A stretch of 64,000 nt of DNA, taken from NCBI RefSeq assembly GCF_900177615.1, contig NZ_FXAP01000004.1:248001-312000 (forward strand), in the 5' to 3' direction. Below are positions 1-64,000 of this stretch, piece by piece. Position numbers and translations under genes: made by a program. The number at the start of each line of letters is the position of its first letter. The stretch's first letter is position 1. The DNA comes from Plantibacter flavus. GTDB lineage: Bacteria; Actinomycetota; Actinomycetes; Actinomycetales; Microbacteriaceae. Under the pieces are notes generated by a model. That model searched no databases and was not told where the DNA came from. It saw nothing but the letters and a program-made list of their open reading frames with translations.

Positions 1-71
1 CCGCGCTCGACGATGCCCGGGAGCTCCACCGTGTGGTCGAGCGAGGGGTTGGCGGTCAGGGTGATGATCAT
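1..71 (-). CDS. fruK: 1-phosphofructokinase, N-terminal fragment (cut by window edge)
   Basis: Only the first 23 complete codons are present, reading MIITLTANPSLDHTVELPGI and onward from the ATG at 71. The TANPSLDxTVEL stretch is the hallmark N-terminus of the PfkB-type 1-phosphofructokinases, which phosphorylate fructose-1-phosphate after PTS import. The ATG overlaps the stop codon of the upstream DeoR-type regulator (ATGA), so the two are co-transcribed and probably translationally coupled. The rest of the gene, and probably a fructose PTS gene, lies to the left of the window. Identity is inferred from a short but characteristic stretch and from the fruR-fruK context. Confidence 0.85.
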   Translation of the reverse strand, partial: MIITLTANPSLDHTVELPGIVER

Positions 72-856
72 GCGACGACCACCTCGACACCCGCAGCCTC
101 GAGGGCGTCCCCGAGCGTCGTCGGAACGACCTCGTCGGTGATGACGGTGTCGATCTCGTCGAGGGCGGCGAAGCGGATGAGCGCTTCCTCACCGAGCTTG
201 GCGGCGTCGGCGAGGACGACGGCCCGGCGCGAACCGCGGACGATCGCCGACTTCACGGCACCCTCGAGCTCGTCGGGCGTGCTCAGGCCGAAGTCGGCGC
301 TGACCCCGTTGGCGCCGACGAAGGCGATGTCGGGACGGAACCGGCCGAGCTCGTCGACGGTGGTGCTGCCGACCGCCGCGCTCGTGATGCCACGGACGCG
401 GCCACCGAGGAGGTGCAGTTCGACGTGGTCGCAGTGGTGGAGCGTCGCGGCGATCGGGACCGAGTTGGTGATGACCGTGAGCGTCTGGCCGGCGGTGGCC
501 GGGCGCCAGGTGACGAGGAGGTCCGCGAGGTGGGCCGTGGTCGTCCCGGCGTCGATGACGATCGAGCCGCTGAACGTGGCCGGGATCAGCCGGAGGGCCG
601 CACGGGCGATCGTCGCTTTCGCGTCGCTCCGCTGGCCCTGGCGATCGGCGAGACTGGCTTCCGCGACGGAGGCACGTGCTGCTGAGACGGCACCGCCGTG
701 GACGCGGCGCAGGACACCCGAGGTTTCGAGCTGGTCGAGGTCGCGGCGGATCGTCTCGGCGGTGACGCCCAGCTCACGGGAGACATCGGCGACGGAGACC
801 CGTCCGCTTGTCTTCACCCGGCTGGTGATGTGCTCGTGCCGCTCCGTCGCGTACAT
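68..856 (-). CDS. fruR: DeoR-family transcriptional regulator of fructose utilisation
   Basis: A 262-residue protein. The N-terminal DeoR helix-turn-helix lies at about residues 19-43 (VADVSRELGVTAETIRRDLD), followed by the family signature RRVHGGAV. The C-terminal two thirds is the DeoR sugar-phosphate sensor domain, with the ISOCOT-like VIDAGTTT and LLGGRVR stretches. DeoR repressors of this type usually respond to a phosphorylated sugar. The ATG at 856 has AAGGA just upstream; an in-frame start 63 nt further out would add a non-homologous tail and is not favoured. It overlaps fruK by 4 nt, so it probably regulates its own fructose operon. A direct-repeat operator candidate lies at 913-935. 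Confidence 0.9.
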   Translation of the reverse strand: MYATERHEHITSRVKTSGRVSVADVSRELGVTAETIRRDLDQLETSGVLRRVHGGAVSAARASVAEASLADRQGQRSDAKATIARAALRLIPATFSGSIVIDAGTTTAHLADLLVTWRPATAGQTLTVITNSVPIAATLHHCDHVELHLLGGRVRGITSAAVGSTTVDELGRFRPDIAFVGANGVSADFGLSTPDELEGAVKSAIVRGSRRAVVLADAAKLGEEALIRFAALDEIDTVITDEVVPTTLGDALEAAGVEVVVA

Positions 857-912
857 GCGTCGTCCTTGACCTTCGTTTCCGGTGTTGCAGGCTTGCAGTG
901 CGAAGAAAGTAT

Positions 913-935
913 CACACAAACACAGAGAAACACAG
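913..935 (-). promoter_or_regulatory. Candidate FruR/SugR-like direct-repeat operator
   Basis: Two exact copies of AAACACAG start at 918 and 928, 10 bp apart (one helical turn), inside an AC-rich tract in the fruR upstream region. Read on the coding strand this gives CTGTGTTT twice, followed by GTGTGATAC, which could include a -10 element. Actinobacterial DeoR-type sugar regulators such as SugR are known to bind TGTTTG-containing sites. Assignment to FruR is inference from position and motif. Confidence 0.45.
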
Positions 936-948
936 ATCCAGGTGCGTT

Positions 949-1002
949 CATTCGCCCATCTTTGGGCGAGGGAGCGTTCCCTCGCCCAAAAATGGGCGAA
1001 TG
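949..1002. promoter_or_regulatory. Near-perfect 25-bp inverted repeat (terminator or paired operator)
   Basis: Arms 949-973 and 978-1002 are reverse complements with one mismatch and a 4-nt loop (GCGT). Each arm is itself a palindrome of the form TCGCCCA-N4-TGGGCGA. The element sits between the end of the HTTM gene (1114, minus) and the fruR upstream region. It could terminate the HTTM operon, but there is no T-run on the minus strand. The nested TCGCCCA/TGGGCGA symmetry fits a pair of protein-binding sites equally well. Confidence 0.6.
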
Positions 1003-1113
1003 TAAGGGGACCTCAGGGCGCGAGGGACGGAACCGGCAAAGGGGTGGCGGTCGGCGCAACCGTGGCGCCGACCGCCGGTTCGTCTCGCACCCGAACGCGC
1101 GAGACGGCTGTGG

Positions 1114-2139
1114 TCACGACGGCGAACCCGCCGACGTCGTGACGGATCTCTCGGTCCTCTGGCGCTCCGGCCGCAGCTGGCGGAGCACTCCCCCGGCGTG
1201 CGCCGCCCACCGACCGACGGCGACCCAGCTGCGGTCGCGGACGAAGAGGAGGTCGAGGGCGATCATCGCGAGCGAGAACGGCCACAGCCCGAGGAAGAGG
1301 CCGATGCCGAGGTGCATCAGGATCGTGAAACCGAGCGCGAGAATCCGCGTCGGTCGCCACAGGATCAGCACCGGGAACAGCAGCTGCACCCAGACGGACA
1401 GGAACGTGGCGACCCAGACGAACGGACCGACCTGCCAGGCGAGGTCGCTCAGCGCGGGGAACGGCCGGAACACGTCGAGGACGAGCGAGTAGTAGAACGC
1501 CGTGCCCTCGCGCCACTCGGGACCCATGAGCTTGTAGATGCCGGAGTTCACGTAGACGAGCATGATCTGGTACGCGCAGAGGAGGACCGCCGTGTTGTTG
1601 GCGGCGTTCGCGAGCCACGCCGGGATCGCGAACCGACCGCGCAGGATCGGCCGCAGCGCTCGTCCCCGCCGCTTGGTGAGCCACGCGTCGACCGACCAGT
1701 GACGCGACAGGTCCGCGAACACCAGGAACAGCAGCGTGATGCGGATGATCGTGTCGCCGCCGTTGGTCAGCACCGTGCTGTTGGTCGCGAGCCCCACCCA
1801 GAACACGAGCAGGACTGGCGTGACGAACCGGGTCTGCCAGCCGACGAGGAACAGCAGCCCGAGCACGATGAGGACCCCGTAGGCGAGGTCGAAGACGAAG
1901 GCGCTGTCCTTCGTGAAGACGAGCTCGAACAGCGGGAACCAGGCGCGGCGGTTCGCCTCCGGATCGACCCACTTCGACGCGACGCCCCAGAGGTAGTGGC
2001 GGTCGGCGAGGCTCGTGAACAGGAAGCTGACGATCGCGACACCGTAGAGGACTCGCAGGGCGGAGAGGCTGTAGCCGGCGTGCTTGGCACCCGTGACCCA
2101 GCCGGCGAACCGGTCGAACGATGCGCGGACGGCGTTCAT
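1114..2139 (-). CDS. HTTM-domain integral membrane protein
   Basis: A 341-residue polytopic membrane protein with about seven hydrophobic segments, among them FVFDLAYGVLIVLGLLFLVG and a FPVLILW-containing segment. The overall pattern and the stretches SGIYKLMGPEWREGTAFYY and ILMHLGIGLFLGLWPFS fit the HTTM (horizontally transferred transmembrane) family, related to vitamin K-dependent gamma-carboxylases. The biochemical role of bacterial members is mostly unknown. The ATG at 2139 overlaps the stop of the upstream DUF5819 gene (ATGA), and these two families are commonly adjacent in actinobacteria, so they probably work as a membrane pair. A longer frame extends upstream, but this start is set by the overlap and by where hydrophobicity begins. 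Confidence 0.8.
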   Translation of the reverse strand: MNAVRASFDRFAGWVTGAKHAGYSLSALRVLYGVAIVSFLFTSLADRHYLWGVASKWVDPEANRRAWFPLFELVFTKDSAFVFDLAYGVLIVLGLLFLVGWQTRFVTPVLLVFWVGLATNSTVLTNGGDTIIRITLLFLVFADLSRHWSVDAWLTKRRGRALRPILRGRFAIPAWLANAANNTAVLLCAYQIMLVYVNSGIYKLMGPEWREGTAFYYSLVLDVFRPFPALSDLAWQVGPFVWVATFLSVWVQLLFPVLILWRPTRILALGFTILMHLGIGLFLGLWPFSLAMIALDLLFVRDRSWVAVGRWAAHAGGVLRQLRPERQRTERSVTTSAGSPS

Positions 2140-3212
2140 CGTGCACCTCCGTAGCGGGTGACGACGTCCCGGTAGACGGCGAGGGTCTCCGGGTCGATGA
2201 CGTCGTCGACGTGCCGCCAGCCGAAAGTGACGGCGGTGTCGTCGAACTGCTGCTCCTCGGAGAAGCGGTTGTCGAAGTCGTTCGGGCGGGTGCGGTCGAT
2301 CCGCCACCGGACGCGCTCGACGTCCTGCTCGAAGTACGCCGTCGAGAACGCGGTCGCGTACTCCTTGAGCATGTAGTCGTAGCGGAGGAACCGGACGACG
2401 TCGCCCTGCCCCGAGCCCGGCGTCGTGCTGACGGCGTCGAGGTCGGCGATGAGCGACTCGGCCGACTGGGCACGATACCCGCCACCGTCGGCCCGCTGGA
2501 TGAAGGTGTCGCGGACGATCTCACGCTGCTGGGCGTCGAGCGCGAGGTACCGGGCGTTGTAGGCGAGCATCGCGTTCCACGAGGACTTCTGGATGCGCGA
2601 CGGCTCGGCGTGGCCGGGGACCGCCTGCTGCTCGAGCTTCGTGACATTGATCCAGTCGGACTTCACGAGGGTCCCGTCGGCGTCGCGCCACTGGGCCTGG
2701 ACGGAGAAGGTGATATTCGTCTTCATGATGCTCGGCGCGAAGACGTTCCACTTCTGCGTGAAGTACGGGCCGGCCGCGGCGACGACGGCACCGCGGACGG
2801 GTGTGGTCGGCGAGACGATGACGAGGGTGCCCGCGACGTAGACGCCGACGAGGGCGATCGAGACCGCGGCGGCGATGCGCGCGGCCCGCTTCGGCGGGGC
2901 CGCCGACTCCGCTCCCTGACCGCCGCTCGATCCGTGAGCGCCCTTCGGTCCCTGAGCGCCCTTCGGTCCCTGAGCCCCTTCCGGCCCCTGAGCCCCTTCC
3001 GGCCCCTGAGCGCCCTTCGGTCCCTGAGCGCCCTTCGGTCCCTGAGCTTGTCGAAGGGTCCCCGCCGAAGCCTGCCCTTCGACAGGCTCAGGGACCGGTT
3101 GCCCGGCCTCGAGTCCCTCGGCGCCGTCCGGTCCCTGAGCCCCTTCCGGTCCCTGAGCTTGTCGAAGGGCGTCAGAACGGCCCTCGACGGGTGTGCGTGT
3201 GATCGGAGTCAC
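2136..3212 (-). CDS. DUF5819-family membrane protein with a repeat-derived Gly/Gln/Pro N-terminus
   Basis: A 358-residue protein. Start chosen as GTG at 3212, preceded by AAGGAGG at good spacing. Residues ~14-92 are a collagen-like run (GAQGPKGAQGPEG and variants) encoded by tandem copies of the genome's dispersed repeat. A single transmembrane helix follows (AAAVSIALVGVYVAGTLVIVS). The remainder is an extracytoplasmic domain with WNVFAPSIMKTNITFSVQA and SSWNAMLAYNARYLALD, typical of DUF5819. Function is unknown; the 4-nt overlap with the HTTM gene indicates coupled expression. The N-terminal repeat is species-specific decoration rather than part of the conserved domain, and its length probably varies between strains. 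Confidence 0.75.
   Translation of the reverse strand: MTPITRTPVEGRSDALRQAQGPEGAQGPDGAEGLEAGQPVPEPVEGQASAGTLRQAQGPKGAQGPKGAQGPEGAQGPEGAQGPKGAQGPKGAHGSSGGQGAESAAPPKRAARIAAAVSIALVGVYVAGTLVIVSPTTPVRGAVVAAAGPYFTQKWNVFAPSIMKTNITFSVQAQWRDADGTLVKSDWINVTKLEQQAVPGHAEPSRIQKSSWNAMLAYNARYLALDAQQREIVRDTFIQRADGGGYRAQSAESLIADLDAVSTTPGSGQGDVVRFLRYDYMLKEYATAFSTAYFEQDVERVRWRIDRTRPNDFDNRFSEEQQFDDTAVTFGWRHVDDVIDPETLAVYRDVVTRYGGAR
2939..3172. repeat. Dispersed-repeat array inside a coding region
   Basis: About eight degenerate 18-bp units of the type CCCTTCGGTCCCTGAGCG, plus three full copies of the dispersed repeat (TCCCTGAGCTTGTCGAAGGG or its complement at about 3038, 3074 and 3150). All stay in frame with the DUF5819 protein, giving LRQAQGP and KGAQGP peptides. 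Confidence 0.85.
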
Positions 3213-3329
3213 GGTTCCTCCTTGGTGCTGGGTGGTGATGAACCGCGGGGACACCCGTTCGGTGGTGCCGTCCGCGGGGGAAGGAGTGGGCCGCGCCGAC
3301 CCGAATGCGGCGCGGCCCACTCGGCGGGG

Positions 3330-6300
3330 TCACTCCAGACGCGCCCGTCGCGTAGCCACGAAGGCACCTCCGAGGAGGAGCATCATGGCGCCGAGTCCCC
3401 CGAGCCACAGGCCGTCGAAGCCGGTGCTCGGCAGACCGGGGCGTGACCCCGGTGCGGCGGCGGCCACTGCGGTGACCGTGAAGGCGGTCGCCTCGCGGTC
3501 GAGCGGGAGGTCGCCGGTCACGGATCCGGAGAGCTCCACCCGGTGGGCACCCAGCTCGATCGACGAGTCGACCGGGAAGGTGAGGGTGGCGTTGCCGGAG
3601 GCGTCTGCGATGACGGGCGTCAGGGCGAACGGCGTCGAGAACACGGTGGCCGAGACGGTCTCGCCGGGCTCGAAGCCGGTGGCGTAGACCTCCTGGATCA
3701 CACCCGTGTCGCGGACGATCGTCACGTACTTGACGGTCGCCAGGCGGTCGTCGCCGGCGTCGGTGTCACCGTCGGCGTCAGCTGCCGTGTCGGCGTCGGT
3801 CGCTGTGTCGGCGTCAGTCGCGGTGTCCGCGTCGGCGTCGGCGTCGGCGTTGAGGTCGAGATCGGTGCCGTCAGCGGCGGTGTCCGCCGCAGCGTCCACG
3901 TCAGCTGCAACATCGGTGTCGGCAGCAGCGTCAGTGTCGGCAGCAGCATCGACATCGGCCGCAGCGTCCGTGTCAGCAGCGGCATCCGTGTCGGCGGCAG
4001 CATCGACGTCAGCCGCAGCATCCGTGTCGGCAGCAGCATCCACATCAGCCGCAGCGTCCGTGTCGGCCGCAGCATCCACATCCGCAGCAGCATCGGTGTC
4101 GGTGTCGGTGTCGGCAGCCACATCCGCAGCGGCGTCGGTGTCGACATCAGCCGCAGCATCCACATCGGCCGCAGCGTCCGTGTCAGCAGCGGCATCCGTG
4201 TCGGCGGCAGCATCGACGTCAGCCGCAGCATCCGTGTCAGCGTCCGCGTCAGCATCCACATCAGCGGCAGCATCGACGTCAGCCGCAGCGTCCGTGTCGG
4301 CAGCAGCATCCACATCCGCAGCAGCGTCGGTGTCGACATCAGCCGCAGCATCCACATCGGCGGCAGCGTCGGTGTCAGCCGCAGCGTCCACGTCTGCGGC
4401 GGCGTCCACATCAGTCGCGGCGTCGCTGTCCGCAGCAGCATCCACATCGGCCGCAGCGTCGGTGTCAGCCGCAGCGTCCACGTCTGCGGCGGCGTCCACA
4501 TCAGTCGCGGCGTCGCTGTCCGCAGCAGCATCCACATCGGCCGCAGCGTCGGTGTCAGCCGCAGCGTCCACGTCTGCGGCGGCGTCCACATCAGTCGCGG
4601 CGTCGCTGTCCGCAGCAGCATCCACATCGGCAGCAGCGTCCGTATCGGCAGCAGCATCCACATCAGCCGCGGCATCCACGTCCACGTCGGTGTCCACGTC
4701 AGCAGCAGCGTCCACATCGACCGCAGCGGCGTCGGTGTCGACGTCGACCGCTCCGTCCTCGATGGTGACGTCCGACTCGGCCGGCGTCTCGGAGACATCG
4801 CCCTCGGCGGTCACCGTGACCGGTCCGGGCGTGTAGTCGTCCGGGATCGGCAGGTCCACGGTGAAGGAACCGTCGGGGTTCGTCACCACGGTGACCGACG
4901 GTGCGCCCGGGATCGAGACCGTGACGGTCTCCCCTCCGGCGAAGCCTGTGCCGTCGACCGTGACCGTCTCACCCGGCAGCACCGAGGACGGGTCGACCGT
5001 GATGGCCGTATCGTACGCGAGGACCTCGATGATCGTGGTCGCCGGCTCGTCCGATGCGGCACCGAGTGCCGTGACCGTGACGTCGCCGAGCGCATATCCG
5101 TCGGGGACCGGCAGGGTCACCGTGAAGCCGCCGCCGGCGTTCGTCACCTGCGTGACGACCGGGGCGCCCGGGATCGACACCGTGACCGTCTCGTTGGCTG
5201 CGAAACCCGATCCGGTGATGACCGTCGTGTTGCCGGCGATCAGCGCGTCCGGGGAGGCGGTGATCACGGGCGAGAACACGATGGCGGTGACCGTGACGGT
5301 CGCGGTGGCCGGCGTCTGCGACACCGCTCCCTCCGCCGTGACGACCAGCGGGCCGACCGGCGCGTTCGCCGGGACCGTGATCCCGACCGAGAACTCGCCG
5401 GCACCGTTCGTCGTCGCCGGAACAGCCGTGCCACCGGGCACCGTGACCGTGACGGACTCGTTCGGCGCGAAGCCGGTGCCCGTGACAAGCGTCGCTCCGC
5501 CGGCCGTGACCGTGCTCGGGTCGGCGGTGATCGCCGTCTCGTAGGCCTCGACCGTGAGCTCCGCCTCGGCGGGCGTGGCCGAGGTCTCACCGACCGCGGT
5601 CACCGTGACCGGCCCGGCGGGCGTTCCGGGCGGCACCGGCAGGGTCGCGGTGAAGCCGCCGTCGCCGTCCGCCGTCACCACGACGGGGTAGCCGCCGGGG
5701 ATCGAGACGCTGACCGACTCGTTCGGCTGGAAGCCGGTACCGGTGACCGTGGTGGTCTGGCCCGGGTTGACCGTGTCCGGTGTGAGGGTGATCGCCGTGT
5801 CGTAGACCGTGGCCTCGACCGTGACGGTGGTGGTCGCCTCGGTCGCCGAGACGACGCCGAGTGCGGTGACCGTGACCGGACCGGTCGCGAAACCCTGCGG
5901 GACCGCGAACGTCGTGGTGATCTCACCGTCGGCGTTCGAGGTGACCGTCACCGGCGCGAGACCGGGGAAGGTGACCGTCACGCTCTCGGTCGGAGCGAAG
6001 CCACTCCCCGAGATCTCCGTCGAGGTCCCGCCGGGGACCGTCGCCGGGTCGGCGGCGATCGTCGGCGTGTAGACCACGTCGACCGTGAGGTTCGTCGTCG
6101 CAGGGGTGTCGGACGTCGCGCCGAGCGCGGTCACGACGACCACGCCCTCGGCGGAGTCGGCCGGCACGGGCAGCGACACCGAGATGGTGCCGGTCGCCGT
6201 CGCCGTCGTGTCCACCGGGTCGGCGCCGGGGATCGAGACCGTGACGGTCTCGTTCGGTGCGAAACCGGTTCCGGTGACGAGGGTGCTGGCACCCGCGACC

Positions 6301-9300
6301 ACGGTGGTCGGGTCGGCGGTGATGGCCGTGACGTAGGTCGTGGCTTCAACGGTGAGCGTCGCCGTGGCGGGGGTCGCCGAGACGGCCCCGGTGGCGGTGA
6401 CGGTCACAGGTCCGAGCGGGAAGTCCGCCGGGAGGTCGACGCTCACGGAGATCTCACCGTTGCCGTTCGACGTGGTGGGGATCGGCGTCGCGATGCCCGG
6501 GACGGTGACGCTCACGGACTCGTTCGGTGCGAAGCCGTCACCGGTGACGAGGGTGCTCCCACCGGGTGCGACCGTCGTCGGGTCGACCGTGATCGAGGTC
6601 TCATAGGCCTCGACGGTGACCGTCGCCGTCGCGTCCGTCGCGGAGACGGCGCCCGTTGCGGTGACGACCAGCGGTCCGGCCTCCGTGGCCGACGGGATCG
6701 GCAGGGCGGCGGTGAAGCCGCCGTCGCCGTTCGCCGTCACGACGACCGGTGTGCCACCGGGGATGGAGACCGAGACGGACTCGTTCGGCGCGAACCCGGT
6801 ACCGGTGATCGTCGTCGACGTGCCGGGGAGCAGGGTGTCGGGGTCGGCGGTGATCGCGGTCTCGTAGGGCACCACGGTCACGTCGGCGTCGGCGGGCGTG
6901 TTGGAGGTCTCACCGGTCGCGGTGATCGTGATCGGTCCGGCCGGCGTTCCGGCGGGGATCGTGACGGGCTGCGTGAAGTCGCCGTCGCCGTTCGTCGTCG
7001 CCGTGACGGGGTCGCCGCCCGGGATGGTGATGGTGACGGTCTCGTTCGGCGCGAAGCCCGTGCCCGTGACGGTGGTGGTTCCACCCGGGTTGGCCGTCGT
7101 CGGGTCCACCGTGATCGCCGTGTCGTACACGACCGCTTCGACGAGGACCGAGGTCTGCGCCGGCGTGAGCGACAGGGCGCCCGTGGCCGTGAACGTCACC
7201 GTCGCGGGGACGAAGTCCGCCGGGAAGGCGACGACCTGGCTGATCTCGCCGAGCCCGTTCGCCGTGGTCACGACGTCGTCGAAGCCGGGAGCCGAGATGG
7301 TCACCGACTCGTTGGCGACGTAGCCGGTGCCGGACAGGATCGTCGAGTCACCGGGGTTCAGCGTGGACGGCGTCGCGGTGAGCGTCGTGTCGAACGCCTC
7401 GACGGTGATCGTCGCAGTGGCAGGCGTGGCCGAGACCGCGCCGACGGCCGTCACGACGACGGGGCCGGCGGGGGTGCCGGGCAGGATCGGCAGGATGGCG
7501 GTGATGTCGCCGTCCGGGCCGGCCTCCACCACGACGGGCGTGCCGCCGGGGATGGAGACCGAGACGGACTCGCCGGGCAGGAAGCCCGTTCCGGTGACGG
7601 TGGTGCTGCCGCCGGGGAGGAGCGTGTCGGGGTCGGCGGTGATCGCCGTGTCGTAGACCGTCGCCTCGACCGTGACCGTGGTCGTCGCCTCGGTCGCGGA
7701 GACGACGCCGAGGGCGGTGACCGTGACCGGACCGACCGCGAAGTTCTGCGGGACGTCGACGGTGGTCGTGATCTCACCCGCTGCGTTCGACGTGACGGTG
7801 ATCGGGTCGAGGCCCGGGAAGGTGACCGTGACGCTCTCGCTCGGCGCGAAGCCTGCGCCCGAGATCTCGGTGCTCGTGCCGCCGGGGACGGTCGCGGGGT
7901 CCGCGGTGATCGTCGGGGTGTAGACGACGTCGACTGCGAGGTTCGTGGTTGCCGGTGTGTCGGAGACCTCGCCGAGGGCGGTCACGACGACCGTGCCCTC
8001 CGCGTAGTCCGCCGGGACCGGCAGCGAGACGGAGATGGTGCCGGTCGCCGACGCCTGCGTGGTGACCGCGGGCGCACCCGGGATGGAGACCGTGACGGTC
8101 TCGTCGGGCTCGAAGCCGGTACCGGTGACGAGCGTGCTCTCCCCGGCGACGACGGTCGTCGGGTCGACCGTGATGGCCGTGACGTAGGTGGTGGCCTCGA
8201 CGGTGAGCGTCGCCGTGGCCGGGGTGGCCGAGACGTCGCCGGTGGCGGTGACCGTGACGTCCCCGAGCGGGAAGTCCGCAGGAAGCGTGACACTGACCGT
8301 GATCTCACCGTCGCCGTTCGCCGTGGTCGTCACCGGCGTGGCGAGGCCGGGGATGGTGATCGAGACGGACTCGAGCGGGACGAAGCCGGAACCGGTGACG
8401 ACCGTGCTGCCACCGGGAGCGATGGTCGCCGGGTCGAGCGCGATCGCGGTGTCGTAGGCCTCGACGGTGATGTCCGTCTCGGCCGGCGTCGCGGAGACCG
8501 CGCCGGTGGCGGTGACCGTGAGCTGGCCGGCGGCCGTACCCGACGGGATCGGCAGGACGGCCGTGAAGCCGCCGTCGCCGTCAGCCGTCACGACGACGGG
8601 CGTGCCGTCCGGGTAGGAGACGGAGACCGACTCGTTCGCGGCGAAGCCGGTGCCGGTGATGGTGGTCGAGTTGCCGGGGAGGAGCGAGGCCGGGTCGGCC
8701 GTGATGGCCGTGTCGTAGGGCAGCACCTCGAGGTCGGCGGTCGCCGGGGTTGCGGAGGTCTCGCCGGTCGCGGTGACGACGAGCGTGCCGACCGGTGTGC
8801 CGGCAGGGACGGGCAGGTCGACGGTGAAGCCGCCGTCGCCGTCCGCCTCGACGGTCACCGGGGTGCCGCCCGGGTAGCCGACGGTGACCGTCTCGCCGGG
8901 CAGGAAGCCGGTGCCGGTGACGGTCGTGGTGTTCCCAGGGATGAGCGACGTCGGGTCGAGCGTGATGGCGGTGTCGTAGACCGTCGCGGTGACGGTGACG
9001 ACGGTGGTCGCTTCGGTCGCGGACACGGCTCCGAGCGCGGTGACCGTGACGTCGCCGACCGCGAAGTCCTGCGGGACCGCGATGGGGGTGCCGATCGCGC
9101 CGAGTGCGGTGGCGGTGACGGTGATCGGCTCGAGGCCTGGGAACGTCACAACGACGTCCTCGCCTGGCGCGAAGCCGGCGCCGTTGATGATCGTGGTCGT
9201 GCCACCGGCGACCGTGGCCGGGACGGCGACGATCGAGGTCTCGTAGACCACGGCGAGGTTGGTCGTGGCCGGGGTGTCGGACGTCTCGCCGAGCGCGGTC

Positions 9301-11540
9301 ACGACGACCGAGCCTGCGGCGTAGTCCGCCGGGACGTCGAGCTCGACCGAGATCGTGCCGGTTCCGCTGGCCGTCGTGGTGACCGGGTCGACGCCGGGGA
9401 TCGAGACGGCGACGGACTCGCCGGAGGCGAAGCCGGTGCCGGTGATCGTCGTGGTCCCACCGGCGACGACACTGGCCGGGTCGGCGGTGATGGCGGTGAC
9501 GTACTGCGTCGCCTCGACGGTGACCGTCGTGGTCGCGGGGCTGGCCGATGAGGCACCGGTCGCCGTGACCGTCACGGGGCCGAGCGGGAAGTCCGTCGGG
9601 AGTGTGAGGCTGGCGGAGATCGTGCCGGTGCCCGACGCGGTGGTGACCACCGGGTCGGTGAGGCCGGGGACGGTGATCGACACCGACTCATCGGGCAGGA
9701 ACCCGGTGCCGGTGATCGTCGTGCTGCCGCCGGGCGCGATCGTCGCCGGGTCGGCGGTGATGGCGGTCACGAACGGCGCCACGACGAGGTCGGTGGTGGC
9801 CGGGGTGTCGGAGGTCACACCGGTGGCGGTGAACGTCAGGGTCGCCGGGGTGAAGCCGACGGGGATCGCGACGCTCTGGCTGATCACACCGGCGGCGTCC
9901 GACGTCGTGGTGACCGGGTCGAGGCCGGGCGCGGTGATCGTGACCTGCTCGTTCGCCGCGAAGCCGGTGCCGTCGATCACCGTGGACTGGCCGGGGTTGA
10001 CCGTCGCAGGCGTGGCGGTGATGGCCGTGTCGTACACGACGACCGTCCCGCGCACGGACGACGAGGCGAGGTTGACCGTCGCGAGCGAGATCGCCGGGAC
10101 GAGGGAGATCTGCACGGCTCGGACGGTCGCCGATCCATCACCGAGGTCGCCGGTGGCCGGCTGCACGTTGGCGGTGACGTCGGCGACCAGGCGGACGATG
10201 TTGAGGATCGGCCCCACGACGTTCGCCGCCAGGCCGCCCGTGATGCCGTCGACCGTCGACTCCGCTGTCTCGAGGACCGTGAACACTCCGCCGACGACCC
10301 CGAGCACCAGGTTGAGGAGGTTCGAGATGATCTGGTCGAGGCTGATACCGAGGACTCCGAGCACCGTGTTCAGCACGCCTCCGACGATGCCTGAGGTGAC
10401 GAAGGTCGCCGACCCGTCCTCGATGGCGGACAGCGGGGCGTTGAGCGTCAGGGTGACAGCGTTCTGGCCGAGCGCTCGGACCTGGACGACGGCGTTCACG
10501 TTGGTGGCCTCGACGGCAGCCCGGAGACCGGTGACGACCGCCGTCACCTGATCGGTGATGGCCTGCGTGATCCCGTCGGCGATCGCAGCGGCGATCGGAC
10601 CGGACAGCAGCGAGGTGTTGGGCGGCAGCTCGTTGAGATCCGGCAGATCGGGGTCTGCCGCGAGCAGTGTCTCGATGTCGACCGTGACAGCACCCGTGGT
10701 GAGGTCGACCGTGACACCGCTGGCTGAGCCGACCGGACCGGTGGGGAGCAGGGCGTTGAGGTTCGGAGGAGTGACGGCCACGGAAGTCGTCGAGGTCACG
10801 ATGCCCAGGTTGATCGCTCCGGTGAGCGCCTGGTTGAGTGCGGTCTGCAGACCGGTGAGGGAGGTCTGGACACTCCCGACCGTGGTCTGGAGGTTCGTGT
10901 AGACGTTCTGCACGAGCGGGCTCTGGAGCGTGAGCGTCGCACCGGAGATCTGGTAGTCGGGAACGGCCGTGGCGCCACCCGTCTGCGAGATCGTGGAAGC
11001 GAGGGCGCCGAGGCTGAGCGAGAGGTCGCTGAGGACGCCACCGGTGGGGGTGCCGACGCGGCCGAGCAGCCCGGTGAGGTCGAGTTCGGCGTTCGCCGGT
11101 GGTGCGTCCGGTCCGCCGATCGAGACGCCGCCCTGGTCGGTGACCGCGCCCGAGCCGGCGATCGCGTCGCCGTTGGCGGCGGCGGACCCGTACTGGGCGA
11201 CTGCACCGAGCTCGATGACGCCGTTGGCGCCGAACAGTTGGAGCGAGCTGCCGAGGTCGACGCCGAGGGTGTTCAGCACCTCGGCGGACAGCGGGTTCGC
11301 GGCGACCGGGTGCACCCCGCTCGGGTTCTCGGCACGGGCGCCGGCGACTGCGGCGAGGGCGTCGAGGTTGATCCCGGCCGCCTGTCCTCCGAGGAACCGG
11401 CCGAAGCCGTCGGAGACATCGGTCGGGGCCGCTGTGGCCGCCGTCGTCGATCCCATGGCGATGACCGTGCCGACCACGGCCATGGCCGCGACCTTCCACG
11501 CACGGCCTCGGCCGAGGATGCTGCGTTGCTGTCCCCCCAC
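3330..11540 (-). CDS. Giant LPXTG-anchored adhesin with 20 Ig-like repeats (choice-of-anchor G type)
   Basis: A 2,736-residue secreted protein. Start is GTG at 11540, with AAGAAAGG 8 nt upstream. The signal peptide ends near ATAA/APTD. An N-terminal domain of ~500 residues (FGRFLGGQAAGINLDALA and onward) resembles the choice-of-anchor G family. Twenty ~85-residue Ig-like repeats follow, each opening with Y-D/E/V-T-A-I-T-x-D-P and containing TGTGFxPNESVSVSIPG; they occupy about 4770-10050. Next is a ~340-residue stalk of DVDAAA/DTDAAA hexapeptides (about 3740-4770), one divergent repeat, LPSTG, a membrane helix and RRAR. Repeats 2-5, 7-10 and 14-17 recur as the same four-repeat set, so the gene grew by block duplication. 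Probably a surface adhesin or biofilm protein; ligand unknown. Confidence 0.9.
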   Translation of the reverse strand: MGGQQRSILGRGRAWKVAAMAVVGTVIAMGSTTAATAAPTDVSDGFGRFLGGQAAGINLDALAAVAGARAENPSGVHPVAANPLSAEVLNTLGVDLGSSLQLFGANGVIELGAVAQYGSAAANGDAIAGSGAVTDQGGVSIGGPDAPPANAELDLTGLLGRVGTPTGGVLSDLSLSLGALASTISQTGGATAVPDYQISGATLTLQSPLVQNVYTNLQTTVGSVQTSLTGLQTALNQALTGAINLGIVTSTTSVAVTPPNLNALLPTGPVGSASGVTVDLTTGAVTVDIETLLAADPDLPDLNELPPNTSLLSGPIAAAIADGITQAITDQVTAVVTGLRAAVEATNVNAVVQVRALGQNAVTLTLNAPLSAIEDGSATFVTSGIVGGVLNTVLGVLGISLDQIISNLLNLVLGVVGGVFTVLETAESTVDGITGGLAANVVGPILNIVRLVADVTANVQPATGDLGDGSATVRAVQISLVPAISLATVNLASSSVRGTVVVYDTAITATPATVNPGQSTVIDGTGFAANEQVTITAPGLDPVTTTSDAAGVISQSVAIPVGFTPATLTFTATGVTSDTPATTDLVVAPFVTAITADPATIAPGGSTTITGTGFLPDESVSITVPGLTDPVVTTASGTGTISASLTLPTDFPLGPVTVTATGASSASPATTTVTVEATQYVTAITADPASVVAGGTTTITGTGFASGESVAVSIPGVDPVTTTASGTGTISVELDVPADYAAGSVVVTALGETSDTPATTNLAVVYETSIVAVPATVAGGTTTIINGAGFAPGEDVVVTFPGLEPITVTATALGAIGTPIAVPQDFAVGDVTVTALGAVSATEATTVVTVTATVYDTAITLDPTSLIPGNTTTVTGTGFLPGETVTVGYPGGTPVTVEADGDGGFTVDLPVPAGTPVGTLVVTATGETSATPATADLEVLPYDTAITADPASLLPGNSTTITGTGFAANESVSVSYPDGTPVVVTADGDGGFTAVLPIPSGTAAGQLTVTATGAVSATPAETDITVEAYDTAIALDPATIAPGGSTVVTGSGFVPLESVSITIPGLATPVTTTANGDGEITVSVTLPADFPLGDVTVTATGDVSATPATATLTVEATTYVTAITVDPTTVVAGESTLVTGTGFEPDETVTVSIPGAPAVTTQASATGTISVSLPVPADYAEGTVVVTALGEVSDTPATTNLAVDVVYTPTITADPATVPGGTSTEISGAGFAPSESVTVTFPGLDPITVTSNAAGEITTTVDVPQNFAVGPVTVTALGVVSATEATTTVTVEATVYDTAITADPDTLLPGGSTTVTGTGFLPGESVSVSIPGGTPVVVEAGPDGDITAILPILPGTPAGPVVVTAVGAVSATPATATITVEAFDTTLTATPSTLNPGDSTILSGTGYVANESVTISAPGFDDVVTTANGLGEISQVVAFPADFVPATVTFTATGALSLTPAQTSVLVEAVVYDTAITVDPTTANPGGTTTVTGTGFAPNETVTITIPGGDPVTATTNGDGDFTQPVTIPAGTPAGPITITATGETSNTPADADVTVVPYETAITADPDTLLPGTSTTITGTGFAPNESVSVSIPGGTPVVVTANGDGGFTAALPIPSATEAGPLVVTATGAVSATDATATVTVEAYETSITVDPTTVAPGGSTLVTGDGFAPNESVSVTVPGIATPIPTTSNGNGEISVSVDLPADFPLGPVTVTATGAVSATPATATLTVEATTYVTAITADPTTVVAGASTLVTGTGFAPNETVTVSIPGADPVDTTATATGTISVSLPVPADSAEGVVVVTALGATSDTPATTNLTVDVVYTPTIAADPATVPGGTSTEISGSGFAPTESVTVTFPGLAPVTVTSNADGEITTTFAVPQGFATGPVTVTALGVVSATEATTTVTVEATVYDTAITLTPDTVNPGQTTTVTGTGFQPNESVSVSIPGGYPVVVTADGDGGFTATLPVPPGTPAGPVTVTAVGETSATPAEAELTVEAYETAITADPSTVTAGGATLVTGTGFAPNESVTVTVPGGTAVPATTNGAGEFSVGITVPANAPVGPLVVTAEGAVSQTPATATVTVTAIVFSPVITASPDALIAGNTTVITGSGFAANETVTVSIPGAPVVTQVTNAGGGFTVTLPVPDGYALGDVTVTALGAASDEPATTIIEVLAYDTAITVDPSSVLPGETVTVDGTGFAGGETVTVSIPGAPSVTVVTNPDGSFTVDLPIPDDYTPGPVTVTAEGDVSETPAESDVTIEDGAVDVDTDAAAVDVDAAADVDTDVDVDAAADVDAAADTDAAADVDAAADSDAATDVDAAADVDAAADTDAAADVDAAADSDAATDVDAAADVDAAADTDAAADVDAAADSDAATDVDAAADVDAAADTDAAADVDAAADVDTDAAADVDAAADTDAAADVDAAADVDADADADTDAAADVDAAADTDAAADTDAAADVDAAADVDTDAAADVAADTDTDTDAAADVDAAADTDAAADVDAAADTDAAADVDAAADTDAAADTDAAADVDAAADTDAAADTDVAADVDAAADTAADGTDLDLNADADADADTATDADTATDADTAADADGDTDAGDDRLATVKYVTIVRDTGVIQEVYATGFEPGETVSATVFSTPFALTPVIADASGNATLTFPVDSSIELGAHRVELSGSVTGDLPLDREATAFTVTAVAAAAPGSRPGLPSTGFDGLWLGGLGAMMLLLGGAFVATRRARLE
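3740..4770. repeat. Asp/Ala-rich 18-bp repeat tract, with a 90-bp tandem block at 4351-4630
   Basis: On the minus strand the tract encodes hexapeptides of the form DxDAAA. Within it a 90-bp unit (five hexapeptides) is repeated about three times at 4351-4630; the copies starting at 4381, 4471 and 4561 are identical for essentially their whole length. Such exact tandem copies are expected to change number by slippage or recombination without breaking the frame. Confidence 0.9.
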
Positions 11541-11986
11541 GGTGGAACCCTTTCTTCGGTGCACGGGCGAACCCGCGACTGGCGTCGATCCCGGCCAATC
11601 TATGGGCGGGTGTCCCTGTCCCCCAGAGGAGGGACCCCAACCTCCGTAGTGCCGGATGGAAAACCGGTACTGGCCTCCGCAGTGCGAGGCGGCGCCGCGG
11701 GACGCCGGGTTTCGATCGGTCCCGGAGGGCCTCCGACGCGTCATCGGTGGCGGGGCTCCAGTGCACTTGGTTCCACCCGCGTCATGTCATCGATGACGAT
11801 TGAGGGATAACCCTCACTGGCCGGGGGTTTACCCCCGACCGAGATGCGTAGTTTCTACTGAGAACGCTCTCTTTGGGCTGCGGAAGCACTCAGGGATTAC
11901 GGATAATGGGGCATCCGACGGAGTATTCGCAGCATCCCTAGTGATGTGGATCCCGTCGTCCTGACGGAGCTTGAGGGGGCTGCGAT
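11541..11986. promoter_or_regulatory. Divergent control region between the adhesin and the LuxR module, with three palindromes
   Basis: No gene is seen in these ~450 bases. Three inverted repeats lie close together: GTCATCGATGAC (11786-11797, perfect), GAGGG-N4-CCCTC (11802-11815) and CGGGGGT-TT-ACCCCCG (11822-11837). Downstream the sequence becomes AT-richer (GTAGTTTCTACTGAGAAC, then GGATTACGGATAATGGGG), plausible for a rightward promoter. The adhesin leader on the other side is about 250 nt from the palindromes. Binding proteins cannot be named from sequence; the neighbouring LuxR regulator is the obvious candidate. Confidence 0.5.
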
Positions 11987-12058
11987 ATGGAAGAACCGTT
12001 TGCGACGGCAGTGGGGCGAAATCCACATCCGGCTTCGACCGAGCAGGTCGTCCCATGA
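11987..12058 (+). CDS. 23-residue leader peptide coupled to the LuxR regulator
   Basis: ATG at 11987 is preceded by GAGGGGG at good spacing. The short frame reads MEEPFATAVGRNPHPASTEQ and ends VVP, with TGA at 12056-12058 overlapping the regulator's ATG (CCATGA). No special residue run is present to suggest classical attenuation. It may simply bring ribosomes to the regulator, whose own Shine-Dalgarno is weak. Its reality rests on the ribosome site and the overlap; there is no homology evidence. Confidence 0.45.
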   Translation: MEEPFATAVGRNPHPASTEQVVP

Positions 12059-14943
12059 ACCCGGGCGCGCATCGGTTCAGCGGCGGAGCGTGGTCCGCCG
12101 CATCCCCCACCCGTCGCTCCGGCGAGTTCCGGCAATCCGCCACCCGCGCTCCCGCCCAACCGAGCGGTCGAGCGGCGGCGATCGCCCGGATGACGGCACT
12201 CATCGCGAACCGGACCAGCACGCTCCTCGTCGGACCACACGGCTACGGCAAGACCTTCACCGCGGACGCGATCGGACGTCGGATGCACGAGGACGGACGC
12301 CCGGTCATCCACGTGTCGGGTGCGTCACGGGACGCCTCGCACACGCTGAGCGACTGGCGTGCGGCGCCGAGCGGTGCCGTCTTCATCGTCGACGACGGGG
12401 CGAACCTCCACCCGGCGAGCCTCGCCGACATCATCGAACTCTCGCGGTCGCGTGAGCAGGTCGCCCTGGTGACGCTGGAGCAGGAGCTCGCCGGACTGCA
12501 GGGGCGCGGCGACGAGTCCGCCGATCGGCTCCTCGCCGTCTGGCGGACCGGGTCGCTCACACGGATCGACCTCCCGGCGCTCGACGGGTTCGAAGCCTCG
12601 GCGATGGTGGACGAGGCCGCCGAAGATGCGGTCCTCGACGACATGGCCAAGGCCGTCATCGTGCGGCTGAGCAACGGCTCGCCACGGCTCGTGCATGAGC
12701 TCACGAAGGACGCGCTCGAGACGGGCGGGGAGTTCTACCTGCCGCGCAGCATCCTCTCGCTCGGGGTCGCGGGGGTCTCACCCCGGGTGCACGACCTCAC
12801 GGAACCCCAGCTCTCCCGGCTCGAGGACGAGGGTCGGTACGCCCTGGTCATGCTGGCGAAGCTCGGTCCGGTCCCCTACTCGCGCGCGATCCGCCTGCTC
12901 GGCGAGCACCAGTTGCACGCGCTCCTCCGGCTCGGACTCGCGCGGAACGACGGCTCAGGCCAGGACCGCATCGTCGCCGACGAACTGCACGCGTGGTCGG
13001 CACTCGCGGAGTGGCGCCACAGCGGACGACTGCACCGCCACGACCGCGTCCAGCGGACGCTCATCTCGGACCTGCGTGGCGGTGCCCGTCTCACGCCGAA
13101 CGAGTCCTTCATCCTCGGCCGGTACTGGCTGACGGCCCCGCACACCGAGCTGGACGAGGGGTTCGAGTCCCTCACGATGGCGCGCACGTTTCTCGAGGCT
13201 GCGCACGTCGCGAACGTCTCCGGGCTCGCCGAGGACGGTCGTCTGCTCGCCGAACGCGCCTACACCTGGCGTCCTTCCGTGGCAGCGGCGCTGCAGTGGT
13301 CGCGATCGCTCGCCATGCTGGGCGACGGCGACGGGGCTCAGCGGGTCCTGGAGGTCGATCCCACTGCCGACTCCGACGAGGACATGCAGGCGGAGGTCTT
13401 GAGTTGGCGGGCGATCCTCGACCGCTGGTCCGAGCGCACCTGTGCGCAGGAGCTGACGGAGCAGGAGGAGCACAGCCGCGTGCTGTCCCAGCGGATCCTG
13501 ATGGTCGAGACCTGGCGCGACCAGGATCGGCAGGGTCCGTCCGAGAGCGACGCCGTCTTCTGGAAGGTCCTGCGCGACGTCGACGCCGCGCAGTCCTCGC
13601 GACTGTATGCCGCCGCTGCGCTCGTGACCAGGCTCGGCCTCAGGCTGCCACCGTCCGAGCTGCGGGAGCTGCTCCAGCTGGGTGACGCCGTCTACCGGTC
13701 GGTGCCCTACAGCGCAGCGCGGCCGTTGTCGCACGCCCTACGCGACGCGAGCGCCATGTACGTCCTGTCGGCCGGCACCATCCGCCTGCTCACGGGCCTC
13801 TCCTGGGCCGGCTTCGCGCGTTACATCGACGAGTTCGTCGCTCGCGCCGAGCGCGGGACCGGGCGCCTGGCGACGACGGACCAGTGCATCGTCGGGATCC
13901 TCGGAGCCCAGTTAGCGTTCTTCGACGGCCGCCCGGACCGCACCGTCGCCGACCTCCGGGTCGTCGAGCGCCTGCTCGACTCGACCGTCCCGCCCGAGGT
14001 GCACACGCAGACCGCGCTGCTCCTCGTCGGCGCCCTCGCCCAGACGGGCGAGCTCGAGGAGGCGACGGAACGGCGAGCTGCTGAGGACGAACGCCTCATC
14101 GCCGCCTCCACGGTCCTCTCCTACCTGGCGGACATCGCCGACTTCGGTCTGCTGATGGCAGGCGGTCGCGTCATGGAGGCCCGGGATCACCTAGGTCGGC
14201 TCGCGCAGGACATCCGGAAGCCGCTGACCGAGCGGGTCTACTCCGCGAGCCTGGCCTCCGCGGCCGGCACCGACCTGTCCGAGACCCTGTCCTGGGTCGT
14301 TGACGCCCGATCGCTGGAGCTCACGCCACTGCAGGCGTCGCTCATGCTGCTCCTCGAGGCCGGCGCCGCCGGTGACGCGAGCCGCGTCGAAGAGGCCGCC
14401 TGTTCGCTCGAGGAGGTCGGAGCACGGCATCGGGCGATCGGAGCCCATCTGCTCGCAGAACGACTCCACGAGGCCCAGGGTCGACTGCAGCACGCTCGCC
14501 GTTGCGCGGAGCGGGCCGCCGAACTCGTGGGTCCCGTGCCCGGCGCCGCCGCGGATGCGGAGGCCGGCTGGACCTCAGTCGTTTCTCCATCGCCCGTGTT
14601 CGCCACCTACCGACCGGAGACGACCGAGGAGACCGTGCCCGTCGAGCGCATCGTCCCGGTCGAGCCGCCCGCGACGCACGCACCCCTGGCCTACCTCTCC
14701 CGAGGACAGACGGACACCGGCCAGGAGACCGCCGGGGCCGACCTGAGCGCGCTCACCCGGCGGGAGCTGGAGGTCTCCCTGCTCATCGCGCAAGGACTGA
14801 GCAATCAGGAGATCGCGACGCGGCTCTTCCTCAGTGTCCGCACCGTCGAGTCGCACGTGCTCCAGGCGCGGACGAAGCTGGGTGCGGGGAGACGGCGCGA
14901 CCTGGGCCGCCTCGTCGCGCAGTCCTCGCAGCGTCATGCCTGA
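12055..14943 (+). CDS. Large P-loop ATPase / LuxR-family transcriptional regulator
   Basis: A 962-residue protein. An AAA/STAND-like ATPase is at the N-terminus, with Walker A GPHGYGKT (about residues 60-67) and Walker B VFIVDDG (about 109-115). A long helical mid-section follows without an obvious small-molecule domain. The C-terminal LuxR helix-turn-helix is at 900-955 (LTRRELEVSLLIAQGLSNQE, then RTVESHV). The architecture is that of LAL/MalT-like regulators, in which ATP and ligand binding drive oligomerisation on DNA. The start is fixed by overlap with the upstream mini-ORF. It lies divergent from the giant adhesin and directly upstream of the SipW-type genes, so it probably controls one or both. 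The inducing signal is unknown. Confidence 0.85.
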   Translation: MNPGAHRFSGGAWSAASPTRRSGEFRQSATRAPAQPSGRAAAIARMTALIANRTSTLLVGPHGYGKTFTADAIGRRMHEDGRPVIHVSGASRDASHTLSDWRAAPSGAVFIVDDGANLHPASLADIIELSRSREQVALVTLEQELAGLQGRGDESADRLLAVWRTGSLTRIDLPALDGFEASAMVDEAAEDAVLDDMAKAVIVRLSNGSPRLVHELTKDALETGGEFYLPRSILSLGVAGVSPRVHDLTEPQLSRLEDEGRYALVMLAKLGPVPYSRAIRLLGEHQLHALLRLGLARNDGSGQDRIVADELHAWSALAEWRHSGRLHRHDRVQRTLISDLRGGARLTPNESFILGRYWLTAPHTELDEGFESLTMARTFLEAAHVANVSGLAEDGRLLAERAYTWRPSVAAALQWSRSLAMLGDGDGAQRVLEVDPTADSDEDMQAEVLSWRAILDRWSERTCAQELTEQEEHSRVLSQRILMVETWRDQDRQGPSESDAVFWKVLRDVDAAQSSRLYAAAALVTRLGLRLPPSELRELLQLGDAVYRSVPYSAARPLSHALRDASAMYVLSAGTIRLLTGLSWAGFARYIDEFVARAERGTGRLATTDQCIVGILGAQLAFFDGRPDRTVADLRVVERLLDSTVPPEVHTQTALLLVGALAQTGELEEATERRAAEDERLIAASTVLSYLADIADFGLLMAGGRVMEARDHLGRLAQDIRKPLTERVYSASLASAAGTDLSETLSWVVDARSLELTPLQASLMLLLEAGAAGDASRVEEAACSLEEVGARHRAIGAHLLAERLHEAQGRLQHARRCAERAAELVGPVPGAAADAEAGWTSVVSPSPVFATYRPETTEETVPVERIVPVEPPATHAPLAYLSRGQTDTGQETAGADLSALTRRELEVSLLIAQGLSNQEIATRLFLSVRTVESHVLQARTKLGAGRRRDLGRLVAQSSQRHA

Positions 14944-15140
14944 CCCCCCGATCGGGCGATGCGGCGCGGTTCAGCAGTTTTCTCGGTAGCGTCCGCCGAT
15001 CCCAGTACCCCACTACTGGTTACAACGCTCAGCCCGCTGCCTATCGTCCTGAGAGTGTCGTGAGACGCGCGGAGGCCGTCTCCGCACGCCCGACACCTGT
15101 GGTGACGCGAGCCGTCACCGGCGGACTCCAGGGGGCTTCC
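14944..15140 (+). promoter_or_regulatory. Leader region of the SipW-type gene cluster with two hairpins
   Basis: The 197-nt gap holds GCGGAG-N5-CTCCGC (15069-15085) and GGTGAC-N7-GTCACC (15101-15119), just upstream of the ribosome site AGGGGG at 15130-15135. They could shape translation of the first secreted protein. A promoter may lie around CCCCACTACTGGTTACAACG (15007-15026). None matches a riboswitch class that I recognise. Confidence 0.35.
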
Positions 15141-15785
15141 ATGACCATCGACACCAGCACCGAGGCTCCAGCGGCCACCGGCACCGACGCGCCCGTCCGC
15201 GGTCAGCGCAGCAAGCGGGCGAAGGCGATCCTCGCCGGCGGTCTGGTGCTCGGCGTCGGTGCGGCGATCACCCTCGCGGCCTGGAACGACTCCGAGTTCG
15301 CGACCGGGATCTTCGCCGGTGGTGGCTTCGGCATCGAGGGCAGCACGGACGGTACCGCGTTCACCGAGCACCCGACCGAGGCTGCGGCCGCCCCGCTCAC
15401 CTTCGCGGTGGAAGCCGACAACCTGGCACCCGAGGAGCCCGTCTACGCCGGCTTCGCCGTGCAGCTGACCGCCGCGTCGACGTACGCCGGAACGGTCGAC
15501 GTCACCGCCACGAGCGGCGACGCCATCGCCTCATCGCTCAGCTACTCCGTCGTGGAGACCACCACCTTCGGCTGTGACGCCGCGAGTTTCGCGGCCGGTG
15601 ACCCGCTCGTGACGGACGCCGCCACGGCGGAGAGCACGGCCGCGGACGTCTTCACGCTGGGTGCCGTCACCACGCCGGTGTTCCTGTGCTTCGAGGTCAC
15701 CCCGGCAGCGAGCCTCCCACAGGCGTCGCCGAGCGGCACGGTGGTCTGGCAGTTCGCGGCCGAGTCCACCACCCCGCTGCCGTAA
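15141..15785 (+). CDS. SipW-dependent-type secreted protein 1
   Basis: A 214-residue protein starting at ATG 15141 behind AGGGGG. Residues ~22-52 form an alternate-type signal peptide: basic RSKRAK, a Gly-rich hydrophobic core (AILAGGLVLGVGAAITLA), then the hallmark AAWNDSEFATG with an acidic D-S-E just after the cleavage region, as in TasA/CotN-type SipW substrates. The mature part is Thr/Ala-rich and beta-like, with two cysteines (contexts FGCDAAS and LCFEV). There is no sortase motif or other membrane segment. It heads a compact run with the SipW-type peptidase two genes downstream, which is the likely processing enzyme. It may form a surface fibre or matrix component; that role is inferred from TasA, not shown. 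Confidence 0.75.
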   Translation: MTIDTSTEAPAATGTDAPVRGQRSKRAKAILAGGLVLGVGAAITLAAWNDSEFATGIFAGGGFGIEGSTDGTAFTEHPTEAAAAPLTFAVEADNLAPEEPVYAGFAVQLTAASTYAGTVDVTATSGDAIASSLSYSVVETTTFGCDAASFAAGDPLVTDAATAESTAADVFTLGAVTTPVFLCFEVTPAASLPQASPSGTVVWQFAAESTTPLP

Positions 15786-15805
15786 CCCGCGGCGGGACGG
15801 CGATC

Positions 15806-16444
15806 ATGGGACGACACACCCCGGCGGCGCGGAGGCATCACCGCACCGCTGAGCGACGGAGCACGTCGCGCTACACGAAGACCAGAGCGGCCCTGGCAGC
15901 AGCGCTCGTGCTGGGTGTCGGGACCTCGCTCACCCTCGCGGCCTGGAGCGACGACGAGTTCGGAACGGCGACCTTCGCGGCGAGCACCTTCGCCGTCGAA
16001 TCGCAGACGGCGACGGGAAGTTGGGCGGCGCACGAAGCGGCCAATCCGGTGACGCTGCTGTTCAACGCGACCGCCATGTCGCCTGGACTGTCCCAGTACG
16101 CATACATCGACATCCGCACCACCTCGGCGACGACCATCGGCGGGTCGGCTGCCCTGTCCGCGGTTTCGGCGGCCACCGGCGGGCTACTTCCGGCGCTCGA
16201 GTACCGCGTCGTGGCGACGGCGACGGGCACGACGTGCGGAGCGGGCGCATTCGCCTCGCAGACGTACACGGGGTCACTGGCGGCCGGCGCCGCGGTGCCG
16301 GCCGCGTCCGGCACCCTGGGCACGGCGTCGGCGACCCCGGTGCGCTTCTGCTTCGACGTGCGGGTGAAGCCGGGCACGCTGCCCAGTTTCCAGGGCTCGA
16401 CGGCGTCGGCGACCTGGGTGTTCACCAGCACCTCCAGTTCCTGA
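15806..16444 (+). CDS. SipW-dependent-type secreted protein 2
   Basis: A 212-residue protein, 20 nt after the previous gene, with GGGACGG before the ATG at 15806. The basic N-terminus (RRHHRTAERRSTSRYTKTR), the core AALAAALVLGVGTSLTLA and the hallmark AAWSDDEFGTATF match its upstream neighbour position for position around the cleavage site, marking it as a paralogous SipW-type substrate. The mature region is Ala/Thr/Ser-rich with beta propensity. Two cysteines (contexts TTCGAG and RFCFDV) may form a disulfide, as in its neighbour. Function unknown; probably a co-secreted partner or subunit. Confidence 0.75.
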   Translation: MGRHTPAARRHHRTAERRSTSRYTKTRAALAAALVLGVGTSLTLAAWSDDEFGTATFAASTFAVESQTATGSWAAHEAANPVTLLFNATAMSPGLSQYAYIDIRTTSATTIGGSAALSAVSAATGGLLPALEYRVVATATGTTCGAGAFASQTYTGSLAAGAAVPAASGTLGTASATPVRFCFDVRVKPGTLPSFQGSTASATWVFTSTSSS

Positions 16445-16454
16445 TCGGAGCACC

Positions 16455-17771
16455 GTGACCCGTCCCTCCACGGAAGCGATCGACGCCACCCGGCGGCAGC
16501 GACCCCGCCGCCCGGTGGCGTCGATCGTCGGAGACACCCTGCTGAACCTCGCCGCCGTCGGCGGGGTGGTCTGCATCGTGCTCGTCATCCTCGCGACCTG
16601 CTTCAACATCACCCTCATCATGTTCAAGACCGGTTCCATGAGCCCGACGATCCCCACCGGCTCACTCGCGCTCGTCCGCGAGATCCCGGCATCCGACATC
16701 GCGGTGGGCGACGTGGTGACCGTCGACCGCGCCGGGCAGCTGCCCGTCACCCACCGCGTGACCTCGGTGAGCGGCGGCGTCGACACCGCGGGACCGCAGC
16801 GCACCATCACCATGCAGGGCGATGCGAACCTGTCGGAGGACCCCGAGCCGTACACCGTCTCGACGGTCCGCATCGTGCTCGCCTCGGTGCCGGGGCTCGC
16901 GTACCTCGTCGTGTGGTTGTCCAACCCGTGGGTCCTGGCCGGACTGACGCTCAGCTGCTCGGCCCTCGTCATGTGGGCGTTCTGGCCGCGCTCCGACCGC
17001 AAGCGCCCACCGAGTGATTCGGGCGGGACCGGCGGAAACGGTCGTGCTGCTTCCCGACGCCGCTCCTCCACGGCCGGCGCCGACGCAGCCGGACCACGAC
17101 CGGCCCGCCACGCCGCGCTCCGATACTCACCGGTCGCCCTCCTTCTCGGCGCCGGCCTCGCGATCGGCGGCGCCGCTCCCGCGCACGCCGAACCGATGGT
17201 CGACGTCATCGCCGGTGAGGCGGTCGTCCTCACCTCGATCGGTGACCCGTCGGCCATGCGGTCCCTCACCCCCGGTCGGTCGACGCCCTGGGAGGTGGGC
17301 ATCAGGACCAAGCCGGAAGCCACACCGGGCTCCATCGACGTGACCATGGTCGGCTCCGGCTCGTCCGAACTCGGCCTCGTCATGGTGGTCGACGCCTGCT
17401 CCGTCCGGTGGACCGCGGCCGGATGCGTCGGCACCGTCACCCACCTGTTCGACGAGATGGCGGTGCCCGTCGACGGCGTCGAGCGCGCGGTCCTCTCGAT
17501 GCGCAGCTCGGAGGCGTGGTGGCTGAAGTTCGACGTCCGGATGCCGTCCGGCGCAGCGGTTGCGAACGCCTCGGTCGCCCTCACGGTCACGGCCGAGGGC
17601 ATCGGTGACGACGTCTCGGTCTCGCCCGGCCCGATCACCACGCTCCCCCGCACCGGCGCGAGCATCGAGTTCGCCGTGTGGACCGCTGCCGGCGCGATCC
17701 TCATCGGCCTCGTCGGCGCGTGGTTCGGCGCGCTGCGTCAGCACTCCCGCTCGGCGAGGGCAGCACGATGA
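16455..17771 (+). CDS. sipW: SipW-type signal peptidase I fused to an LPXTG-anchored domain
   Basis: A 438-residue protein starting at GTG 16455. The first ~180 residues are an ER/SipW-type signal peptidase: a membrane helix (LAAVGGVVCIVLVILATCF), catalytic Ser61 in TGSMSPTIPTGS, His100 in PVTHRV (the Ser/His dyad of the SipW class rather than Ser/Lys), and a C-terminal helix near 145-177. After a polar linker comes a signal-like hydrophobic stretch ending PAHAEP (about 224-246), a ~150-residue beta-type exported domain, LPRTG (397-401), a helix and a basic tail. So one polypeptide combines a membrane peptidase with a sortase substrate. The 4-nt overlap with the next gene and the neighbours' AAWxDxE signals make those proteins its probable substrates. 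It could be a fusion of two formerly separate genes. Confidence 0.85.
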   Translation: MTRPSTEAIDATRRQRPRRPVASIVGDTLLNLAAVGGVVCIVLVILATCFNITLIMFKTGSMSPTIPTGSLALVREIPASDIAVGDVVTVDRAGQLPVTHRVTSVSGGVDTAGPQRTITMQGDANLSEDPEPYTVSTVRIVLASVPGLAYLVVWLSNPWVLAGLTLSCSALVMWAFWPRSDRKRPPSDSGGTGGNGRAASRRRSSTAGADAAGPRPARHAALRYSPVALLLGAGLAIGGAAPAHAEPMVDVIAGEAVVLTSIGDPSAMRSLTPGRSTPWEVGIRTKPEATPGSIDVTMVGSGSSELGLVMVVDACSVRWTAAGCVGTVTHLFDEMAVPVDGVERAVLSMRSSEAWWLKFDVRMPSGAAVANASVALTVTAEGIGDDVSVSPGPITTLPRTGASIEFAVWTAAGAILIGLVGAWFGALRQHSRSARAAR

Positions 17772-18346
17772 AACCAGGTCGGTCAAGACTCGTCGCAGCG
17801 GTCGTCCTCGCGACGACGGTCGCATTCGTGGCGGCCCCTGCTCCGCAACCGGTGGACGCCGCTTGGCAGGACGCCGAGTCGGGTGCCGTGGCGTTCGCCG
17901 CACTGAGCATCGCCAAGCCCGTCTACCTCGCCGGAGCAAGCGGTTGCTCCATATCCACGACGTCGGTGCTCGGCGTCGGTCTGGTCATCAACTCCTACAC
18001 CCTGACGTTCACGATGCCGGAGGGGTACGGCTCGGCGGACATCCAAGTCGGCGGCGGGAACACGTCGACCACGATCGCCCTCGCCTCCGCCGCGGTCACA
18101 CCGGCCGCGACCTCGCCGACCCCCAACCCGACGAGGCAGTACTCCGTCACGTTCAACCGAGGTCTTCTCGACGGACTCCTCACCGGCCTGCTCGGCGGAA
18201 CCGGCTATCTCGGCGTTCGTGTGGCGCCGTCCAGCCTGATCGTCCCGCCGCTCACTCGCGACACGATCTGGACGTCGCCGTGGGCCGTCGTGCAGGTGGG
18301 TACAGCGCTCCTGGGCACGAACCCGACGTGCACCGTCATCGGGTGA
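17768..18346 (+). CDS. SipW-dependent-type secreted protein 3
   Basis: A 192-residue protein whose ATG overlaps the peptidase stop codon (ATGA). The signal region MKPGRSRLVAAVVLATTVAF, continuing VAAP, ends in AAWQDAESGAV, the same AAW-x-D-x-E hallmark as the two upstream secreted proteins. The mature domain has Thr/Ser-rich beta-like sequence and two cysteines (GCSIST and PTCTVIG near the C-terminus). No sortase signal. Probably exported and cleaved by the adjacent peptidase. The stop lies 1 nt from the stop of the convergent LacI gene, with no terminator hairpin between them. Confidence 0.75.
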   Translation: MKPGRSRLVAAVVLATTVAFVAAPAPQPVDAAWQDAESGAVAFAALSIAKPVYLAGASGCSISTTSVLGVGLVINSYTLTFTMPEGYGSADIQVGGGNTSTTIALASAAVTPAATSPTPNPTRQYSVTFNRGLLDGLLTGLLGGTGYLGVRVAPSSLIVPPLTRDTIWTSPWAVVQVGTALLGTNPTCTVIG

Positions 18347-18347
18347 A

Positions 18348-19349
18348 TCACGCCGGACCGGACGATTCTCTGACGATCAGCTCGAACCCGGCCCGCACGC
18401 GCCGCCCCGGCCCGACGTGCCCGGCCACGCGTTCGACCAGCATCGCGACGGCCTCGCGGGCGATGGCCTCCTTGTCGGGTGCGACCGTCGTCAGCGACCG
18501 CATCGCGTACCGGCCGTCCTCGATGTCGTCGAAGCCCACCACGGCCAGGTCGCGCGGGATGTCGACGCCGCGGTCCCAGGCCGCACGCATCGCGCCCAGC
18601 GCCATGAGGTCGTTGAAACAGAACACCCCGTCGGGGGGATCGCCGGCGTCGAGCATCTCGCCCATGACCGCCGCTCCGCTCGCACGATCGTATTCCCCTT
18701 CGGCCATATACCGGTTGGGGTCGAGTCCCGCCTCGTGCATCGCGCGCGTGAACCCGTCCACGCGCTGCTTCGCCGTACCCGTGGAACGGGCCTGCCGACC
18801 GATGGCGCCGATGCGGGTGCATCCGCGTTCGATCAGGTGCCGGGTCGCCGCGTAGGCCGCCTCGGTACCGTCGATGGCGACATGGTCCGCGCTCGCGCCG
18901 TAGTCGCGCTCGCCGAGCAGGACGATCGGCTGGGTCGCGGCGGCTGCTTCGACGTCGGCGGCTGTGAGGTTGAGCGCGTTGAGCAGCACGCCGTCGAACG
19001 TCGATGACACCGCTCCCCCGGTGAGTACGGCACGCTCGCGTTCCGGGTCGCCGTTCGTCTGATCGACGACGAGCGTGAGTGAGCGCTTGGTGAGCTCGGG
19101 GATCAGGCAACGCGCGAGGTCCGAGAAGTACGGCACGTCGAGCTCGGGGACGACGAGCGCGATGAGACCGCTGCGGTTGTTGCGGAGTCCTCTCGCGTGC
19201 GGATTGGGCCGATAACCGAGTTCGTCGATGACCGCCTGCACACGTTTGCGGGTCTCGGCACCGACCCGTCCCGGCAGGTTCACGACGTCCGACACCGTGC
19301 GCTGGGAGACACCGGCCGCCTGCGCGACATCCCGTGCGGTCACTGCCAT
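18348..19349 (-). CDS. LacI-family transcriptional regulator of the sugar uptake operon
   Basis: A 333-residue LacI/GalR protein. The N-terminal helix-turn-helix (VTARDVAQAAGVSQRTVSDV) and hinge (YRPNPHARGLRNNRSGLIAL) precede a periplasmic-binding-protein-like effector domain (VFCFNDLMALGAMRAAWDRG, LAVVGFDD). The ATG at 19349 has GGGGAGG at ideal spacing. It is divergent from the ABC permease/GH2 operon. Two LacI-type palindromes in the shared region (19435-19448 and 19457-19476) are its likely operators, giving autoregulation and sugar-induced control of uptake. The effector is probably the imported oligosaccharide or its breakdown product; its identity is not readable from sequence. Confidence 0.92.
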   Translation of the reverse strand: MAVTARDVAQAAGVSQRTVSDVVNLPGRVGAETRKRVQAVIDELGYRPNPHARGLRNNRSGLIALVVPELDVPYFSDLARCLIPELTKRSLTLVVDQTNGDPERERAVLTGGAVSSTFDGVLLNALNLTAADVEAAAATQPIVLLGERDYGASADHVAIDGTEAAYAATRHLIERGCTRIGAIGRQARSTGTAKQRVDGFTRAMHEAGLDPNRYMAEGEYDRASGAAVMGEMLDAGDPPDGVFCFNDLMALGAMRAAWDRGVDIPRDLAVVGFDDIEDGRYAMRSLTTVAPDKEAIAREAVAMLVERVAGHVGPGRRVRAGFELIVRESSGPA

Positions 19350-19434
19350 CCGTGCCTCCCCGTCGGTCGCGCACGCTCTACCGTGCGTCCGTCCTGACGC
19401 AAGCGTAGCGACTCCGCGACGGCCGGATCATCAC

Positions 19435-19476
19435 GGCAACCGTTTTCCAGATGCGTCTTGTGCTACGTAGCACAAG
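19435..19476. promoter_or_regulatory. LacI-family operators: GGCAACCGTTTTCC and a perfect 20-bp palindrome
   Basis: CTTGTGCTACGTAGCACAAG (19457-19476) is a perfect palindrome centred on CG, the LacI-family hallmark. Just upstream, GGCAACCGTTTTCC (19435-19448) matches the core AA-N-CG-N-TT of the family consensus. A promoter reading rightwards could use TTGTGC within the palindrome as -35 and TAGTGT, 17 bp on, as -10, so a bound repressor would block RNA polymerase. Confidence 0.75.
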
Positions 19477-19532
19477 CCATTAGTGTGTCTCCCTGTCAGC
19501 ACGGTCGCAGCGAGTCGAAGGAGATGCGCAGC

Positions 19533-19574
19533 ATGTTCGAGAGCCCACCACCCATCACCCGAGCCGCCACATGA
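19533..19574 (+). CDS. 13-residue mini-ORF coupled to the first ABC permease
   Basis: The only good ribosome site in this leader, GAAGGAG at 19517-19523, serves ATG 19533 (MFESPPPITRAAT). Its TGA overlaps the permease ATG (ACATGA). The permease itself has no Shine-Dalgarno, so translational coupling from this mini-ORF is the simplest reading. The peptide has no recognisable similarity; it may only deliver ribosomes. Confidence 0.45.
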   Translation: MFESPPPITRAAT

Positions 19575-20512
19575 GCGCGCTCAACGAGCTGCGCGCGCTG
19601 CGGACGCCGAAGGGGGCGGTCAAGCATCGCGACGCCTCCGAGTTCCGGGACAACCGCGCGGCGCTCCTCTTCCTCGGCCCCTGGATCATCGGCTTCCTCG
19701 TCATCACGCTCGGGCCGGTGCTCGTCTCGCTCTACCTGTCGTTCACCGACTACAACCTCCTCCAGAACCCGAACTTCACCGGGCTCGAGAACGCACAACG
19801 GATGGTCGAGGACCCCCGCCTGCACCAGTCCCTCGGGGTGACCATCACCTACGTCCTGGTCTCGGTGCCGTTGCAGCTCATGGTCGCCCTGGCGATCGCG
19901 GTCCTCCTGGATCGCGGCCTGCGCGGGCTCTCGTTCTACCGGTCGGTGCTGTACCTGCCGTCGCTCCTCGGCGGCAGCGTCGCGATCGCCGTCCTCTGGC
20001 GACTCGTCTTCGGCTCGAGCGGCCTCGTCAACGCGCTCCTCGCCGTCTTCGGCATCCAGGGGCCCGGTTGGATCTCGGAACCCGACACCGCCCTGTCGAC
20101 GCTGATCATCCTGCACGTGTGGACGTTCGGCGCCCCGATGGTGATCTTCCTCGCCGGCCTCCGCCAGATCCCGCGGCAGTACTACGAGGCGGCGTCGACG
20201 GACGGTGCCGGCCGGTGGACGCAGTTCCGGTCGATCACCCTCCCGCTGCTCAGCCCGATCATCTTCTTCAACCTCGTGCTCGGCATCATCGGCGCGTTCC
20301 AGTCGTTCACGCAGGCCTACGTGGTGTCGAACGGATCGGGCGGGCCGTCCGACTCGACGCTGTTCATCACGCTCTACCTGTATCAGAAGGGCTTCGGCAG
20401 CTTCCAGATGGGGTACGCGTCGGCGATCGCGTGGCTCCTGCTCATCATCATCGCCGCCGCCACGGCCATCAACTTCTGGGCCTCGAAGTATTGGGTGTTC
20501 TACGATGACTGA
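19571..20512 (+). CDS. Carbohydrate ABC transporter permease (MalF/UgpA type)
   Basis: A 313-residue inner-membrane protein with six predicted helices. The first is FLGPWIIGFLVITLGPVLVSL. The binding-protein-dependent transport (EAA) loop reads EAASTDGAGRWTQFRSITLP, which docks the ATPase. It forms a heterodimeric channel with the next gene product, with which it overlaps by 8 nt. As usual for CUT1 sugar importers in actinobacteria, no ATPase gene is present; a shared MsiK-type ATPase elsewhere is presumed. Translation is probably coupled to the upstream mini-ORF. The substrate is inferred only from the GH2 enzyme downstream. Confidence 0.92.
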   Translation: MSALNELRALRTPKGAVKHRDASEFRDNRAALLFLGPWIIGFLVITLGPVLVSLYLSFTDYNLLQNPNFTGLENAQRMVEDPRLHQSLGVTITYVLVSVPLQLMVALAIAVLLDRGLRGLSFYRSVLYLPSLLGGSVAIAVLWRLVFGSSGLVNALLAVFGIQGPGWISEPDTALSTLIILHVWTFGAPMVIFLAGLRQIPRQYYEAASTDGAGRWTQFRSITLPLLSPIIFFNLVLGIIGAFQSFTQAYVVSNGSGGPSDSTLFITLYLYQKGFGSFQMGYASAIAWLLLIIIAAATAINFWASKYWVFYDD

Positions 20513-21434
20513 CCTCAAGACCCGCCCGTCCTCCGAGGACGGCCTCTCCCCCGATGCGGCCGCCCGTCGCGAGCGGGGCGACGCTCAACGCGCCAAGCTC
20601 CTGCGCCGTCAGCGGATCTCGAGTATCGGCAAGCACGCGCTGCTGATCCTGCTCGGGCTGCTGATGCTCTACCCCGTGCTGTGGATGGTGGTGTCGTCAC
20701 TCCGCCCGAACGGGTACATCTTCGACAACCCGGGCCTCGTGCTCGACACCTTCGAGGCGTCGAACTACACGAACGGCTGGAACGCGCTCGCGCAGCCGTT
20801 CGGCAGCTACCTCGCGAACTCGGCGATCGTGGTCGTCGGCTCGATCATCGGCAACCTGCTCACCTGCTCGCTCGCCGCCTACGGCTTCGCCCGGCTGCGG
20901 TTCCGGTTCAAGCGCTTCGCCTTCGCGGCGATGCTGCTCACGATGATGCTGCCGATCCACGTGCTGATCATCCCGCAGTACGTCATCTTCGCGCAGCTCG
21001 ACTGGATCAACACCTACCTGCCGCTCATCGTGCCGAAGTTCCTCGCGACGGACGCGTTCTTCATCTTCCTCATGGTGCAGTTCATCCGCGGCATCCCCCG
21101 CGAGCTCGACGAGGCGGCGCGCATCGACGGGGCGGGACACCTGCGGATCTTCGTGCAGATCATGCTCCCGCTCATGACCCCGGCACTCGCGACGACGGCG
21201 ATCTTCACCTTCATCTGGACCTGGAACGACTTCTTCGGCCAGCTGATCTTCGTGACGGACCCCGACAAGTACACGTCGTCGGTCGCCCTTCGCTCGTTCG
21301 TCGACACCCAGTCGCAATCGGACTACGGCGCCCTCTTCGCCATGAGCGTCGTCACCCTCCTGCCGGTGTTCCTCGCCTTCCTGTTCGGTCAGCGCTTCCT
21401 CCTGCGGGGCATCGCGACCACCGGAGGCAAGTAG
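20505..21434 (+). CDS. Carbohydrate ABC transporter permease (MalG/UgpE type)
   Basis: A 309-residue membrane protein starting at ATG 20505 inside the end of the previous gene (8-nt overlap). A cytoplasmic N-terminal tail of ~40 residues precedes six helices. The EAA loop reads ELDEAARIDGAGHLRIFVQI, and the FTFIWTWNDFFGQLIFVTDP stretch is characteristic of MalG-type permeases. It pairs with the MalF-type protein encoded upstream. It ends 69 nt before the binding-protein gene; one copy of the dispersed repeat (21451-21473) sits in that gap and may attenuate or stabilise the message between permease and binding-protein genes. Confidence 0.92.
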   Translation: MTDLKTRPSSEDGLSPDAAARRERGDAQRAKLLRRQRISSIGKHALLILLGLLMLYPVLWMVVSSLRPNGYIFDNPGLVLDTFEASNYTNGWNALAQPFGSYLANSAIVVVGSIIGNLLTCSLAAYGFARLRFRFKRFAFAAMLLTMMLPIHVLIIPQYVIFAQLDWINTYLPLIVPKFLATDAFFIFLMVQFIRGIPRELDEAARIDGAGHLRIFVQIMLPLMTPALATTAIFTFIWTWNDFFGQLIFVTDPDKYTSSVALRSFVDTQSQSDYGALFAMSVVTLLPVFLAFLFGQRFLLRGIATTGGK

Positions 21435-21450
21435 CCCGGAGTCCCCAACC

Positions 21451-21473
21451 GGTCCCTGAGCCTGTCGAAGGGC
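21451..21473. repeat. Dispersed repeat, single copy
   Basis: GGTCCCTGAGCCTGTCGAAG followed by GGC is one full unit of the repeat family found across the window. It lies between the permease and solute-binding-protein genes of one operon. Confidence 0.85.
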
Positions 21474-21503
21474 CAACCCATCCACCCCATGCAAAGGAGC
21501 ATC

Positions 21504-22832
21504 ATGCAACGCCAACCACGATCCCGGTCCCGCCTCCTCGGCTTCGCAGCCGCCACTGCCATCTCGGCGCTCGCCCTCAGCGGCTGTGCCGTCGGCGGTG
21601 GGAACGGCGACGCGGCCCTCAGCGACGAGGACGTCACCATCACCTTCAACTGGTGGGGCGCAGCCGCCCGCGACGAGCGCACCCGCGCCGCCATCGACCT
21701 CTTCCAGGAGAAGTACCCCAACATCACCGTGAAGGGTCAGTCCACCGAGTGGGGTGGCTACTGGGACAAGCTCGCCACGACGGTCGCCGGCGGGGACGCC
21801 CCCGACGTCATGCAGTTCGACCAGCTCTACCTCGCCTCCTACGCCCAGCGCGGGGCGCTCGCCGACCTCGGTGCTCTCGACGAGTTCCTCGACACCTCCG
21901 ACCTCAGCGCCGAGGTGCTCGATCAGGGCAAGGTCAAGGACGAGCTGTACGGCGTGCCGATCGGTGTCGGTACCGTCGGCCTCATGGTCAACCGGTCCAT
22001 CTTCGAGCAGTACGGGATCCAGCTGCCCGACGCGACGACCTGGACGTGGGACGAGCTCAACGAGGTCGCCCTGCAGGTGACCGAGGCCTCGGGCGGCGCC
22101 GTCCACGGCATGTCCCCCTTCGGTGGCGACATGCCGACCCTCACCCTGTGGGCCCGGCAGCACGGCAACGACATCTACGACAAGGAGGGCAAGGTCATCC
22201 TGAAGCCCGAGGTCGTGGAGAGCTACTGGCAGTACGCGCTCGACCAGATCGAGAGCGGCGCGGCCCCGAGCGCCTCGCAGCTGGCCGAGGGCAACGGTGT
22301 GGCGATCGACCTCATGGACATGAGCACGGGCAAGGTCGCCATGACCTTCCAGCCGTCGTCCGTGCTCACCGCCTTCCAGGCCGCTGCTCCCGACCACCAG
22401 CTCGACCTGCTGCCGTTCCCGGCGGCGAAGGACTCGTCGGAGGGATTCCAGTACCTGAAGCCGTCGATGTACTGGTCGGTCTCGTCGAAGTCCGAGCACC
22501 CCGCTGAGGCGGCGTTGCTGGTGGACTTCCTCACGACGGACACCGAGGTCGCGAAACTGTTCGGCACCGAGCGCGGCATGCCGGCGAACCCGGACTTCCA
22601 GAAGGCGATCGAGCCCGACCTGACGCCGACGGACCTCATCGTGGCGGGTGTCGTCGACGCCGCGCGCGAGGAGTCGGGCACCCCGCCGGCGATCACCCCG
22701 GTCGGTGGTGGCGACAGCGAGAAGATCCTCGGCCGCTACAACCAGGACGTCCAGTTCGGGAAGACCACACCCAAGGAGGCCGCTGAGGCGTTCGTCGCCG
22801 AGCTGACGAAGGCCGTCGACGACGCCCGGTAG
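21504..22832 (+). CDS. Sugar ABC transporter solute-binding lipoprotein
   Basis: A 442-residue extracellular binding protein. The start is ATG 21504 because AAAGGAG lies 5 nt before it; an in-frame ATG at 21489 would sit upstream of that site. A lipoprotein signal ends in LSGC (Cys28), so the mature protein is membrane-tethered. The family-1 fold shows VTITFNWWGAAARDERT at the start of the mature domain and an ITVKGQSTEWGGYWDKLATT segment with many aromatics for sugar stacking. It delivers substrate to the MalF/MalG pair. It is the third gene of the LacI-controlled operon. Substrate not determinable here. Confidence 0.92.
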   Translation: MQRQPRSRSRLLGFAAATAISALALSGCAVGGGNGDAALSDEDVTITFNWWGAAARDERTRAAIDLFQEKYPNITVKGQSTEWGGYWDKLATTVAGGDAPDVMQFDQLYLASYAQRGALADLGALDEFLDTSDLSAEVLDQGKVKDELYGVPIGVGTVGLMVNRSIFEQYGIQLPDATTWTWDELNEVALQVTEASGGAVHGMSPFGGDMPTLTLWARQHGNDIYDKEGKVILKPEVVESYWQYALDQIESGAAPSASQLAEGNGVAIDLMDMSTGKVAMTFQPSSVLTAFQAAAPDHQLDLLPFPAAKDSSEGFQYLKPSMYWSVSSKSEHPAEAALLVDFLTTDTEVAKLFGTERGMPANPDFQKAIEPDLTPTDLIVAGVVDAAREESGTPPAITPVGGGDSEKILGRYNQDVQFGKTTPKEAAEAFVAELTKAVDDAR

Positions 22833-22841
22833 CACCTCCCC

Positions 22842-22961
22842 TGCCCGTCGACAGGCTCAGGGACCGCCGATCGGACCCCGGTCCCTGATCCCATCCCCCG
22901 GTCCCTGAGCCCCACCCCGGTCCCTGAGCCCCACCCCGGTCCCTGAGCCTGTCGAAGGGCC
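22842..22961. repeat. Inverted dispersed-repeat pair with degenerate copies, terminator-like
   Basis: A reverse copy (22843-22865) and a forward copy (22938-22960) of the repeat flank several truncated CGGTCCCTGA(G/T)CCCCA units. The two ends could form a long stem of about 22 bp. Its position just after the binding-protein stop suggests partial termination or 3' mRNA protection before the GH2 gene. Confidence 0.75.
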
Positions 22962-23003
22962 CGACGACACCTCCACCCACCACGACGCATCGGAACGACA
23001 CCC

Positions 23004-24866
23004 ATGACGCACCCTCTCCTCTTCCCCGCCCCGCTGCCGAGCGGCCGCGCCGACTCCACGCCGCAGCCGCGCCCGGAGTACCCCCGGCCGCAGCTCGTCC
23101 GTGATGGCTGGGTCAACCTCAACGGCCTGTGGGAGTTCGAGATCGACGCCGGCGACAGCGGGCTCGAGCGCGGGCTCCTCGGCCGTGAACTGACCGAACG
23201 GATCCTCGTTCCGTTCGCACCGGAGTCGGCCGCGTCGGGCGTCGAGCACACGGACTTCATGGAGGCCGTCTGGTACCGCACGCGGTTCACGGTGCCGGCC
23301 GGCTGGCAGGGGAAGCACGGCATCCTGCACTTCGGTGCCGTCGACCACGACACGACCGTGTGGGTGGACGGAGTCGAGGCGATGCGGCATCGGGGTGGCT
23401 TCACCCCGATCCGGGTACCGCTCGGCTCGGTCGAGCCGGGCCAGGAGCTGGAGATCGTGGTGCGCGCCCGCGACACCCGCCACGAGCCGAAGGCCGGAGG
23501 GAAGCAGGCGACCTGGTACGGCAACACCGACTGCTACTACACCCGCACGACCGGGATCTGGCAGACGGTCTGGGTGGAGGCCGTCGACGAGCTGCACCTG
23601 CGTCGCTTCACCGTGGTCCCCGATGCGGACGCCGCACGGTTCGACTGCACGCTCGTCCCCAGCCGGAACGCCGCCGGTGGGACCGCGACGGTGACCCTGT
23701 CCGCCGATGGCGTCGTCGTCGCGAGCGAGACGGCGCAGCTCGGGTCGACGATGTCGCCGTCGGTGCGGCTCGAGGTCCCGACCGACCAGGTGCGTCTGTG
23801 GAGCCCGGCCGATCCGTTCCTCTATACCCTCGACATCGAGATCCGCGACGGTGCTGGCGACGTCACCGACCGCGTTTCGAGCTACGCGGGGCTGCGGAGT
23901 GTCGCGATAGACGGCACCGCGGTGCTGATCAACGGCGAGCATGTCTTCCAGCGGCTCGTGCTCGACCAGGGGTACTGGCCGTCCTCGCTCATGACCGCGC
24001 CGGACGACGACGCGCTCGTGGCCGACATCACCCTCGGGATCGACGCCGGGTTCAACGGTGCACGGCTCCACCAGAAGGTGTTCGAGGAGCGGTACCTCTA
24101 TCACGCGGACCGGCTCGGATATCTGGTGTGGGGCGAGTTCGGCGACTGGGGCGTGTCGGGTGCGGGCACGGTCGGTCACAACCAGGGGCCGACGGCGTCG
24201 TTCATCACGCAGTGGGTCGAGGCGTTGGAGCGCGACGTCAACCATCCGTCGATCATCGGCTGGTGCCCGTTGAACGAGACGCACCAGACCCTGCACGACC
24301 GCGTGACCGTCCTCGACGACGTCACGCGTGGCATGTTCCTCGCGACGAAGCTCATCGACCCGAGTCGCCCGGTGATCGATGCCTCGGGCTACGCGCACCG
24401 GGTGCGGGAGACGGACGTGTGGGACGCGCACTCGTACGAGCAGGACCCGGCGGCGTTCGCTGTCGAGCAGGGCGGGATCGCGGACGGTGAGCCGTTCACG
24501 AACCTGGAGGATGGACGCACCATCTCCTTGCCGTACGAGGGGCAGCCGTTCTTCGTGTCGGAGTTCGGCGGCATCTGGTGGAACGCGGAGCTCGCGGCGG
24601 CGGACACCGGTGGCGACTCCTGGGGCTACGGCGCACGGGTGGCGTCGGTTGAGGAGTTCCACGAGCGCTTCGCGGGGCTCGTCCGGGTGCTGACCGATGA
24701 CGAGAACATGTTCGGCTACTGCTACACGCAGCTCACCGACACGTTCCAGGAGCAGAACGGCATCTACGACTTCGATCGCAAGCCGAAGTTCGACTTGGCC
24801 CGAGTGCGTGCGGTGCTCGCGGCCGACGCCGCCTACGAGCGTCGCGTCCGCCCCTCCGCCTCCTGA
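23004..24866 (+). CDS. Glycoside hydrolase family 2 protein (beta-galactosidase/glucuronidase-like)
   Basis: A 620-residue protein with no signal peptide, so it is cytoplasmic. The N-terminal sugar-binding jelly roll (WVNLNGLWEFEID, HFGAVDHDTTVWVDG) is followed by an Ig-like middle domain and a TIM barrel. The acid/base Glu is E425 in WCPLNETHQT and the nucleophile is E520 in FVSEFGG, both in the expected GH2 context. It most likely hydrolyses the oligosaccharide imported by the transporter encoded just upstream. At 620 residues it is the short GH2 form, nearer beta-glucuronidase and small beta-galactosidases than LacZ. The exact sugar is not predictable. A repeat-rich gap of ~170 nt separates it from the binding-protein gene. 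Confidence 0.9.
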   Translation: MTHPLLFPAPLPSGRADSTPQPRPEYPRPQLVRDGWVNLNGLWEFEIDAGDSGLERGLLGRELTERILVPFAPESAASGVEHTDFMEAVWYRTRFTVPAGWQGKHGILHFGAVDHDTTVWVDGVEAMRHRGGFTPIRVPLGSVEPGQELEIVVRARDTRHEPKAGGKQATWYGNTDCYYTRTTGIWQTVWVEAVDELHLRRFTVVPDADAARFDCTLVPSRNAAGGTATVTLSADGVVVASETAQLGSTMSPSVRLEVPTDQVRLWSPADPFLYTLDIEIRDGAGDVTDRVSSYAGLRSVAIDGTAVLINGEHVFQRLVLDQGYWPSSLMTAPDDDALVADITLGIDAGFNGARLHQKVFEERYLYHADRLGYLVWGEFGDWGVSGAGTVGHNQGPTASFITQWVEALERDVNHPSIIGWCPLNETHQTLHDRVTVLDDVTRGMFLATKLIDPSRPVIDASGYAHRVRETDVWDAHSYEQDPAAFAVEQGGIADGEPFTNLEDGRTISLPYEGQPFFVSEFGGIWWNAELAAADTGGDSWGYGARVASVEEFHERFAGLVRVLTDDENMFGYCYTQLTDTFQEQNGIYDFDRKPKFDLARVRAVLAADAAYERRVRPSAS

Positions 24867-24872
24867 TCCCTC

Positions 24873-24972
24873 GGTCCCTGAGCCCCGCCTTTCGACAGGC
24901 TCAGGGACCAGATCCACCCACCGGACCCCGATCCAGGAACTCCAATCCCGTTCCCTGAGCCTGTCGAAGGGC
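24873..24972. repeat. Dispersed repeats downstream of the GH2 gene
   Basis: Partial head-to-head copies at 24873-24909 (GGTCCCTGAGCCCCGCCTTT, then CGACAGGCTCAGGGACC) and a full copy at 24950-24972. The inverted halves can fold into a hairpin, a plausible terminator for the sugar operon and the convergent CPBP gene. Confidence 0.8.
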
Positions 24973-25025
24973 CCACGAGCACACCTCTCCCCTCCGAGCT
25001 GCCCCGCCCCGAACCCCTCGGGCCG

Positions 25026-25880
25026 TCAGCTCATCGCGGTGACGATCACCGTGGCGGCGGCCATGCCGTTGAACCACACGTGCGTCCAGATGCCGGGGCC
25101 GAGGCGCTTGGTGGTCGCCGCGTAGACACCGTTGACGACACCGAGCACGAGGATGCTGAGGCCCAGCGTCACCATCGTCACCGGGCTCCCCCACCCTTCG
25201 TAGAGGTGCACGGCGGCGAAGAGCAGCGCGCTGACGCCGACGGACACGACGGCCGCGGTCCGCCGACGAGAGGTGGAGGGCGTCGCAACCCCACCGCGCA
25301 TCGCTCCCGCGGACCGTCCGCGGAGGATCGTGTTCCGGAAGCCGCGCAGCAACAGGCCGCGGAAGAGGAGCTCTTCGCAGAAGGGCGCGACGATGGCGAC
25401 CGCGATCACCGAGTTGAGGACGACCCACCCGATCTCGGGTGCCGGTGGCGCCATGTTGGACTTCGGCGCTCCGCCCATGAGGGTGATGACGACGCCGTCG
25501 ATCATGCCGGCGACGAGACGGATGCCGATCGCCGAGCCCAGGCCGATGAAGACGTCGAACCAGCGGAACTGCAGGCCGAAGTCGGTGACCCAGGAGCCGG
25601 TGCCGAGCCGTTTGCAGACAACGCCCATCGCCACGAGGATGCCGCCGTAGAAGACGGTCCAAAGGATGAGGTCGGCGAGCTGCGTGTCCCCGAGGGTCGC
25701 CGGGAGCACGATGCGGAGCACGACCAGCAAGGCCAGGGTGATCACGAGGATCACGAGCGCGGTGCCTGCACCCCACCGGCTGCCGTCCGCCGGCCTGTAC
25801 GGCAATGCCGCGGCCGAGCGTCGATCCTCGGCGCGCTGCTGGCGCGGGGTCAGCGGCGAGTCGGTCCGTTCCTGGGTCAT
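25026..25880 (-). CDS. CPBP-family intramembrane glutamic endopeptidase
   Basis: A 284-residue protein with about seven membrane helices. The CPBP (Abi/Rce1) motifs are present in order: EELLFRG (motif 1, paired Glu and Arg), LFAAVHLYEGWG (motif 2 His) and THVWFNG (motif 3 His/Asn). Family members are membrane proteases or immunity-type proteins; the substrate is unknown. The ATG at 25880 overlaps the stop of the upstream small membrane protein (ATGA), indicating an operon. The first ~45 residues are polar and cytoplasmic. Confidence 0.88.
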   Translation of the reverse strand: MTQERTDSPLTPRQQRAEDRRSAAALPYRPADGSRWGAGTALVILVITLALLVVLRIVLPATLGDTQLADLILWTVFYGGILVAMGVVCKRLGTGSWVTDFGLQFRWFDVFIGLGSAIGIRLVAGMIDGVVITLMGGAPKSNMAPPAPEIGWVVLNSVIAVAIVAPFCEELLFRGLLLRGFRNTILRGRSAGAMRGGVATPSTSRRRTAAVVSVGVSALLFAAVHLYEGWGSPVTMVTLGLSILVLGVVNGVYAATTKRLGPGIWTHVWFNGMAAATVIVTAMS

Positions 25881-26299
25881 CGGACGGGGCGGGAGAAGTG
25901 CGCGCGGGCTGCCGGCAGGTACATCTCCACGACGGCGCCGATCGTGACGATCACGACGACGATCGCGAGGATGCTGCCGACGAAGATCGAGGCGATGGAG
26001 CCGAGCACGGACAGGACGCCGAAGATCGTGAGGACGACGCGCGCCCAGTTGCGGCCCTGGACCATGAACCACGCGAAGAGCACGTGGAGTGCGGCGCCGA
26101 TGATCGAGCCGATGCCGGAGGAGATGGTCATGACCTCGGTGGGCACAGGCAGCTTGAGGCTGGTGGCGGCGGCCTGTTCTGCGGGTGAGGTGGCCGTGAT
26201 GATGCCGGTGATGACGAGGAGGACGGCGACGACCACCCACAGCCAGAAGGAGACGGCGATGGGCGTCGGGACGGTCTTCTTGCCGATGGTCATGGTCAT
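25877..26299 (-). CDS. Small integral membrane protein of unknown function
   Basis: A 140-residue protein with four hydrophobic segments, starting with FWLWVVVAVLLVITGIITAT; the later ones include IGSIIGAALHVLFAWFMVQG and LTIFGVLSVLGSIASIFVGS. The N-terminus is MTMTIGKKTV. The start at 26299 is chosen because translation further upstream would run into the dispersed repeat at 26431; a second ATG two codons on (26293) is equally possible and the ribosome site is weak. It overlaps the CPBP protease gene by 4 nt. The fold resembles unnamed actinobacterial membrane proteins with an NWARVVLTIFGVL motif; function unknown. Confidence 0.7.
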   Translation of the reverse strand: MTMTIGKKTVPTPIAVSFWLWVVVAVLLVITGIITATSPAEQAAATSLKLPVPTEVMTISSGIGSIIGAALHVLFAWFMVQGRNWARVVLTIFGVLSVLGSIASIFVGSILAIVVVIVTIGAVVEMYLPAARAHFSRPVR

Positions 26300-26430
26300 G
26301 GTGCTCGTTTCGGTCGTGGAGGATCCGACGACCGGATCCAGGCTGCTCGAACTGTATTGCCCGTCATCTGTCCCCCGGAAGGGAGGTATGTCCCGGCCTA
26401 TCCGTTTTCCGCAAGAACCGTCGCCCTCCC

Positions 26431-26453
26431 GGTCCCTGAGCTTGTCGAAGGGC
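26431..26453. repeat. Dispersed repeat, single copy
   Basis: GGTCCCTGAGCTTGTCGAAG followed by GGC, located in the upstream region shared by the small membrane protein (minus) and the 59-residue acidic protein (plus). Confidence 0.85.
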
Positions 26454-26523
26454 CCGAAACCACCGCCCGAGCACCCTGTCAAGCCCGCTCACGCGCGCTC
26501 CCGTACCTCTTAACCTGTTCCCC

Positions 26524-26703
26524 ATGACGAACGACACGAACGACACCGACCAGAACAGCAGCGAGGGAACGCCGAAGCCGGGCGGCCTGGGCGAGAACCA
26601 GACCATCCCCAACAGCGAGGACGGCCTCGCGGTGGGTCACGACCCCGACGCCTCGAACTTCAACCAGGAGGAGGACCCCGACCACCCGAGCGACGACGCG
26701 TAG
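26524..26703 (+). CDS. Small acidic hydrophilic protein, 59 residues
   Basis: The frame reads MTNDTNDTDQNSSEGTPKPG, continues through GLGENQTIPNSEDGLAVGHD and ends DHPSDDA. It is rich in Asp, Asn and Glu, with no hydrophobic segment, and probably disordered. There is no Shine-Dalgarno before the ATG (CTGTTCCCC), so it may be leaderless, which is common in actinobacteria. A very strong hairpin follows 11 nt after the stop, supporting a real monocistronic transcript. The asparagine-proline-rich pattern resembles small conserved hypotheticals of Microbacteriaceae, but I cannot confirm that. Function unknown. Confidence 0.65.
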   Translation: MTNDTNDTDQNSSEGTPKPGGLGENQTIPNSEDGLAVGHDPDASNFNQEEDPDHPSDDA

Positions 26704-26714
26704 GGTTCGGGACG

Positions 26715-26756
26715 ACGAAACGGCGGCCGGTGCAGAAGCACCGGCCGCCGTTTCGT
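26715..26756. terminator. Bidirectional intrinsic terminator hairpin
   Basis: A perfect 19-bp stem (26715-26733 with 26738-26756) with an AGAA loop, flanked by short A/T-rich stem ends (ACGAAA and TTTCGT). It lies between the convergent 59-residue protein and the LAXTG protein and can terminate both. Confidence 0.9.
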
Positions 26757-26779
26757 GTGCGGCGTGAGCCGCGATGTGA

Positions 26780-27325
26780 CTAGGCCGCGAGCGAAGCGCG
26801 CTGGCGGCGAACCATGACGAGGACCGCGATGAGCGCTGCGCCGAGGGCGACTGCGCCGGCTGCACCCCAGACGACGAACGCCGGAGCGCCGAAGCCGGTG
26901 TCAGCGAGGTCGTTGTCGTTGTCGCCCGAGCCGCCCGCGCCAGCTGCCGTCACCGTGAGGGTGGCGCTGCCGGGCGTGCCCGAGGTGAGGCCGACTGCCG
27001 CAACGGTGTAGGTGCCGCTGGCGTTGCTCGGAAGCGTCACGTTGAGGTTGACTGCACCGGTGCCCGATGCCGTCTTCTCGAGGGACTTCGTCTCGACCGC
27101 GGCGAGGGTGGCGCCGGAGGCGTTCTCACCGGTCAGCGTGAACGAGACCGTCTCGCCGGGCTGGAAGGATCCACCGGTGAAGGCGACCGTGCTGGTGCCG
27201 CCCGGCGTGACCGTGCCACTGACCGTGACGGATCCGTCGGGAGCGTAGAAGGCGTTGGCTGCGACAGGCGCGATGAACAGGCCCGCGAGGACCAGCGCGA
27301 AGATCGCGGTGATTTTCTTGATCAT
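26780..27325 (-). CDS. LAXTG-anchored small surface protein
   Basis: A 181-residue protein. ATG at 27325 lies behind AAGGGGAC. A signal peptide (IKKITAIFALVLAGLFIAPV) ends AANA/FYAP. One Ig-like/TIG-like module follows (GGSFQPGETVSFTLTGENAS), then a Gly/Asp linker, LADTG, a membrane helix and RRQRASLAA. The LAXTG motif is the type recognised by class E sortases, which are common in high-GC Gram-positives; anchoring by such an enzyme is inferred. The Ig module resembles the repeats of the giant adhesin in wording (FxPGETVSF). Monocistronic, with a shared terminator downstream. Confidence 0.85.
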   Translation of the reverse strand: MIKKITAIFALVLAGLFIAPVAANAFYAPDGSVTVSGTVTPGGTSTVAFTGGSFQPGETVSFTLTGENASGATLAAVETKSLEKTASGTGAVNLNVTLPSNASGTYTVAAVGLTSGTPGSATLTVTAAGAGGSGDNDNDLADTGFGAPAFVVWGAAGAVALGAALIAVLVMVRRQRASLAA

Positions 27326-27467
27326 GAGTGTCCCCTTGAAGGCTCTGCAGGTGTGCTGGTGCAATGACAGTGCTGTAGCCGACCGCCTTGACGATGTCGT
27401 CGAGCGGCGGAAGTAGAGCGTGCCTCCCCGACACCCCCCGAAAACGGGTCAAGAGCGACAACAGTCC

Positions 27468-29384
27468 TTACTGTAGAGCAAATTCACAGTTAATGGACGC
27501 TTGTTGTGTTTCAGAGAGATGAACTTTCGGCGTGGCCACGACTTCCGGGGCTCCTGACGCTTCATACGCCGTCACACCGAGGTCGACGGTCGTGCTCTCG
27601 CCGGGCGCGAGTTCGATCGCAAACTGGGTGATCGGAAACTCTCCGTCGGTCGCCAGTTGGGAAGGGAGCACCGCTCCATCGCGCTCGACACCGCCCGGCA
27701 TGGACCCGGGAGGCGCATAGACGATCACCCGGAACCGGAAGCTGCCCTTGGGCACGCCGTACTGGCCCTGGCCCGTGATGTAGTCGTTGAGCGTCGTCGC
27801 CGCGTCAGCAGGTGCGGTGTTCGTCAGGGTCAATCGCAGGCCGAGGAGTTTCCCGTCGGAGTCGCATTGCGCCGACCCGACGGCCGTCTGCACGTCGAGG
27901 TAGTAGCCCATCTTGCTGCCGGTGGCGTCGTTGATGTACACGCCGAACGCGTTGGGCGCCTGGGCCGCGGTCGGCAGCAGGTCCGTCAGCGTCGTCCCGT
28001 CCAGCAGCGTCTGTTCGGATGCATTCGCATTCCAGATCAGTACGCGTCGCTCCGAGCCTGCCTGCGCGAGCGCTCCGATCAGCTTGGTCGGGTCGAAGGT
28101 GCCGGAGGCGATCCGTTCGAAGACCGCTCCGGAGGCCGCGGCGAAGAATGCGTCCTGATCGGGGCCGACCGGGTACCGCACATAGACCTCGTTGAGCAGC
28201 AGAGCGGCTGCGTTCGCCGAGGTCAGCTCGTCGCCGGTGGCGAGGGCGATCGGGCCGGTCGCGTCGAGCAGGTAGCCGAGGGCGACCGGGTCGATGCTGA
28301 GCACGCCGTCGACCCTGGTTCCGAACCGTTCGAGCCACATCTCGGAGGCCAGCTGGGCTGACTCCTGGAACCGGGGCGTCAGCGTGACGTTCTGCAACCA
28401 TCGACCGGTGATGTTCCCATAGATGCCGGCGGTGTCGCTCGCAAGCGGCAACACGGGCTCCGGGAACCGCGGGAAGTCGGCGGTGGACGCCTGCTGGAGC
28501 AACGTGATGCGTCCTCCATCGGTTCCGATGAGCGCGAGCGCGCCGGGGTTCCCGCCACTCGCGCGCGGCTCGGCCGGGTTCTGGAACATCACGAGGTAGG
28601 TGCGCGGCCCGTCGGCGCCGAGCATGGCCGGCATCAGGTCGATCGCCCGCCTCGCCGCGTCCACGGTGTCGGCGGTCTCGGTGAGAACGGGGCGCAGCTG
28701 GTCGACCGCGCCGCGGACCTGACTGATGAGCGGGCCCTCGTCGATCGTCCGCACGCGTTCGGCGGCATCTTCCAGGGCGTCGTCGGCCTTGCGCACGTCC
28801 GCCTGCGCATCGACGATCGGCTCCACCGGCACCGCGCCATCGACCGGCTTGAACAGTTCCGGGCGGAGGGAACCCGCGAGGTTCACCAATGGTGTGATGG
28901 CGCCAACCGCGACGTCTTCGGTCGCGCCGGCCAGCTCGCGGACGGCGGTGAGGTTCGGTCCGACCCACGGGACGATCTCGGCGGCTCGCCAGATCGGATC
29001 ACTCGTGAGGCCGGCGGCCGATCGCGCATGCGCAGCCAGCTCGCGTGCGGTCTTGCCGGCCGCGCCCGGATCGTCGGCGACGACCTGCTCGCGAACCGTC
29101 TGCGCCAGCGGAACAGCCGCTTCGAGCTCACCCTTGGCGAGGAATGCGCGCACGCCGATCCAGGCCACAGCCGCGACAACGACGAGGACGAGACCACCGA
29201 CGATGAGCAGCGTCCTGCGACGGCGCACCTTCAGCCGCTCGTCACGCGCACCCTCCCGGCGACGGGCGCGCGAACTGGCGCTCGACCTGCGGCGAGAACC
29301 GTCAGTGCGGCTCGACCCCTCGGACCGTCGGGCGGCGGGGCGATCGCCGGAAGATGAACGACGGTCGTCGGATGGGGACGGCAT
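27468..29384 (-). CDS. DUF4012-domain membrane-anchored protein, polysaccharide locus
   Basis: A 638-residue protein with a strongly basic, Ser/Arg-rich cytoplasmic tail of ~57 residues, one membrane helix (RTLLIVGGLVLVVVAAVAWI) and a large extracytoplasmic domain. The DUF4012 signature is clear: YLVMFQNPAEPRASGGNPGA, then LSIDPVALGYLLDATGPI. DUF4012 proteins regularly sit beside capsule and exopolysaccharide genes in actinobacteria; their role is not established. It lies 5 nt downstream of the CPBP gene and is divergent from the tyrosine kinase. Nothing else in the sequence points to an enzymatic activity. Confidence 0.88.
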   Translation of the reverse strand: MPSPSDDRRSSSGDRPAARRSEGSSRTDGSRRRSSASSRARRREGARDERLKVRRRRTLLIVGGLVLVVVAAVAWIGVRAFLAKGELEAAVPLAQTVREQVVADDPGAAGKTARELAAHARSAAGLTSDPIWRAAEIVPWVGPNLTAVRELAGATEDVAVGAITPLVNLAGSLRPELFKPVDGAVPVEPIVDAQADVRKADDALEDAAERVRTIDEGPLISQVRGAVDQLRPVLTETADTVDAARRAIDLMPAMLGADGPRTYLVMFQNPAEPRASGGNPGALALIGTDGGRITLLQQASTADFPRFPEPVLPLASDTAGIYGNITGRWLQNVTLTPRFQESAQLASEMWLERFGTRVDGVLSIDPVALGYLLDATGPIALATGDELTSANAAALLLNEVYVRYPVGPDQDAFFAAASGAVFERIASGTFDPTKLIGALAQAGSERRVLIWNANASEQTLLDGTTLTDLLPTAAQAPNAFGVYINDATGSKMGYYLDVQTAVGSAQCDSDGKLLGLRLTLTNTAPADAATTLNDYITGQGQYGVPKGSFRFRVIVYAPPGSMPGGVERDGAVLPSQLATDGEFPITQFAIELAPGESTTVDLGVTAYEASGAPEVVATPKVHLSETQQASINCEFALQ

Positions 29385-29389
29385 GGGCG

Positions 29390-30142
29390 CTATTCAATCA
29401 CGACGCCTGTTCCACCGGACACGGCGGTCACACCGAGCACGAGGAGCGAGGCGTTGAAGACGATGTGCGTCACGATGGCCGGACCGAGGCGCCCGGTGAG
29501 GACTGCGGCGGTGCCGGTTCCGAGGCCGACGAGGAACGTCCCGACACCGGTGACGAGTGCTTCCGACGGCCCGCTGGCGACCACGAGGTGCAGCGAAGCG
29601 AACAGCGCTGCCGAGATCACGACGGCGATCCACGCGACCCGGCCGGGCAGACTCCCGCGCACCGATCGCAGCACGAGCCCCCGGAAGAACAGCTCCTCGA
29701 CGACGGGCGCGATCACCGTCGCTGCGAGCACTGCGACGATGAACGACATCACGATGAGCGCGCTCCCGGTCGGCGCTCCGCCGCCGGCCGTCGACGGCAG
29801 TGAGCCGTAGACGACCACCTCGAGGACACTGACGAGGATGCGGAGGATCAGCCCCGCGGCCAGCCCCCAGAGGAGGTCGATCGGTCGGAGAGCGAGGCCG
29901 AGCACCGGTGCACTTCCCCGAGGAGCCGAAATAGCGAACCGGGCGAGCAGAACCGCGCCGAGGAGTGGGACCCACACCAGCACGTAGCCACCGAGCGCGT
30001 CGAACGGCTGCGGGATCTGCACCCCGGCCCGCATGGTCGCGGCCAGGAGCGCTGCGACAGCGAGCCCGATGAGGGCGATGGTCAGCCGCGTCCTGGCGTG
30101 TCGCGTGTCCGTACTCGAAGGGGTTCCTGGGTCGTCCGTCAC
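29390..30142 (-). CDS. CPBP-family intramembrane protease (second copy)
   Basis: About 250 residues with roughly seven helices. CPBP motifs are VVEELFFRGL (motif 1), LFASLHLVV (motif 2) and THIVFNAS (motif 3). The start is uncertain: GTG 30142 gives a compact protein beginning VTDDPGTPSS, while an open frame runs to GTG 30223; neither has a convincing ribosome site. It is followed after 5 nt by the DUF4012 gene, so the two are co-transcribed. CPBP genes recur near envelope loci, but the substrate is unknown. It is distinct from the copy at 25026. Confidence 0.82.
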   Translation of the reverse strand: MTDDPGTPSSTDTRHARTRLTIALIGLAVAALLAATMRAGVQIPQPFDALGGYVLVWVPLLGAVLLARFAISAPRGSAPVLGLALRPIDLLWGLAAGLILRILVSVLEVVVYGSLPSTAGGGAPTGSALIVMSFIVAVLAATVIAPVVEELFFRGLVLRSVRGSLPGRVAWIAVVISAALFASLHLVVASGPSEALVTGVGTFLVGLGTGTAAVLTGRLGPAIVTHIVFNASLLVLGVTAVSGGTGVVIE

Positions 30143-30293
30143 GGTCGCAAAGCTACGCCACGCGTCGACTCGCTCGATCACGACGCTCGGGAACAGCTGA
30201 CGGTTTGTGGCACCATGGCTCACAACCCCCTCTTCGGGGCCGCCTCCAACCGAGGTGCCATGCTCTCCCCTCTGACTGATCGGACGCCACCGC

Positions 30294-31676
30294 GTGGAGC
30301 TTCGTGACTATCTCCGTGTCCTTCGCAAGTACTGGGTGCTGATCGTGGCGCTCGCGCTCGTCGGGATCGGTGTGGCTGCGACCTATTCGATCGTCAAGAC
30401 GCCGGAATACAGCTCGTCGGCCAAGGTGTTCGTCTCGACGCAGTCCAGCGACAACGTGCAGGAACTCGCCCAAGGCAACACGTTTACTCAGCAGCGGGTG
30501 AAAACCTACGCCGACCTCGTCAGCACTCCGATCGTGTTGCTCCCGGTCATCGGCACACTACAGCTCAACATCACGGCCGGGCAGCTCGCCGAGCAGGTGA
30601 CCGCGTCAGCGCCGCTTGACACCACCCTCATCGAGATCACCGCGATGAGCCCCGATCCGGTCCTTGCAGCCGAGATCGCGAACACCACCGCCGAAAGTCT
30701 CACTAATGCAGTGTCCAAGATCGAAACGCCGGAGGATGGCGCTTCCAGTCCGGTCAAGCTCACCCTGGTGCAGCAGGCCGACGTGCCGAACGCTCCGGTG
30801 AGCCCGAACGTCCCGCTCAACATCGCCCTCGGCCTCCTTATCGGTCTCGCTCTCGGGGTCGGTTTCGCCGTGTTGAAGGAGACGCTGGACACCCGCATCC
30901 GCAACGAGCGCGACGTCGAAGGTGTCACCGACATCCCGCTCATGGGCGGCATCGCCTTCGATCCGAAGGCCCGGCAGCGACCACTCATCGTGCAGGCCGA
31001 CCCGAAGAGCCCGCGCGCCGAGTCGTTCCGCAGCCTCCGGACGAATTTGCAGTTCCTCGACGTGACCGACCAGCCTCGCAGCTACGTCATCACGTCCTCG
31101 ATCCAGAGCGAGGGCAAGAGCACGACGGCGGCGAATCTGGCAATCGCGCTCGCCGACGCCGGCCACAGGGTCGTACTCATCGACGCAGACCTGCGGCGCC
31201 CCAAGCTTGCGAATTACTTCGACATCGAGGGCGCGGTCGGGCTCAGCGATGTCTTGATCCGGCGCGCTTCCCTCGATGACACCATCCAGCCCTGGGGGCG
31301 CGGGCTCTTGCAGATCCTGCCTGCCGGTGCCGTTCCACCGAACCCCAGCGAGCTCCTCGGCTCCGTGACGATGCAGAAGCTGATCCGCGGCCTCGAGCAG
31401 CAGTTCGACTACGTCCTCATCGACGCACCGCCGCTCCTGCCAGTCACCGACGGTGCGCTCCTCGCCCGTCACACCGGCGGCGCGTTGGTCGTCGTGGCAG
31501 CGGGTCGCACGCACAAGAACCAGCTCAAGGGCGCGATCGAGTCGCTCGCTCATGTGAACGCCTCCATCGCGGGGCTCGTCATGACGATGGTTCCAACCAA
31601 GGGGCCCGACGCCTACGGGTATGCGCGCTACGGCTACGGAGCCGGGTACGGCTACGCCGAGGATGTGAAGAAGTGA
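30294..31676 (+). CDS. Polysaccharide co-polymerase / bacterial tyrosine kinase (Wzc/CpsCD-like fusion)
   Basis: A 460-residue protein starting at GTG. The Wzz domain has helices at ~14-33 (YWVLIVALALVGIGVAATYS) and ~174-194 and an extracytoplasmic loop between. The fused BY-kinase domain has Walker A SIQSEGKSTTAAN (269-281), Walker A' VVLIDADLRRP (293-303) and Walker B YVLIDAPPL. A C-terminal Tyr cluster (DAYGYARYGYGAGYGYAED) is the autophosphorylation tail. It controls chain length and export of the polymer made by the downstream genes. It overlaps the phosphatase gene by 4 nt (GTGA), the classical kinase-phosphatase pair. Confidence 0.93.
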   Translation: MELRDYLRVLRKYWVLIVALALVGIGVAATYSIVKTPEYSSSAKVFVSTQSSDNVQELAQGNTFTQQRVKTYADLVSTPIVLLPVIGTLQLNITAGQLAEQVTASAPLDTTLIEITAMSPDPVLAAEIANTTAESLTNAVSKIETPEDGASSPVKLTLVQQADVPNAPVSPNVPLNIALGLLIGLALGVGFAVLKETLDTRIRNERDVEGVTDIPLMGGIAFDPKARQRPLIVQADPKSPRAESFRSLRTNLQFLDVTDQPRSYVITSSIQSEGKSTTAANLAIALADAGHRVVLIDADLRRPKLANYFDIEGAVGLSDVLIRRASLDDTIQPWGRGLLQILPAGAVPPNPSELLGSVTMQKLIRGLEQQFDYVLIDAPPLLPVTDGALLARHTGGALVVVAAGRTHKNQLKGAIESLAHVNASIAGLVMTMVPTKGPDAYGYARYGYGAGYGYAEDVKK

Positions 31677-32272
31677 CGGGTTCCTCTGGAACCCATGAGC
31701 GGCCGTTCTCGGTCCTCTTCGTCTGCACGGGGAACATCTGCCGCTCAGCGCTCGGTGCGCAGATCCTCACGGCGAGGCTCGCCGCAGCCGGGGTGACCGC
31801 TGGCAGCAGGCCGATCGCTGTGTCGAGCGCGGGTACGGGAGTCGGCCAGGGCCTCGAGATGCCCCACGAGGTGGTCGAACAGTCGCGCCGGTTCGGTGGC
31901 TCACCGGAGGGCCACGTCCCCACACCGCTCGACCGCGACCTCGTGGCCGATGCCGACTTGATCCTGACGGCGACCCGCGAGCACCGCAGCGTCGTGGCAC
32001 GGCTCCTCCCCCGAGCCTCCCGCGTCTCGTTCACCGTGCCGCAGTTCGCGAGGCTCGTTGCAGAGGCCCCGGTCGTCTCCGATCCGTGGGCACTCGTCAA
32101 CGAGGTGGCCGCGCAGCGAGGAGCCGTTCCCCCACCGGAGGACCCGGACGATGACGACATCGAAGACCCGTACCGCCGGAGCGCGTCCACCTACGCGCGG
32201 GTCGGCGACCAGATCCACGGCCACGTGGCCGTCATCGCGGATCGACTCGCTCAGGCAGGCGACCGAGCGTGA
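31673..32272 (+). CDS. Low-molecular-weight protein-tyrosine phosphatase
   Basis: A 199-residue cytoplasmic enzyme. The active-site loop is CTGNICRS (nucleophile Cys18, Arg24) and the general-acid Asp is probably D165 in EDPYRR, which matches the family's late DPY motif. Slightly long for the family because of the acidic insert near 156-164. It dephosphorylates the tyrosine kinase encoded just upstream, cycling it for polymer assembly (known for Wzb/Wzc pairs; inferred here). GTG start overlaps the kinase stop; its own stop overlaps the next GTG. Confidence 0.92.
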   Translation: MTGSSGTHERPFSVLFVCTGNICRSALGAQILTARLAAAGVTAGSRPIAVSSAGTGVGQGLEMPHEVVEQSRRFGGSPEGHVPTPLDRDLVADADLILTATREHRSVVARLLPRASRVSFTVPQFARLVAEAPVVSDPWALVNEVAAQRGAVPPPEDPDDDDIEDPYRRSASTYARVGDQIHGHVAVIADRLAQAGDRA

Positions 32273-33276
32273 CGCCCAAGCAGAGCAGGTCCACGTATCG
32301 CGCGGGCGATCGCAAGGAGACCTTCTGGGATCGGCTCGGCTCCAAACGTCGGACGCTGGCGATCATCGGGCTAGCGCTGTTCCTCATCGCTGATGTCGTC
32401 CTCGTCGGGCTCGCGCTCACGGCCAACGGCCGTAGCACCGATGAGCCCACGCAGCGCCCGATTCCGACGTTCGGTGGGACGCCGTCGGCCACTGCCTCGC
32501 CGGAGGTCACTGAGGAGCCCGTTGCCACTCAGTCGACCGAGCGGTTCATGGCTGCGGGGAACGCCACGGTCCTCTGGCGTGCGACACAGGGCACCTGCGA
32601 GGCTCCCGCCGTCGTCGAGCGCAGCGAGGACGCTGGTGTCACCTGGGCGGTGATCCCGACCGCCCAGGCGTTCGACCTCCGCGTCGTCTACGCCCTGACG
32701 GCGACGAGCGAGGACGAGGTGCAGCTCGTCGGATCAGCCGGGGTGGACTGCGCGGTCAGCGGATTCTCGTCGACCGACGCCGGCGACACCTGGGACTCCT
32801 CGCCCGAGTTGCTCTCGACCGTCGCGTACCAGACGCCGGCTGCAGCCGATGGCTCGAGCGCTGTTGTGCTGGCTGGTCAAACGGTAGCCGCACCGTGTCC
32901 AGGGGTCGAGGCCATGGCGGCGGGGTCCGAGCGCACCGTAGCCGCCTGTTCAGCTGTGCTCGCAGAGTGGGACGCGACGACCGGATCATGGTCGGCGATC
33001 CCGTTCGCCGGTATCCACGCCCTCGATGTCCAGGCCGAGCAGATCGTGTTCGCCGCCCGAGGCGTTCCGGGGTGCGCGGGACTTGGCGTGCTTCGCGTGT
33101 CGGGCGCCACGCTCACCTCGGCATCCTCAGCTGAGAGCATCGGCTGCGTTTCCGACGCCGACCTCGCAGAGCCGGCGGCACTGGCCTCCAGCGACGGCGC
33201 GAGCTGGCTCTGGGTTGGCGACGCGCTGTTCACCACGAGCGATGGCGGGGCCACCTGGACAGCACTCTCATCCTGA
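32269..33276 (+). CDS. Membrane-anchored beta-propeller-like protein
   Basis: A 335-residue protein. A short cytoplasmic tail is followed by one helix (TLAIIGLALFLIADVVLVGL), a Pro/Thr/Ser linker and an extracytoplasmic domain. Repeats of the type SEDAGVTWAVIP, STDAGDTWDSSP and SDGGATWTAL are BNR/YCF48-like Asp-box motifs, indicating a beta-propeller. The six cysteines lie in the exported part. It is co-translated with the phosphatase (GTGA overlap) and is the last gene before a new leader region. Its function is not recognised; a role in polymer handling at the surface is only suggested by position. Confidence 0.7.
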   Translation: MTPKQSRSTYRAGDRKETFWDRLGSKRRTLAIIGLALFLIADVVLVGLALTANGRSTDEPTQRPIPTFGGTPSATASPEVTEEPVATQSTERFMAAGNATVLWRATQGTCEAPAVVERSEDAGVTWAVIPTAQAFDLRVVYALTATSEDEVQLVGSAGVDCAVSGFSSTDAGDTWDSSPELLSTVAYQTPAAADGSSAVVLAGQTVAAPCPGVEAMAAGSERTVAACSAVLAEWDATTGSWSAIPFAGIHALDVQAEQIVFAARGVPGCAGLGVLRVSGATLTSASSAESIGCVSDADLAEPAALASSDGASWLWVGDALFTTSDGGATWTALSS

Positions 33277-33300
33277 GCCATTCTTCAGACGCCGCTCGCA

Positions 33301-33316
33301 GTAGGGTTTTCCCTAC
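33301..33316. terminator. Short hairpin in the intergenic leader
   Basis: GTAGGG-TTTT-CCCTAC is a 6-bp stem with a T4 loop, 24 nt after the propeller-protein stop and followed by ATTTG. It could be a weak terminator, or part of the leader of the priming transferase gene. Confidence 0.4.
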
Positions 33317-33367
33317 ATTTGTCGCTCTCGTGGCCCAAACGGGTGACATCCACCAAAAGGAGGACAG

Positions 33368-33451
33368 ATGTTGCGCATCTCGACCGCTAGTCTCAACAAC
33401 ATCGATACAGCCGCGTATCGAAACCGTGATTCTGCCCATCGTCATCAGTAG
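33368..33451 (+). CDS. 27-residue leader ORF before the priming glycosyltransferase
   Basis: The strongest Shine-Dalgarno in this region (AAAAGGAGG, 4 nt spacing) serves ATG 33368: MLRISTASLNNIDTAAYRNR, ending DSAHRHQ with tandem stops TAG TAA. The transferase ATG lies 29 nt downstream with its own GGAG. The peptide has no hydrophobic stretch. It could be a regulatory leader peptide or a small protein; there is no homology evidence. Confidence 0.5.
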   Translation: MLRISTASLNNIDTAAYRNRDSAHRHQ

Positions 33452-33479
33452 TAACTACGTGTTCCACCACGGAGACCGC

Positions 33480-34991
33480 ATGCTGTCGCAGCCTTCCGTG
33501 CCGCTGTCAACGACGCCTGCGAGCACTGCCCCCGCCCCAGCTCCCGTCGCCGTGCGCGATTGGCGTCGGGTGTACGCGAACCGTCTGGCCTTGACCGATG
33601 CGCTCGTACTCATCTGGGTGGTGTTCGGCACGCAGCTCGTCTGGTTCGACTTCGACCAGGAGACGACCGATGTCGGCCTCTCCAACAGGATGTACGTCGC
33701 CGTCAACTACACGGTCATCTCGCTCGTCCTCATCGGCGCGTGGATGCTGACCCTCCGCGTGTTCGGCACCCGCGAGGCTCGTATCGTCGGTAACGGCAAC
33801 GCCGAGTACAAGCTCATCGCCGACGCGAGCATCCGACTGTTCGGCCTCGTCGCGATCGTCGCCTTTCTCTTCAAACTCGACCTCGCCCGCGGGTACTTCC
33901 TCCTTGCGTTCCCGCTCGGCATCCTCGTGCTCCTCCTCTCGCGCTGGATGTGGCGGCAGTGGCTGTCAGTGCAGCGCGCGCGGGGTAACTACTCCTCGCG
34001 CGTCCTCCTCGTCGGGTCCGCTGACTCCGCGGAGCACATCGCCGGGGAGTTGGGCCGCTCGACGGATTCGGGGTACCACGTCGTCGGCGCCTGCGTTCCG
34101 ACGGGCAAGGTCGGTGGCACGCTCGGATCGACGACGATCCCCGTGTCCGGCACCGTCGACACCGTGCTGCAAGCGCTCGAAGCGACGGGTGCGGACACCG
34201 TCATCATCACGAGTTCCGACGAGCTCACGCCGGTGCGGGTCAGGCAGCTCAGCTGGAGCCTCGAGCCCGGTCGTCAGCACCTCATCGTCGCGCCGAGCCT
34301 CACCGACATCGGTGGCCCTCGCATCCACACACGTCCCGTCGCCGGCCTGCCGCTCATTCATGTGGAGACCCCGCGCTACGAGGGGCGAAAGCGGTTCTCG
34401 AAGCGGTTCTTCGACATCCTCGGTTCCGGCGCGATCCTGCTCGTCGCGTCACCGATCCTGCTCATCGTCGCCCTGCTCGTGAAGTTCACCAGCCCCGGCC
34501 CGGTGCTCTACCGCCAAGAGCGGGTCGGACTCAACGGTGAACCGTTCAACATGCTGAAGTTCCGCTCCATGCGAGTGAACGCCGACGCTGAGCTCGCCGC
34601 ATTGCTCGCTCAGCAGGGAACCAGCGACCGCCCGCTGTTCAAGGTGCAGAACGACCCACGCTTGACCCGCGTCGGCGCCACCCTCCGGAAGTTCTCGCTC
34701 GACGAGTTCCCCCAGCTCATCAACGTCTTCCGCGGCGACATGAGCCTCGTCGGCCCGCGCCCGCAGCGCGAGGGCGAAGTAGCTCTGTACGACTCCGCCG
34801 CCAAGCGTCGCCTCATCGTGCAGCCCGGCATGACGGGCCTCTGGCAGGTCAGTGGTCGCTCGGCCCTCAGCTGGGAGGACGCGATACGCCTGGACCTGTA
34901 TTACGTCGAGAACTGGTCGCTCATGGGCGACGTCGTCATCCTCTGGCGGACAATCCGGGCCGTTGTGGCTCCAGGCAAGGAAGCCCACTGA
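33480..34991 (+). CDS. Priming sugar-phosphate transferase (WbaP/WcaJ-like polyprenyl glycosylphosphotransferase)
   Basis: A 503-residue membrane enzyme. Four N-terminal helices, a Rossmann-like cytoplasmic domain (RVLLVGSADSAEHIAGELGR), then the C-terminal bacterial sugar transferase domain: KRFFDILGSGAILLVASPIL, LYRQERVGLNGEPFNMLKFR, LDEFPQLINVFRGDMSLVGP and GMTGLWQVSGRS. It moves a hexose-1-phosphate from UDP-sugar to undecaprenyl phosphate, starting each repeat unit. The ATG at 33480 has GGAG 5 nt before it; the open frame extends upstream but includes the leader ORF region. It is the last gene with the typical high-GC composition; the next gene begins at TGATG. Confidence 0.93.
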   Translation: MLSQPSVPLSTTPASTAPAPAPVAVRDWRRVYANRLALTDALVLIWVVFGTQLVWFDFDQETTDVGLSNRMYVAVNYTVISLVLIGAWMLTLRVFGTREARIVGNGNAEYKLIADASIRLFGLVAIVAFLFKLDLARGYFLLAFPLGILVLLLSRWMWRQWLSVQRARGNYSSRVLLVGSADSAEHIAGELGRSTDSGYHVVGACVPTGKVGGTLGSTTIPVSGTVDTVLQALEATGADTVIITSSDELTPVRVRQLSWSLEPGRQHLIVAPSLTDIGGPRIHTRPVAGLPLIHVETPRYEGRKRFSKRFFDILGSGAILLVASPILLIVALLVKFTSPGPVLYRQERVGLNGEPFNMLKFRSMRVNADAELAALLAQQGTSDRPLFKVQNDPRLTRVGATLRKFSLDEFPQLINVFRGDMSLVGPRPQREGEVALYDSAAKRRLIVQPGMTGLWQVSGRSALSWEDAIRLDLYYVENWSLMGDVVILWRTIRAVVAPGKEAH

Positions 34992-36082
34992 TGGCGCAGC
35001 CAGACAAGCCACAACCCGCCACTGGGCCGGCACGAGCGAGAATATTGGTAGTCATCCCGTGGCTGCAAGGCGGCGGCGCACAAGGGGCGCTGTTCGGACT
35101 GCTACGGATGATGCCGCGAGATCGAATCGACGCAGTAGTCCTCTTCGAGGGCAATCGTCACTTCGATGAGTTGTATTCGCTCGCTGCACACGTTCATCTT
35201 CTCGATCTACCTCGTAGCCCAAAGGGCATTCTCCACGCGAGAAAGGCCATCCGTCCGCTTATCAAGTCCTCGTCCTCGGTCTACTCACTAATGCGAGCGA
35301 GTCATCTGGTACTCGGAACACTCCCCCGTCTGGAGCTATCAGATGCCAACTTGGTCGCGACCTTCCATCAATTGCCAAGCCAGGACGGCACGGGTCTTCA
35401 AGGTAAAGTTGAGGACATCCTGGTCAGGCGTACTGCGACTAGCGCCCAGCTCGTGACGGCTCCTTCACGCAGAGCCGTCGCGGAGCTACGCGATCGGAAG
35501 TTTGCGTCGAACCCAGTTCTGGAGCGCAACCGGATATCTATCGACAGCACAGACATGGCTCCGCACCGGCAATCATGTACGGACCATGTGCGACTACTTT
35601 TTGCAGGCCGGCTCTCGGCTCAGAAGGGGCTCGATCGAGTTGCTAGGCTGCTCGCTGCCACTCAGACTCCTGTCCACCTCCGTATAATCGGTGACGGGGA
35701 GGATCGTCCCTTCGTCGAATCGCTCGCCGACAAATCACACGGGCATCACGTCGTAGAATATCGCGACCACGTGAGATCCGTTCAGTCACACCTTGACTGG
35801 GCAGACGCTTCATTCCTTCCCAGCCGGTGGGAACTGAACCCGCTATTTGTGTGGGAGTCCTGGGCACGCGGTCGCGGCGTCATCGCAAGCGACATAGACG
35901 TCTTTCAAGATCTGCAGCAGGAGGGACCACTGTGGACTTTCAGCTCACCGGACACGTTCGCCCAAGTCGTTCGGCACCTCAGCGCATCTGAAGCGCTGCG
36001 GCGGGACGCATTCGATCGAGGAGTTATAGCTGCGTCCCAATTAAGAGGAAAGAGCGAGATCATTGACCAACTCAACCGCTAA
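34991..36082 (+). CDS. Glycosyltransferase, GT4-like (GT-B fold)
   Basis: A 363-residue cytoplasmic enzyme. N-terminal Gly-rich loop LVVIPWLQGGGAQGALFG and a C-terminal nucleotide-sugar half with LLFAGRLSAQKGLDRVARLL, LRIIGDGED and the donor-site region SRWELNPLFVWESWARGRGV (E-x7-E-like). It extends the lipid-linked repeat unit; sugar donor unknown. The ATG shares a base with the transferase stop (TGATG). From here base composition turns visibly AT-richer with mixed codon use (ATA, TTA, AGA codons), unlike the preceding genes. Confidence 0.85.
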   Translation: MAQPDKPQPATGPARARILVVIPWLQGGGAQGALFGLLRMMPRDRIDAVVLFEGNRHFDELYSLAAHVHLLDLPRSPKGILHARKAIRPLIKSSSSVYSLMRASHLVLGTLPRLELSDANLVATFHQLPSQDGTGLQGKVEDILVRRTATSAQLVTAPSRRAVAELRDRKFASNPVLERNRISIDSTDMAPHRQSCTDHVRLLFAGRLSAQKGLDRVARLLAATQTPVHLRIIGDGEDRPFVESLADKSHGHHVVEYRDHVRSVQSHLDWADASFLPSRWELNPLFVWESWARGRGVIASDIDVFQDLQQEGPLWTFSSPDTFAQVVRHLSASEALRRDAFDRGVIAASQLRGKSEIIDQLNR

Positions 36083-37220
36083 CCCGCCTAAGGTTGTTTT
36101 GCTTCACGCGTACAGCCCGAAAAACGCCGGCGACGGCCTCCTCGTCCAATTGGCGGAGCAGCTGATAGCGGATTCGCTTGGAGCCACGGAAATTGTGGTG
36201 ATTGCTGCGGACGCCTCGGCGTTCGCACGTGCTGATGTGACTCAATGGGGTGGCCCGATCGCCGGAAAGGCTGGCCTTTCGAGAAACCTCTCGATGGTAT
36301 CAACCGTTTTCCTCGGACCATCCCGATCAATCCGCGCAGCTGTTACTAATGCCGACCTCGTCGTAGCAGTCGGTGGGGGATATCTTCGCGGAGGTCATTT
36401 CCTGGAGTCATTGAAGTCGCTCGGTGCTCACTACGGTCAGCTCAGGCTCGCGGCAACTGTCGGCGAGTTTGCCGTCTACCTGCCGCAAAGTATTGGGCCG
36501 TTCCACGGGATGTACCTAACTGCCATCCGAAGCCGACTGCGGCGAATCTCGGCCGTGATGGTACGAGACGACAGGTCGGCGCGGGATCTTGCTACCGTTT
36601 CGACGGTCGAGCGCATACCGGACCTCGCGGTGCTCGAAATCGCGAAAACCATCTCGAGATCTACACAGTCAATTCCTTCCGGGCCCCCGGTCGTCGTGGC
36701 CCGAAACTTGAAGAACCCGCGGCACTACTACGATCTACTCGCTCAGATGGCATCAACAGGCAGCTACGATTGGGCAGTGCAATCCGAGGTTGGCGCCAAT
36801 AATGACCGCCCGCTGACGGAACGCCTCGCGAAGGATACCGTACCGACGCTCTCCCAGATATTCGAAGAACGGCAACCGCGGATCATTATCAGCACTCGTA
36901 TGCATGGCGCCCTCTCTGCTCTGCTAAATGGCTTCCCAGCCATCCATCTCAGCTACGAGCGAAAGGGGTGGGGAGCCTTCGATGACTTAGGGCTTCCCGA
37001 GTACGTGCTTCCGGCACGTGACGCCCAGCTCGAAACCATCCGCAGTCTGGAGTTGAAGATCCTGGACGATCCTCAACGGTACTGGAATGCCGTACGCCTC
37101 AAGATGCCGGAGATCATTGCGCAACACGCCAGCGTCGTTCAGAAGCTTCGGGACACTGCTCGACGCCCCCAAGGCTCGACCGCTGAATCTCGCGACAAGT
37201 CGAAATCGCACCCCTCGTGA
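36063..37220 (+). CDS. Polysaccharide pyruvyl transferase family protein
   Basis: A 385-residue protein. Family marks include NAGDGLLVQLAEQLI near the N-terminus, the glycine-rich VAVGGGYLRGGHF, VYLPQSIGPF, AVMVRDDRSARDL and IISTRMHGALSALLNGFPAI. It would transfer pyruvate from phosphoenolpyruvate onto a sugar of the repeat unit, giving an acidic ketal. TTG at 36063 is taken as start because it keeps the conserved N-terminus; it overlaps the previous gene by 20 nt. The reaction is inferred from the family, whose members are diverse. Confidence 0.85.
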   Translation: MTNSTANPPKVVLLHAYSPKNAGDGLLVQLAEQLIADSLGATEIVVIAADASAFARADVTQWGGPIAGKAGLSRNLSMVSTVFLGPSRSIRAAVTNADLVVAVGGGYLRGGHFLESLKSLGAHYGQLRLAATVGEFAVYLPQSIGPFHGMYLTAIRSRLRRISAVMVRDDRSARDLATVSTVERIPDLAVLEIAKTISRSTQSIPSGPPVVVARNLKNPRHYYDLLAQMASTGSYDWAVQSEVGANNDRPLTERLAKDTVPTLSQIFEERQPRIIISTRMHGALSALLNGFPAIHLSYERKGWGAFDDLGLPEYVLPARDAQLETIRSLELKILDDPQRYWNAVRLKMPEIIAQHASVVQKLRDTARRPQGSTAESRDKSKSHPS

Positions 37221-38305
37221 AGCGGCCTCGTCCGAAGGTCGTGCACGTCACCGAAGCTATGGGCGGCGGCGTCCAAAGCGCCATCGCACGCCTGATGAGC
37301 CTGATACCTGAGGCAGATACCGTTGCGCTTGTACGTCCACGTAGCGGCGAGTCTTCATATGTGATGCCTACAGGAGTAGACGTCAGACGATTCGACGGGC
37401 CACTCGCCCCATTCCTGCTCTGGGTGCGCAGAAACATCTCCGTCATTCGACCCGATGTTGTCCACTTCCACTCCAGCCTCGCCGGCCTGGGACGACTTCT
37501 CGTGCCAAAAGGCGCGCACGTAGTTTACTCACCACACTGCTTCGCTTTCGAACGAACGGATATCGGCCGGGCGCAGCGCGCTGCCTATGTCTGGGCGGAG
37601 CGTCTTCTCTCTCGGCAGACCGACGCATTTGTGGCTGTGAGCCCACACGAAGCCTCGCTGTGCACAGCTCTCGGAGGTCCGGCGGAAGTCCATTTCGTCC
37701 CGAACGTTGTCGTAGCGCCAGGGAACACCGCTACAGCGCAGACAGACAGAGTGGTGATGGTCGGCAGAATCGGCCACCAAAAGCTGCCTCGCCTCTTCGC
37801 AGATATCGCTAGCCGAGTCGGCGATCGCTCCCAGTTCGTTTGGATCGGCGACGGCGACACCGACGATCGCAAGTACCTTCGAGACGCCGGTGTCGACGTT
37901 ACGGGCTGGCTGAGCAAGGAGGACGTTGCCAGACAGTTGGAAAGCGCCACGTTGTACCTACACACAGCGGCGTGGGAGTCTGCTCCGATGTCCATAGCGG
38001 AGGCAGCAGCGAGTGGCGTACCGGTCATTTGCAGAAATTTACCTGCCCTCGACTCTCTTGGTTACCCCCTCGGCGGTATAGAGGTAGGCGATCTCGCCGA
38101 GTCCGTCGTACGGTTTCTCGACGAGCCAAGCTACCGTGAAGGCATCAAGTCCGCAACGCGTTCTGCCGCACTGCGCTACACCGAATCCGATGCTCGCCTT
38201 CGGCTGGTAGCAGCCTACAATATCACTGACCTAGACCTGGCGTCCCATCCGGTCGATAAAGGGCCAGTTGACGAAGCGCCGCCATTTAAGGATGTCCTGA
38301 GATGA
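37217..38305 (+). CDS. Glycosyltransferase family 4
   Basis: A 362-residue GT-B enzyme. N-terminal VVHVTEAMGGGVQSAIARLM, then VHFHSSLAGLGRLL and the linker YSPHCFAFERTDI. The C-terminal domain has VVMVGRIGHQKLPRLFADIA, FVWIGDGD and ESAPMSIAEAAASGVPVICR, the classic donor-site motif. GTG start overlaps the pyruvyl transferase stop by 4 nt. Retaining glycosyl transfer onto the growing lipid-linked unit is inferred from the family; the sugar is unknown. Confidence 0.88.
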   Translation: MKRPRPKVVHVTEAMGGGVQSAIARLMSLIPEADTVALVRPRSGESSYVMPTGVDVRRFDGPLAPFLLWVRRNISVIRPDVVHFHSSLAGLGRLLVPKGAHVVYSPHCFAFERTDIGRAQRAAYVWAERLLSRQTDAFVAVSPHEASLCTALGGPAEVHFVPNVVVAPGNTATAQTDRVVMVGRIGHQKLPRLFADIASRVGDRSQFVWIGDGDTDDRKYLRDAGVDVTGWLSKEDVARQLESATLYLHTAAWESAPMSIAEAAASGVPVICRNLPALDSLGYPLGGIEVGDLAESVVRFLDEPSYREGIKSATRSAALRYTESDARLRLVAAYNITDLDLASHPVDKGPVDEAPPFKDVLR

Positions 38306-39609
38306 AACAAAAGAGATCTACGGACTATCTGAAGCTCCTGCGTGGAGGTGCTCCGGCACTCGTGAGTAGCGGCGTTGTGGCGGTTGTGCCTCTGACTGGT
38401 GCTCTATTTCTTTCAACTTCGGACTACGCTGTCTGGGCGCTCGTCTCGACCTTGTCCACTATATTCATCATCTTTGACTTCGGAACAACCAGCCTTGCCA
38501 CAAAGCTGGCCGCCGAACGACGTTTAAGCAGAAACTTCGTCGCCAAGCTTGCGGCAATCACGGCCACTCCGCCGGTCATTCTTGGGGCTTGCGCGGTGCT
38601 GCTTTGGCCGTTGTACTCCCAACTCTCGGACATCACCAGCGCCCCAACCGACCGAGTGATGTGGCTGATCGTAGCTGTTTCCGCAGGTACAACAATGCGT
38701 AGCGTCGGCGTCGTGTTTGCCGCCATTTCACTTGGCCGGGAAAACTTCGGCAAGCGCACTGCGATCCTTCTCGCGGGGGCCTTGACTCAGGCAACGGCGA
38801 CAGTGGCGAGCCTAGCAATGGGCACAGGGTACTGGTCCTTGGGCATTGGCGTAGTCGTAGGTGGTCTCGCACAGTTCCTGATTGGATTTCTGTGCGAGCG
38901 CAGAGGCGACAGTTTCTCCTCAGAAGATGGTATCGACCTAGGCTCACTACTAAAGCGCTTCGTCACCGTCAAAGGCCTCGCCACCGCGCTTGGCATTATT
39001 GCCACACAGCTCGACCGGTGGGCTCTCGGCCTCGTAGCGGACCCATCTCTACTCGCCACCTACGACATCTCAACAAGACTCGCTACGATTCCGAAGATTG
39101 CGCTGATTGCGCTGGCCGCCGGTCTCATTTCGGAGGGAGCCCGCACCGCTCGCCTCTCCGAGGCTCTAAGAATGCTGGCTAGTTCCCAGCGCATGGTCGG
39201 GCTCTTGTACATCGCGGCGGGTAGCGTGACCGGGACGATCGCCTGGATCATGCTTCAGGGCCGCGAGCCAGATCTGCTCGTGATCGGCATCATCGCCGTG
39301 GTCAGCATCGCGCAAGGTGCAAACGTTGTCACCATCTCCGCCACACTGCTGTTGACCGGCGCCGGACACCCGGAGTTCGAACTCCGATACTTGGCTCCGC
39401 TAGCCATCACATGCCTCGTCGCGTATGGCGCTGCAATTGGAACTGGCGAGCCGCTCCTCCTCATTGGGGGTTGGGCAATTGCGATGACCGCTACCTCTAT
39501 CGGATTCATCATTCGAGCACCGAGATATATGACTGGAGTGTGGCCTAATGTTCACGAAGATCGGTTCGTTCCTCAGTCCGAGAAGGGCTCGCCTCGCGAA
39601 GTTTCGTGA
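38302..39609 (+). CDS. Polysaccharide flippase (Wzx/MATE-type)
   Basis: A 435-residue protein with about twelve hydrophobic helices, among them APALVSSGVVAVVPLTGALF and YSQ/ITS-flanked segments. A helix pair near residues 235-255 (VADPSLLATYDISTRLATIP) resembles the loop found in Wzx/MVF-superfamily flippases. It probably carries the completed lipid-linked repeat unit across the membrane for polymerisation. ATG overlaps the previous stop by 4 nt; its last 62 nt are shared with the acetyltransferase gene, an unusually long overlap. Assignment rests on topology and context rather than strong motifs. Confidence 0.78.
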   Translation: MKQKRSTDYLKLLRGGAPALVSSGVVAVVPLTGALFLSTSDYAVWALVSTLSTIFIIFDFGTTSLATKLAAERRLSRNFVAKLAAITATPPVILGACAVLLWPLYSQLSDITSAPTDRVMWLIVAVSAGTTMRSVGVVFAAISLGRENFGKRTAILLAGALTQATATVASLAMGTGYWSLGIGVVVGGLAQFLIGFLCERRGDSFSSEDGIDLGSLLKRFVTVKGLATALGIIATQLDRWALGLVADPSLLATYDISTRLATIPKIALIALAAGLISEGARTARLSEALRMLASSQRMVGLLYIAAGSVTGTIAWIMLQGREPDLLVIGIIAVVSIAQGANVVTISATLLLTGAGHPEFELRYLAPLAITCLVAYGAAIGTGEPLLLIGGWAIAMTATSIGFIIRAPRYMTGVWPNVHEDRFVPQSEKGSPREVS

Positions 39610-40156
39610 GTTGCAGTCCCAAGGGCGAGTGGCGATTGGGCGTCATTCATACGCCATTCCAGTGCTAAAAACGTTCGCTAACGATTCAACCAGGCTGGTA
39701 ATTGGCAACTTTACTTCACTGGGTCCCAGCGTAACCATCCTATTAGGCGGTAACCACCCAATAGACCGAATGACGACGTTCCCGCTGCGCGAGAAGCTAG
39801 GCCTTCCTGGTGCAGGAGGTGACGGCTTTCCATCCTCGAAGGGGGACGTGAGAATCGGCAACGACGTTTGGATCGGCTTCGGGGTAACAGTGGTTTCTGG
39901 AGTCACGATTGGCGATGGCGCCATTGTGCTGGCCGGAAGCGTCGTCACTTCAGACATCGCACCGTTTACAATTGCGGGAGGTGTTCCAGCGCGCAATATT
40001 CGGCCCCGATTTGACGCTGACGTAGCGAGGGCGCTGCAGGATATGCAGTGGTGGAATTGGGACGATGAGAAGATTAAGGCAAATGTTGAGATACTGAGTG
40101 ACCGGATCGCCGAGGACGGTCTCAGGCTGCTCGCACTTCGAGGGGAACACACTTGA
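39548..40156 (+). CDS. Left-handed beta-helix acetyltransferase (CatB/XAT-like)
   Basis: A 202-residue enzyme. Hexapeptide repeats (VIGNFTSLGPSVTILLGGNH, VRIGNDVWIGFGVTVVSGVT, IGDGAIVLAGSVV) form the beta-helix, and the catalytic His is probably in GGNHPIDRMTTFP, as in xenobiotic acetyltransferases. The C-terminal WWNWDDEKI is also typical. In this setting it O-acetylates a sugar of the polymer. It begins 62 nt inside the flippase gene and ends overlapping the next start. Confidence 0.9.
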   Translation: MFTKIGSFLSPRRARLAKFRELQSQGRVAIGRHSYAIPVLKTFANDSTRLVIGNFTSLGPSVTILLGGNHPIDRMTTFPLREKLGLPGAGGDGFPSSKGDVRIGNDVWIGFGVTVVSGVTIGDGAIVLAGSVVTSDIAPFTIAGGVPARNIRPRFDADVARALQDMQWWNWDDEKIKANVEILSDRIAEDGLRLLALRGEHT

Positions 40157-41430
40157 AGCAGACGGGCCGCAGGTCTCTTATTGACGGTGCGACCGTGGTA
40201 TTGGCGGTTCTGGCCTGGGCGATTCCGGTCAATTACGTCACACTCTCGGGCGCGTGGGGTGTCTTCTCGCTGGCGACCACTACATTAGGAGCTCTCCTTG
40301 CAACAATAGTTCTTGCCCGTGCCGGAGCCACCCCGCTATTTCGACACCTAATACCGTTAGCCGTTCTCATTGGAATCGGCACCATGGTTGTTGGAGACGT
40401 CGCTTCAGTCGGGTTCTTTTTCGCGCCATTCCTGATGGGGGTTGGCCTGACCTTTGCATCGACCCGCGATACTCTTTATCGTATTCTCCTCGTTCTGCTC
40501 ATTGTGGTGACGGCTACTCTAGCGATTGATTACATTGCGCGAGCCACGATAGTCTCTGAGTTCTTCGGCACGCCGCTTCGTTCGCTCGTCGATCTCGCAG
40601 GTTTCCGCGCTAGGGGCATTGTGGGGCAACCGGTGCCCGCAGCAATGATTGCCGTCAGCCTGGGCGCTGTCTGTTGGCTCTTGGCTGAGCATAACGTGTC
40701 AGGTCGAACGCGGCTGCAGGGACGGTTACTCTCGGCCGCCTGCGTCTTCGGCTCGTTACTGATGACCGGAACGAGGTCAGCGTTTTTGCTAACCATCGTG
40801 ATGGCCGCCATGATTGCTCTTCGGTCAGTTGTGCAACGTACTGTTAGGCTGAGCCCGCTGGCTATGTTCGCCGGTATTTTGTCCGCGGGCGGGCTTCTGG
40901 CAGCTTGGCCATCCATTTCGACTTCGCTCGGCAATAGTCGGCTTTTCTCGTTCGCAGAGCTCGCCGGTTCAGACTCCGTCCAGGGACGCCTCTTTTCCAA
41001 CGAGATCCTCGAGCGATGGGCGACAGGTTGTGATTTGACCTGCATAATTGCAGGCAGCGGTCCTCGGAGTCTGCAAAACGACCTGGGTTCATCGCTTGGC
41101 ATTCTTGGCTTAACCACTGTGGACAATATGTACGTTACTGTATTATGGGATATGGGCCTAATAGGTTGTGCCATGTTACTGGCTGTCGCCATAATAGCGA
41201 TAAGTTGCCTACTTAGTCGCCGCGCAGACATCGTCGCGATAGCTGGCGGAATCGGTATTACCTCCGTTCTGCTCTCTGGTTTCGTTTACGATGCCATCTA
41301 TACTCGCCCCGTGCTCTTGCTTTTGGGTATTTTCTGCGCCATGACATACCGTGTTCGCTCACAAGCCCTCAATGAGGCTCGCCCTAGCATGCTTCAAACC
41401 GACACGAAGGTGGTTAGAATTGGGAACTGA
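40153..41430 (+). CDS. O-antigen polymerase/ligase-like membrane protein (Wzy)
   Basis: A 425-residue polytopic protein with about eleven hydrophobic segments and a large extracytoplasmic loop. The region TGTRSAFLLTIVMAAM and the loop ending SGPRSLQNDLGSSLGILGLT, followed by VDNMYVTVLWDMGLIG, match the conserved pattern of O-antigen ligase/polymerase family proteins (the S/T-x-D-N-x-Y segment). It would join flipped repeat units into polymer. The TTG start overlaps the acetyltransferase stop (TTGA). Low sequence conservation is normal for Wzy proteins, so context carries much of the call. Confidence 0.82.
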   Translation: MKQTGRRSLIDGATVVLAVLAWAIPVNYVTLSGAWGVFSLATTTLGALLATIVLARAGATPLFRHLIPLAVLIGIGTMVVGDVASVGFFFAPFLMGVGLTFASTRDTLYRILLVLLIVVTATLAIDYIARATIVSEFFGTPLRSLVDLAGFRARGIVGQPVPAAMIAVSLGAVCWLLAEHNVSGRTRLQGRLLSAACVFGSLLMTGTRSAFLLTIVMAAMIALRSVVQRTVRLSPLAMFAGILSAGGLLAAWPSISTSLGNSRLFSFAELAGSDSVQGRLFSNEILERWATGCDLTCIIAGSGPRSLQNDLGSSLGILGLTTVDNMYVTVLWDMGLIGCAMLLAVAIIAISCLLSRRADIVAIAGGIGITSVLLSGFVYDAIYTRPVLLLLGIFCAMTYRVRSQALNEARPSMLQTDTKVVRIGN

Positions 41431-42328
41431 TGTCACGGTGTGCATAGTGCTTTTTCATACCGACCCCGATCTAGTGGAACGTTGTATATCATCGCTTGAT
41501 CAAGCTCGAGATGAGTCCGGTCTCAAGGTCGAAATCGTGGTGGTCGATAACTCCGCCGAGCCTTCGCTTCGCGCGAGGTTCGAGAGCCGCACCAACGTGT
41601 GGATTGCAAGCCCAGTGAACTTGGGCTTCGGCGCCGCATCAAACTTGGCTCTCACTGAGGCGAAGGGTGATTTCGTACTGTTTCTTAATCCAGACGCCTC
41701 CCTCGGCGCAGGTGCTCTGACTGCTCTGCATGGTGTCGCCCAGCAGCATCGTGGTGATCTCATCGCCGGCTGGCTCGTCAGCGGTAGTTCAGTTCAGGTG
41801 GATGGACTCATGCACTGGTGGTCGTCTACGGGGCGCCTAATCAAGCGCCCGAGTTACAGACGCTATCTAGAGACCGCGGCAGTTGACCTCGTCTCTGTGC
41901 AAAAGGTGAGCGGGGGTGCGATGTTTGCGGACAGAGAGTTCTTGCAGCGCCTCGGGGCGTTCGATGAGCGCTTCTTCTTGTACGGGGAAGATGCGGATCT
42001 ATCGCAACGCGTCTTGAAGGGGGGCGGCAAGCTATACGCGCTGCGCACTGCGCAAGTAGAACACGTAGGAGCCTCTTCGCAAGCCTCGCACTCAACCCTC
42101 GTAGAGCGGGCTCGCGCCGACGCCGCAATTCGTCTTGCAAGCTACCACCTACCCAGGGCTCAGAGTCTGCTTACTCGACTGGACCTTCTCGCCGTGACCA
42201 TCATCGGACTCCTGCCTGGCCTGGGCCGCACCTCAGGATCCAAAGCAAGCCGTGCTGCCCGTTTGCGCGAGCTACGAAGATGGGGTGTCCGCCGCGAGGC
42301 CCCTCGATATTCGCCGGTGGAGCGATGA
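41420..42328 (+). CDS. Glycosyltransferase family 2 (rhamnosyltransferase-like)
   Basis: A 302-residue GT-A enzyme. TTG 41420, behind GAAGGTGG and overlapping the polymerase stop, places the start just before DVTVCIVLFHTDPDL. Donor motifs are VVVDNSAEPS, NLGFGAASNLAL, FLNPDAS (metal-binding region) and FLYGEDADLSQR (catalytic-base region). The GEDxDLSxR form is typical of dTDP-rhamnosyl transferases, so rhamnose is a fair but unproven guess. Its stop overlaps the ATG of a decayed gene. Confidence 0.87.
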   Translation: MGTDVTVCIVLFHTDPDLVERCISSLDQARDESGLKVEIVVVDNSAEPSLRARFESRTNVWIASPVNLGFGAASNLALTEAKGDFVLFLNPDASLGAGALTALHGVAQQHRGDLIAGWLVSGSSVQVDGLMHWWSSTGRLIKRPSYRRYLETAAVDLVSVQKVSGGAMFADREFLQRLGAFDERFFLYGEDADLSQRVLKGGGKLYALRTAQVEHVGASSQASHSTLVERARADAAIRLASYHLPRAQSLLTRLDLLAVTIIGLLPGLGRTSGSKASRAARLRELRRWGVRREAPRYSPVER

Positions 42329-42743
42329 GCGGTCGGTTCCGGTCTCGGCTGTGGGCGTAATCTCTTCTAGCTTTGATCGCGGTAGGGGCGGTTTCTCTGG
42401 CTTCTCTCGCGATGCTACCGAGCGTGTGGGGACGTCCGTGTCATGGAACCGAGACCACACTGCGCTCACGACGCCCCTACCGTCCGCTTCATAGTCATGG
42501 CAGATTCGATCCGGCGCGACTGTGCGAGCTTGGAAGAATCTGTCGACACCCTCGAACTCGTCTGAATGGCCCATTTCGTCAAATTGGGAATCAGTCGGGT
42601 TGGAGACCCAGGGGTTGCCTAGCCCTTCGCCTGCGATAACACCCTGCGTGCTCCCTCCAGCTCGATTACCTTGGACGCTAGGGGGCAGAATTGTCGTCAG
42701 TGCTCCGGTGTCTGGGATGACGCGGGTCTATGCGGATCGGTGA
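42325..42743 (+). pseudogene. Decayed secreted-protein gene at the end of the polysaccharide operon
   Basis: ATG 42325 overlaps the glycosyltransferase stop (ATGA) and reads MSGRFRSRLWA, then an in-frame TAA at 42358. The same frame continues as SLLALIAVGAVSLASLAMLP, together a normal-looking signal peptide. The likely mature part then moves to the frame of 42522: a TAG at 42492-42494 interrupts it, and it continues WKNLSTPSNSSEWPISSNWE to TGA 42743. At least one nonsense change and one frameshift are needed to join the parts. The original product is not recognised (possibly a secreted glycan-active protein). The alternative is that this 436-nt stretch is simply non-coding. Confidence 0.45.
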
Positions 42744-42764
42744 GATGGGCGAGGGGAGGCACAA

Positions 42765-44537
42765 GTGACCAAAAGTGATGGCCCCGCGCAGCCAAAGGTG
42801 AGCGAGCCCTGCGGGGAACAGGATGCCCATCCCAAACGCCCCACTTCCCGCCGCGACTTCTTCCGCGCCGCAGGCTTCGGCGTCGCGGGTCTCGCTGCCG
42901 GGGGTGCCGTGGCCGGCGGGATCGCAGCCGCCACGGCGTCCAACCCGCAGGAGGACTACGGCTTCACGCCGCTCCCCAAGCGCAGCGAACCGGGGTTCGA
43001 CCACGTCGTCGTCGTGATGTTCGAGAACCGCTCGTTCGACCACATGCTCGGATGGCTCTACCCCGCGGGTGGCGAGCCGGCCAGCCAGACCTTCGACGGC
43101 CTCGCCCAGGGCGACTACAGCAACCCCGGCGAGTCCGGCGAAGCCGTCCCCGCCCACGTCTACACCGGCCCCACCGACCAGATCATGGCGCAACCAGACC
43201 CGGACCCCGGCGAGTTCTACCCACACGTCAACACGCAGCTCTTCGGCACCATCGACCCCGAGAGCAACGGCGACCTCCGCAACCCGCTCCAGCCGCCGTG
43301 GAACCTCCCGGCCGACACCTCCTCCCCCAAGAACGACGGCTTCGTCAAGGACTACATCGTCAACTCCACGCTCGCCCGCGGCCGCAAGCCGACGCCCGAG
43401 GAGTACTCCGCCGTGATGGGCGGTTTCTCACCAGAGATGCTGCCGGTGCTGTCCACGCTCGCGAAGAACTTCGGCGTCTACGACCACTGGTACGCGGCGG
43501 TCCCCTCCCAGACGTTCTGCAACCGCTCCTTCTTCCACGCGAGCACCTCCCACGGCTACGTCACCAACATCGAGGGCGACGGCATCGGCAAGTGGTTGAG
43601 CGCACCGGCCGTCCCCACCGTCTTCAACCGACTCGAGGAGGCCGGCAAGACCTGGCGCGTCTACTACGACGCCCAACAGGTCGTGTCCCTCACCGGTCTC
43701 CTGAGCGCGCCATCCATCGAGCAGTACTGGAAGAGCAACTTCCGCAGCATGGAGCAGTTCCACGAAGATGCGGCCAACGGTGACCTGCCCGACTACGCGT
43801 TCGTCGAACCACGCATGGTGTTCGACCACAACGACATGCACCCGCCGGTCGTCCGCCCCGACAACCCGGGCCGAGACGACGTCGACCCCGAGCTCGACTC
43901 CGCCTACTCAGACATGCGCGCCGGCGAGCAACTGCTCGGCGAGGTCTACACGGCGATCAAGCACGGGGCGTCGACCACCGGTTCCAACGCGATGAACACG
44001 GTCATGCTCGTCACCTTCGACGAGCACGGCGGCATCTACGACCACGTCGCACCACCTGAGGCGACCCCGCCGTCGGGCAAGCCGGAGGCGGGCGAGATGG
44101 GCTTCACCTTCGACCGCCTCGGCCTGCGGGTGCCGGCCATCGTCATCTCCGCGTACACGAAGGCCGGAAGCGTCATCAACGAGGAGATGCATCACGGCTC
44201 ACTCATGAAGACCCTCGCCGAGCTGCACGGCCTCGATCCGTTGACCGAACGCGACCGCACCGCCACGAGCATCTTCAACGCCGTGAACCTCACCTCACCG
44301 AGGCAACCGGTGCTCTGGCCGACGGTGACGCCCGCCTACGTGCCGCCGAACCCCGAGGCGAACGCCCGTGCCGACAAGGACAAGGACCGCAAGCGACCAC
44401 TCACCCCACCGGCCCTCGGACTCATCGGGATCCTCCTCGCGAAGTACGAACCCGGGGCCCCACTGCCCGACAACTACGCCGACGCGTACGAGGTGCTGAC
44501 GAAGCACGGTGAAGGGCTGTTCGGCACGCGGGACTGA
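42765..44537 (+). CDS. Tat-exported phosphoesterase (phospholipase C / acid phosphatase family)
   Basis: A 590-residue protein; GTG 42765 lies behind GGGGAGG. The twin-arginine signal SRRDFFRAAG (28-37) is followed by a hydrophobic Ala/Gly run. The catalytic domain begins with FDHVVVVMFENRSFDHMLGW, the metal/nucleophile motif of the phosphoesterase family (bacterial phospholipase C and AcpA), and includes DHWYAAVPSQTFCNRSFFHA, FDHNDMHPP and VTFDEHGGIYDHV with further metal ligands. It is exported folded and probably cleaves phosphate or phospholipid esters outside the cell. Monocistronic; a dispersed repeat follows. Confidence 0.92.
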   Translation: MTKSDGPAQPKVSEPCGEQDAHPKRPTSRRDFFRAAGFGVAGLAAGGAVAGGIAAATASNPQEDYGFTPLPKRSEPGFDHVVVVMFENRSFDHMLGWLYPAGGEPASQTFDGLAQGDYSNPGESGEAVPAHVYTGPTDQIMAQPDPDPGEFYPHVNTQLFGTIDPESNGDLRNPLQPPWNLPADTSSPKNDGFVKDYIVNSTLARGRKPTPEEYSAVMGGFSPEMLPVLSTLAKNFGVYDHWYAAVPSQTFCNRSFFHASTSHGYVTNIEGDGIGKWLSAPAVPTVFNRLEEAGKTWRVYYDAQQVVSLTGLLSAPSIEQYWKSNFRSMEQFHEDAANGDLPDYAFVEPRMVFDHNDMHPPVVRPDNPGRDDVDPELDSAYSDMRAGEQLLGEVYTAIKHGASTTGSNAMNTVMLVTFDEHGGIYDHVAPPEATPPSGKPEAGEMGFTFDRLGLRVPAIVISAYTKAGSVINEEMHHGSLMKTLAELHGLDPLTERDRTATSIFNAVNLTSPRQPVLWPTVTPAYVPPNPEANARADKDKDRKRPLTPPALGLIGILLAKYEPGAPLPDNYADAYEVLTKHGEGLFGTRD

Positions 44538-44977
44538 GTGGGCGGGGCTGCCCTTCGACAAGCTCAGGGACCGGAGCGGATCGCGACGGATTCGAACGCT
44601 CCGATTCTCCGCACCGCTCTGGCCTCTGCGCACCCCGCCTTATCCTTGAGCATCCTCCCGGCCTGAACACCCCACCTGATCCCGGAGCACCCACCCGATC
44701 CCGGAGGCCCCTCCCGATCCCGGAGCCCCCTCCCGATCCCCGAGCACCCCTCCCGATTCCTGGGCACCCCGCCCGATCCCGGAGCACCCCACCCGATCCC
44801 GGAGCCCCCTCCCGGTCCCCGAGCACCCCTCCCGATTCCTGGGCACACCGCCCGATCCCTGGGCACCCCACCCGATCCCGGAGCCCCCTCCCGATCCCGG
44901 GGCACCCACCCGATCCCGGAGCCCCCTCCCGGTCCCTGAGCTTGTCGAAGGGTGGCAACCTCCGTCGAGGTGCGACC
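44538..44977. repeat. Repeat-filled intergenic region
   Basis: Complete dispersed repeats at 44550-44573 (reverse) and 44931-44953 (forward) bracket a ~280-bp array (44660-44940) of about a dozen degenerate 20-23-bp units such as CCCGATCCCGGAGCACCCCA. The ends can pair. The array has open frames on both strands, but they have no start signals and consist of repeat-derived Gly/Arg/Pro text, so no gene is called. Confidence 0.85.
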
Positions 44978-45331
44978 TCAGAACTCGACGTCTGCCACCA
45001 GCGGGAACTCGGTGATCGGCTCTTCGCCCCACGGGGCGAGTTCCAGGTACGTCGGCCGGTCGTCCTCGATGAAGAGGAGTAGGCACGCGTTCGACGTAAT
45101 CGCCTCGAGGACCGTCTGACGCGTCGGGGCCGGTCGGCCGCCGCTGTCGGGAGTCAGGTCGATCGAGGGACAGGTGCCGCACCCGCACATCCCGTGCACC
45201 ATGACGCCTGGAAGCTGTCCCGCCCACCGTTCCCGATCAGAAACAGCGACGGCCCGGTCGGCACCGTGCTCCGTACCGCGGGCGATCAGTGCGACCAGGA
45301 GGTCACGCTCACGGACGGAGAGGGGGCGCAT
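44978..45331 (-). CDS. Small hypothetical protein with a CxCxxC motif
   Basis: A 117-residue soluble protein. The middle has HGMCGCGTCPSIDL, a tight cysteine cluster that may bind a metal ion. The C-terminal part (LLLFIEDDRPTYLELAPWGE) looks like a compact alpha/beta domain. Start ATG 45331; a good ribosome site is not obvious. Codon use is normal for the region, and the frame ends exactly where the repeat array begins. Family not recognised. Confidence 0.6.
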   Translation of the reverse strand: MRPLSVRERDLLVALIARGTEHGADRAVAVSDRERWAGQLPGVMVHGMCGCGTCPSIDLTPDSGGRPAPTRQTVLEAITSNACLLLFIEDDRPTYLELAPWGEEPITEFPLVADVEF

Positions 45332-45481
45332 AGGGCGAGTGTACGCGGGGCACTCGAACGCCCCCCTCCCCGGCCGAACCTACCGACGCGGCAGCACGCA
45401 ACACATGCTGGTTAAATATCCCAGATCAAGGGCACAATCGGTCGTCCTTCGAATGTCGGTGGCTCATGTTTGGATGGTCCC

Positions 45482-47080
45482 ATGTCCAGCAGCCCACGCG
45501 TTCCCCTTGGTCCGGTCTCCGCCGACCCCTTGGGCACGCTGGGCGAGACGGTGTCCGAGCTCCTGCGCACCTGGTCGGGCGCGCTCGACCCGATCCGACC
45601 GGGCGACGACGCCATCGAGCAGCTCGCCGGCATGAACGACGCGGGCGTGGTCCGCGTCCTCGACCAGCTGGGTGCAGTGCAGCACGTCGTCGAGGTCCTG
45701 GCAGCACGTGTCATGGGCTCGGTGTCCGAGCGCTCCCGAGGCGGCATCGTCGGCCACGACCCGCTGGCCCGCAGCCACGGGTATGCGACGCCGGCCGTCA
45801 TGCTCTCGGAACGGTGGCGGATGCCTCGCGGACGCGCCGCCACGATCACCTCGGTCGGCCAGGCGATCACCCCCAAACGCGCCCTCACCGGTGACGTCAT
45901 CGAGTGCGACCGCCCCGAGATCGCTGCCGCCATCGAACCCCGGCCCGCCGTCGACGCACCCTGCCTGCCGCTGTCCGAAGGCGACAACCCGACGTGCACG
46001 GTCGACCACGATGAGGCGACCACCCCATGCGGCTTCGTCCGGTCCGCACTCAGCGTCGAGGGCGCGGGCATCCTGCTGCGAGAGCTACGGCTCGTGAGCT
46101 CCGGTGTCGACGCCGAACGCGTCCACCGTTCCGTCAGCGCCGGCATCGAGCACTGCGACGGCGCGCCGCTCGCCGAGGTCAGCAGCCTCGCCAAGCTCGT
46201 CCGCACCGGCCTCGACCAAGACGGCCCCGTGCCGCGCGAGATAGCGCTCCGGAAGCAGCAGCGCTGCACCCTCCGCGAACTCCCCGACGGCATGACCGAG
46301 CTCCGCGCCTTCCTCGCACCCCAGGCGGCGGGATGGATCCGCGCGACGATGGACGCCGTCGTCGGTAAGCAGCTGCGGCAGGTACGGTTCGTCGATCCAT
46401 CGGCTGACGCCGCCGCAACTCCTGACGCAGGCGACGCGCTGCCCTCCGCCGATCCGTTCGACGACGCCTACGTTCCAGCCGCAGAAATGCCCGACACCCG
46501 CACGATGGACGAACGGCGGGTGGAGGCACTGGTCGAGGTCTTCCGCCACGCCGCGGGTTGCGAGACGGCGGTCATGGAACTGGCGCCCGTCTCCCTCATC
46601 ATCCGCATGGACGAACCCGATCTGGCCGACGCCAGCCCCTGGTCCGACGGCAAGGCCTTCATCGACGGCGTCTCGGAACCGATCACCGCCGGTACGGCAC
46701 GACGCATGGCGGCGGACGGCCGCATCATCCCCATGGTGCTCGGCGGGCCGTCCCAGGTGCTCGACCTCGGCGTCGGCACACGATTGTTCACCAGAAACCA
46801 GAAGCTGGCCCTCGCCGAACGCGACGGTGGGTGTGCCTGGACCGGTTGTACCCATCCACCGTCGTACACCGAGGCCCATCACCTCGTCTGGTGGTCACGG
46901 GGCGGACCGACCGACCTGTCCAACGGCATCCTGCTCTGCGGCTTCCATCACCATCGCATCCACAACGACGGATGGGAGGTCGTCGTGCGCGACCACGTGC
47001 CCTGGTTCATCCCACCCGCGCATGTCGACCCGCATCGCATTCCACGACGCGGCGGCAAACCGAGGCTGCGAGCCGCCTGA
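45482..47080 (+). CDS. DUF222 / HNH endonuclease domain protein (13E12-type)
   Basis: A 532-residue protein. The long N-terminal DUF222 region contains ERWRMPRGRAATITSVGQAI. The C-terminal HNH nuclease reads CAWTGCTHPPSYTEAHHLVW, then WSRGGPTDLSNGILLCGFHH and HRIHNDGW, with the zinc-type cysteines, the HH pair and the final His. Start is ATG 45482, four codons inside a TTG-initiated frame. Such genes exist in many copies in actinobacterial genomes, often as mobile or repeat-like families; their function is unknown, and a homing or genome-plasticity role is speculative. No neighbouring gene appears functionally linked. Confidence 0.9.
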   Translation: MSSSPRVPLGPVSADPLGTLGETVSELLRTWSGALDPIRPGDDAIEQLAGMNDAGVVRVLDQLGAVQHVVEVLAARVMGSVSERSRGGIVGHDPLARSHGYATPAVMLSERWRMPRGRAATITSVGQAITPKRALTGDVIECDRPEIAAAIEPRPAVDAPCLPLSEGDNPTCTVDHDEATTPCGFVRSALSVEGAGILLRELRLVSSGVDAERVHRSVSAGIEHCDGAPLAEVSSLAKLVRTGLDQDGPVPREIALRKQQRCTLRELPDGMTELRAFLAPQAAGWIRATMDAVVGKQLRQVRFVDPSADAAATPDAGDALPSADPFDDAYVPAAEMPDTRTMDERRVEALVEVFRHAAGCETAVMELAPVSLIIRMDEPDLADASPWSDGKAFIDGVSEPITAGTARRMAADGRIIPMVLGGPSQVLDLGVGTRLFTRNQKLALAERDGGCAWTGCTHPPSYTEAHHLVWWSRGGPTDLSNGILLCGFHHHRIHNDGWEVVVRDHVPWFIPPAHVDPHRIPRRGGKPRLRAA

Positions 47081-47247
47081 CGACGGCACGCTGCGTGACC
47101 CCGCCGCGCCACGGTGGGCGCCCTGCGCGCGCCGGCACCTGATCGCCAGCCGCGACCTCCCTGCGGATTCGCTCCAATCCACGTCCCTCCCTGCTCCGAA
47201 CCCGAATCGCGCAGTATTGCGCCATCCAACGAAGGAGCACTTGCACA

Positions 47248-48774
47248 ATGACGTCACCGCTCAAACGATCACTCGCAGTTCTGGGCGTCATCGCGCTCAG
47301 TGCCGCCGGTATCGCGCTCACGGGCCTTCCCGCCCAGGCGCTTCCATCCTCGGCCACCATCGCAGCGCCCGACTGCGCCGTCCCAGCCGCCGCCACCGTC
47401 AGCATCTCGGTCAGCAACGCAGCCGACGACGCCACCGACCTCACCTACAAGATCGTCCAGGACTACGGCACCGTCCTGTTCGACAACGTCACGCTCGCTC
47501 CTGGCGAGAGCGACGACTACGTCATCCCCGTGACCGAAGACGTGTCCACCCCGCTCCAGGTCATCGACGTCACCGGTGGCGTCATCGCCGGTGCCGTGCA
47601 GACGGCGAACTGTACACCGAACTTCAGCCCGACGGCCACGGCCACCATCGGTGAGGCCAGCTGTGTCCTCCCCTCGGGTGGCATCGTGCCGCCCTCGCCC
47701 GGGTTTCTCTGGACCTTCGACAACTCGTCCGGCGTCGGAGCGGCGGATTACGAGTTCGTGAAGAACGACACGGTCGTCGAGAGCGGCACGCTCGCGGCCG
47801 GTGAGACGCGAAGCTACGCCGCATCGCTCACCCCGAACGAGAGCGGCACGTCGGCGATCCGATCGGTGGACGCCGCAGGTGACCCCGTGGTCGTCGCCAC
47901 CGGCTCATTCGACCTCGACTGCGAGCCGGGCCCGGCCCCGACGGGCGCCGTGACCGACGCATCGTGCGAGATCCCGACCGGAGGTGTCCTCGTCCCCACC
48001 ATCCCGGGCGTCGAGTACACGTTCGACAACAGCCTCGGCACGTCCGACGCAGCGTATGCGTTCCTCGACGGCGACACCGTGGTCGAGAGCGGAACCGTGG
48101 CCGAGGGCGAGACGAGAGTCCGATCCTGGTCGTTGACCGAAGACCTCGAGACCGTCGTCTCCGTCACGGCTGAGGACACGTCCGGTGAACCGGTCGTCCT
48201 CGACTCCAAGACGGTCACGTTGGACTGCGTCGCGAACACGCCGACGATCGTCGCTCCCGCCACCGATGCCGTCGTCACCACCCCGACGACGACCATCAGC
48301 GGCACCGGCGACGCGGGCGAGACCATCACCATCGTGATCACCCCGGCGAACGACGACGCGACTCCGGTCGAACAAGCCGACGCCTTCGCCGCAGCAGCGG
48401 TCGCGGTCCCCGCCACCCTCACCACGACCGTCCAGGCCGACGGCACGTTCTCCCTCCCGGTCGAGCTGGCCGACGGCGCGTACCTCGTCTCGGCCTCAGC
48501 GACCCGCGCGGCGAGCGCGAGTGGCGTCGTCCCGGAGAGCACGTCGCCGTTCTCAACCCCGACGGCGTTCTCCGTGGCGATCGCCGCTCAGCCGGGCACG
48601 ACTCCGGGCACCGGCGGTGGGACCACCGTCTCCCCGGCCGGCTCGAACGCCGGCGGTGGGAACGGGACGCTCGCGAACACCGGCGTGGAGGCGGCTCCCT
48701 TCGCCGCTCTGGCCGCGATGCTCCTCCTCCTCGGTGGAGCGGTGACCGTGCTGATGCGACGTCGCGCGGCCTGA
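47248..48774 (+). CDS. LAXTG-anchored surface protein with repeated modules
   Basis: A 508-residue protein. AAGGAG precedes ATG 47248. A signal peptide ends LPAQA/LPSS. Three related ~100-residue modules follow, each with a pair of distant cysteines and the text SGTLAAGETRSYAASLTPNE or ESGTVAEGETRVRSWSLTED. One Ig-like module (TPTTTISGTGDAGETITIVI) follows, then a Gly/Ser/Pro stalk, LANTG, a membrane helix and RRRAA. Sortase E-type anchoring is inferred from the LAXTG motif. Probably a structural or adhesive envelope protein. A strong terminator follows the stop. Confidence 0.87.
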   Translation: MTSPLKRSLAVLGVIALSAAGIALTGLPAQALPSSATIAAPDCAVPAAATVSISVSNAADDATDLTYKIVQDYGTVLFDNVTLAPGESDDYVIPVTEDVSTPLQVIDVTGGVIAGAVQTANCTPNFSPTATATIGEASCVLPSGGIVPPSPGFLWTFDNSSGVGAADYEFVKNDTVVESGTLAAGETRSYAASLTPNESGTSAIRSVDAAGDPVVVATGSFDLDCEPGPAPTGAVTDASCEIPTGGVLVPTIPGVEYTFDNSLGTSDAAYAFLDGDTVVESGTVAEGETRVRSWSLTEDLETVVSVTAEDTSGEPVVLDSKTVTLDCVANTPTIVAPATDAVVTTPTTTISGTGDAGETITIVITPANDDATPVEQADAFAAAAVAVPATLTTTVQADGTFSLPVELADGAYLVSASATRAASASGVVPESTSPFSTPTAFSVAIAAQPGTTPGTGGGTTVSPAGSNAGGGNGTLANTGVEAAPFAALAAMLLLLGGAVTVLMRRRAA

Positions 48775-48800
48775 CCACACCAGGCGACCCGTTCGCCGAC

Positions 48801-48838
48801 CGAGACCCGCCGAGCGCACTCGCGCTCGGCAGGTCTCG
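48801..48838 (+). terminator. Intrinsic terminator after the LANTG surface protein
   Basis: A 16-bp stem with one internal mismatch (arms 48801-48817 and 48822-48838, ACTC loop), starting 26 nt after the stop codon and followed by TCGTGAC rather than a strong T-run. Confidence 0.8.
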
Positions 48839-49246
48839 TCGTGACACCGGAGGACCGAACCGACAGGAATCGGTGCATGGAACCGTGACGTCGAATCGAC
48901 CCAATCCGGCCGGGACACTGCTCCGAACAAGAGGTTCCGGTCATTTTCGTTACCCGAATGCGCAAATGGTCGGCGCGCAACGCCTGGTCCGAGCGGCCCG
49001 GCCGATGCGACCGGGCGGAGCACAGCAACGGGGCTGCCGCTCCGCCCTTCCCTCCCGCCCTCGAATCGAGCGGTCTCCCGAGCCCTTCGACAAGCTCAGG
49101 GACCGGGGGTATCGGTCGCTGAGGCTGTCGAAGTACACCACGCTGCACCCAGCCGGCCGCAGCAGCCATCCGTGGGCCCCTCGACAAGCTCAGGGAGCGG
49201 GCGCGGTCACTGAGCGTGACGACGTGTCAGCACCCCTGCGACAGCA

Positions 49247-49286
49247 CGAAGCCCCGCCCTCGACCGGAGTCGACGACGGGGCTTCG
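49247..49286 (-). terminator. Intrinsic terminator after the LADTG surface protein
   Basis: CGAAGCCCCG (49247-49256) pairs with CGGGGCTTCG (49277-49286), with a further TCGAC/GTCGA stem inside the loop. It lies 10 nt beyond the stop of the minus-strand gene. Confidence 0.8.
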
Positions 49287-49296
49287 CAGGGTGAGA

Positions 49297-50394
49297 CTAG
49301 GCCGTGACCTGCGCGCCCTTGCGGCGAGCAGCTGCGAACAGCATGCCGGCAGCGCCGAGGAGCAGCAGCGCGGCAGCGCCACCGACGAGGACACCCGAGT
49401 CCGAGCCGGTGTCAGCCAGCGTCGGGACAGGGGCGCCAGCGGCGACCGGGTCAGCGATGACGGCGATCGCGTCCTCGGCGAAGACACCCGCGCTGTCAGT
49501 CACGCGGAAGGTGTACGTACCGACCTGGATGCCCTCGCCCACGAAGGTGAGGTCAGCTACGGCGAAACCACCGTCTGCGTCGGCGATGACCGTGTCGCCA
49601 CCGTCAGCGGATCCGAAGACCTCGCCGTTGGGGTCGATGACGCTGATCGTCAGGGTGTCACCCGGAGTGAAGCCCGTGACAGTCACCGCGAAGCCTGCAC
49701 CGCCGGGGCGGACGTCGGAGAAGTAGATCGTGTCGGGGTCGACGACCACCAGCGGGTCGAAGACCGGAGCGACGACCGGAGCGGCGAAGTTGTAGGTGTC
49801 GCCGTCGAACGTCACGGACTGCAGCGTGTCGACCGTGCCGGCGTTGGCGAGCACGCCGAACGAGAGCAGATTGAACGAACCGAGAGCCGCACTGAGCTCG
49901 TCGACCGTGTAGACGGCGTCGTTGGCGATCCCCGGGACGGTCTCGCTGGCGACCCAGTTGCCGCCGACGTTCGCAGCACCCGGCAGCTCCGGACGGAGCG
50001 TGGTGAAGGTCGTGTCGTCGCCGTCCGCGAACACCGGCACCTGGAAGTACAGGCTGTCCGACACCGAGGCGTAGCTGGCGGACTCGACGAGCTGTGCGAA
50101 CGTGACCCCGACGCCGTCGACGGCGACGCCGCCGGTCTCGTTGTAGCCGTAGATGATCTGCGAGTTGCCGGTCATGGTGAGGCCAGCATCGCTGAGCGTC
50201 GCGGGGGCACCAGGCGTGGCATACCCTTCGTGCCAGCCTGCGTAAGCCCCTGGCTCGATGCTGCCCTGAATCTGGTCTGCGGTGACCTGGATCTCAGCTG
50301 CGGATGCGGGTCCGGCGATGAGGAGGGTGGATCCGGCGACAACTGCGAGGCCGGTGGCGAGAGCCGCAGTGCGGCGTGACGTCTTCAAATTCAC
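49297..50394 (-). CDS. LAXTG-anchored surface protein
   Basis: A 365-residue protein. A signal peptide (ALATGLAVVAGSTLLIAGPA) ends SAA/EIQV. A unique N-terminal domain of ~200 residues has no cysteine (AGWHEGYATPGAPATL at its start). An Ig-like module follows (GFTPGDTLTISVIDPNGEVF), then LADTG, a membrane helix and RRKGAQVTA. GTG 50394 is the longest plausible start; the ribosome site is weak. Its upstream region (50395-50543) carries AT-rich CTATTAACTTTCCC, a possible promoter. Function unknown; it clusters with two other LAXTG proteins. Confidence 0.85.
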   Translation of the reverse strand: MNLKTSRRTAALATGLAVVAGSTLLIAGPASAAEIQVTADQIQGSIEPGAYAGWHEGYATPGAPATLSDAGLTMTGNSQIIYGYNETGGVAVDGVGVTFAQLVESASYASVSDSLYFQVPVFADGDDTTFTTLRPELPGAANVGGNWVASETVPGIANDAVYTVDELSAALGSFNLLSFGVLANAGTVDTLQSVTFDGDTYNFAAPVVAPVFDPLVVVDPDTIYFSDVRPGGAGFAVTVTGFTPGDTLTISVIDPNGEVFGSADGGDTVIADADGGFAVADLTFVGEGIQVGTYTFRVTDSAGVFAEDAIAVIADPVAAGAPVPTLADTGSDSGVLVGGAAALLLLGAAGMLFAAARRKGAQVTA

Positions 50395-50953
50395 TGAGGT
50401 GAGTACTTTCGTCTAGGGGTCCGACAGGCGCGACGTACCTGTTGGTTTTCTGAGACTAAGCGGATTCCCAGGGAAAGTTAATAGGGGGAACCACTCATTC
50501 TTTTGTCCTCCGCACGGGGGACACGCGGGCGAGGGTCGCCCAGCGGCCCTTCGACAAGCTCAGGGACCGGGAGAGGTACTCAGGGACCGGAAGAGGAGCC
50601 CGGGGCCCGATCCGGTCACTGAGCCTGTCGAAGTGCGCCCGAGGAACCCGGTCCGACGTGGGGGCACCCATCGGCCCTTCGACAAGCTCAGGGACCGGAA
50701 GAGGTACTCAGGGACCGGAAGAGGAGCCCGGGGACCAATCCGGTCACTGAGCCTGTCGAAGTGCGCCCGAGGAACCCGGTCCGACGTGGGGGCACCCATC
50801 GGCCCTTCGACAAGCTCAGGGACCGGAAGAGGTACTCGAGGACGCCTTCGGTCACTGAGCTTGTCGAAGTGCGATCAGGGACCGGAGGAGGTACTCGGGA
50901 CGCCTTCGGTCACTGAGCTTGTCGAAGTGCGCTCCGGGACCGGAGCAGCGGGA
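50395..50953. repeat. 128-bp tandem repeat array of composite dispersed elements
   Basis: The first ~150 bases are the upstream region of the LADTG protein. From 50544 a 128-bp unit begins (reverse element, spacer, forward GGTCACTGAGCCTGTCGAAG variant, spacer); its next copies start at 50672 and 50800, the first two nearly identical, and shorter derivatives run to ~50950. Each unit can form a cruciform. It ends right at the ackA stop codon. No gene is supported. Confidence 0.9.
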
Positions 50954-52177
50954 CTACGCGAGGGCGGCGACCGTCTGCCGGGCGATCTCGAGTTCCTCGT
51001 TCGTGGGGACGACGAGGACGGTCACCGGGGAGTCGTCCGTCGAGATCACCCGGATGCCACGAGCACGCTCGGCGTTGCGGTCCTCGTCGAGGATGATGCC
51101 GAGCCCTTCGAGCCCCTGCACCGCACCCGCGCGGATCAACGGCGCGTTCTCGCCGACACCGGCGGTGAACACGACGACGTCGAGGCCACCGAGGACCGCG
51201 AGGTACGCGCCGAGGTAGTGACGCAGGCGGTGAACGGTCACGTCGAGCGCGAGCTGCGCCGCTTCGTCGCCCTTCGACGCCGACTCGGTGACGTCGCGCA
51301 TGTCTCCGGTACCCGACAGCCCCAGCAGTCCACTGCGGCGGTTGAGCAACGTGTCGAGCTCATCGAACCCGAGCCCCGCCTTGCGATGCAGGTGGAAGAG
51401 CACCGCGGGGTCGAGGTCGCCGGAGCGCGTCCCCATGACGAGTCCTTCGAGCGGCGTCATGCCCATCGAGGTGTCGACCGAGCGGCCGCCGTCGATCGCG
51501 CACGCCGACGCACCGTTGCCGAGGTGGAAGACGATCTGCTTCAGCTCACCGAGCGGACGGTCGAGGAACGCCGCAGCCGCCTCCGACACGAACTTGTGCG
51601 AGGTGCCGTGGAAGCCGTACCGACGCACGCGGTGCTTCGCGGCAAGCTCCGCGTCGATCGCGTACGTGTACGCCGCGGCCGGGATGGTCTGGTGGAACGC
51701 CGTGTCGAACACCGCCACGTGCGGGACGTCGGGGAACGCGACCTGTGCCGCGTTGATGCCCTGCAGGTTCGCCGGGTTGTGCAGCGGGGCGAGCTCGGAG
51801 ATGTCCTCGATGTTGATCTTCACCAGGTCCGTCACCACCGTCGGCTCGAAGAAGCGCTTCCCACCGTGCACCACCCGGTGGCCGACCGCGATCGGCGCAT
51901 GCTCGTCGAGTGACGGCCCGTGCTCGGCGAACGCGTCGAGCATGACCCGGAACCCGGCCGTGTGGTCGGGGATCGCCCGCTCGATGACCCAGCGCTCCTC
52001 GATGGGCGGCGTCGTCGCACCCGCGGCATCCGGGAGGTACGACCGGTGCTCGGCGGCACCCGTCGCGTCGCCGATGCGTTCGACGAGTCCGCTGGCGAGC
52101 GTCCTCTCCGTCTCGACATCGATGAGCTGGTACTTGAACGACGAGGAACCGGAGTTCACCACGAGGACGGTGGGCAT
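50954..52177 (-). CDS. ackA: Acetate kinase
   Basis: A 407-residue enzyme that makes ATP and acetate from acetyl phosphate. Family marks in order: VLVVNSGSSSFKYQL, GHRVVHGG, FDTAFHQTIP (catalytic Asp region), RRYGFHGTSHKFV, FHLGNGASACAI (phosphate loop) and FTAGVGENAP. Length is normal. It follows pta with only 12 nt between, so the two form the standard overflow-metabolism operon. ATG 52177 follows the pta stop directly. Confidence 0.97.
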   Translation of the reverse strand: MPTVLVVNSGSSSFKYQLIDVETERTLASGLVERIGDATGAAEHRSYLPDAAGATTPPIEERWVIERAIPDHTAGFRVMLDAFAEHGPSLDEHAPIAVGHRVVHGGKRFFEPTVVTDLVKINIEDISELAPLHNPANLQGINAAQVAFPDVPHVAVFDTAFHQTIPAAAYTYAIDAELAAKHRVRRYGFHGTSHKFVSEAAAAFLDRPLGELKQIVFHLGNGASACAIDGGRSVDTSMGMTPLEGLVMGTRSGDLDPAVLFHLHRKAGLGFDELDTLLNRRSGLLGLSGTGDMRDVTESASKGDEAAQLALDVTVHRLRHYLGAYLAVLGGLDVVVFTAGVGENAPLIRAGAVQGLEGLGIILDEDRNAERARGIRVISTDDSPVTVLVVPTNEELEIARQTVAALA

Positions 52178-52189
52178 GTGCGTCTGGAC

Positions 52190-54358
52190 CTATTCCTGTT
52201 CCTGCGCCTGGATGGCGGTGATCGCGACCGTGTTGACGATGTCCTGCACGAGCGCGCCGCGCGACAGGTCGTTGATCGGCTTGTTGAGCCCCTGCAACAC
52301 CGGACCGATCGCGACGGCGCCAGCGGAACGCTGCACCGCCTTGTACGTGTTGTTGCCGGTGTTGAGGTCGGGGAAGATGAACACCGTCGCGCGGCCGGCG
52401 ACCTGCGAGTCGGGCATCTTCGTCGCGGCCACCGCGGCGTCGGCGGCGGCGTCGTACTGGATCGGCCCCTCGACGAGGAGGTCGGGCCGACGCTCACGCA
52501 CCTGTCGGGTCGCTGAGCGGACCTTCTCGACGTCGGCGCCCGCACCGGAGTCACCGGTGGAGTACGACAGCATCGCGATGCGCTGCTCGATCCCGAACTG
52601 CTCCGCCGTCTCGGCCGACGAGATCGCGATGTCGGCGAGCTGGGCGTCGGTCGGGTCGGGGTTCACGGCGCAGTCGCCGTAGACGAGCACGCGGTCGGCG
52701 AGCGCCATGAGGAACACGCTCGACACCACGGAGACGCCGGGCTTCGTCTTGATGATCTCGAACGACGGCCGGATCGTGTGCGCCGTCGTGTGGGCGGCAC
52801 CCGAGACCATGCCGTCGGCGAGCCCGAGGTGCACCATCATCGTGCCGAAGTAGGAGACGTCGGTGACGGCGTCGCTCGCCATGTCGATCGTGACGCCCTT
52901 GTGCGCTCGCAGCCGGGCGTACTCATCGGCGAACTTGAGGCGCAGGACCGCGTCGAAGGGGCTGACGATGGTCGCCTTGCTGAGGTCGATGCCGAGCTCG
53001 ATGGCCCGTGACCGCACCTCGATCTCCTCACCGAGGATGGTGAGGTCGGCGACCTCACGGGCGAGCAGGGTGCCGGCCGCACGGAGGATGCGGTCGTCGT
53101 CGCCCTCCGGCAGGACGATGTGCTTGCGGTTCGACCGCGCACGTTCCAGCAGTCCGTACTCGAACATGAGGGGCGTGACGACGTCGGCGCGCGCCACGTT
53201 GAGCAGCTCGAGCAGGAGCGGTGCGTCGACGTTCTGCTCGAACAGCGCGAGCGCGGTGTCGTACTTGCGCTGCGAGTCGGCGGCGAGACGGCCGCGAGTG
53301 TTCATGACGCGGACCGCGGTGTCGTAAGTGCCGAGGTCGGTGCTGACGATCGGCGGGATCTCGCCGAGACCGGAGATGAGCTCTTCCACGACCTCGGGCA
53401 GCGGGAACCCACCGTTGAGGACGATGCCCGCGATGGACGGGAACGTGCCGGAGGCGTTGGCCATGAGTGCGGCGAGCAGCACCTCGGTGCGGTCGGCGGG
53501 GATCACGATGACGGATCCCTCGGTGATGCGCGGGAGCACGTTGACCATGGACATCCCCGCCACGACGACGCCGAGCGCCTCGCGTGTGAGCAGCTCCTCG
53601 CTGCCCTTCACGAGGGTGCCGTCGACGGCCTCGAGGATGCTGTCCATGGTCGGGGCGATGAGGAAGGTGTCTTCGGGGATGGCCCAGACGGGGACCATCG
53701 CGGCACCGGCGGCGTGGCCGGCCGGTGCGACGACGGAACCGTTCGCGGAGCCGTTCGGGTGGATGGCGTCGCTGATCGCGGCGGTGATCTCGAGGAGCTT
53801 GTCTGGATCGGCGCGGTTCGCGACCACGGCGAGCAACTGGGCGTGGGCGTCGGCGAGCTCGCCCAGGGCGAGTTCGGCGATGTTGCGCATGTCGTCGGGC
53901 GTGCGGGCGACGGACTGGCCGAGCTGCTCCCCCGCACCCTGACCGGCGCGGCCGCCGAGCACGAGGAGGACGGGTGCGCCGAGGTTGGTGGCGATCCGCG
54001 CGTTGTAGCCGAGCTCCGTCGGGCTGCCGACGTCGGTGTAGTCGGAGCCGAGGATGACGACCGCGTCGCACTGCGCCTCGATGTGCTTGTACCGCTGGAC
54101 GATGCGCGAGAGCGCCGCCTCGGGATCGGTGTGCACGTCGTCGTAGCTGACGCCGATGCAGTCCTCGTAGGCGAGGTCGACGCCGTCGTGCTCGAGCAGC
54201 AGCTGCAGCACGTAGTCGGGTTTCGTCGTGGACCGTGCGATGGGGCGGAACACCCCGATCCGCTCGATCTGATGGCTCAGGGTGTCGAGGACCCCGAGGG
54301 CCACCGTCGACTTCCCGGAGTGTCCTTCGGCAGAGATGATGTAAATGCTTCGCGCCAC
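52190..54358 (-). CDS. pta: Phosphate acetyltransferase (long form)
   Basis: A 722-residue enzyme. An N-terminal P-loop domain related to BioD (IYIISAEGHSGKSTVALGVL), a central DRTGG domain, and the C-terminal catalytic PTA domain from about residue 390 (RKHIVLPEGDDDRILRAAGT, MVSGAAHTTAHTIRPSFEII, YSTGDSGAGADVEKVR, IFPDLNTGNNTYKAVQRSAG). It converts acetyl-CoA and phosphate to acetyl phosphate for AckA. GTG 54358 starts directly before the P-loop domain, with GGA nearby; the frame extends 32 codons further without homology. A LacI-type operator candidate lies 156 bases upstream. Confidence 0.96.
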   Translation of the reverse strand: MARSIYIISAEGHSGKSTVALGVLDTLSHQIERIGVFRPIARSTTKPDYVLQLLLEHDGVDLAYEDCIGVSYDDVHTDPEAALSRIVQRYKHIEAQCDAVVILGSDYTDVGSPTELGYNARIATNLGAPVLLVLGGRAGQGAGEQLGQSVARTPDDMRNIAELALGELADAHAQLLAVVANRADPDKLLEITAAISDAIHPNGSANGSVVAPAGHAAGAAMVPVWAIPEDTFLIAPTMDSILEAVDGTLVKGSEELLTREALGVVVAGMSMVNVLPRITEGSVIVIPADRTEVLLAALMANASGTFPSIAGIVLNGGFPLPEVVEELISGLGEIPPIVSTDLGTYDTAVRVMNTRGRLAADSQRKYDTALALFEQNVDAPLLLELLNVARADVVTPLMFEYGLLERARSNRKHIVLPEGDDDRILRAAGTLLAREVADLTILGEEIEVRSRAIELGIDLSKATIVSPFDAVLRLKFADEYARLRAHKGVTIDMASDAVTDVSYFGTMMVHLGLADGMVSGAAHTTAHTIRPSFEIIKTKPGVSVVSSVFLMALADRVLVYGDCAVNPDPTDAQLADIAISSAETAEQFGIEQRIAMLSYSTGDSGAGADVEKVRSATRQVRERRPDLLVEGPIQYDAAADAAVAATKMPDSQVAGRATVFIFPDLNTGNNTYKAVQRSAGAVAIGPVLQGLNKPINDLSRGALVQDIVNTVAITAIQAQEQE

Positions 54359-54803
54359 GGTTTCCAGCCTACGGGGGCGGGCTCTGCGGGGGCTGGGTAA
54401 GCGCACAATGTCGTCCTCGCGGGGAGCGGTAGCAGCGAATCCGGCCCGGGGCAAGCCTGGATATCCGCCGTCATGAATGTTGCGGCCAGCGCGACTGCGG
54501 GAATGGTTGGCAATGGAAACGCTTACACGCTCGACAACCGCGACGTTCCGCCGAAGTGGCCGCCGATCCCCGCGCTACACCCGCGTAGCGTTGCGCTGAC
54601 CAGGCATTTTTGTCGATTAGCCAATTTCCGCTTGGGGGCCGAAAGCTCTCAGGGAACTGTTAGCTTCTCCCGCAGGGCAACCGACATTTGACGGACGCCC
54701 GGTCCGGTCAGAACACCCGTCCAAGAACACGGACGCACTGCACAGTCGCACGCGCCTGTCATCCCGGACGACCCAAACCGACTCCCGAACCCAAGGAATG
54801 CTC
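54359..54803. promoter_or_regulatory. Divergent control region of pta-ackA and a LASTG surface protein, with a cre-like operator
   Basis: No gene is seen here. TGGAAACGCTTACA (54514-54527) fits the LacI-family/cre consensus TG-N-AA-N-CG-N-TT-N-CA at every fixed position. CGCTAC-N6-GTAGCG (54573-54590) is a second inverted repeat. The AT-rich stretch TTTTTGTCGATTAGCCAATT (54608-54627) may include a promoter for the plus-strand gene. Confidence 0.5.
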
Positions 54804-56282
54804 TTGTCACGACACCTGTCCTGGCGGAAGGCACTCGCCGTGCCCGCCGCCATCGCTCTTGCCCTCGGCGGCGCGGTGCTCACCGCAGCACCGGCCTCCG
54901 CTGCCGAAGCCGGCCTCACAGTCACCGCGCCGGCTCAGAATTCCACCGTCGACTCCCGCACCGTCACCGTCACCGGTTCCGTGTTCGGCGGCTCGACCGT
55001 CATCGTCTACGCGGCGGACGGCACCACCCCGCTCGCTCGGACCAACGTCGGCGGCAGCTTCGGCCAGCCCATCGACTACAGCGTCCAGCTCCCGACGTAC
55101 GCGGACGACGCAACCGTCGCCCAGAACATCAAGGTCGGTGGCCTCTTCGGCGGCAGTGGCATCCCGCAGGTCCCCGTCGACTTCTCCCTCCCGGCCGTCG
55201 CCCCCGTCTTCTCGGTCACGAGCCCGACCGAAGGCCAGGAGCTGGGCTCCCGCACGGTCACGTTCACCGGTACCGGCACCGACGGCTCCACCGTCAACGT
55301 GCTCGACACCAACGGAGACCGCGTCCCCGGCACCACCGCCGCCGTCGTCACGGGCGGCCAGTGGACCACCACCGGCACCTACGCCGACGACGCAGCCGTC
55401 GCCCAGACGGTCAACGTCAACCAGCTGACCGGCGGCGCAGGCCGCGGCGAAGAGACCGTGAACTTCACGCTCCCGACCACCGTGCCCGCGCAGACCTTCG
55501 CGGTCACGAGCCCGACCGAAGGCCAGCAGCTGGGCTCCCGCACGGTCACGTTCACCGGTACCGGCACCGACGGCTCCACCGTCAACGTGCTCGACACCAA
55601 CGGAGACCGCGTCCCCGGCACCACCGCCGCCGTCGTCACGGGCGGCCAGTGGACCACCACCGGCACCTACGCCGACGACGCAGCCGTCGCCCAGACGGTC
55701 AACGTCAACCAGGTCACCGGCGGCGCAGGCCGCGGCGAGCAGACCGTGAACTTCACGCTCCCGGTCAACACCGTCCTCGGCGCTCCGAGCATCACCAGCC
55801 CGACCGAGGGCCAGACGGTCGTCGGCGACCGCGTCACGTTCACGGGAACCGGCGAGCCCGGTGCCTACATCGGTCTCCTGACCGTGCCGACCGCCGCCCT
55901 CGACGAGGTCTCCGCGAACGCCCGAGCTGCAGCCGAGCCGGCCGACCCCGCCGACGACATCCTCGTCGACGAGAACGGTCAGTGGAGCGTCACGCTCGCC
56001 TTCGCACCGAACGCGTACACGACCGTCGCGATCCAGAGCACCGTCCCCGCCCCGACCGAGGTCGACCAGATCTCGGCACCGTCCGAGCCCGTGTCCTTCA
56101 CCCTCGCTGCGGCCCCGGCCGCTGTCGCACCGGGTGCAGCCACGCCGCCGGCAGCCAACGCCGGGAACTCCCTCGCGTCGACCGGTGTCGACGGCACCGC
56201 GTTCATCGGTCTCAGCGCCCTGCTGATGCTCGGTGGAGCCGCTCTGCTCGTCGTCCGGAAGCGTCGCGCACAGCTCAGCTGA
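54804..56282 (+). CDS. LAXTG-anchored surface protein with duplicated 96-residue Ig-like repeat
   Basis: A 492-residue protein. The start is taken as TTG 54804 because AAGGA lies 6 nt before it; the ATG two codons earlier directly abuts that site. A signal peptide ends PASA/AEAG. Four Ig-like modules follow; the second and third (SPTEGQELGSRTVTFTGTGT and onward) are nearly identical over 96 residues. A Pro/Ala stalk, LASTG, a membrane helix and RKRRAQLS complete the anchor. Sortase E anchoring is inferred. It is divergent from pta, and a clear terminator follows. Confidence 0.88.
   Translation: MSRHLSWRKALAVPAAIALALGGAVLTAAPASAAEAGLTVTAPAQNSTVDSRTVTVTGSVFGGSTVIVYAADGTTPLARTNVGGSFGQPIDYSVQLPTYADDATVAQNIKVGGLFGGSGIPQVPVDFSLPAVAPVFSVTSPTEGQELGSRTVTFTGTGTDGSTVNVLDTNGDRVPGTTAAVVTGGQWTTTGTYADDAAVAQTVNVNQLTGGAGRGEETVNFTLPTTVPAQTFAVTSPTEGQQLGSRTVTFTGTGTDGSTVNVLDTNGDRVPGTTAAVVTGGQWTTTGTYADDAAVAQTVNVNQVTGGAGRGEQTVNFTLPVNTVLGAPSITSPTEGQTVVGDRVTFTGTGEPGAYIGLLTVPTAALDEVSANARAAAEPADPADDILVDENGQWSVTLAFAPNAYTTVAIQSTVPAPTEVDQISAPSEPVSFTLAAAPAAVAPGAATPPAANAGNSLASTGVDGTAFIGLSALLMLGGAALLVVRKRRAQLS
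55213..55788. repeat. Two nearly identical 288-bp direct repeats in a coding region
   Basis: The text starting CGGTCACGAGCCCGACCGAA at 55213 recurs at 55501 (period 288 bp, 96 codons), with only a few differing bases, for example GGAG versus GCAG after the CCA near the start. This is a recent in-frame duplication. Confidence 0.9.
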
Positions 56283-56297
56283 TCTGACGCACTCCCG

Positions 56298-56334
56298 AGC
56301 CCCGGGGTCCTGCCATGCGCAGGGCTCCGGGGCT
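56298..56334 (+). terminator. Intrinsic terminator after the LASTG surface protein
   Basis: A 16-bp stem with two mismatches (56298-56313 with 56319-56334) and a CATGC loop, 15 nt beyond the stop codon. Confidence 0.8.
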
Positions 56335-56482
56335 TTCGCGTGCTTCCGCAGTCGCAGGAGATCGGCGCGAGAGCAGGAGGAAGCGGCGCCGGATGTCCGG
56401 CTGCGAGGCGGATGTCCTGCTGTGACGCGGACGGGCCGATCGTGCCGGGCCGGAGACGGCCACCGCACGCACCGCACGCACG
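56335..56482. other. Gap between the surface-protein terminator and the SRP RNA
   Basis: No gene or repeat seen. GC-rich sequence with two similar GCGGATGTCC/GCCGGATGTCC stretches (56390-56413). Confidence 0.5.
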
Positions 56483-56574
56483 AAAAGACTCCCCGCGCAC
56501 CCGCCAGAGCCCGGTTACCCTTGCTGCGTTTCCGCCCTGGGGGAGTTGGCCTGGATGGCGCCACGCGGGGAGCC
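56483..56574 (-). ncRNA. ffs: Small SRP RNA (4.5S type)
   Basis: Read on the minus strand, the region contains CCCCCAGGGCGGAAACGCAG followed by CAAGGGTAACC, the conserved helix 8 of bacterial SRP RNA with its GGAA/GAAA tip and the AGCA...GGTAA asymmetric loop that binds Ffh. The 5' end GGCTCCCCGCG (56574 downward) pairs with the 3' end CGCGGGGAGTC (11 bp including a G-U pair), closing a single long hairpin of ~90 nt. TCTTTTC after the 3' end is a transcription terminator. A -10 element TACACT (56582-56587) lies 7 nt before the 5' end. It has no link to the adjacent protein genes. Confidence 0.9.
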
Positions 56575-56581
56575 GTCACCC

Positions 56582-56587
56582 AGTGTA
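56582..56587 (-). promoter_or_regulatory. -10 element of the SRP RNA promoter
   Basis: TACACT on the minus strand, 7 nt upstream of the paired 5' end of the RNA. No clear -35 match is seen. Confidence 0.5.
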
Positions 56588-56731
56588 CCCGAGCCGCGAC
56601 CGGGTTGCGTACGCCCCGGTTGAGGCGTTGACTGGCGGATCTGGGAGCACTGGCCCCAGACCACCGATCGACCGCCGTCCCCACGAACGGACGGCGCACC
56701 GATCGGGACCGCATCGAACGAGAGGACTCAC

Positions 56732-57382
56732 ATGACCGACGTCGTCATCGCCGGAGGACACGGACAGATCGCCCTGCACCTGCAGCGACTGCTCGCCGAA
56801 GCAGGACACTCCCCCGCCGGCATCATCCGCAACCCCGAGCAGGTGGGCGAGCTCCAGGGCATCGGCTCCCGAGCCATCGTCCTCGACCTCGAGCACTCCT
56901 CGGCAGCAGAACTCGCCGACGAACTGGCCGGGGCCGACGTCGTCGTGTTCGCGGCGGGAGCCGGCCCGAACAGCGGCGCCGACCGCAAGCTCACCCTCGA
57001 CCGCGACGGCGCCATCCTCCTCGCCGAGGCGGCCGAGCTCGCCAAGGTCCCTCGCTACATCATGGTGTCGGCGATGAGCACCGACGACTTCGACCCGGAG
57101 TCGAACGACGTGTTCCAGGTCTACCTGCGGGCGAAGTCCGAGGCCGACGCCGACCTCCGCGGGCGCGACCTCGACTGGACGATCGTCCGTCCGGGCGGCC
57201 TGACCGACGACGCCCCGACCGGCACGATCACCGCCGCGACGACCACCGACCGCGGCTCGATCCCGCGCGCCGACGTCGCCGCCGTGCTGTTCGCGCTCAT
57301 CGAATCGGGTGCGGCGTCCCGCACGCAGTTCGAGGTCATCGGCGGCGAGACCCCGATCCGCGAGGCGCTCTCGGCGCTGTAG
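56732..57382 (+). CDS. NAD(P)-binding SDR-like oxidoreductase / NmrA-type epimerase homologue
   Basis: A 216-residue Rossmann-fold protein. The nucleotide loop is VVIAGGHGQIALHLQRLLAE (variant GGxGxIxxH), followed by VVVFAAGAG, a central VPRYIMVSAMS strand and YLRAKSEADADLRGRDLDWT with WTIVRPGGLTD, typical of the atypical SDR family (YwnB/SDR_a5-like). The active-site YxxxK is present as YLRAK. The substrate is unknown; such small proteins often reduce or sense NADPH. Monocistronic; a repeat array follows. Confidence 0.88.
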   Translation: MTDVVIAGGHGQIALHLQRLLAEAGHSPAGIIRNPEQVGELQGIGSRAIVLDLEHSSAAELADELAGADVVVFAAGAGPNSGADRKLTLDRDGAILLAEAAELAKVPRYIMVSAMSTDDFDPESNDVFQVYLRAKSEADADLRGRDLDWTIVRPGGLTDDAPTGTITAATTTDRGSIPRADVAAVLFALIESGAASRTQFEVIGGETPIREALSAL

Positions 57383-58446
57383 GCCAGTCCGGCTCCTGAG
57401 CTTGTCGAAGGGCGGCACCGGCACAGGCTCGGTGAACGGATCCCCGTTCCCGGGCCTGTCGTCGTCTCCGGAAGACCCGGTCCCCGAGCCGGTTCTCGGT
57501 CCCCGACCCTGTACCCGGTCCCTGACCCGGTACCCGGTCCCTGAGCCTGTCGAAGGGCACCACGAGAAGACCCCACCCTTCGACAAGCTCAGGGACCGGA
57601 ACGGAGGCGGGCAACGAACACCGGCCACTGCGCCTGTCGAAGTGCACACGGGAGACACCACCCTTCGACAAGCTCAGGGACCGGAGAAGGTTCCAGGGAC
57701 CGGAACGGGAACGGGCGACGAACACCGGTCACTGAGCCTGTCGAAGTGCACACGGGACACACCGCCCTTCGACAAGCTCAGGGACCGGAGAGGGTTCCAG
57801 GGACCGGAGAAGACTCCAGGGAACGGAGACGGGCGACGAACACCGGTCACTGAGCCTGTCGAAGTGCACACGCGAGACACCGCCCTTCGACAAGCTCAGG
57901 GACCGGGGAGGGTTTCAGGGACCGGAGAGGGTTCCAGGGACCGGAACGGGGACGGGCAACGAACACCGGTCACTGAGCCTGTCGAAGTGCACACGCGAGA
58001 CACCACCCTTCGACAAGCTCAGGGACCGGAGAAGGTTCCAGGGACCGGAACGGGGACGGGCAACGAACACCGGTCACTGAGCCTGTCGAAGTGCACACGC
58101 GAGACACCACCCTTCGACAAGCTCAGGGACCGGAGAGGGTTTCAGGGACCGGCGAGGGTTCCAGGGACCGGAGAAGGTTTCAGGGACCGGAGAAGACTCC
58201 AGGGACCGGAACGAGGACGGGCGACGAACACCGGTCACTGAGCCTGTCGAAGTGCACCACAACCGATGCCCGCGACGGCTCCGAAGAGTTCCCTGACCGG
58301 TACCGGCACCGTGTGCGCGCGACCTGGCGCACATATGGAGTTCCTGTGGGCGACACGTCCAGGGGTGTTACCTGTTCGTTATCAGTCCTAGGATCGGGCA
58401 ACGGGTTCCGGCCCGGACGATGTACGCAGCGCGACGGAGGCCGACG
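57383..58446. repeat. Large composite array of dispersed repeats
   Basis: From ~57395 to ~58255 the DNA is built of repeating cassettes: reverse element CCCTTCGACAAGCTCAGGGA (starts at 57576, 57661, 57765, 57883, 58006 and 58110), one to four GGTTCCAGGGACCGGAGA-type subunits, GAACGGGGACGGGCAACGAA, forward element CGGTCACTGAGCCTGTCGAA and a CACACGCGAGACACC spacer. Intervals are 85, 104, 118, 123 and 104 bp, varying with subunit number. Long open frames across it are repeat text (LRQAQGP, PFDKLRDR, SLSLSKC) and not genes. The last ~190 bases hold the likely promoter of the next operon (CTGTTCGTTATCAGTCCTAG, 58371-58390). Confidence 0.9.
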
Positions 58447-59069
58447 ATGGACCAACGCTACGACCCCGCGTTCCAGCGCGGACACACCGACGATCGCCCG
58501 CGCCCGAACGTGGGTGACACCGGCCGCCGCAGCCGCCTCGCGTCGCTCGAGGAGGTCGCCCCGCAGCTCATCCAGCCGCCGACCGACGGACGACCCGTCC
58601 GCCCACCGACCGACGACCGGTTCGACGATGGCCCGCGCGCCCAGCCGTCCCGCGGCATGCCATCGCAGACCGACCGTCGCGTGCACCCGTTCGAAGCCCG
58701 GACCGGCGACACCACGGCGGTCGCCGATCCGCCTGGGGCGGCGGGTCCCGACACGCAGCAGACCCAGCTCGACCAGGAACGGTACGGCGAGTACCTCGAC
58801 GCCGCCGACGCCCACCGGGTCCGCGCCGCCGTCTGGGAACGGGTCCTCTGGATCGTCGGTGTCGTCTTCACCCTCGGCGGCGGCGTGGGGCTGTGGCAGT
58901 CGTTCACCCTGCTGTACCGCGGGTTCGTCGGAGACAGCGGCCCGACCGACAACTACCTCTGGATGCAGTTCCTCGGAGCACTCGCCCCGACCCTCATCAC
59001 GATCGGCCTCGCCACCATCGTCGCGCTGCTGTTCAAGCGCATGCTCGACCACGACCGCAGGAGCCGACC

Positions 59070-59073
<4 letters not shown>
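58447..59073 (+). CDS. Membrane protein of unknown function, first gene of the MoxR operon
   Basis: A 208-residue protein; ATG 58447 follows GGAGG by 6 nt. The first ~135 residues are polar, Arg/Asp/Pro-rich and probably disordered. Two helices follow (VLWIVGVVFTLGGGVGLWQS and LGALAPTLITIGLATIVALL) and a basic tail. Its stop overlaps the MoxR start (ATGA), tying it to the MoxR-DUF58-TgpA system. The family is not recognised; it may help anchor the ATPase complex at the membrane. Confidence 0.75.
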
Positions 59074-60113
<1,040 letters not shown>

Positions 60114-60175
60114 TCCGATGGCCCCGCACCGCGACCGCTGGATCGCCGTGATCCGGCACCGGAGGTCCTGAGCCC

Positions 60176-61570
60176 ATGAAGCGTCGCGTGCCGTTGACGA
60201 GACGCGCGGTCGGCGTGCTCATCGCGGCCGGCGTGTGCCTCATCTTCGCGCGCGGGATCGGCTCGCCAGAGTTACTCGCAGCGGCCGGCCTGCTCGTCGC
60301 GCTCGTGGCCGCCAGCTTCGGCGCGGTCTACCTCGAGCGACCGTCGCTCCGGGTCGACCGCATCACCCGGCCCGACCTCGTCGCGGTCGGCGGGCGGATC
60401 TCCGTCGAGGTCACGATCGCCGAGACGAGCGCACTCCCCCACGTCCACACGGAGTGGAAGGACCGCGTGCCGGCCGGACTCGCCGGCAGCGCCGAGGGGA
60501 CCCTGCCGAGTACCGGCGTCGCGGGCATCGGTTCACGCCGCCGGACGGCCGAGTACACCGTGACGGCGCTGCGTCGCGGGGAGCACGAGCTCGGCCCGCT
60601 CGGGCTGACCGTGAGCGACCCGTTCGGACTCGTCGTCCGTCGTCGCGACGTGGGCGGGACGCATGCGGTCGTCGTCCTGCCAGAGGTCGTCGCCCTCCCC
60701 GAGATCCCCGCGCTCACGGCCAGTCGCGACGGTTCCACCCGCCCGTCGTCGCTGCACGTCGGCGCGGGCGAGGACGACATCATCGCCCGTCCCTACCTGC
60801 CGGGGGACGCGATCCGCCGACTGCACTGGCGGGCGAGCGCGCACCACGGTGAGCTGATGGTGCGGCAGGAGGAGCAGCGCAACGACCCCGAGGCGACCGT
60901 ACTCCTGGACACCGCCGCAGCCCACTGGGCCTGGCCCGACGACGATCCGTCGTACCTGCCGGCGTTCGAGCAGGCCGTGTCGCTGGCCGCCTCGATCACC
61001 GCCCACCTCGTCGACGCCGACTACCGCGTCAACCTGGTCGGTGCCGGCACCGAGGAGCTCTCCCGGGAGATCAGCGCGAGATCCGCGTCCGGTGGCCTGC
61101 GGTCCAGCCCCGTCGGCGACATGGGCGACGCGCTCGCCCGCGGCGGGCAACATCTCGAGGAGGACGACCTCGACGCCGCCCTGCTCGACCTGGCCCTCCT
61201 GCGACCATCGGTGCAGCCCAATCGGTTCCTCGACCTCTCACCCGTCATCGCCGCGCGCCGGTCGCAACCGGTCATCGCGATCCTCGGCGACGTCGAGGAG
61301 GGCGACCTCGGCGAGCTGACCGCCGTCGCGCACCTCTCACCACTCCCCGTCGCACTCCTCCCGGCCGGCGCCCGGCGTCGGAGCATCGAGCTCCTGGAAT
61401 CAGCCGGGTGGCGCTGTCACGTCGGCGAGCGCGGCGCATCGTTCCAGGCCCTGTGGTCCGGCACGAGCGGTCCGGCGACCACCACGCTGGCGCCGCAGTC
61501 GGTCGGCCGCGGCGGTCGGGGCGGCCAGGGCGGTCGCCGGGGCGCCGGAGGTGCGTATGTCCGTCGCTGA
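60176..61570 (+). CDS. DUF58 domain-containing membrane protein
   Basis: A 464-residue protein with two N-terminal helices (VLIAAGVCLIFA and ELLAAAGLLVALVAASFGAV), a beta-rich region and the DUF58 core (GAGEDDIIARPYLPGDAIRR followed by LHWRASAHHGELMVRQ), then a vWA-like fold (VLLDTAAA with its Asp near the metal site) and a Gly/Arg tail. It is the usual partner of MoxR ATPases. A 62-nt gap from MoxR contains a repeat of the AGGTCCTGA end. It overlaps the TgpA-like gene by 14 nt. Confidence 0.9.
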   Translation: MKRRVPLTRRAVGVLIAAGVCLIFARGIGSPELLAAAGLLVALVAASFGAVYLERPSLRVDRITRPDLVAVGGRISVEVTIAETSALPHVHTEWKDRVPAGLAGSAEGTLPSTGVAGIGSRRRTAEYTVTALRRGEHELGPLGLTVSDPFGLVVRRRDVGGTHAVVVLPEVVALPEIPALTASRDGSTRPSSLHVGAGEDDIIARPYLPGDAIRRLHWRASAHHGELMVRQEEQRNDPEATVLLDTAAAHWAWPDDDPSYLPAFEQAVSLAASITAHLVDADYRVNLVGAGTEELSREISARSASGGLRSSPVGDMGDALARGGQHLEEDDLDAALLDLALLRPSVQPNRFLDLSPVIAARRSQPVIAILGDVEEGDLGELTAVAHLSPLPVALLPAGARRRSIELLESAGWRCHVGERGASFQALWSGTSGPATTTLAPQSVGRGGRGGQGGRRGAGGAYVRR

Positions 61571-64000
61571 GGAACGCCGCGCGGCGGCGGCCGCCCGTGG
61601 CCGTGTGCCGTCTCGCGGAGGGGTGCCCTCGGGTGTCCGTCCTAGTGCCCGCTCGTCGACCCCCCGGCGACCGTCGCGCGGTGGAACCAGCGGTGGGTCG
61701 TGGTCGGGAAGCGCCGGCGGACGCCGCGACGACCCGCGCGACACCGCGAACGTCGGCGATCTGCGCTTGGGCCTCGCCGCCTTCCTCCTCCTCGCGACGG
61801 GCGGTCTCGGCTTCGGGCGGGTGCTCGACGCGCTCGGCTGGTGGTTCGTCACGAACCTCGTCATCGCGATCGTCCTCGCCACGGTGATCCTCCTCCGGCG
61901 CACGAGACTGCCGGCGGTGTTCGTGTGGCTCGGCGCCGGCGTCGCGTGGCTGTTGACGATCACGCTGTTCTTCGCCAGCGAGACGGCGATCGTCGGCATC
62001 GTCCCGACCCCGACGACGCTCGGCGCCTTCGAGCGATTGCGTGACGCCGGGTTCCAGACCTTCCACGACGGCTCCGCCCCACTCGACACCGACGCCGGCG
62101 TGGTCTTCGTCATGGCCGCGGGCGGCGGCCTCGTCGCGCTGGCGGTCGCCTGGCTCGTGCTCGGCCGGCACGCGCCGGTGCTCGCAGCCGTCCTGGTCTT
62201 CGCCGTGTACGCCGGGCCGACGGTCGCCGTGTCGTTCCCCCTCGATCCGTGGGTGTTCGCGTTCGTCGCGCTCTCCTTCCTCTGGCTGCTCCGTGAGGAC
62301 GTCCGACGCCGGGAGCTGCTGCGAGGCCTTGCCTCGGCCCGGGCTGCCGGCGATGGACGCGGCGTCGGCCCGTCGGCGATGACCGGTGCCGGTCGATTCG
62401 GAGGCCTCGGCCCGGCCGTCCTGGTCAGTGCCGTGGCCGTGGTGGTCGCCCTCCTCACGCCGGCCGTGCTCCCCGACCTCGCCGTGCGGGACGTCACCGC
62501 CGGCGCCCGCGGCAGCGGTCCGTTCGTGAACGGCATCAACCCGCTCATCTCGCTCGGCCAGAGCCTGCGGCGCCCCGCGAACACGACCGCCCTGGAGTAC
62601 ACGACCACCGCCGACGAACCGCCGTACCTCAAGGTCACCGACCTCAACGAGTTCACCGGCACCGTCTGGGGACCGGACAACTCCGGCTACAACGACGGCA
62701 ACACGCTGGACGCCTTCCCCGCGCCGGCGGGGCTCAGCGAAGCGATCCCGGTGGAGACCTTCGAGACGACGGTCACGGTGGACGCGCTGTCGAGCCCGTG
62801 GCTGCCGCTGCCGTATCCGACGCAAAAGGTCGACGGGCTCCGCGGTGACTGGCGGTTCGAGGCCGCCGGGCTGACGGCGATGGCGGAGCGTGGATCCACC
62901 CGCGGGCAGACGTACACGGCGACGAGCACGGCGATCCTGCCGACGGCGCAGCAGATGCGCGACGTCCCGCCGGTCGCCGACCCGGCGTCCGCCGCCCCGT
63001 ACCTCGAGCTACCCGACGACCTGCCGCAGATCATCCGGGACACGGCCGCCGACGTCACGGCGACCGCCTCGACCGACTACGACCGAGCGATCGCCCTGCA
63101 GCGCTACTTCCGCAGCACCTTCGAGTACTCGGAGTCGGCACCCGTCGAGGAGGGCTTCGACGGCAGCGGGGCGGAGGTCATCGCGACGTTCCTGGAGCGC
63201 AAGGCCGGCTACTGCATCCACTTCTCATCCGCGATGGCCGTGATGTCGCGCGTCCTCGGCATCCCCGCGCGCATCGCCATCGGGTACCTGCCGGGCACGA
63301 CGATCGACAACACCCCGGCGAACCGTGACACCTACATCGTCACCTCGGACCAGTTGCACGCCTGGCCGGAGCTGTACTTCGAGGGTGTGGGCTGGGTGCC
63401 GTTCGAGCCGACGGCCAGCCGTGGGGTCGTGACGCAGTTCAGTGATGCGAGCACGGCGACGCCTGGCAGCGGATCGGTGAGTCCCGACAGCCGTCCGGCT
63501 CCGACCGCGGCGTCGACGCCCACCCCCACCGCGGACGCGCTCGGCGGACCGACCTCGACCCAGTCCGGCGGGGCCTTCACCGCGGCCCTCGTCCCGCTCT
63601 CGATCCTGCTCGGTGTGCTGGTGCTGCTCGCCACCCCGTCGATCGCCCGAGGTCTCCGGCGTGCGGCCGGGCGGCGGCGTGCCCTCGCCGACGGGACGTC
63701 GTCGGGCTGGGCCTGGTCGGAGTTCCTCGACACCGCCCGCGACCTCGGCTTCCCCGTGACGTCGGCGGAGTCACCACGCGGGTTCGCGTCGAGGTTGCGT
63801 GGGCAGTTCCGGATCGAGTCCCCGGCCGTCGACCGGCTGGTGGCGGCGGTCGAACGGGAGAGCTATGCGCCGAGTGCCGGTGAGCGACCCGACGGCTGGG
63901 GCGATCCGCGGATCGGTTCCTCGGCTGGCGGTGCGGCGAGCGCCGGTTCGATCGACGCGGCGTTGGCTGAGGCGAAGGCGGCCCTGCGGTCGGCGAGCCA
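61557..64000 (+). CDS. TgpA-like transglutaminase-domain membrane protein (right end cut off)
   Basis: At least 814 residues with no stop before the window edge. ATG 61557 lies inside the end of the DUF58 gene. A basic/Ser-rich tail of ~55 residues is followed by about six helices (from GDLRLGLAAFLLLATGG), an extracytoplasmic region, and the transglutaminase core: Cys553 in KAGYCIHFSSAM, His601 in SDQLHAWPELYF, and an acidic third residue E617 in PFEPT (usually Asp). A further helix near residues 680-700 and a cytoplasmic C-terminal domain follow. TgpA proteins work with MoxR and DUF58 partners; the reaction at the surface is not established. Confidence 0.92.
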   Translation, partial: MSVAEERRAAAAARGRVPSRGGVPSGVRPSARSSTPRRPSRGGTSGGSWSGSAGGRRDDPRDTANVGDLRLGLAAFLLLATGGLGFGRVLDALGWWFVTNLVIAIVLATVILLRRTRLPAVFVWLGAGVAWLLTITLFFASETAIVGIVPTPTTLGAFERLRDAGFQTFHDGSAPLDTDAGVVFVMAAGGGLVALAVAWLVLGRHAPVLAAVLVFAVYAGPTVAVSFPLDPWVFAFVALSFLWLLREDVRRRELLRGLASARAAGDGRGVGPSAMTGAGRFGGLGPAVLVSAVAVVVALLTPAVLPDLAVRDVTAGARGSGPFVNGINPLISLGQSLRRPANTTALEYTTTADEPPYLKVTDLNEFTGTVWGPDNSGYNDGNTLDAFPAPAGLSEAIPVETFETTVTVDALSSPWLPLPYPTQKVDGLRGDWRFEAAGLTAMAERGSTRGQTYTATSTAILPTAQQMRDVPPVADPASAAPYLELPDDLPQIIRDTAADVTATASTDYDRAIALQRYFRSTFEYSESAPVEEGFDGSGAEVIATFLERKAGYCIHFSSAMAVMSRVLGIPARIAIGYLPGTTIDNTPANRDTYIVTSDQLHAWPELYFEGVGWVPFEPTASRGVVTQFSDASTATPGSGSVSPDSRPAPTAASTPTPTADALGGPTSTQSGGAFTAALVPLSILLGVLVLLATPSIARGLRRAAGRRRALADGTSSGWAWSEFLDTARDLGFPVTSAESPRGFASRLRGQFRIESPAVDRLVAAVERESYAPSAGERPDGWGDPRIGSSAGGAASAGSIDAALAEAKAALRSAS

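Follow-up and report, generated by a model that had tools for sequence, protein, structure and literature searches.

The window analysed here, a stretch of 64,000 nucleotides from Plantibacter flavus, contains on its forward strand a gene of 438 codons (16455–17771, +) which begins with GTG, has no internal stop, and joins in a single chain a signal peptidase of the SipW/archaeal type, a second signal peptide ending in AHA, a beta-sandwich domain, an LPRTG motif, a membrane helix and a basic tail. The gene is placed among others that encode exported proteins (all features described here lie on the + strand unless stated): upstream are T1 (15141–15785) and T2 (15806–16444), exported proteins of the SipW-dependent type, with probable mature starts at WNDSE and WSDDE, and downstream is S3 (17768–18346), a small exported protein that reads AAWQDAE after its leader, and whose start shares 4 bases with the end of the fused gene.

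The peptidase half is recognized by the profile of the SipW/archaeal type of signal peptidase I (TIGR02228: 55.1 bits, cut-off 51.85, residues 38–158), with PF10502 falling slightly below its own cut-off (20.4 against 22.9 bits). The fused protein is not classed as Bacillus SipW itself, because its score with the corresponding equivalog, NF046067, is 32.1 bits and the cut-off 190, and it is likewise below the cut-off of the housekeeping signal peptidase profile TIGR02227 (23.7 against 47 bits). According to hydropathy, a first transmembrane segment occupies residues 32–50 (16548–16604), and a hydrophobic region (windows 135–153 and 159–177; 16857–16985) closes this half. In an alignment of 16 fused proteins obtained with a simple gene caller, four of them from Plantibacter, and from which three further fused loci are left out (L037, L048 and L051), Ser61 (16635–16637), His100 (16752–16754) and Asp123, the latter within a GDAN motif (16821–16823), are invariant in 16 of 16; we take these three, from what is known of the family, to be its active-site residues, so that a catalytic role for them is probable. 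In the window's genome, the fused protein is the only one that belongs to TIGR02228. Elsewhere in the genus, a second place in one genome (L073, genome G175) encodes a distant second peptidase of the SipW type with no recognized anchor domain, and genome G050 also gives a weak second match.

The sequence-only reading of this DNA had proposed one 438-residue frame uniting a SipW-type peptidase, a second export signal, a beta-type domain and LPRTG, a description that the TIGR02228 match, the alignment and the structural model all bear out, and it had named two findings that would undo it: an assembly or sequencing error that had removed a stop, and homologues that were always encoded as two genes. 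Neither was found. The frame is unbroken from end to end in the seven Plantibacter genomes (7/7, the window's own included), at 76–100% identity, on which ground the join as an artefact is rejected, and of 109 peptidases compared, 70 are fused with an anchor domain, while in 28 the anchor domain is the next gene downstream and in 11 none is recognized. The same reading had suggested searching for the two halves separately in Microbacteriaceae, with consistent fusion as support for a real architecture and separate adjacent genes as the mark of a local fusion; the fusion recurs (70/109), alongside 28 split cases. Within the genus, dN/dS is between 0.06 and 0.44 in the peptidase, linker, signal peptide, anchor domain and tail over three comparisons, the linker dS being saturated in the most distant of them.

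These relatives come from a search of 199 genomes of the family (40 stretches) and a scan of named genomes (the best 80 of 246), that is, 120 stretches, in which frames were sorted by a separate profile for each half, both derived from the fused proteins, and peptidases within 97% ungapped identity of one already kept were dropped, which reduced 122 to 109. The proportion 70:28:11 favors the fused form, because the 80 named relatives were those ranked best by their match to a fused protein, and this named part alone comprises 60 fused, 19 split and one with no recognized anchor domain. The last category denotes the lack of an anchor-profile match within 2.5 kb; in two loci (L071 and L072) there is all the same a gene with LAxTG next door. 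Besides the window's own genome, the fusion is present in 18 of the 199 family genomes, from 13 genera, over the stretches examined. The closest named loci belong to Plantibacter sp. (Microbacteriaceae), an environmental genus, 73–95% identical over the best segment, and fused forms carry the names Plantibacter, Leucobacter, Mycetocola, Agromyces, Leifsonia, Cryobacterium and Microbacterium, as well as Arthrobacter, Paeniglutamicibacter, Nesterenkonia, Brevibacterium and Micromonospora; the named split forms are from Microbacterium, Arthrobacter, Humibacter, Salinibacterium, Paenarthrobacter and Nakamurella. Across the class, a protein search of 148 genomes gave a match at 1e-10 in 15, and since a near full-length single frame was found in only two of the 148 (the window's and G106), the fusion is uncommon outside its strongholds.

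The fused and split states are intermingled in the phylogeny. In the IQ-TREE reconstruction from the peptidase half, where branches are long and many of the inner forks weak, the contrast between fused and all other states requires 11 changes, at least seven of them forced by well-supported branches, and that between fused and split alone a minimum of eight (parsimony on the best peptidase tree). In 19 of the 28 split loci, a possible start of the anchor gene overlaps the stop of the peptidase gene by 4 bases. In one Arthrobacter (sp. AZCC_0090, L119), a single extra base at ~5600, within such an overlap, puts both halves in frame, the base being absent and the frames separate in the close relatives L116 and L137; the two halves were joined here very recently, or else the join is a sequencing error of the draft assembly in a run of G. 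Rather than being peculiar to this locus, the fusion concerns two genes that have repeatedly switched between fused and split forms. This recurrence, with its eight changes, and the single base of L119 are what would be expected if small indels had joined overlapping genes and the result had been tolerated as signal peptidase cuts the product again, the fusion having no function of its own, although the fused form has been kept in all seven Plantibacter genomes and in every row of the tree named Leucobacter. We regard the truth of this neutral origin as evenly poised. It addresses only why the genes are fused, and is compatible with the explanation favored below, that of a precursor that includes the base of a fibre.

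The anchor domain (residues 246–396; 17190–17642) is predicted by AF2, with a mean pLDDT of 95.8, to be a beta sandwich of ten strands, and its Cys315 and Cys324 are invariant in 16 of 16 fused proteins. After it comes the layout of a sorting signal: LPRTG at residues 397–401 (17643–17657), a hydrophobic segment taken from hydropathy to cross the membrane at residues 404–422 (17664–17720), and the basic tail. The protein has this layout as judged from its sequence, without being a member of the anchor families, since it is below the cut-offs of TIGR01167 (14.1 against 15.9) and PF00746 (12.6 against 20). A chance LPXTG is rejected by conservation, as all 16 aligned proteins have L397 and G401, though the strict motif is missing from 15 of 70 fused relatives: L[PA]xTG is found in the last 75 residues of 55 of the 70, a looser form only in 13, and neither in 2, while among the split relatives the strict form is near the end in 26 of 28 and no such motif in 2. 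In two fused proteins (L084 and L090), the region after the peptidase is long (421 and 398 residues, respectively) and ends with no sorting signal; their last residues resemble S3, and the next gene may have been fused on as well.

As regards the enzyme that would use this signal, the window's genome has three sortase matches, one of them over the class E cut-off. Class E sortases over cut-off are found in 18 of 18 other carriers of the fusion and in 11 of 14 genomes with no match to the fused protein (the 14 being taken from 20 listed of 88 such genomes, with six of 1.5 Mb or less left out), and the class was discarded as a correlate of the fusion, as it does not discriminate. A sortase gene as part of the operon was also rejected, as BLAST (E 1e-5), run over 108 loci that measure 3 to 18 kb, found no open reading frame similar to the genome's three sortases, a search that could miss remote classes.

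The origin of the anchor domain is suggested by its comparison with the profile of the T-like proteins, with which it aligns over 104 columns (hhalign probability 62, P 7.6e-5), whereas the 32 controls (30 column-shuffled and 2 reversed) do not exceed a probability of 0.2. On the strength of these profiles, the domain is probably a distant relative of the fibre subunits to which a sorting signal has been added. In the fold comparisons, wall-anchored adhesins and pilins of the LPXTG kind rank highest (FnBPA Z 9.7, SdrD 9.1, SdrG 9.1, and also the basal pilin EbpB, 8.7), and TasA and TapA are absent among the 50 matches listed, an absence that excludes nothing. Many Ig-like domains are included too, some from unrelated proteins, which we read as the likeness, in the model, of a common beta sandwich, and a sequence search of solved structures gave no meaningful match for the domain. 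Thus, it could be supposed that the C-terminal half is released and anchored, but as a free-standing adhesin, a chaperone or an assembly factor, whose gene merely travels with the others. The MSCRAMM adhesins at the head of the fold matches, and the distance of a profile relation with probability 62, would agree with this; against it are the absence of that relation from the controls, the overlap or fusion of the anchor gene with that of the peptidase, and a constant place in an operon of subunits, as T-like genes are near 107 of the 109 peptidase loci (exactly two of them in 86). We consider such an independent role rather unlikely, and prefer the fibre-base reading, although the 11 of 109 peptidases without a recognized anchor domain count against the latter.

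The sequence-only reading had also linked the fused gene to exported subunits next door, and here T1 and T2 both have leaders over the cut-off (19) of TIGR04088, at 25.2 and 19.6 bits, a profile which describes the SipW-dependent leader only. Neither has an LPXTG motif at its end. The T-like set from the relatives was selected by requiring, close to the leader, an aromatic residue and then x-D, so that the conservation of D3 in it is by construction. For T2, the model has a pLDDT of 92.3, and a Foldseek search of the PDB places the TasA fibre 8aur first (E 1.1e-3, TMq 0.53), with no match at E 0.001 or better. With VIA-align, 8aur is again first (Z 8.0, 144 aligned residues, rmsd 3.7, positions 1..166 of the model on 29..234 of TasA), followed by the archaeal bundling pili 7ueg (Z 7.6, rmsd 8.0), an unrelated PapD-like domain (7.5) and FimH lectin domains (7.3), all of which are tied with 8aur under the rule that rows within Z 1 are equal; the T2 lists also hold the donor-strand pilins FimG and the Csu subunits. 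These scores of a predicted model are middling, but the ranking was obtained without prior choice. A comparison of the T profile with PDB sequences gave neither TasA nor any other meaningful match.

It might be thought, then, that T1 and T2 are soluble exported proteins, whether camelysin-like proteases or others, that happen to bear SipW-type leaders, without forming fibres. The restriction of TIGR04088 to the leader, the lack of a sequence match to solved TasA and the middling fold scores leave room for this, but the fibre form of TasA heads the PDB chains for T2 in two aligners, the donor-strand pilins 7ueg, FimG and Csu are in the same lists, and the first 17 residues of mature T2 form no strand in the model, which for donor-strand exchange is only suggestive. 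We therefore hold soluble proteins to be improbable, and retain the reading of T1 and T2 as subunits of a TasA-like fibre.

The third neighbor recurs as well. In 79 of 98 fused or split loci, a gene for a small exported protein begins close to the stop, at an offset of −4 in 63, and W or F comes after the leader in 74 of 80 of the proteins in this place, the window's included, according to a loose pattern; a stricter leader motif is present in 51 of 89 genes. A kinship of S3 with the T proteins was set aside: the comparison of the two sets (hhalign probability 69.6) is limited to 22 N-terminal columns, and is partly circular, as both sets were cut at the aromatic residue.

Between the two halves there is a basic linker (residues 181–218; 16995–17108), probably cytoplasmic if the inferred topology is correct, and then the internal signal peptide (residues 219–245; 17109–17189). 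A hydrophobic segment is present in 71 of 71 fused linkers, the window's included (the maximum in 200 shuffles was 36), and after it an AxA box in 69 of 71 (mean of 200 shuffles 40.2, maximum 50). In the closest homologues, the stretch before AHA (218–240) passes a 19-residue hydropathy threshold, below which the window's own stretch remains. In the split relatives, a segment of this kind opens the separate anchor gene, with AxA in 25 of 28. Cleavage after PAHA, to give two products from one gene, had been put forward by the sequence-only reading, and both parts of this have gained support: A243 and A245 of the box do not vary among the 16 fused proteins of the alignment, and the counts of AxA in the linkers make two products likely. 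Its headline, which presents the signal peptidase as a sortase substrate in its own right, probably misdescribes the protein, as only the released C-terminal half would be anchored.

With regard to translation, residues 185–246 contain no in-frame ATG, GTG, TTG or CTG, on which ground the separate translation of the window's C-terminal half was rejected; most probably, that half is synthesized solely within a precursor. Among the fused homologues, 38 of 70 likewise lack ATG, GTG and TTG ahead of the hydrophobic segment, and the other 32 have a possible in-frame start there, so in some of them the anchor half may also be translated separately. Because the linkers maintain the hydrophobic segment and the AxA, and that of the window has no start codon, the fused protein is likely a precursor of two proteins, which would be of about 25 and 16 kDa, cleaved after its synthesis, and not a peptidase anchored to the wall. 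That the fusion remains uncut, as a wall-linked peptidase joined to a surface domain and held at the site of fibre assembly, would fit the single frame and a linker without internal start, and would keep enzyme and base together, but it is very improbable in view of an AxA frequency well over the shuffled maximum, the invariance of A243 and A245, and the 28 relatives that encode the halves separately.

As for the enzyme that would cut the precursor, W or F directly after the last AxA is found in none of the sites amenable to scoring, 68 of them fused and 23 split, a count that uses the last AxA of the segment and is ambiguous where linkers are rich in alanine. At the expected SipW site, by contrast, T1 and T2 read AA-W. 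The window's genome encodes, at another place, one signal peptidase over the TIGR02227 cut-off. We infer that an enzyme of this housekeeping type cuts the precursor, self-cutting being possible.

The explanation that we favor, with a confidence a little over the halfway mark, is that the locus is the operon of a TasA-like fibre, in which the peptidase and the sortase-anchored base are made as one precursor and later cut into two proteins. The sequence of events would have been as follows: (i) the precursor would enter the membrane, where the peptidase half would remove the SipW-type leaders of T1, T2 and probably S3, thereby freeing their mature N-termini; (ii) the second signal peptide, of the ordinary type, would export the anchor domain, to be released by a cut after AHA, for which the housekeeping signal peptidase is the most likely enzyme; (iii) and finally, sortase would join the anchor domain to the cell wall at LPRTG, and there it would act as the wall-attached base or starter of the fibre, a job similar to that of TapA, but with a covalent anchor. 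A base or cap role, as such, is plausible.

Among known systems, streptococcal sortase-assembled pili bring together in one gene cluster a signal-peptidase-like protein, SipA/LepA, and sortase substrates. To our knowledge, those islands have no fusion. The Plantibacter-type loci differ from them in having no sortase-like open reading frame in the 108 loci and in that T1 and T2 of the window end without LPXTG. The likeness is greater to tapA-sipW-tasA of Bacillus subtilis, where a dedicated SipW peptidase is also found beside its exported subunit, and an accessory protein starts and attaches the fibre, as would be the case in the Plantibacter locus. The accounts of that system describe TasA subunits joined by an N-terminal donor strand (PMC9674648), a TapA that donates its N-terminal strand and sits only at the start of the filament, and an overlap between the tapA and sipW genes (PMC10151520). 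The accessory domain of the Plantibacter type differs in its signal peptide, which is of the ordinary kind, in the LPXTG-type anchor that it usually bears, and in a gene that is often fused with that of the peptidase or overlaps it; TapA is reported to have a SipW-type leader (PMC9674648), which the anchor domain lacks. The comparison with TapA is, then, one of role and not of demonstrated homology.

In Clostridium perfringens, sipW-bsaABCRSD similarly combines a SipW-type peptidase, a secreted protein that forms polymers and accessory secreted proteins, but there, in the available part of the report, the neighboring sortase gene is dispensable, BsaA has no LPXTG-like motif, and a fusion is not mentioned (PMC7395162). 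The CapP-TasA-CalY system of Bacillus cereus likewise places sipW and a tasA homologue in one operon, has calY, a second homologue, close by, and includes a chaperone-like protein associated with the wall; it differs in being described as independent of sortase, and CapP is not described, in the accessible text, as part of a peptidase (PMC13082335).

Searches of open-access papers brought up none in which the title or the opening of the abstract describes a signal peptidase fused to a sortase substrate. The components are members of known families or close to them; it is their combination, a peptidase of the SipW type that shares a single chain with a sortase-anchored relative of its likely substrates, that these searches did not find described. 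A broader proposal, which we advance tentatively and would place short of even, is that many actinobacteria make a donor-strand-joined fibre of the TasA type, tied covalently to the wall by a sortase-anchored starter that is the C-terminal half of the peptidase by which the fibre is matured; the cutting of the precursor would then give enzyme and starter in a fixed ratio, and could free the N-terminal strand of the starter at the very site of assembly. If so, the TasA/SipW biofilm fibre, described in Bacillus and Clostridium, would extend to a group of environmental and host-associated actinobacteria, and the attachment of such fibres to the cell could readily be tested there. The repeated switching between fused and overlapping genes is, moreover, a natural experiment on whether an enzyme and the anchor of its substrate gain from joint synthesis, and the annotation of such genes as plain signal peptidases conceals a surface protein.

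Other genes of the window accompany the operon. Upstream there is a LuxR-type protein with an ATPase-like N-terminal region (11971–14943; PF00196, 51.1 bits), which could possibly regulate it, and distant relatives are found beside five split loci (L063, L064, L065, L067 and L068), on the opposite strand there. On the minus strand, the window encodes a choice-of-anchor G surface protein of 2804 aa (3330–11744, −; NF033766, 212 bits), with many Ig-like repeats, a long tract of the DVDAAAD type and an LPSTG end, and in five split loci (L064, L065, L067, L070 and L071) a member of ~600 aa of this same family comes after the anchor-type gene within the operon. Finally, one Glaciihabitans contig carries two copies of the fused gene a few kilobases apart (L042 and L092), each preceded by T-like genes, apparently through a tandem duplication of the operon.
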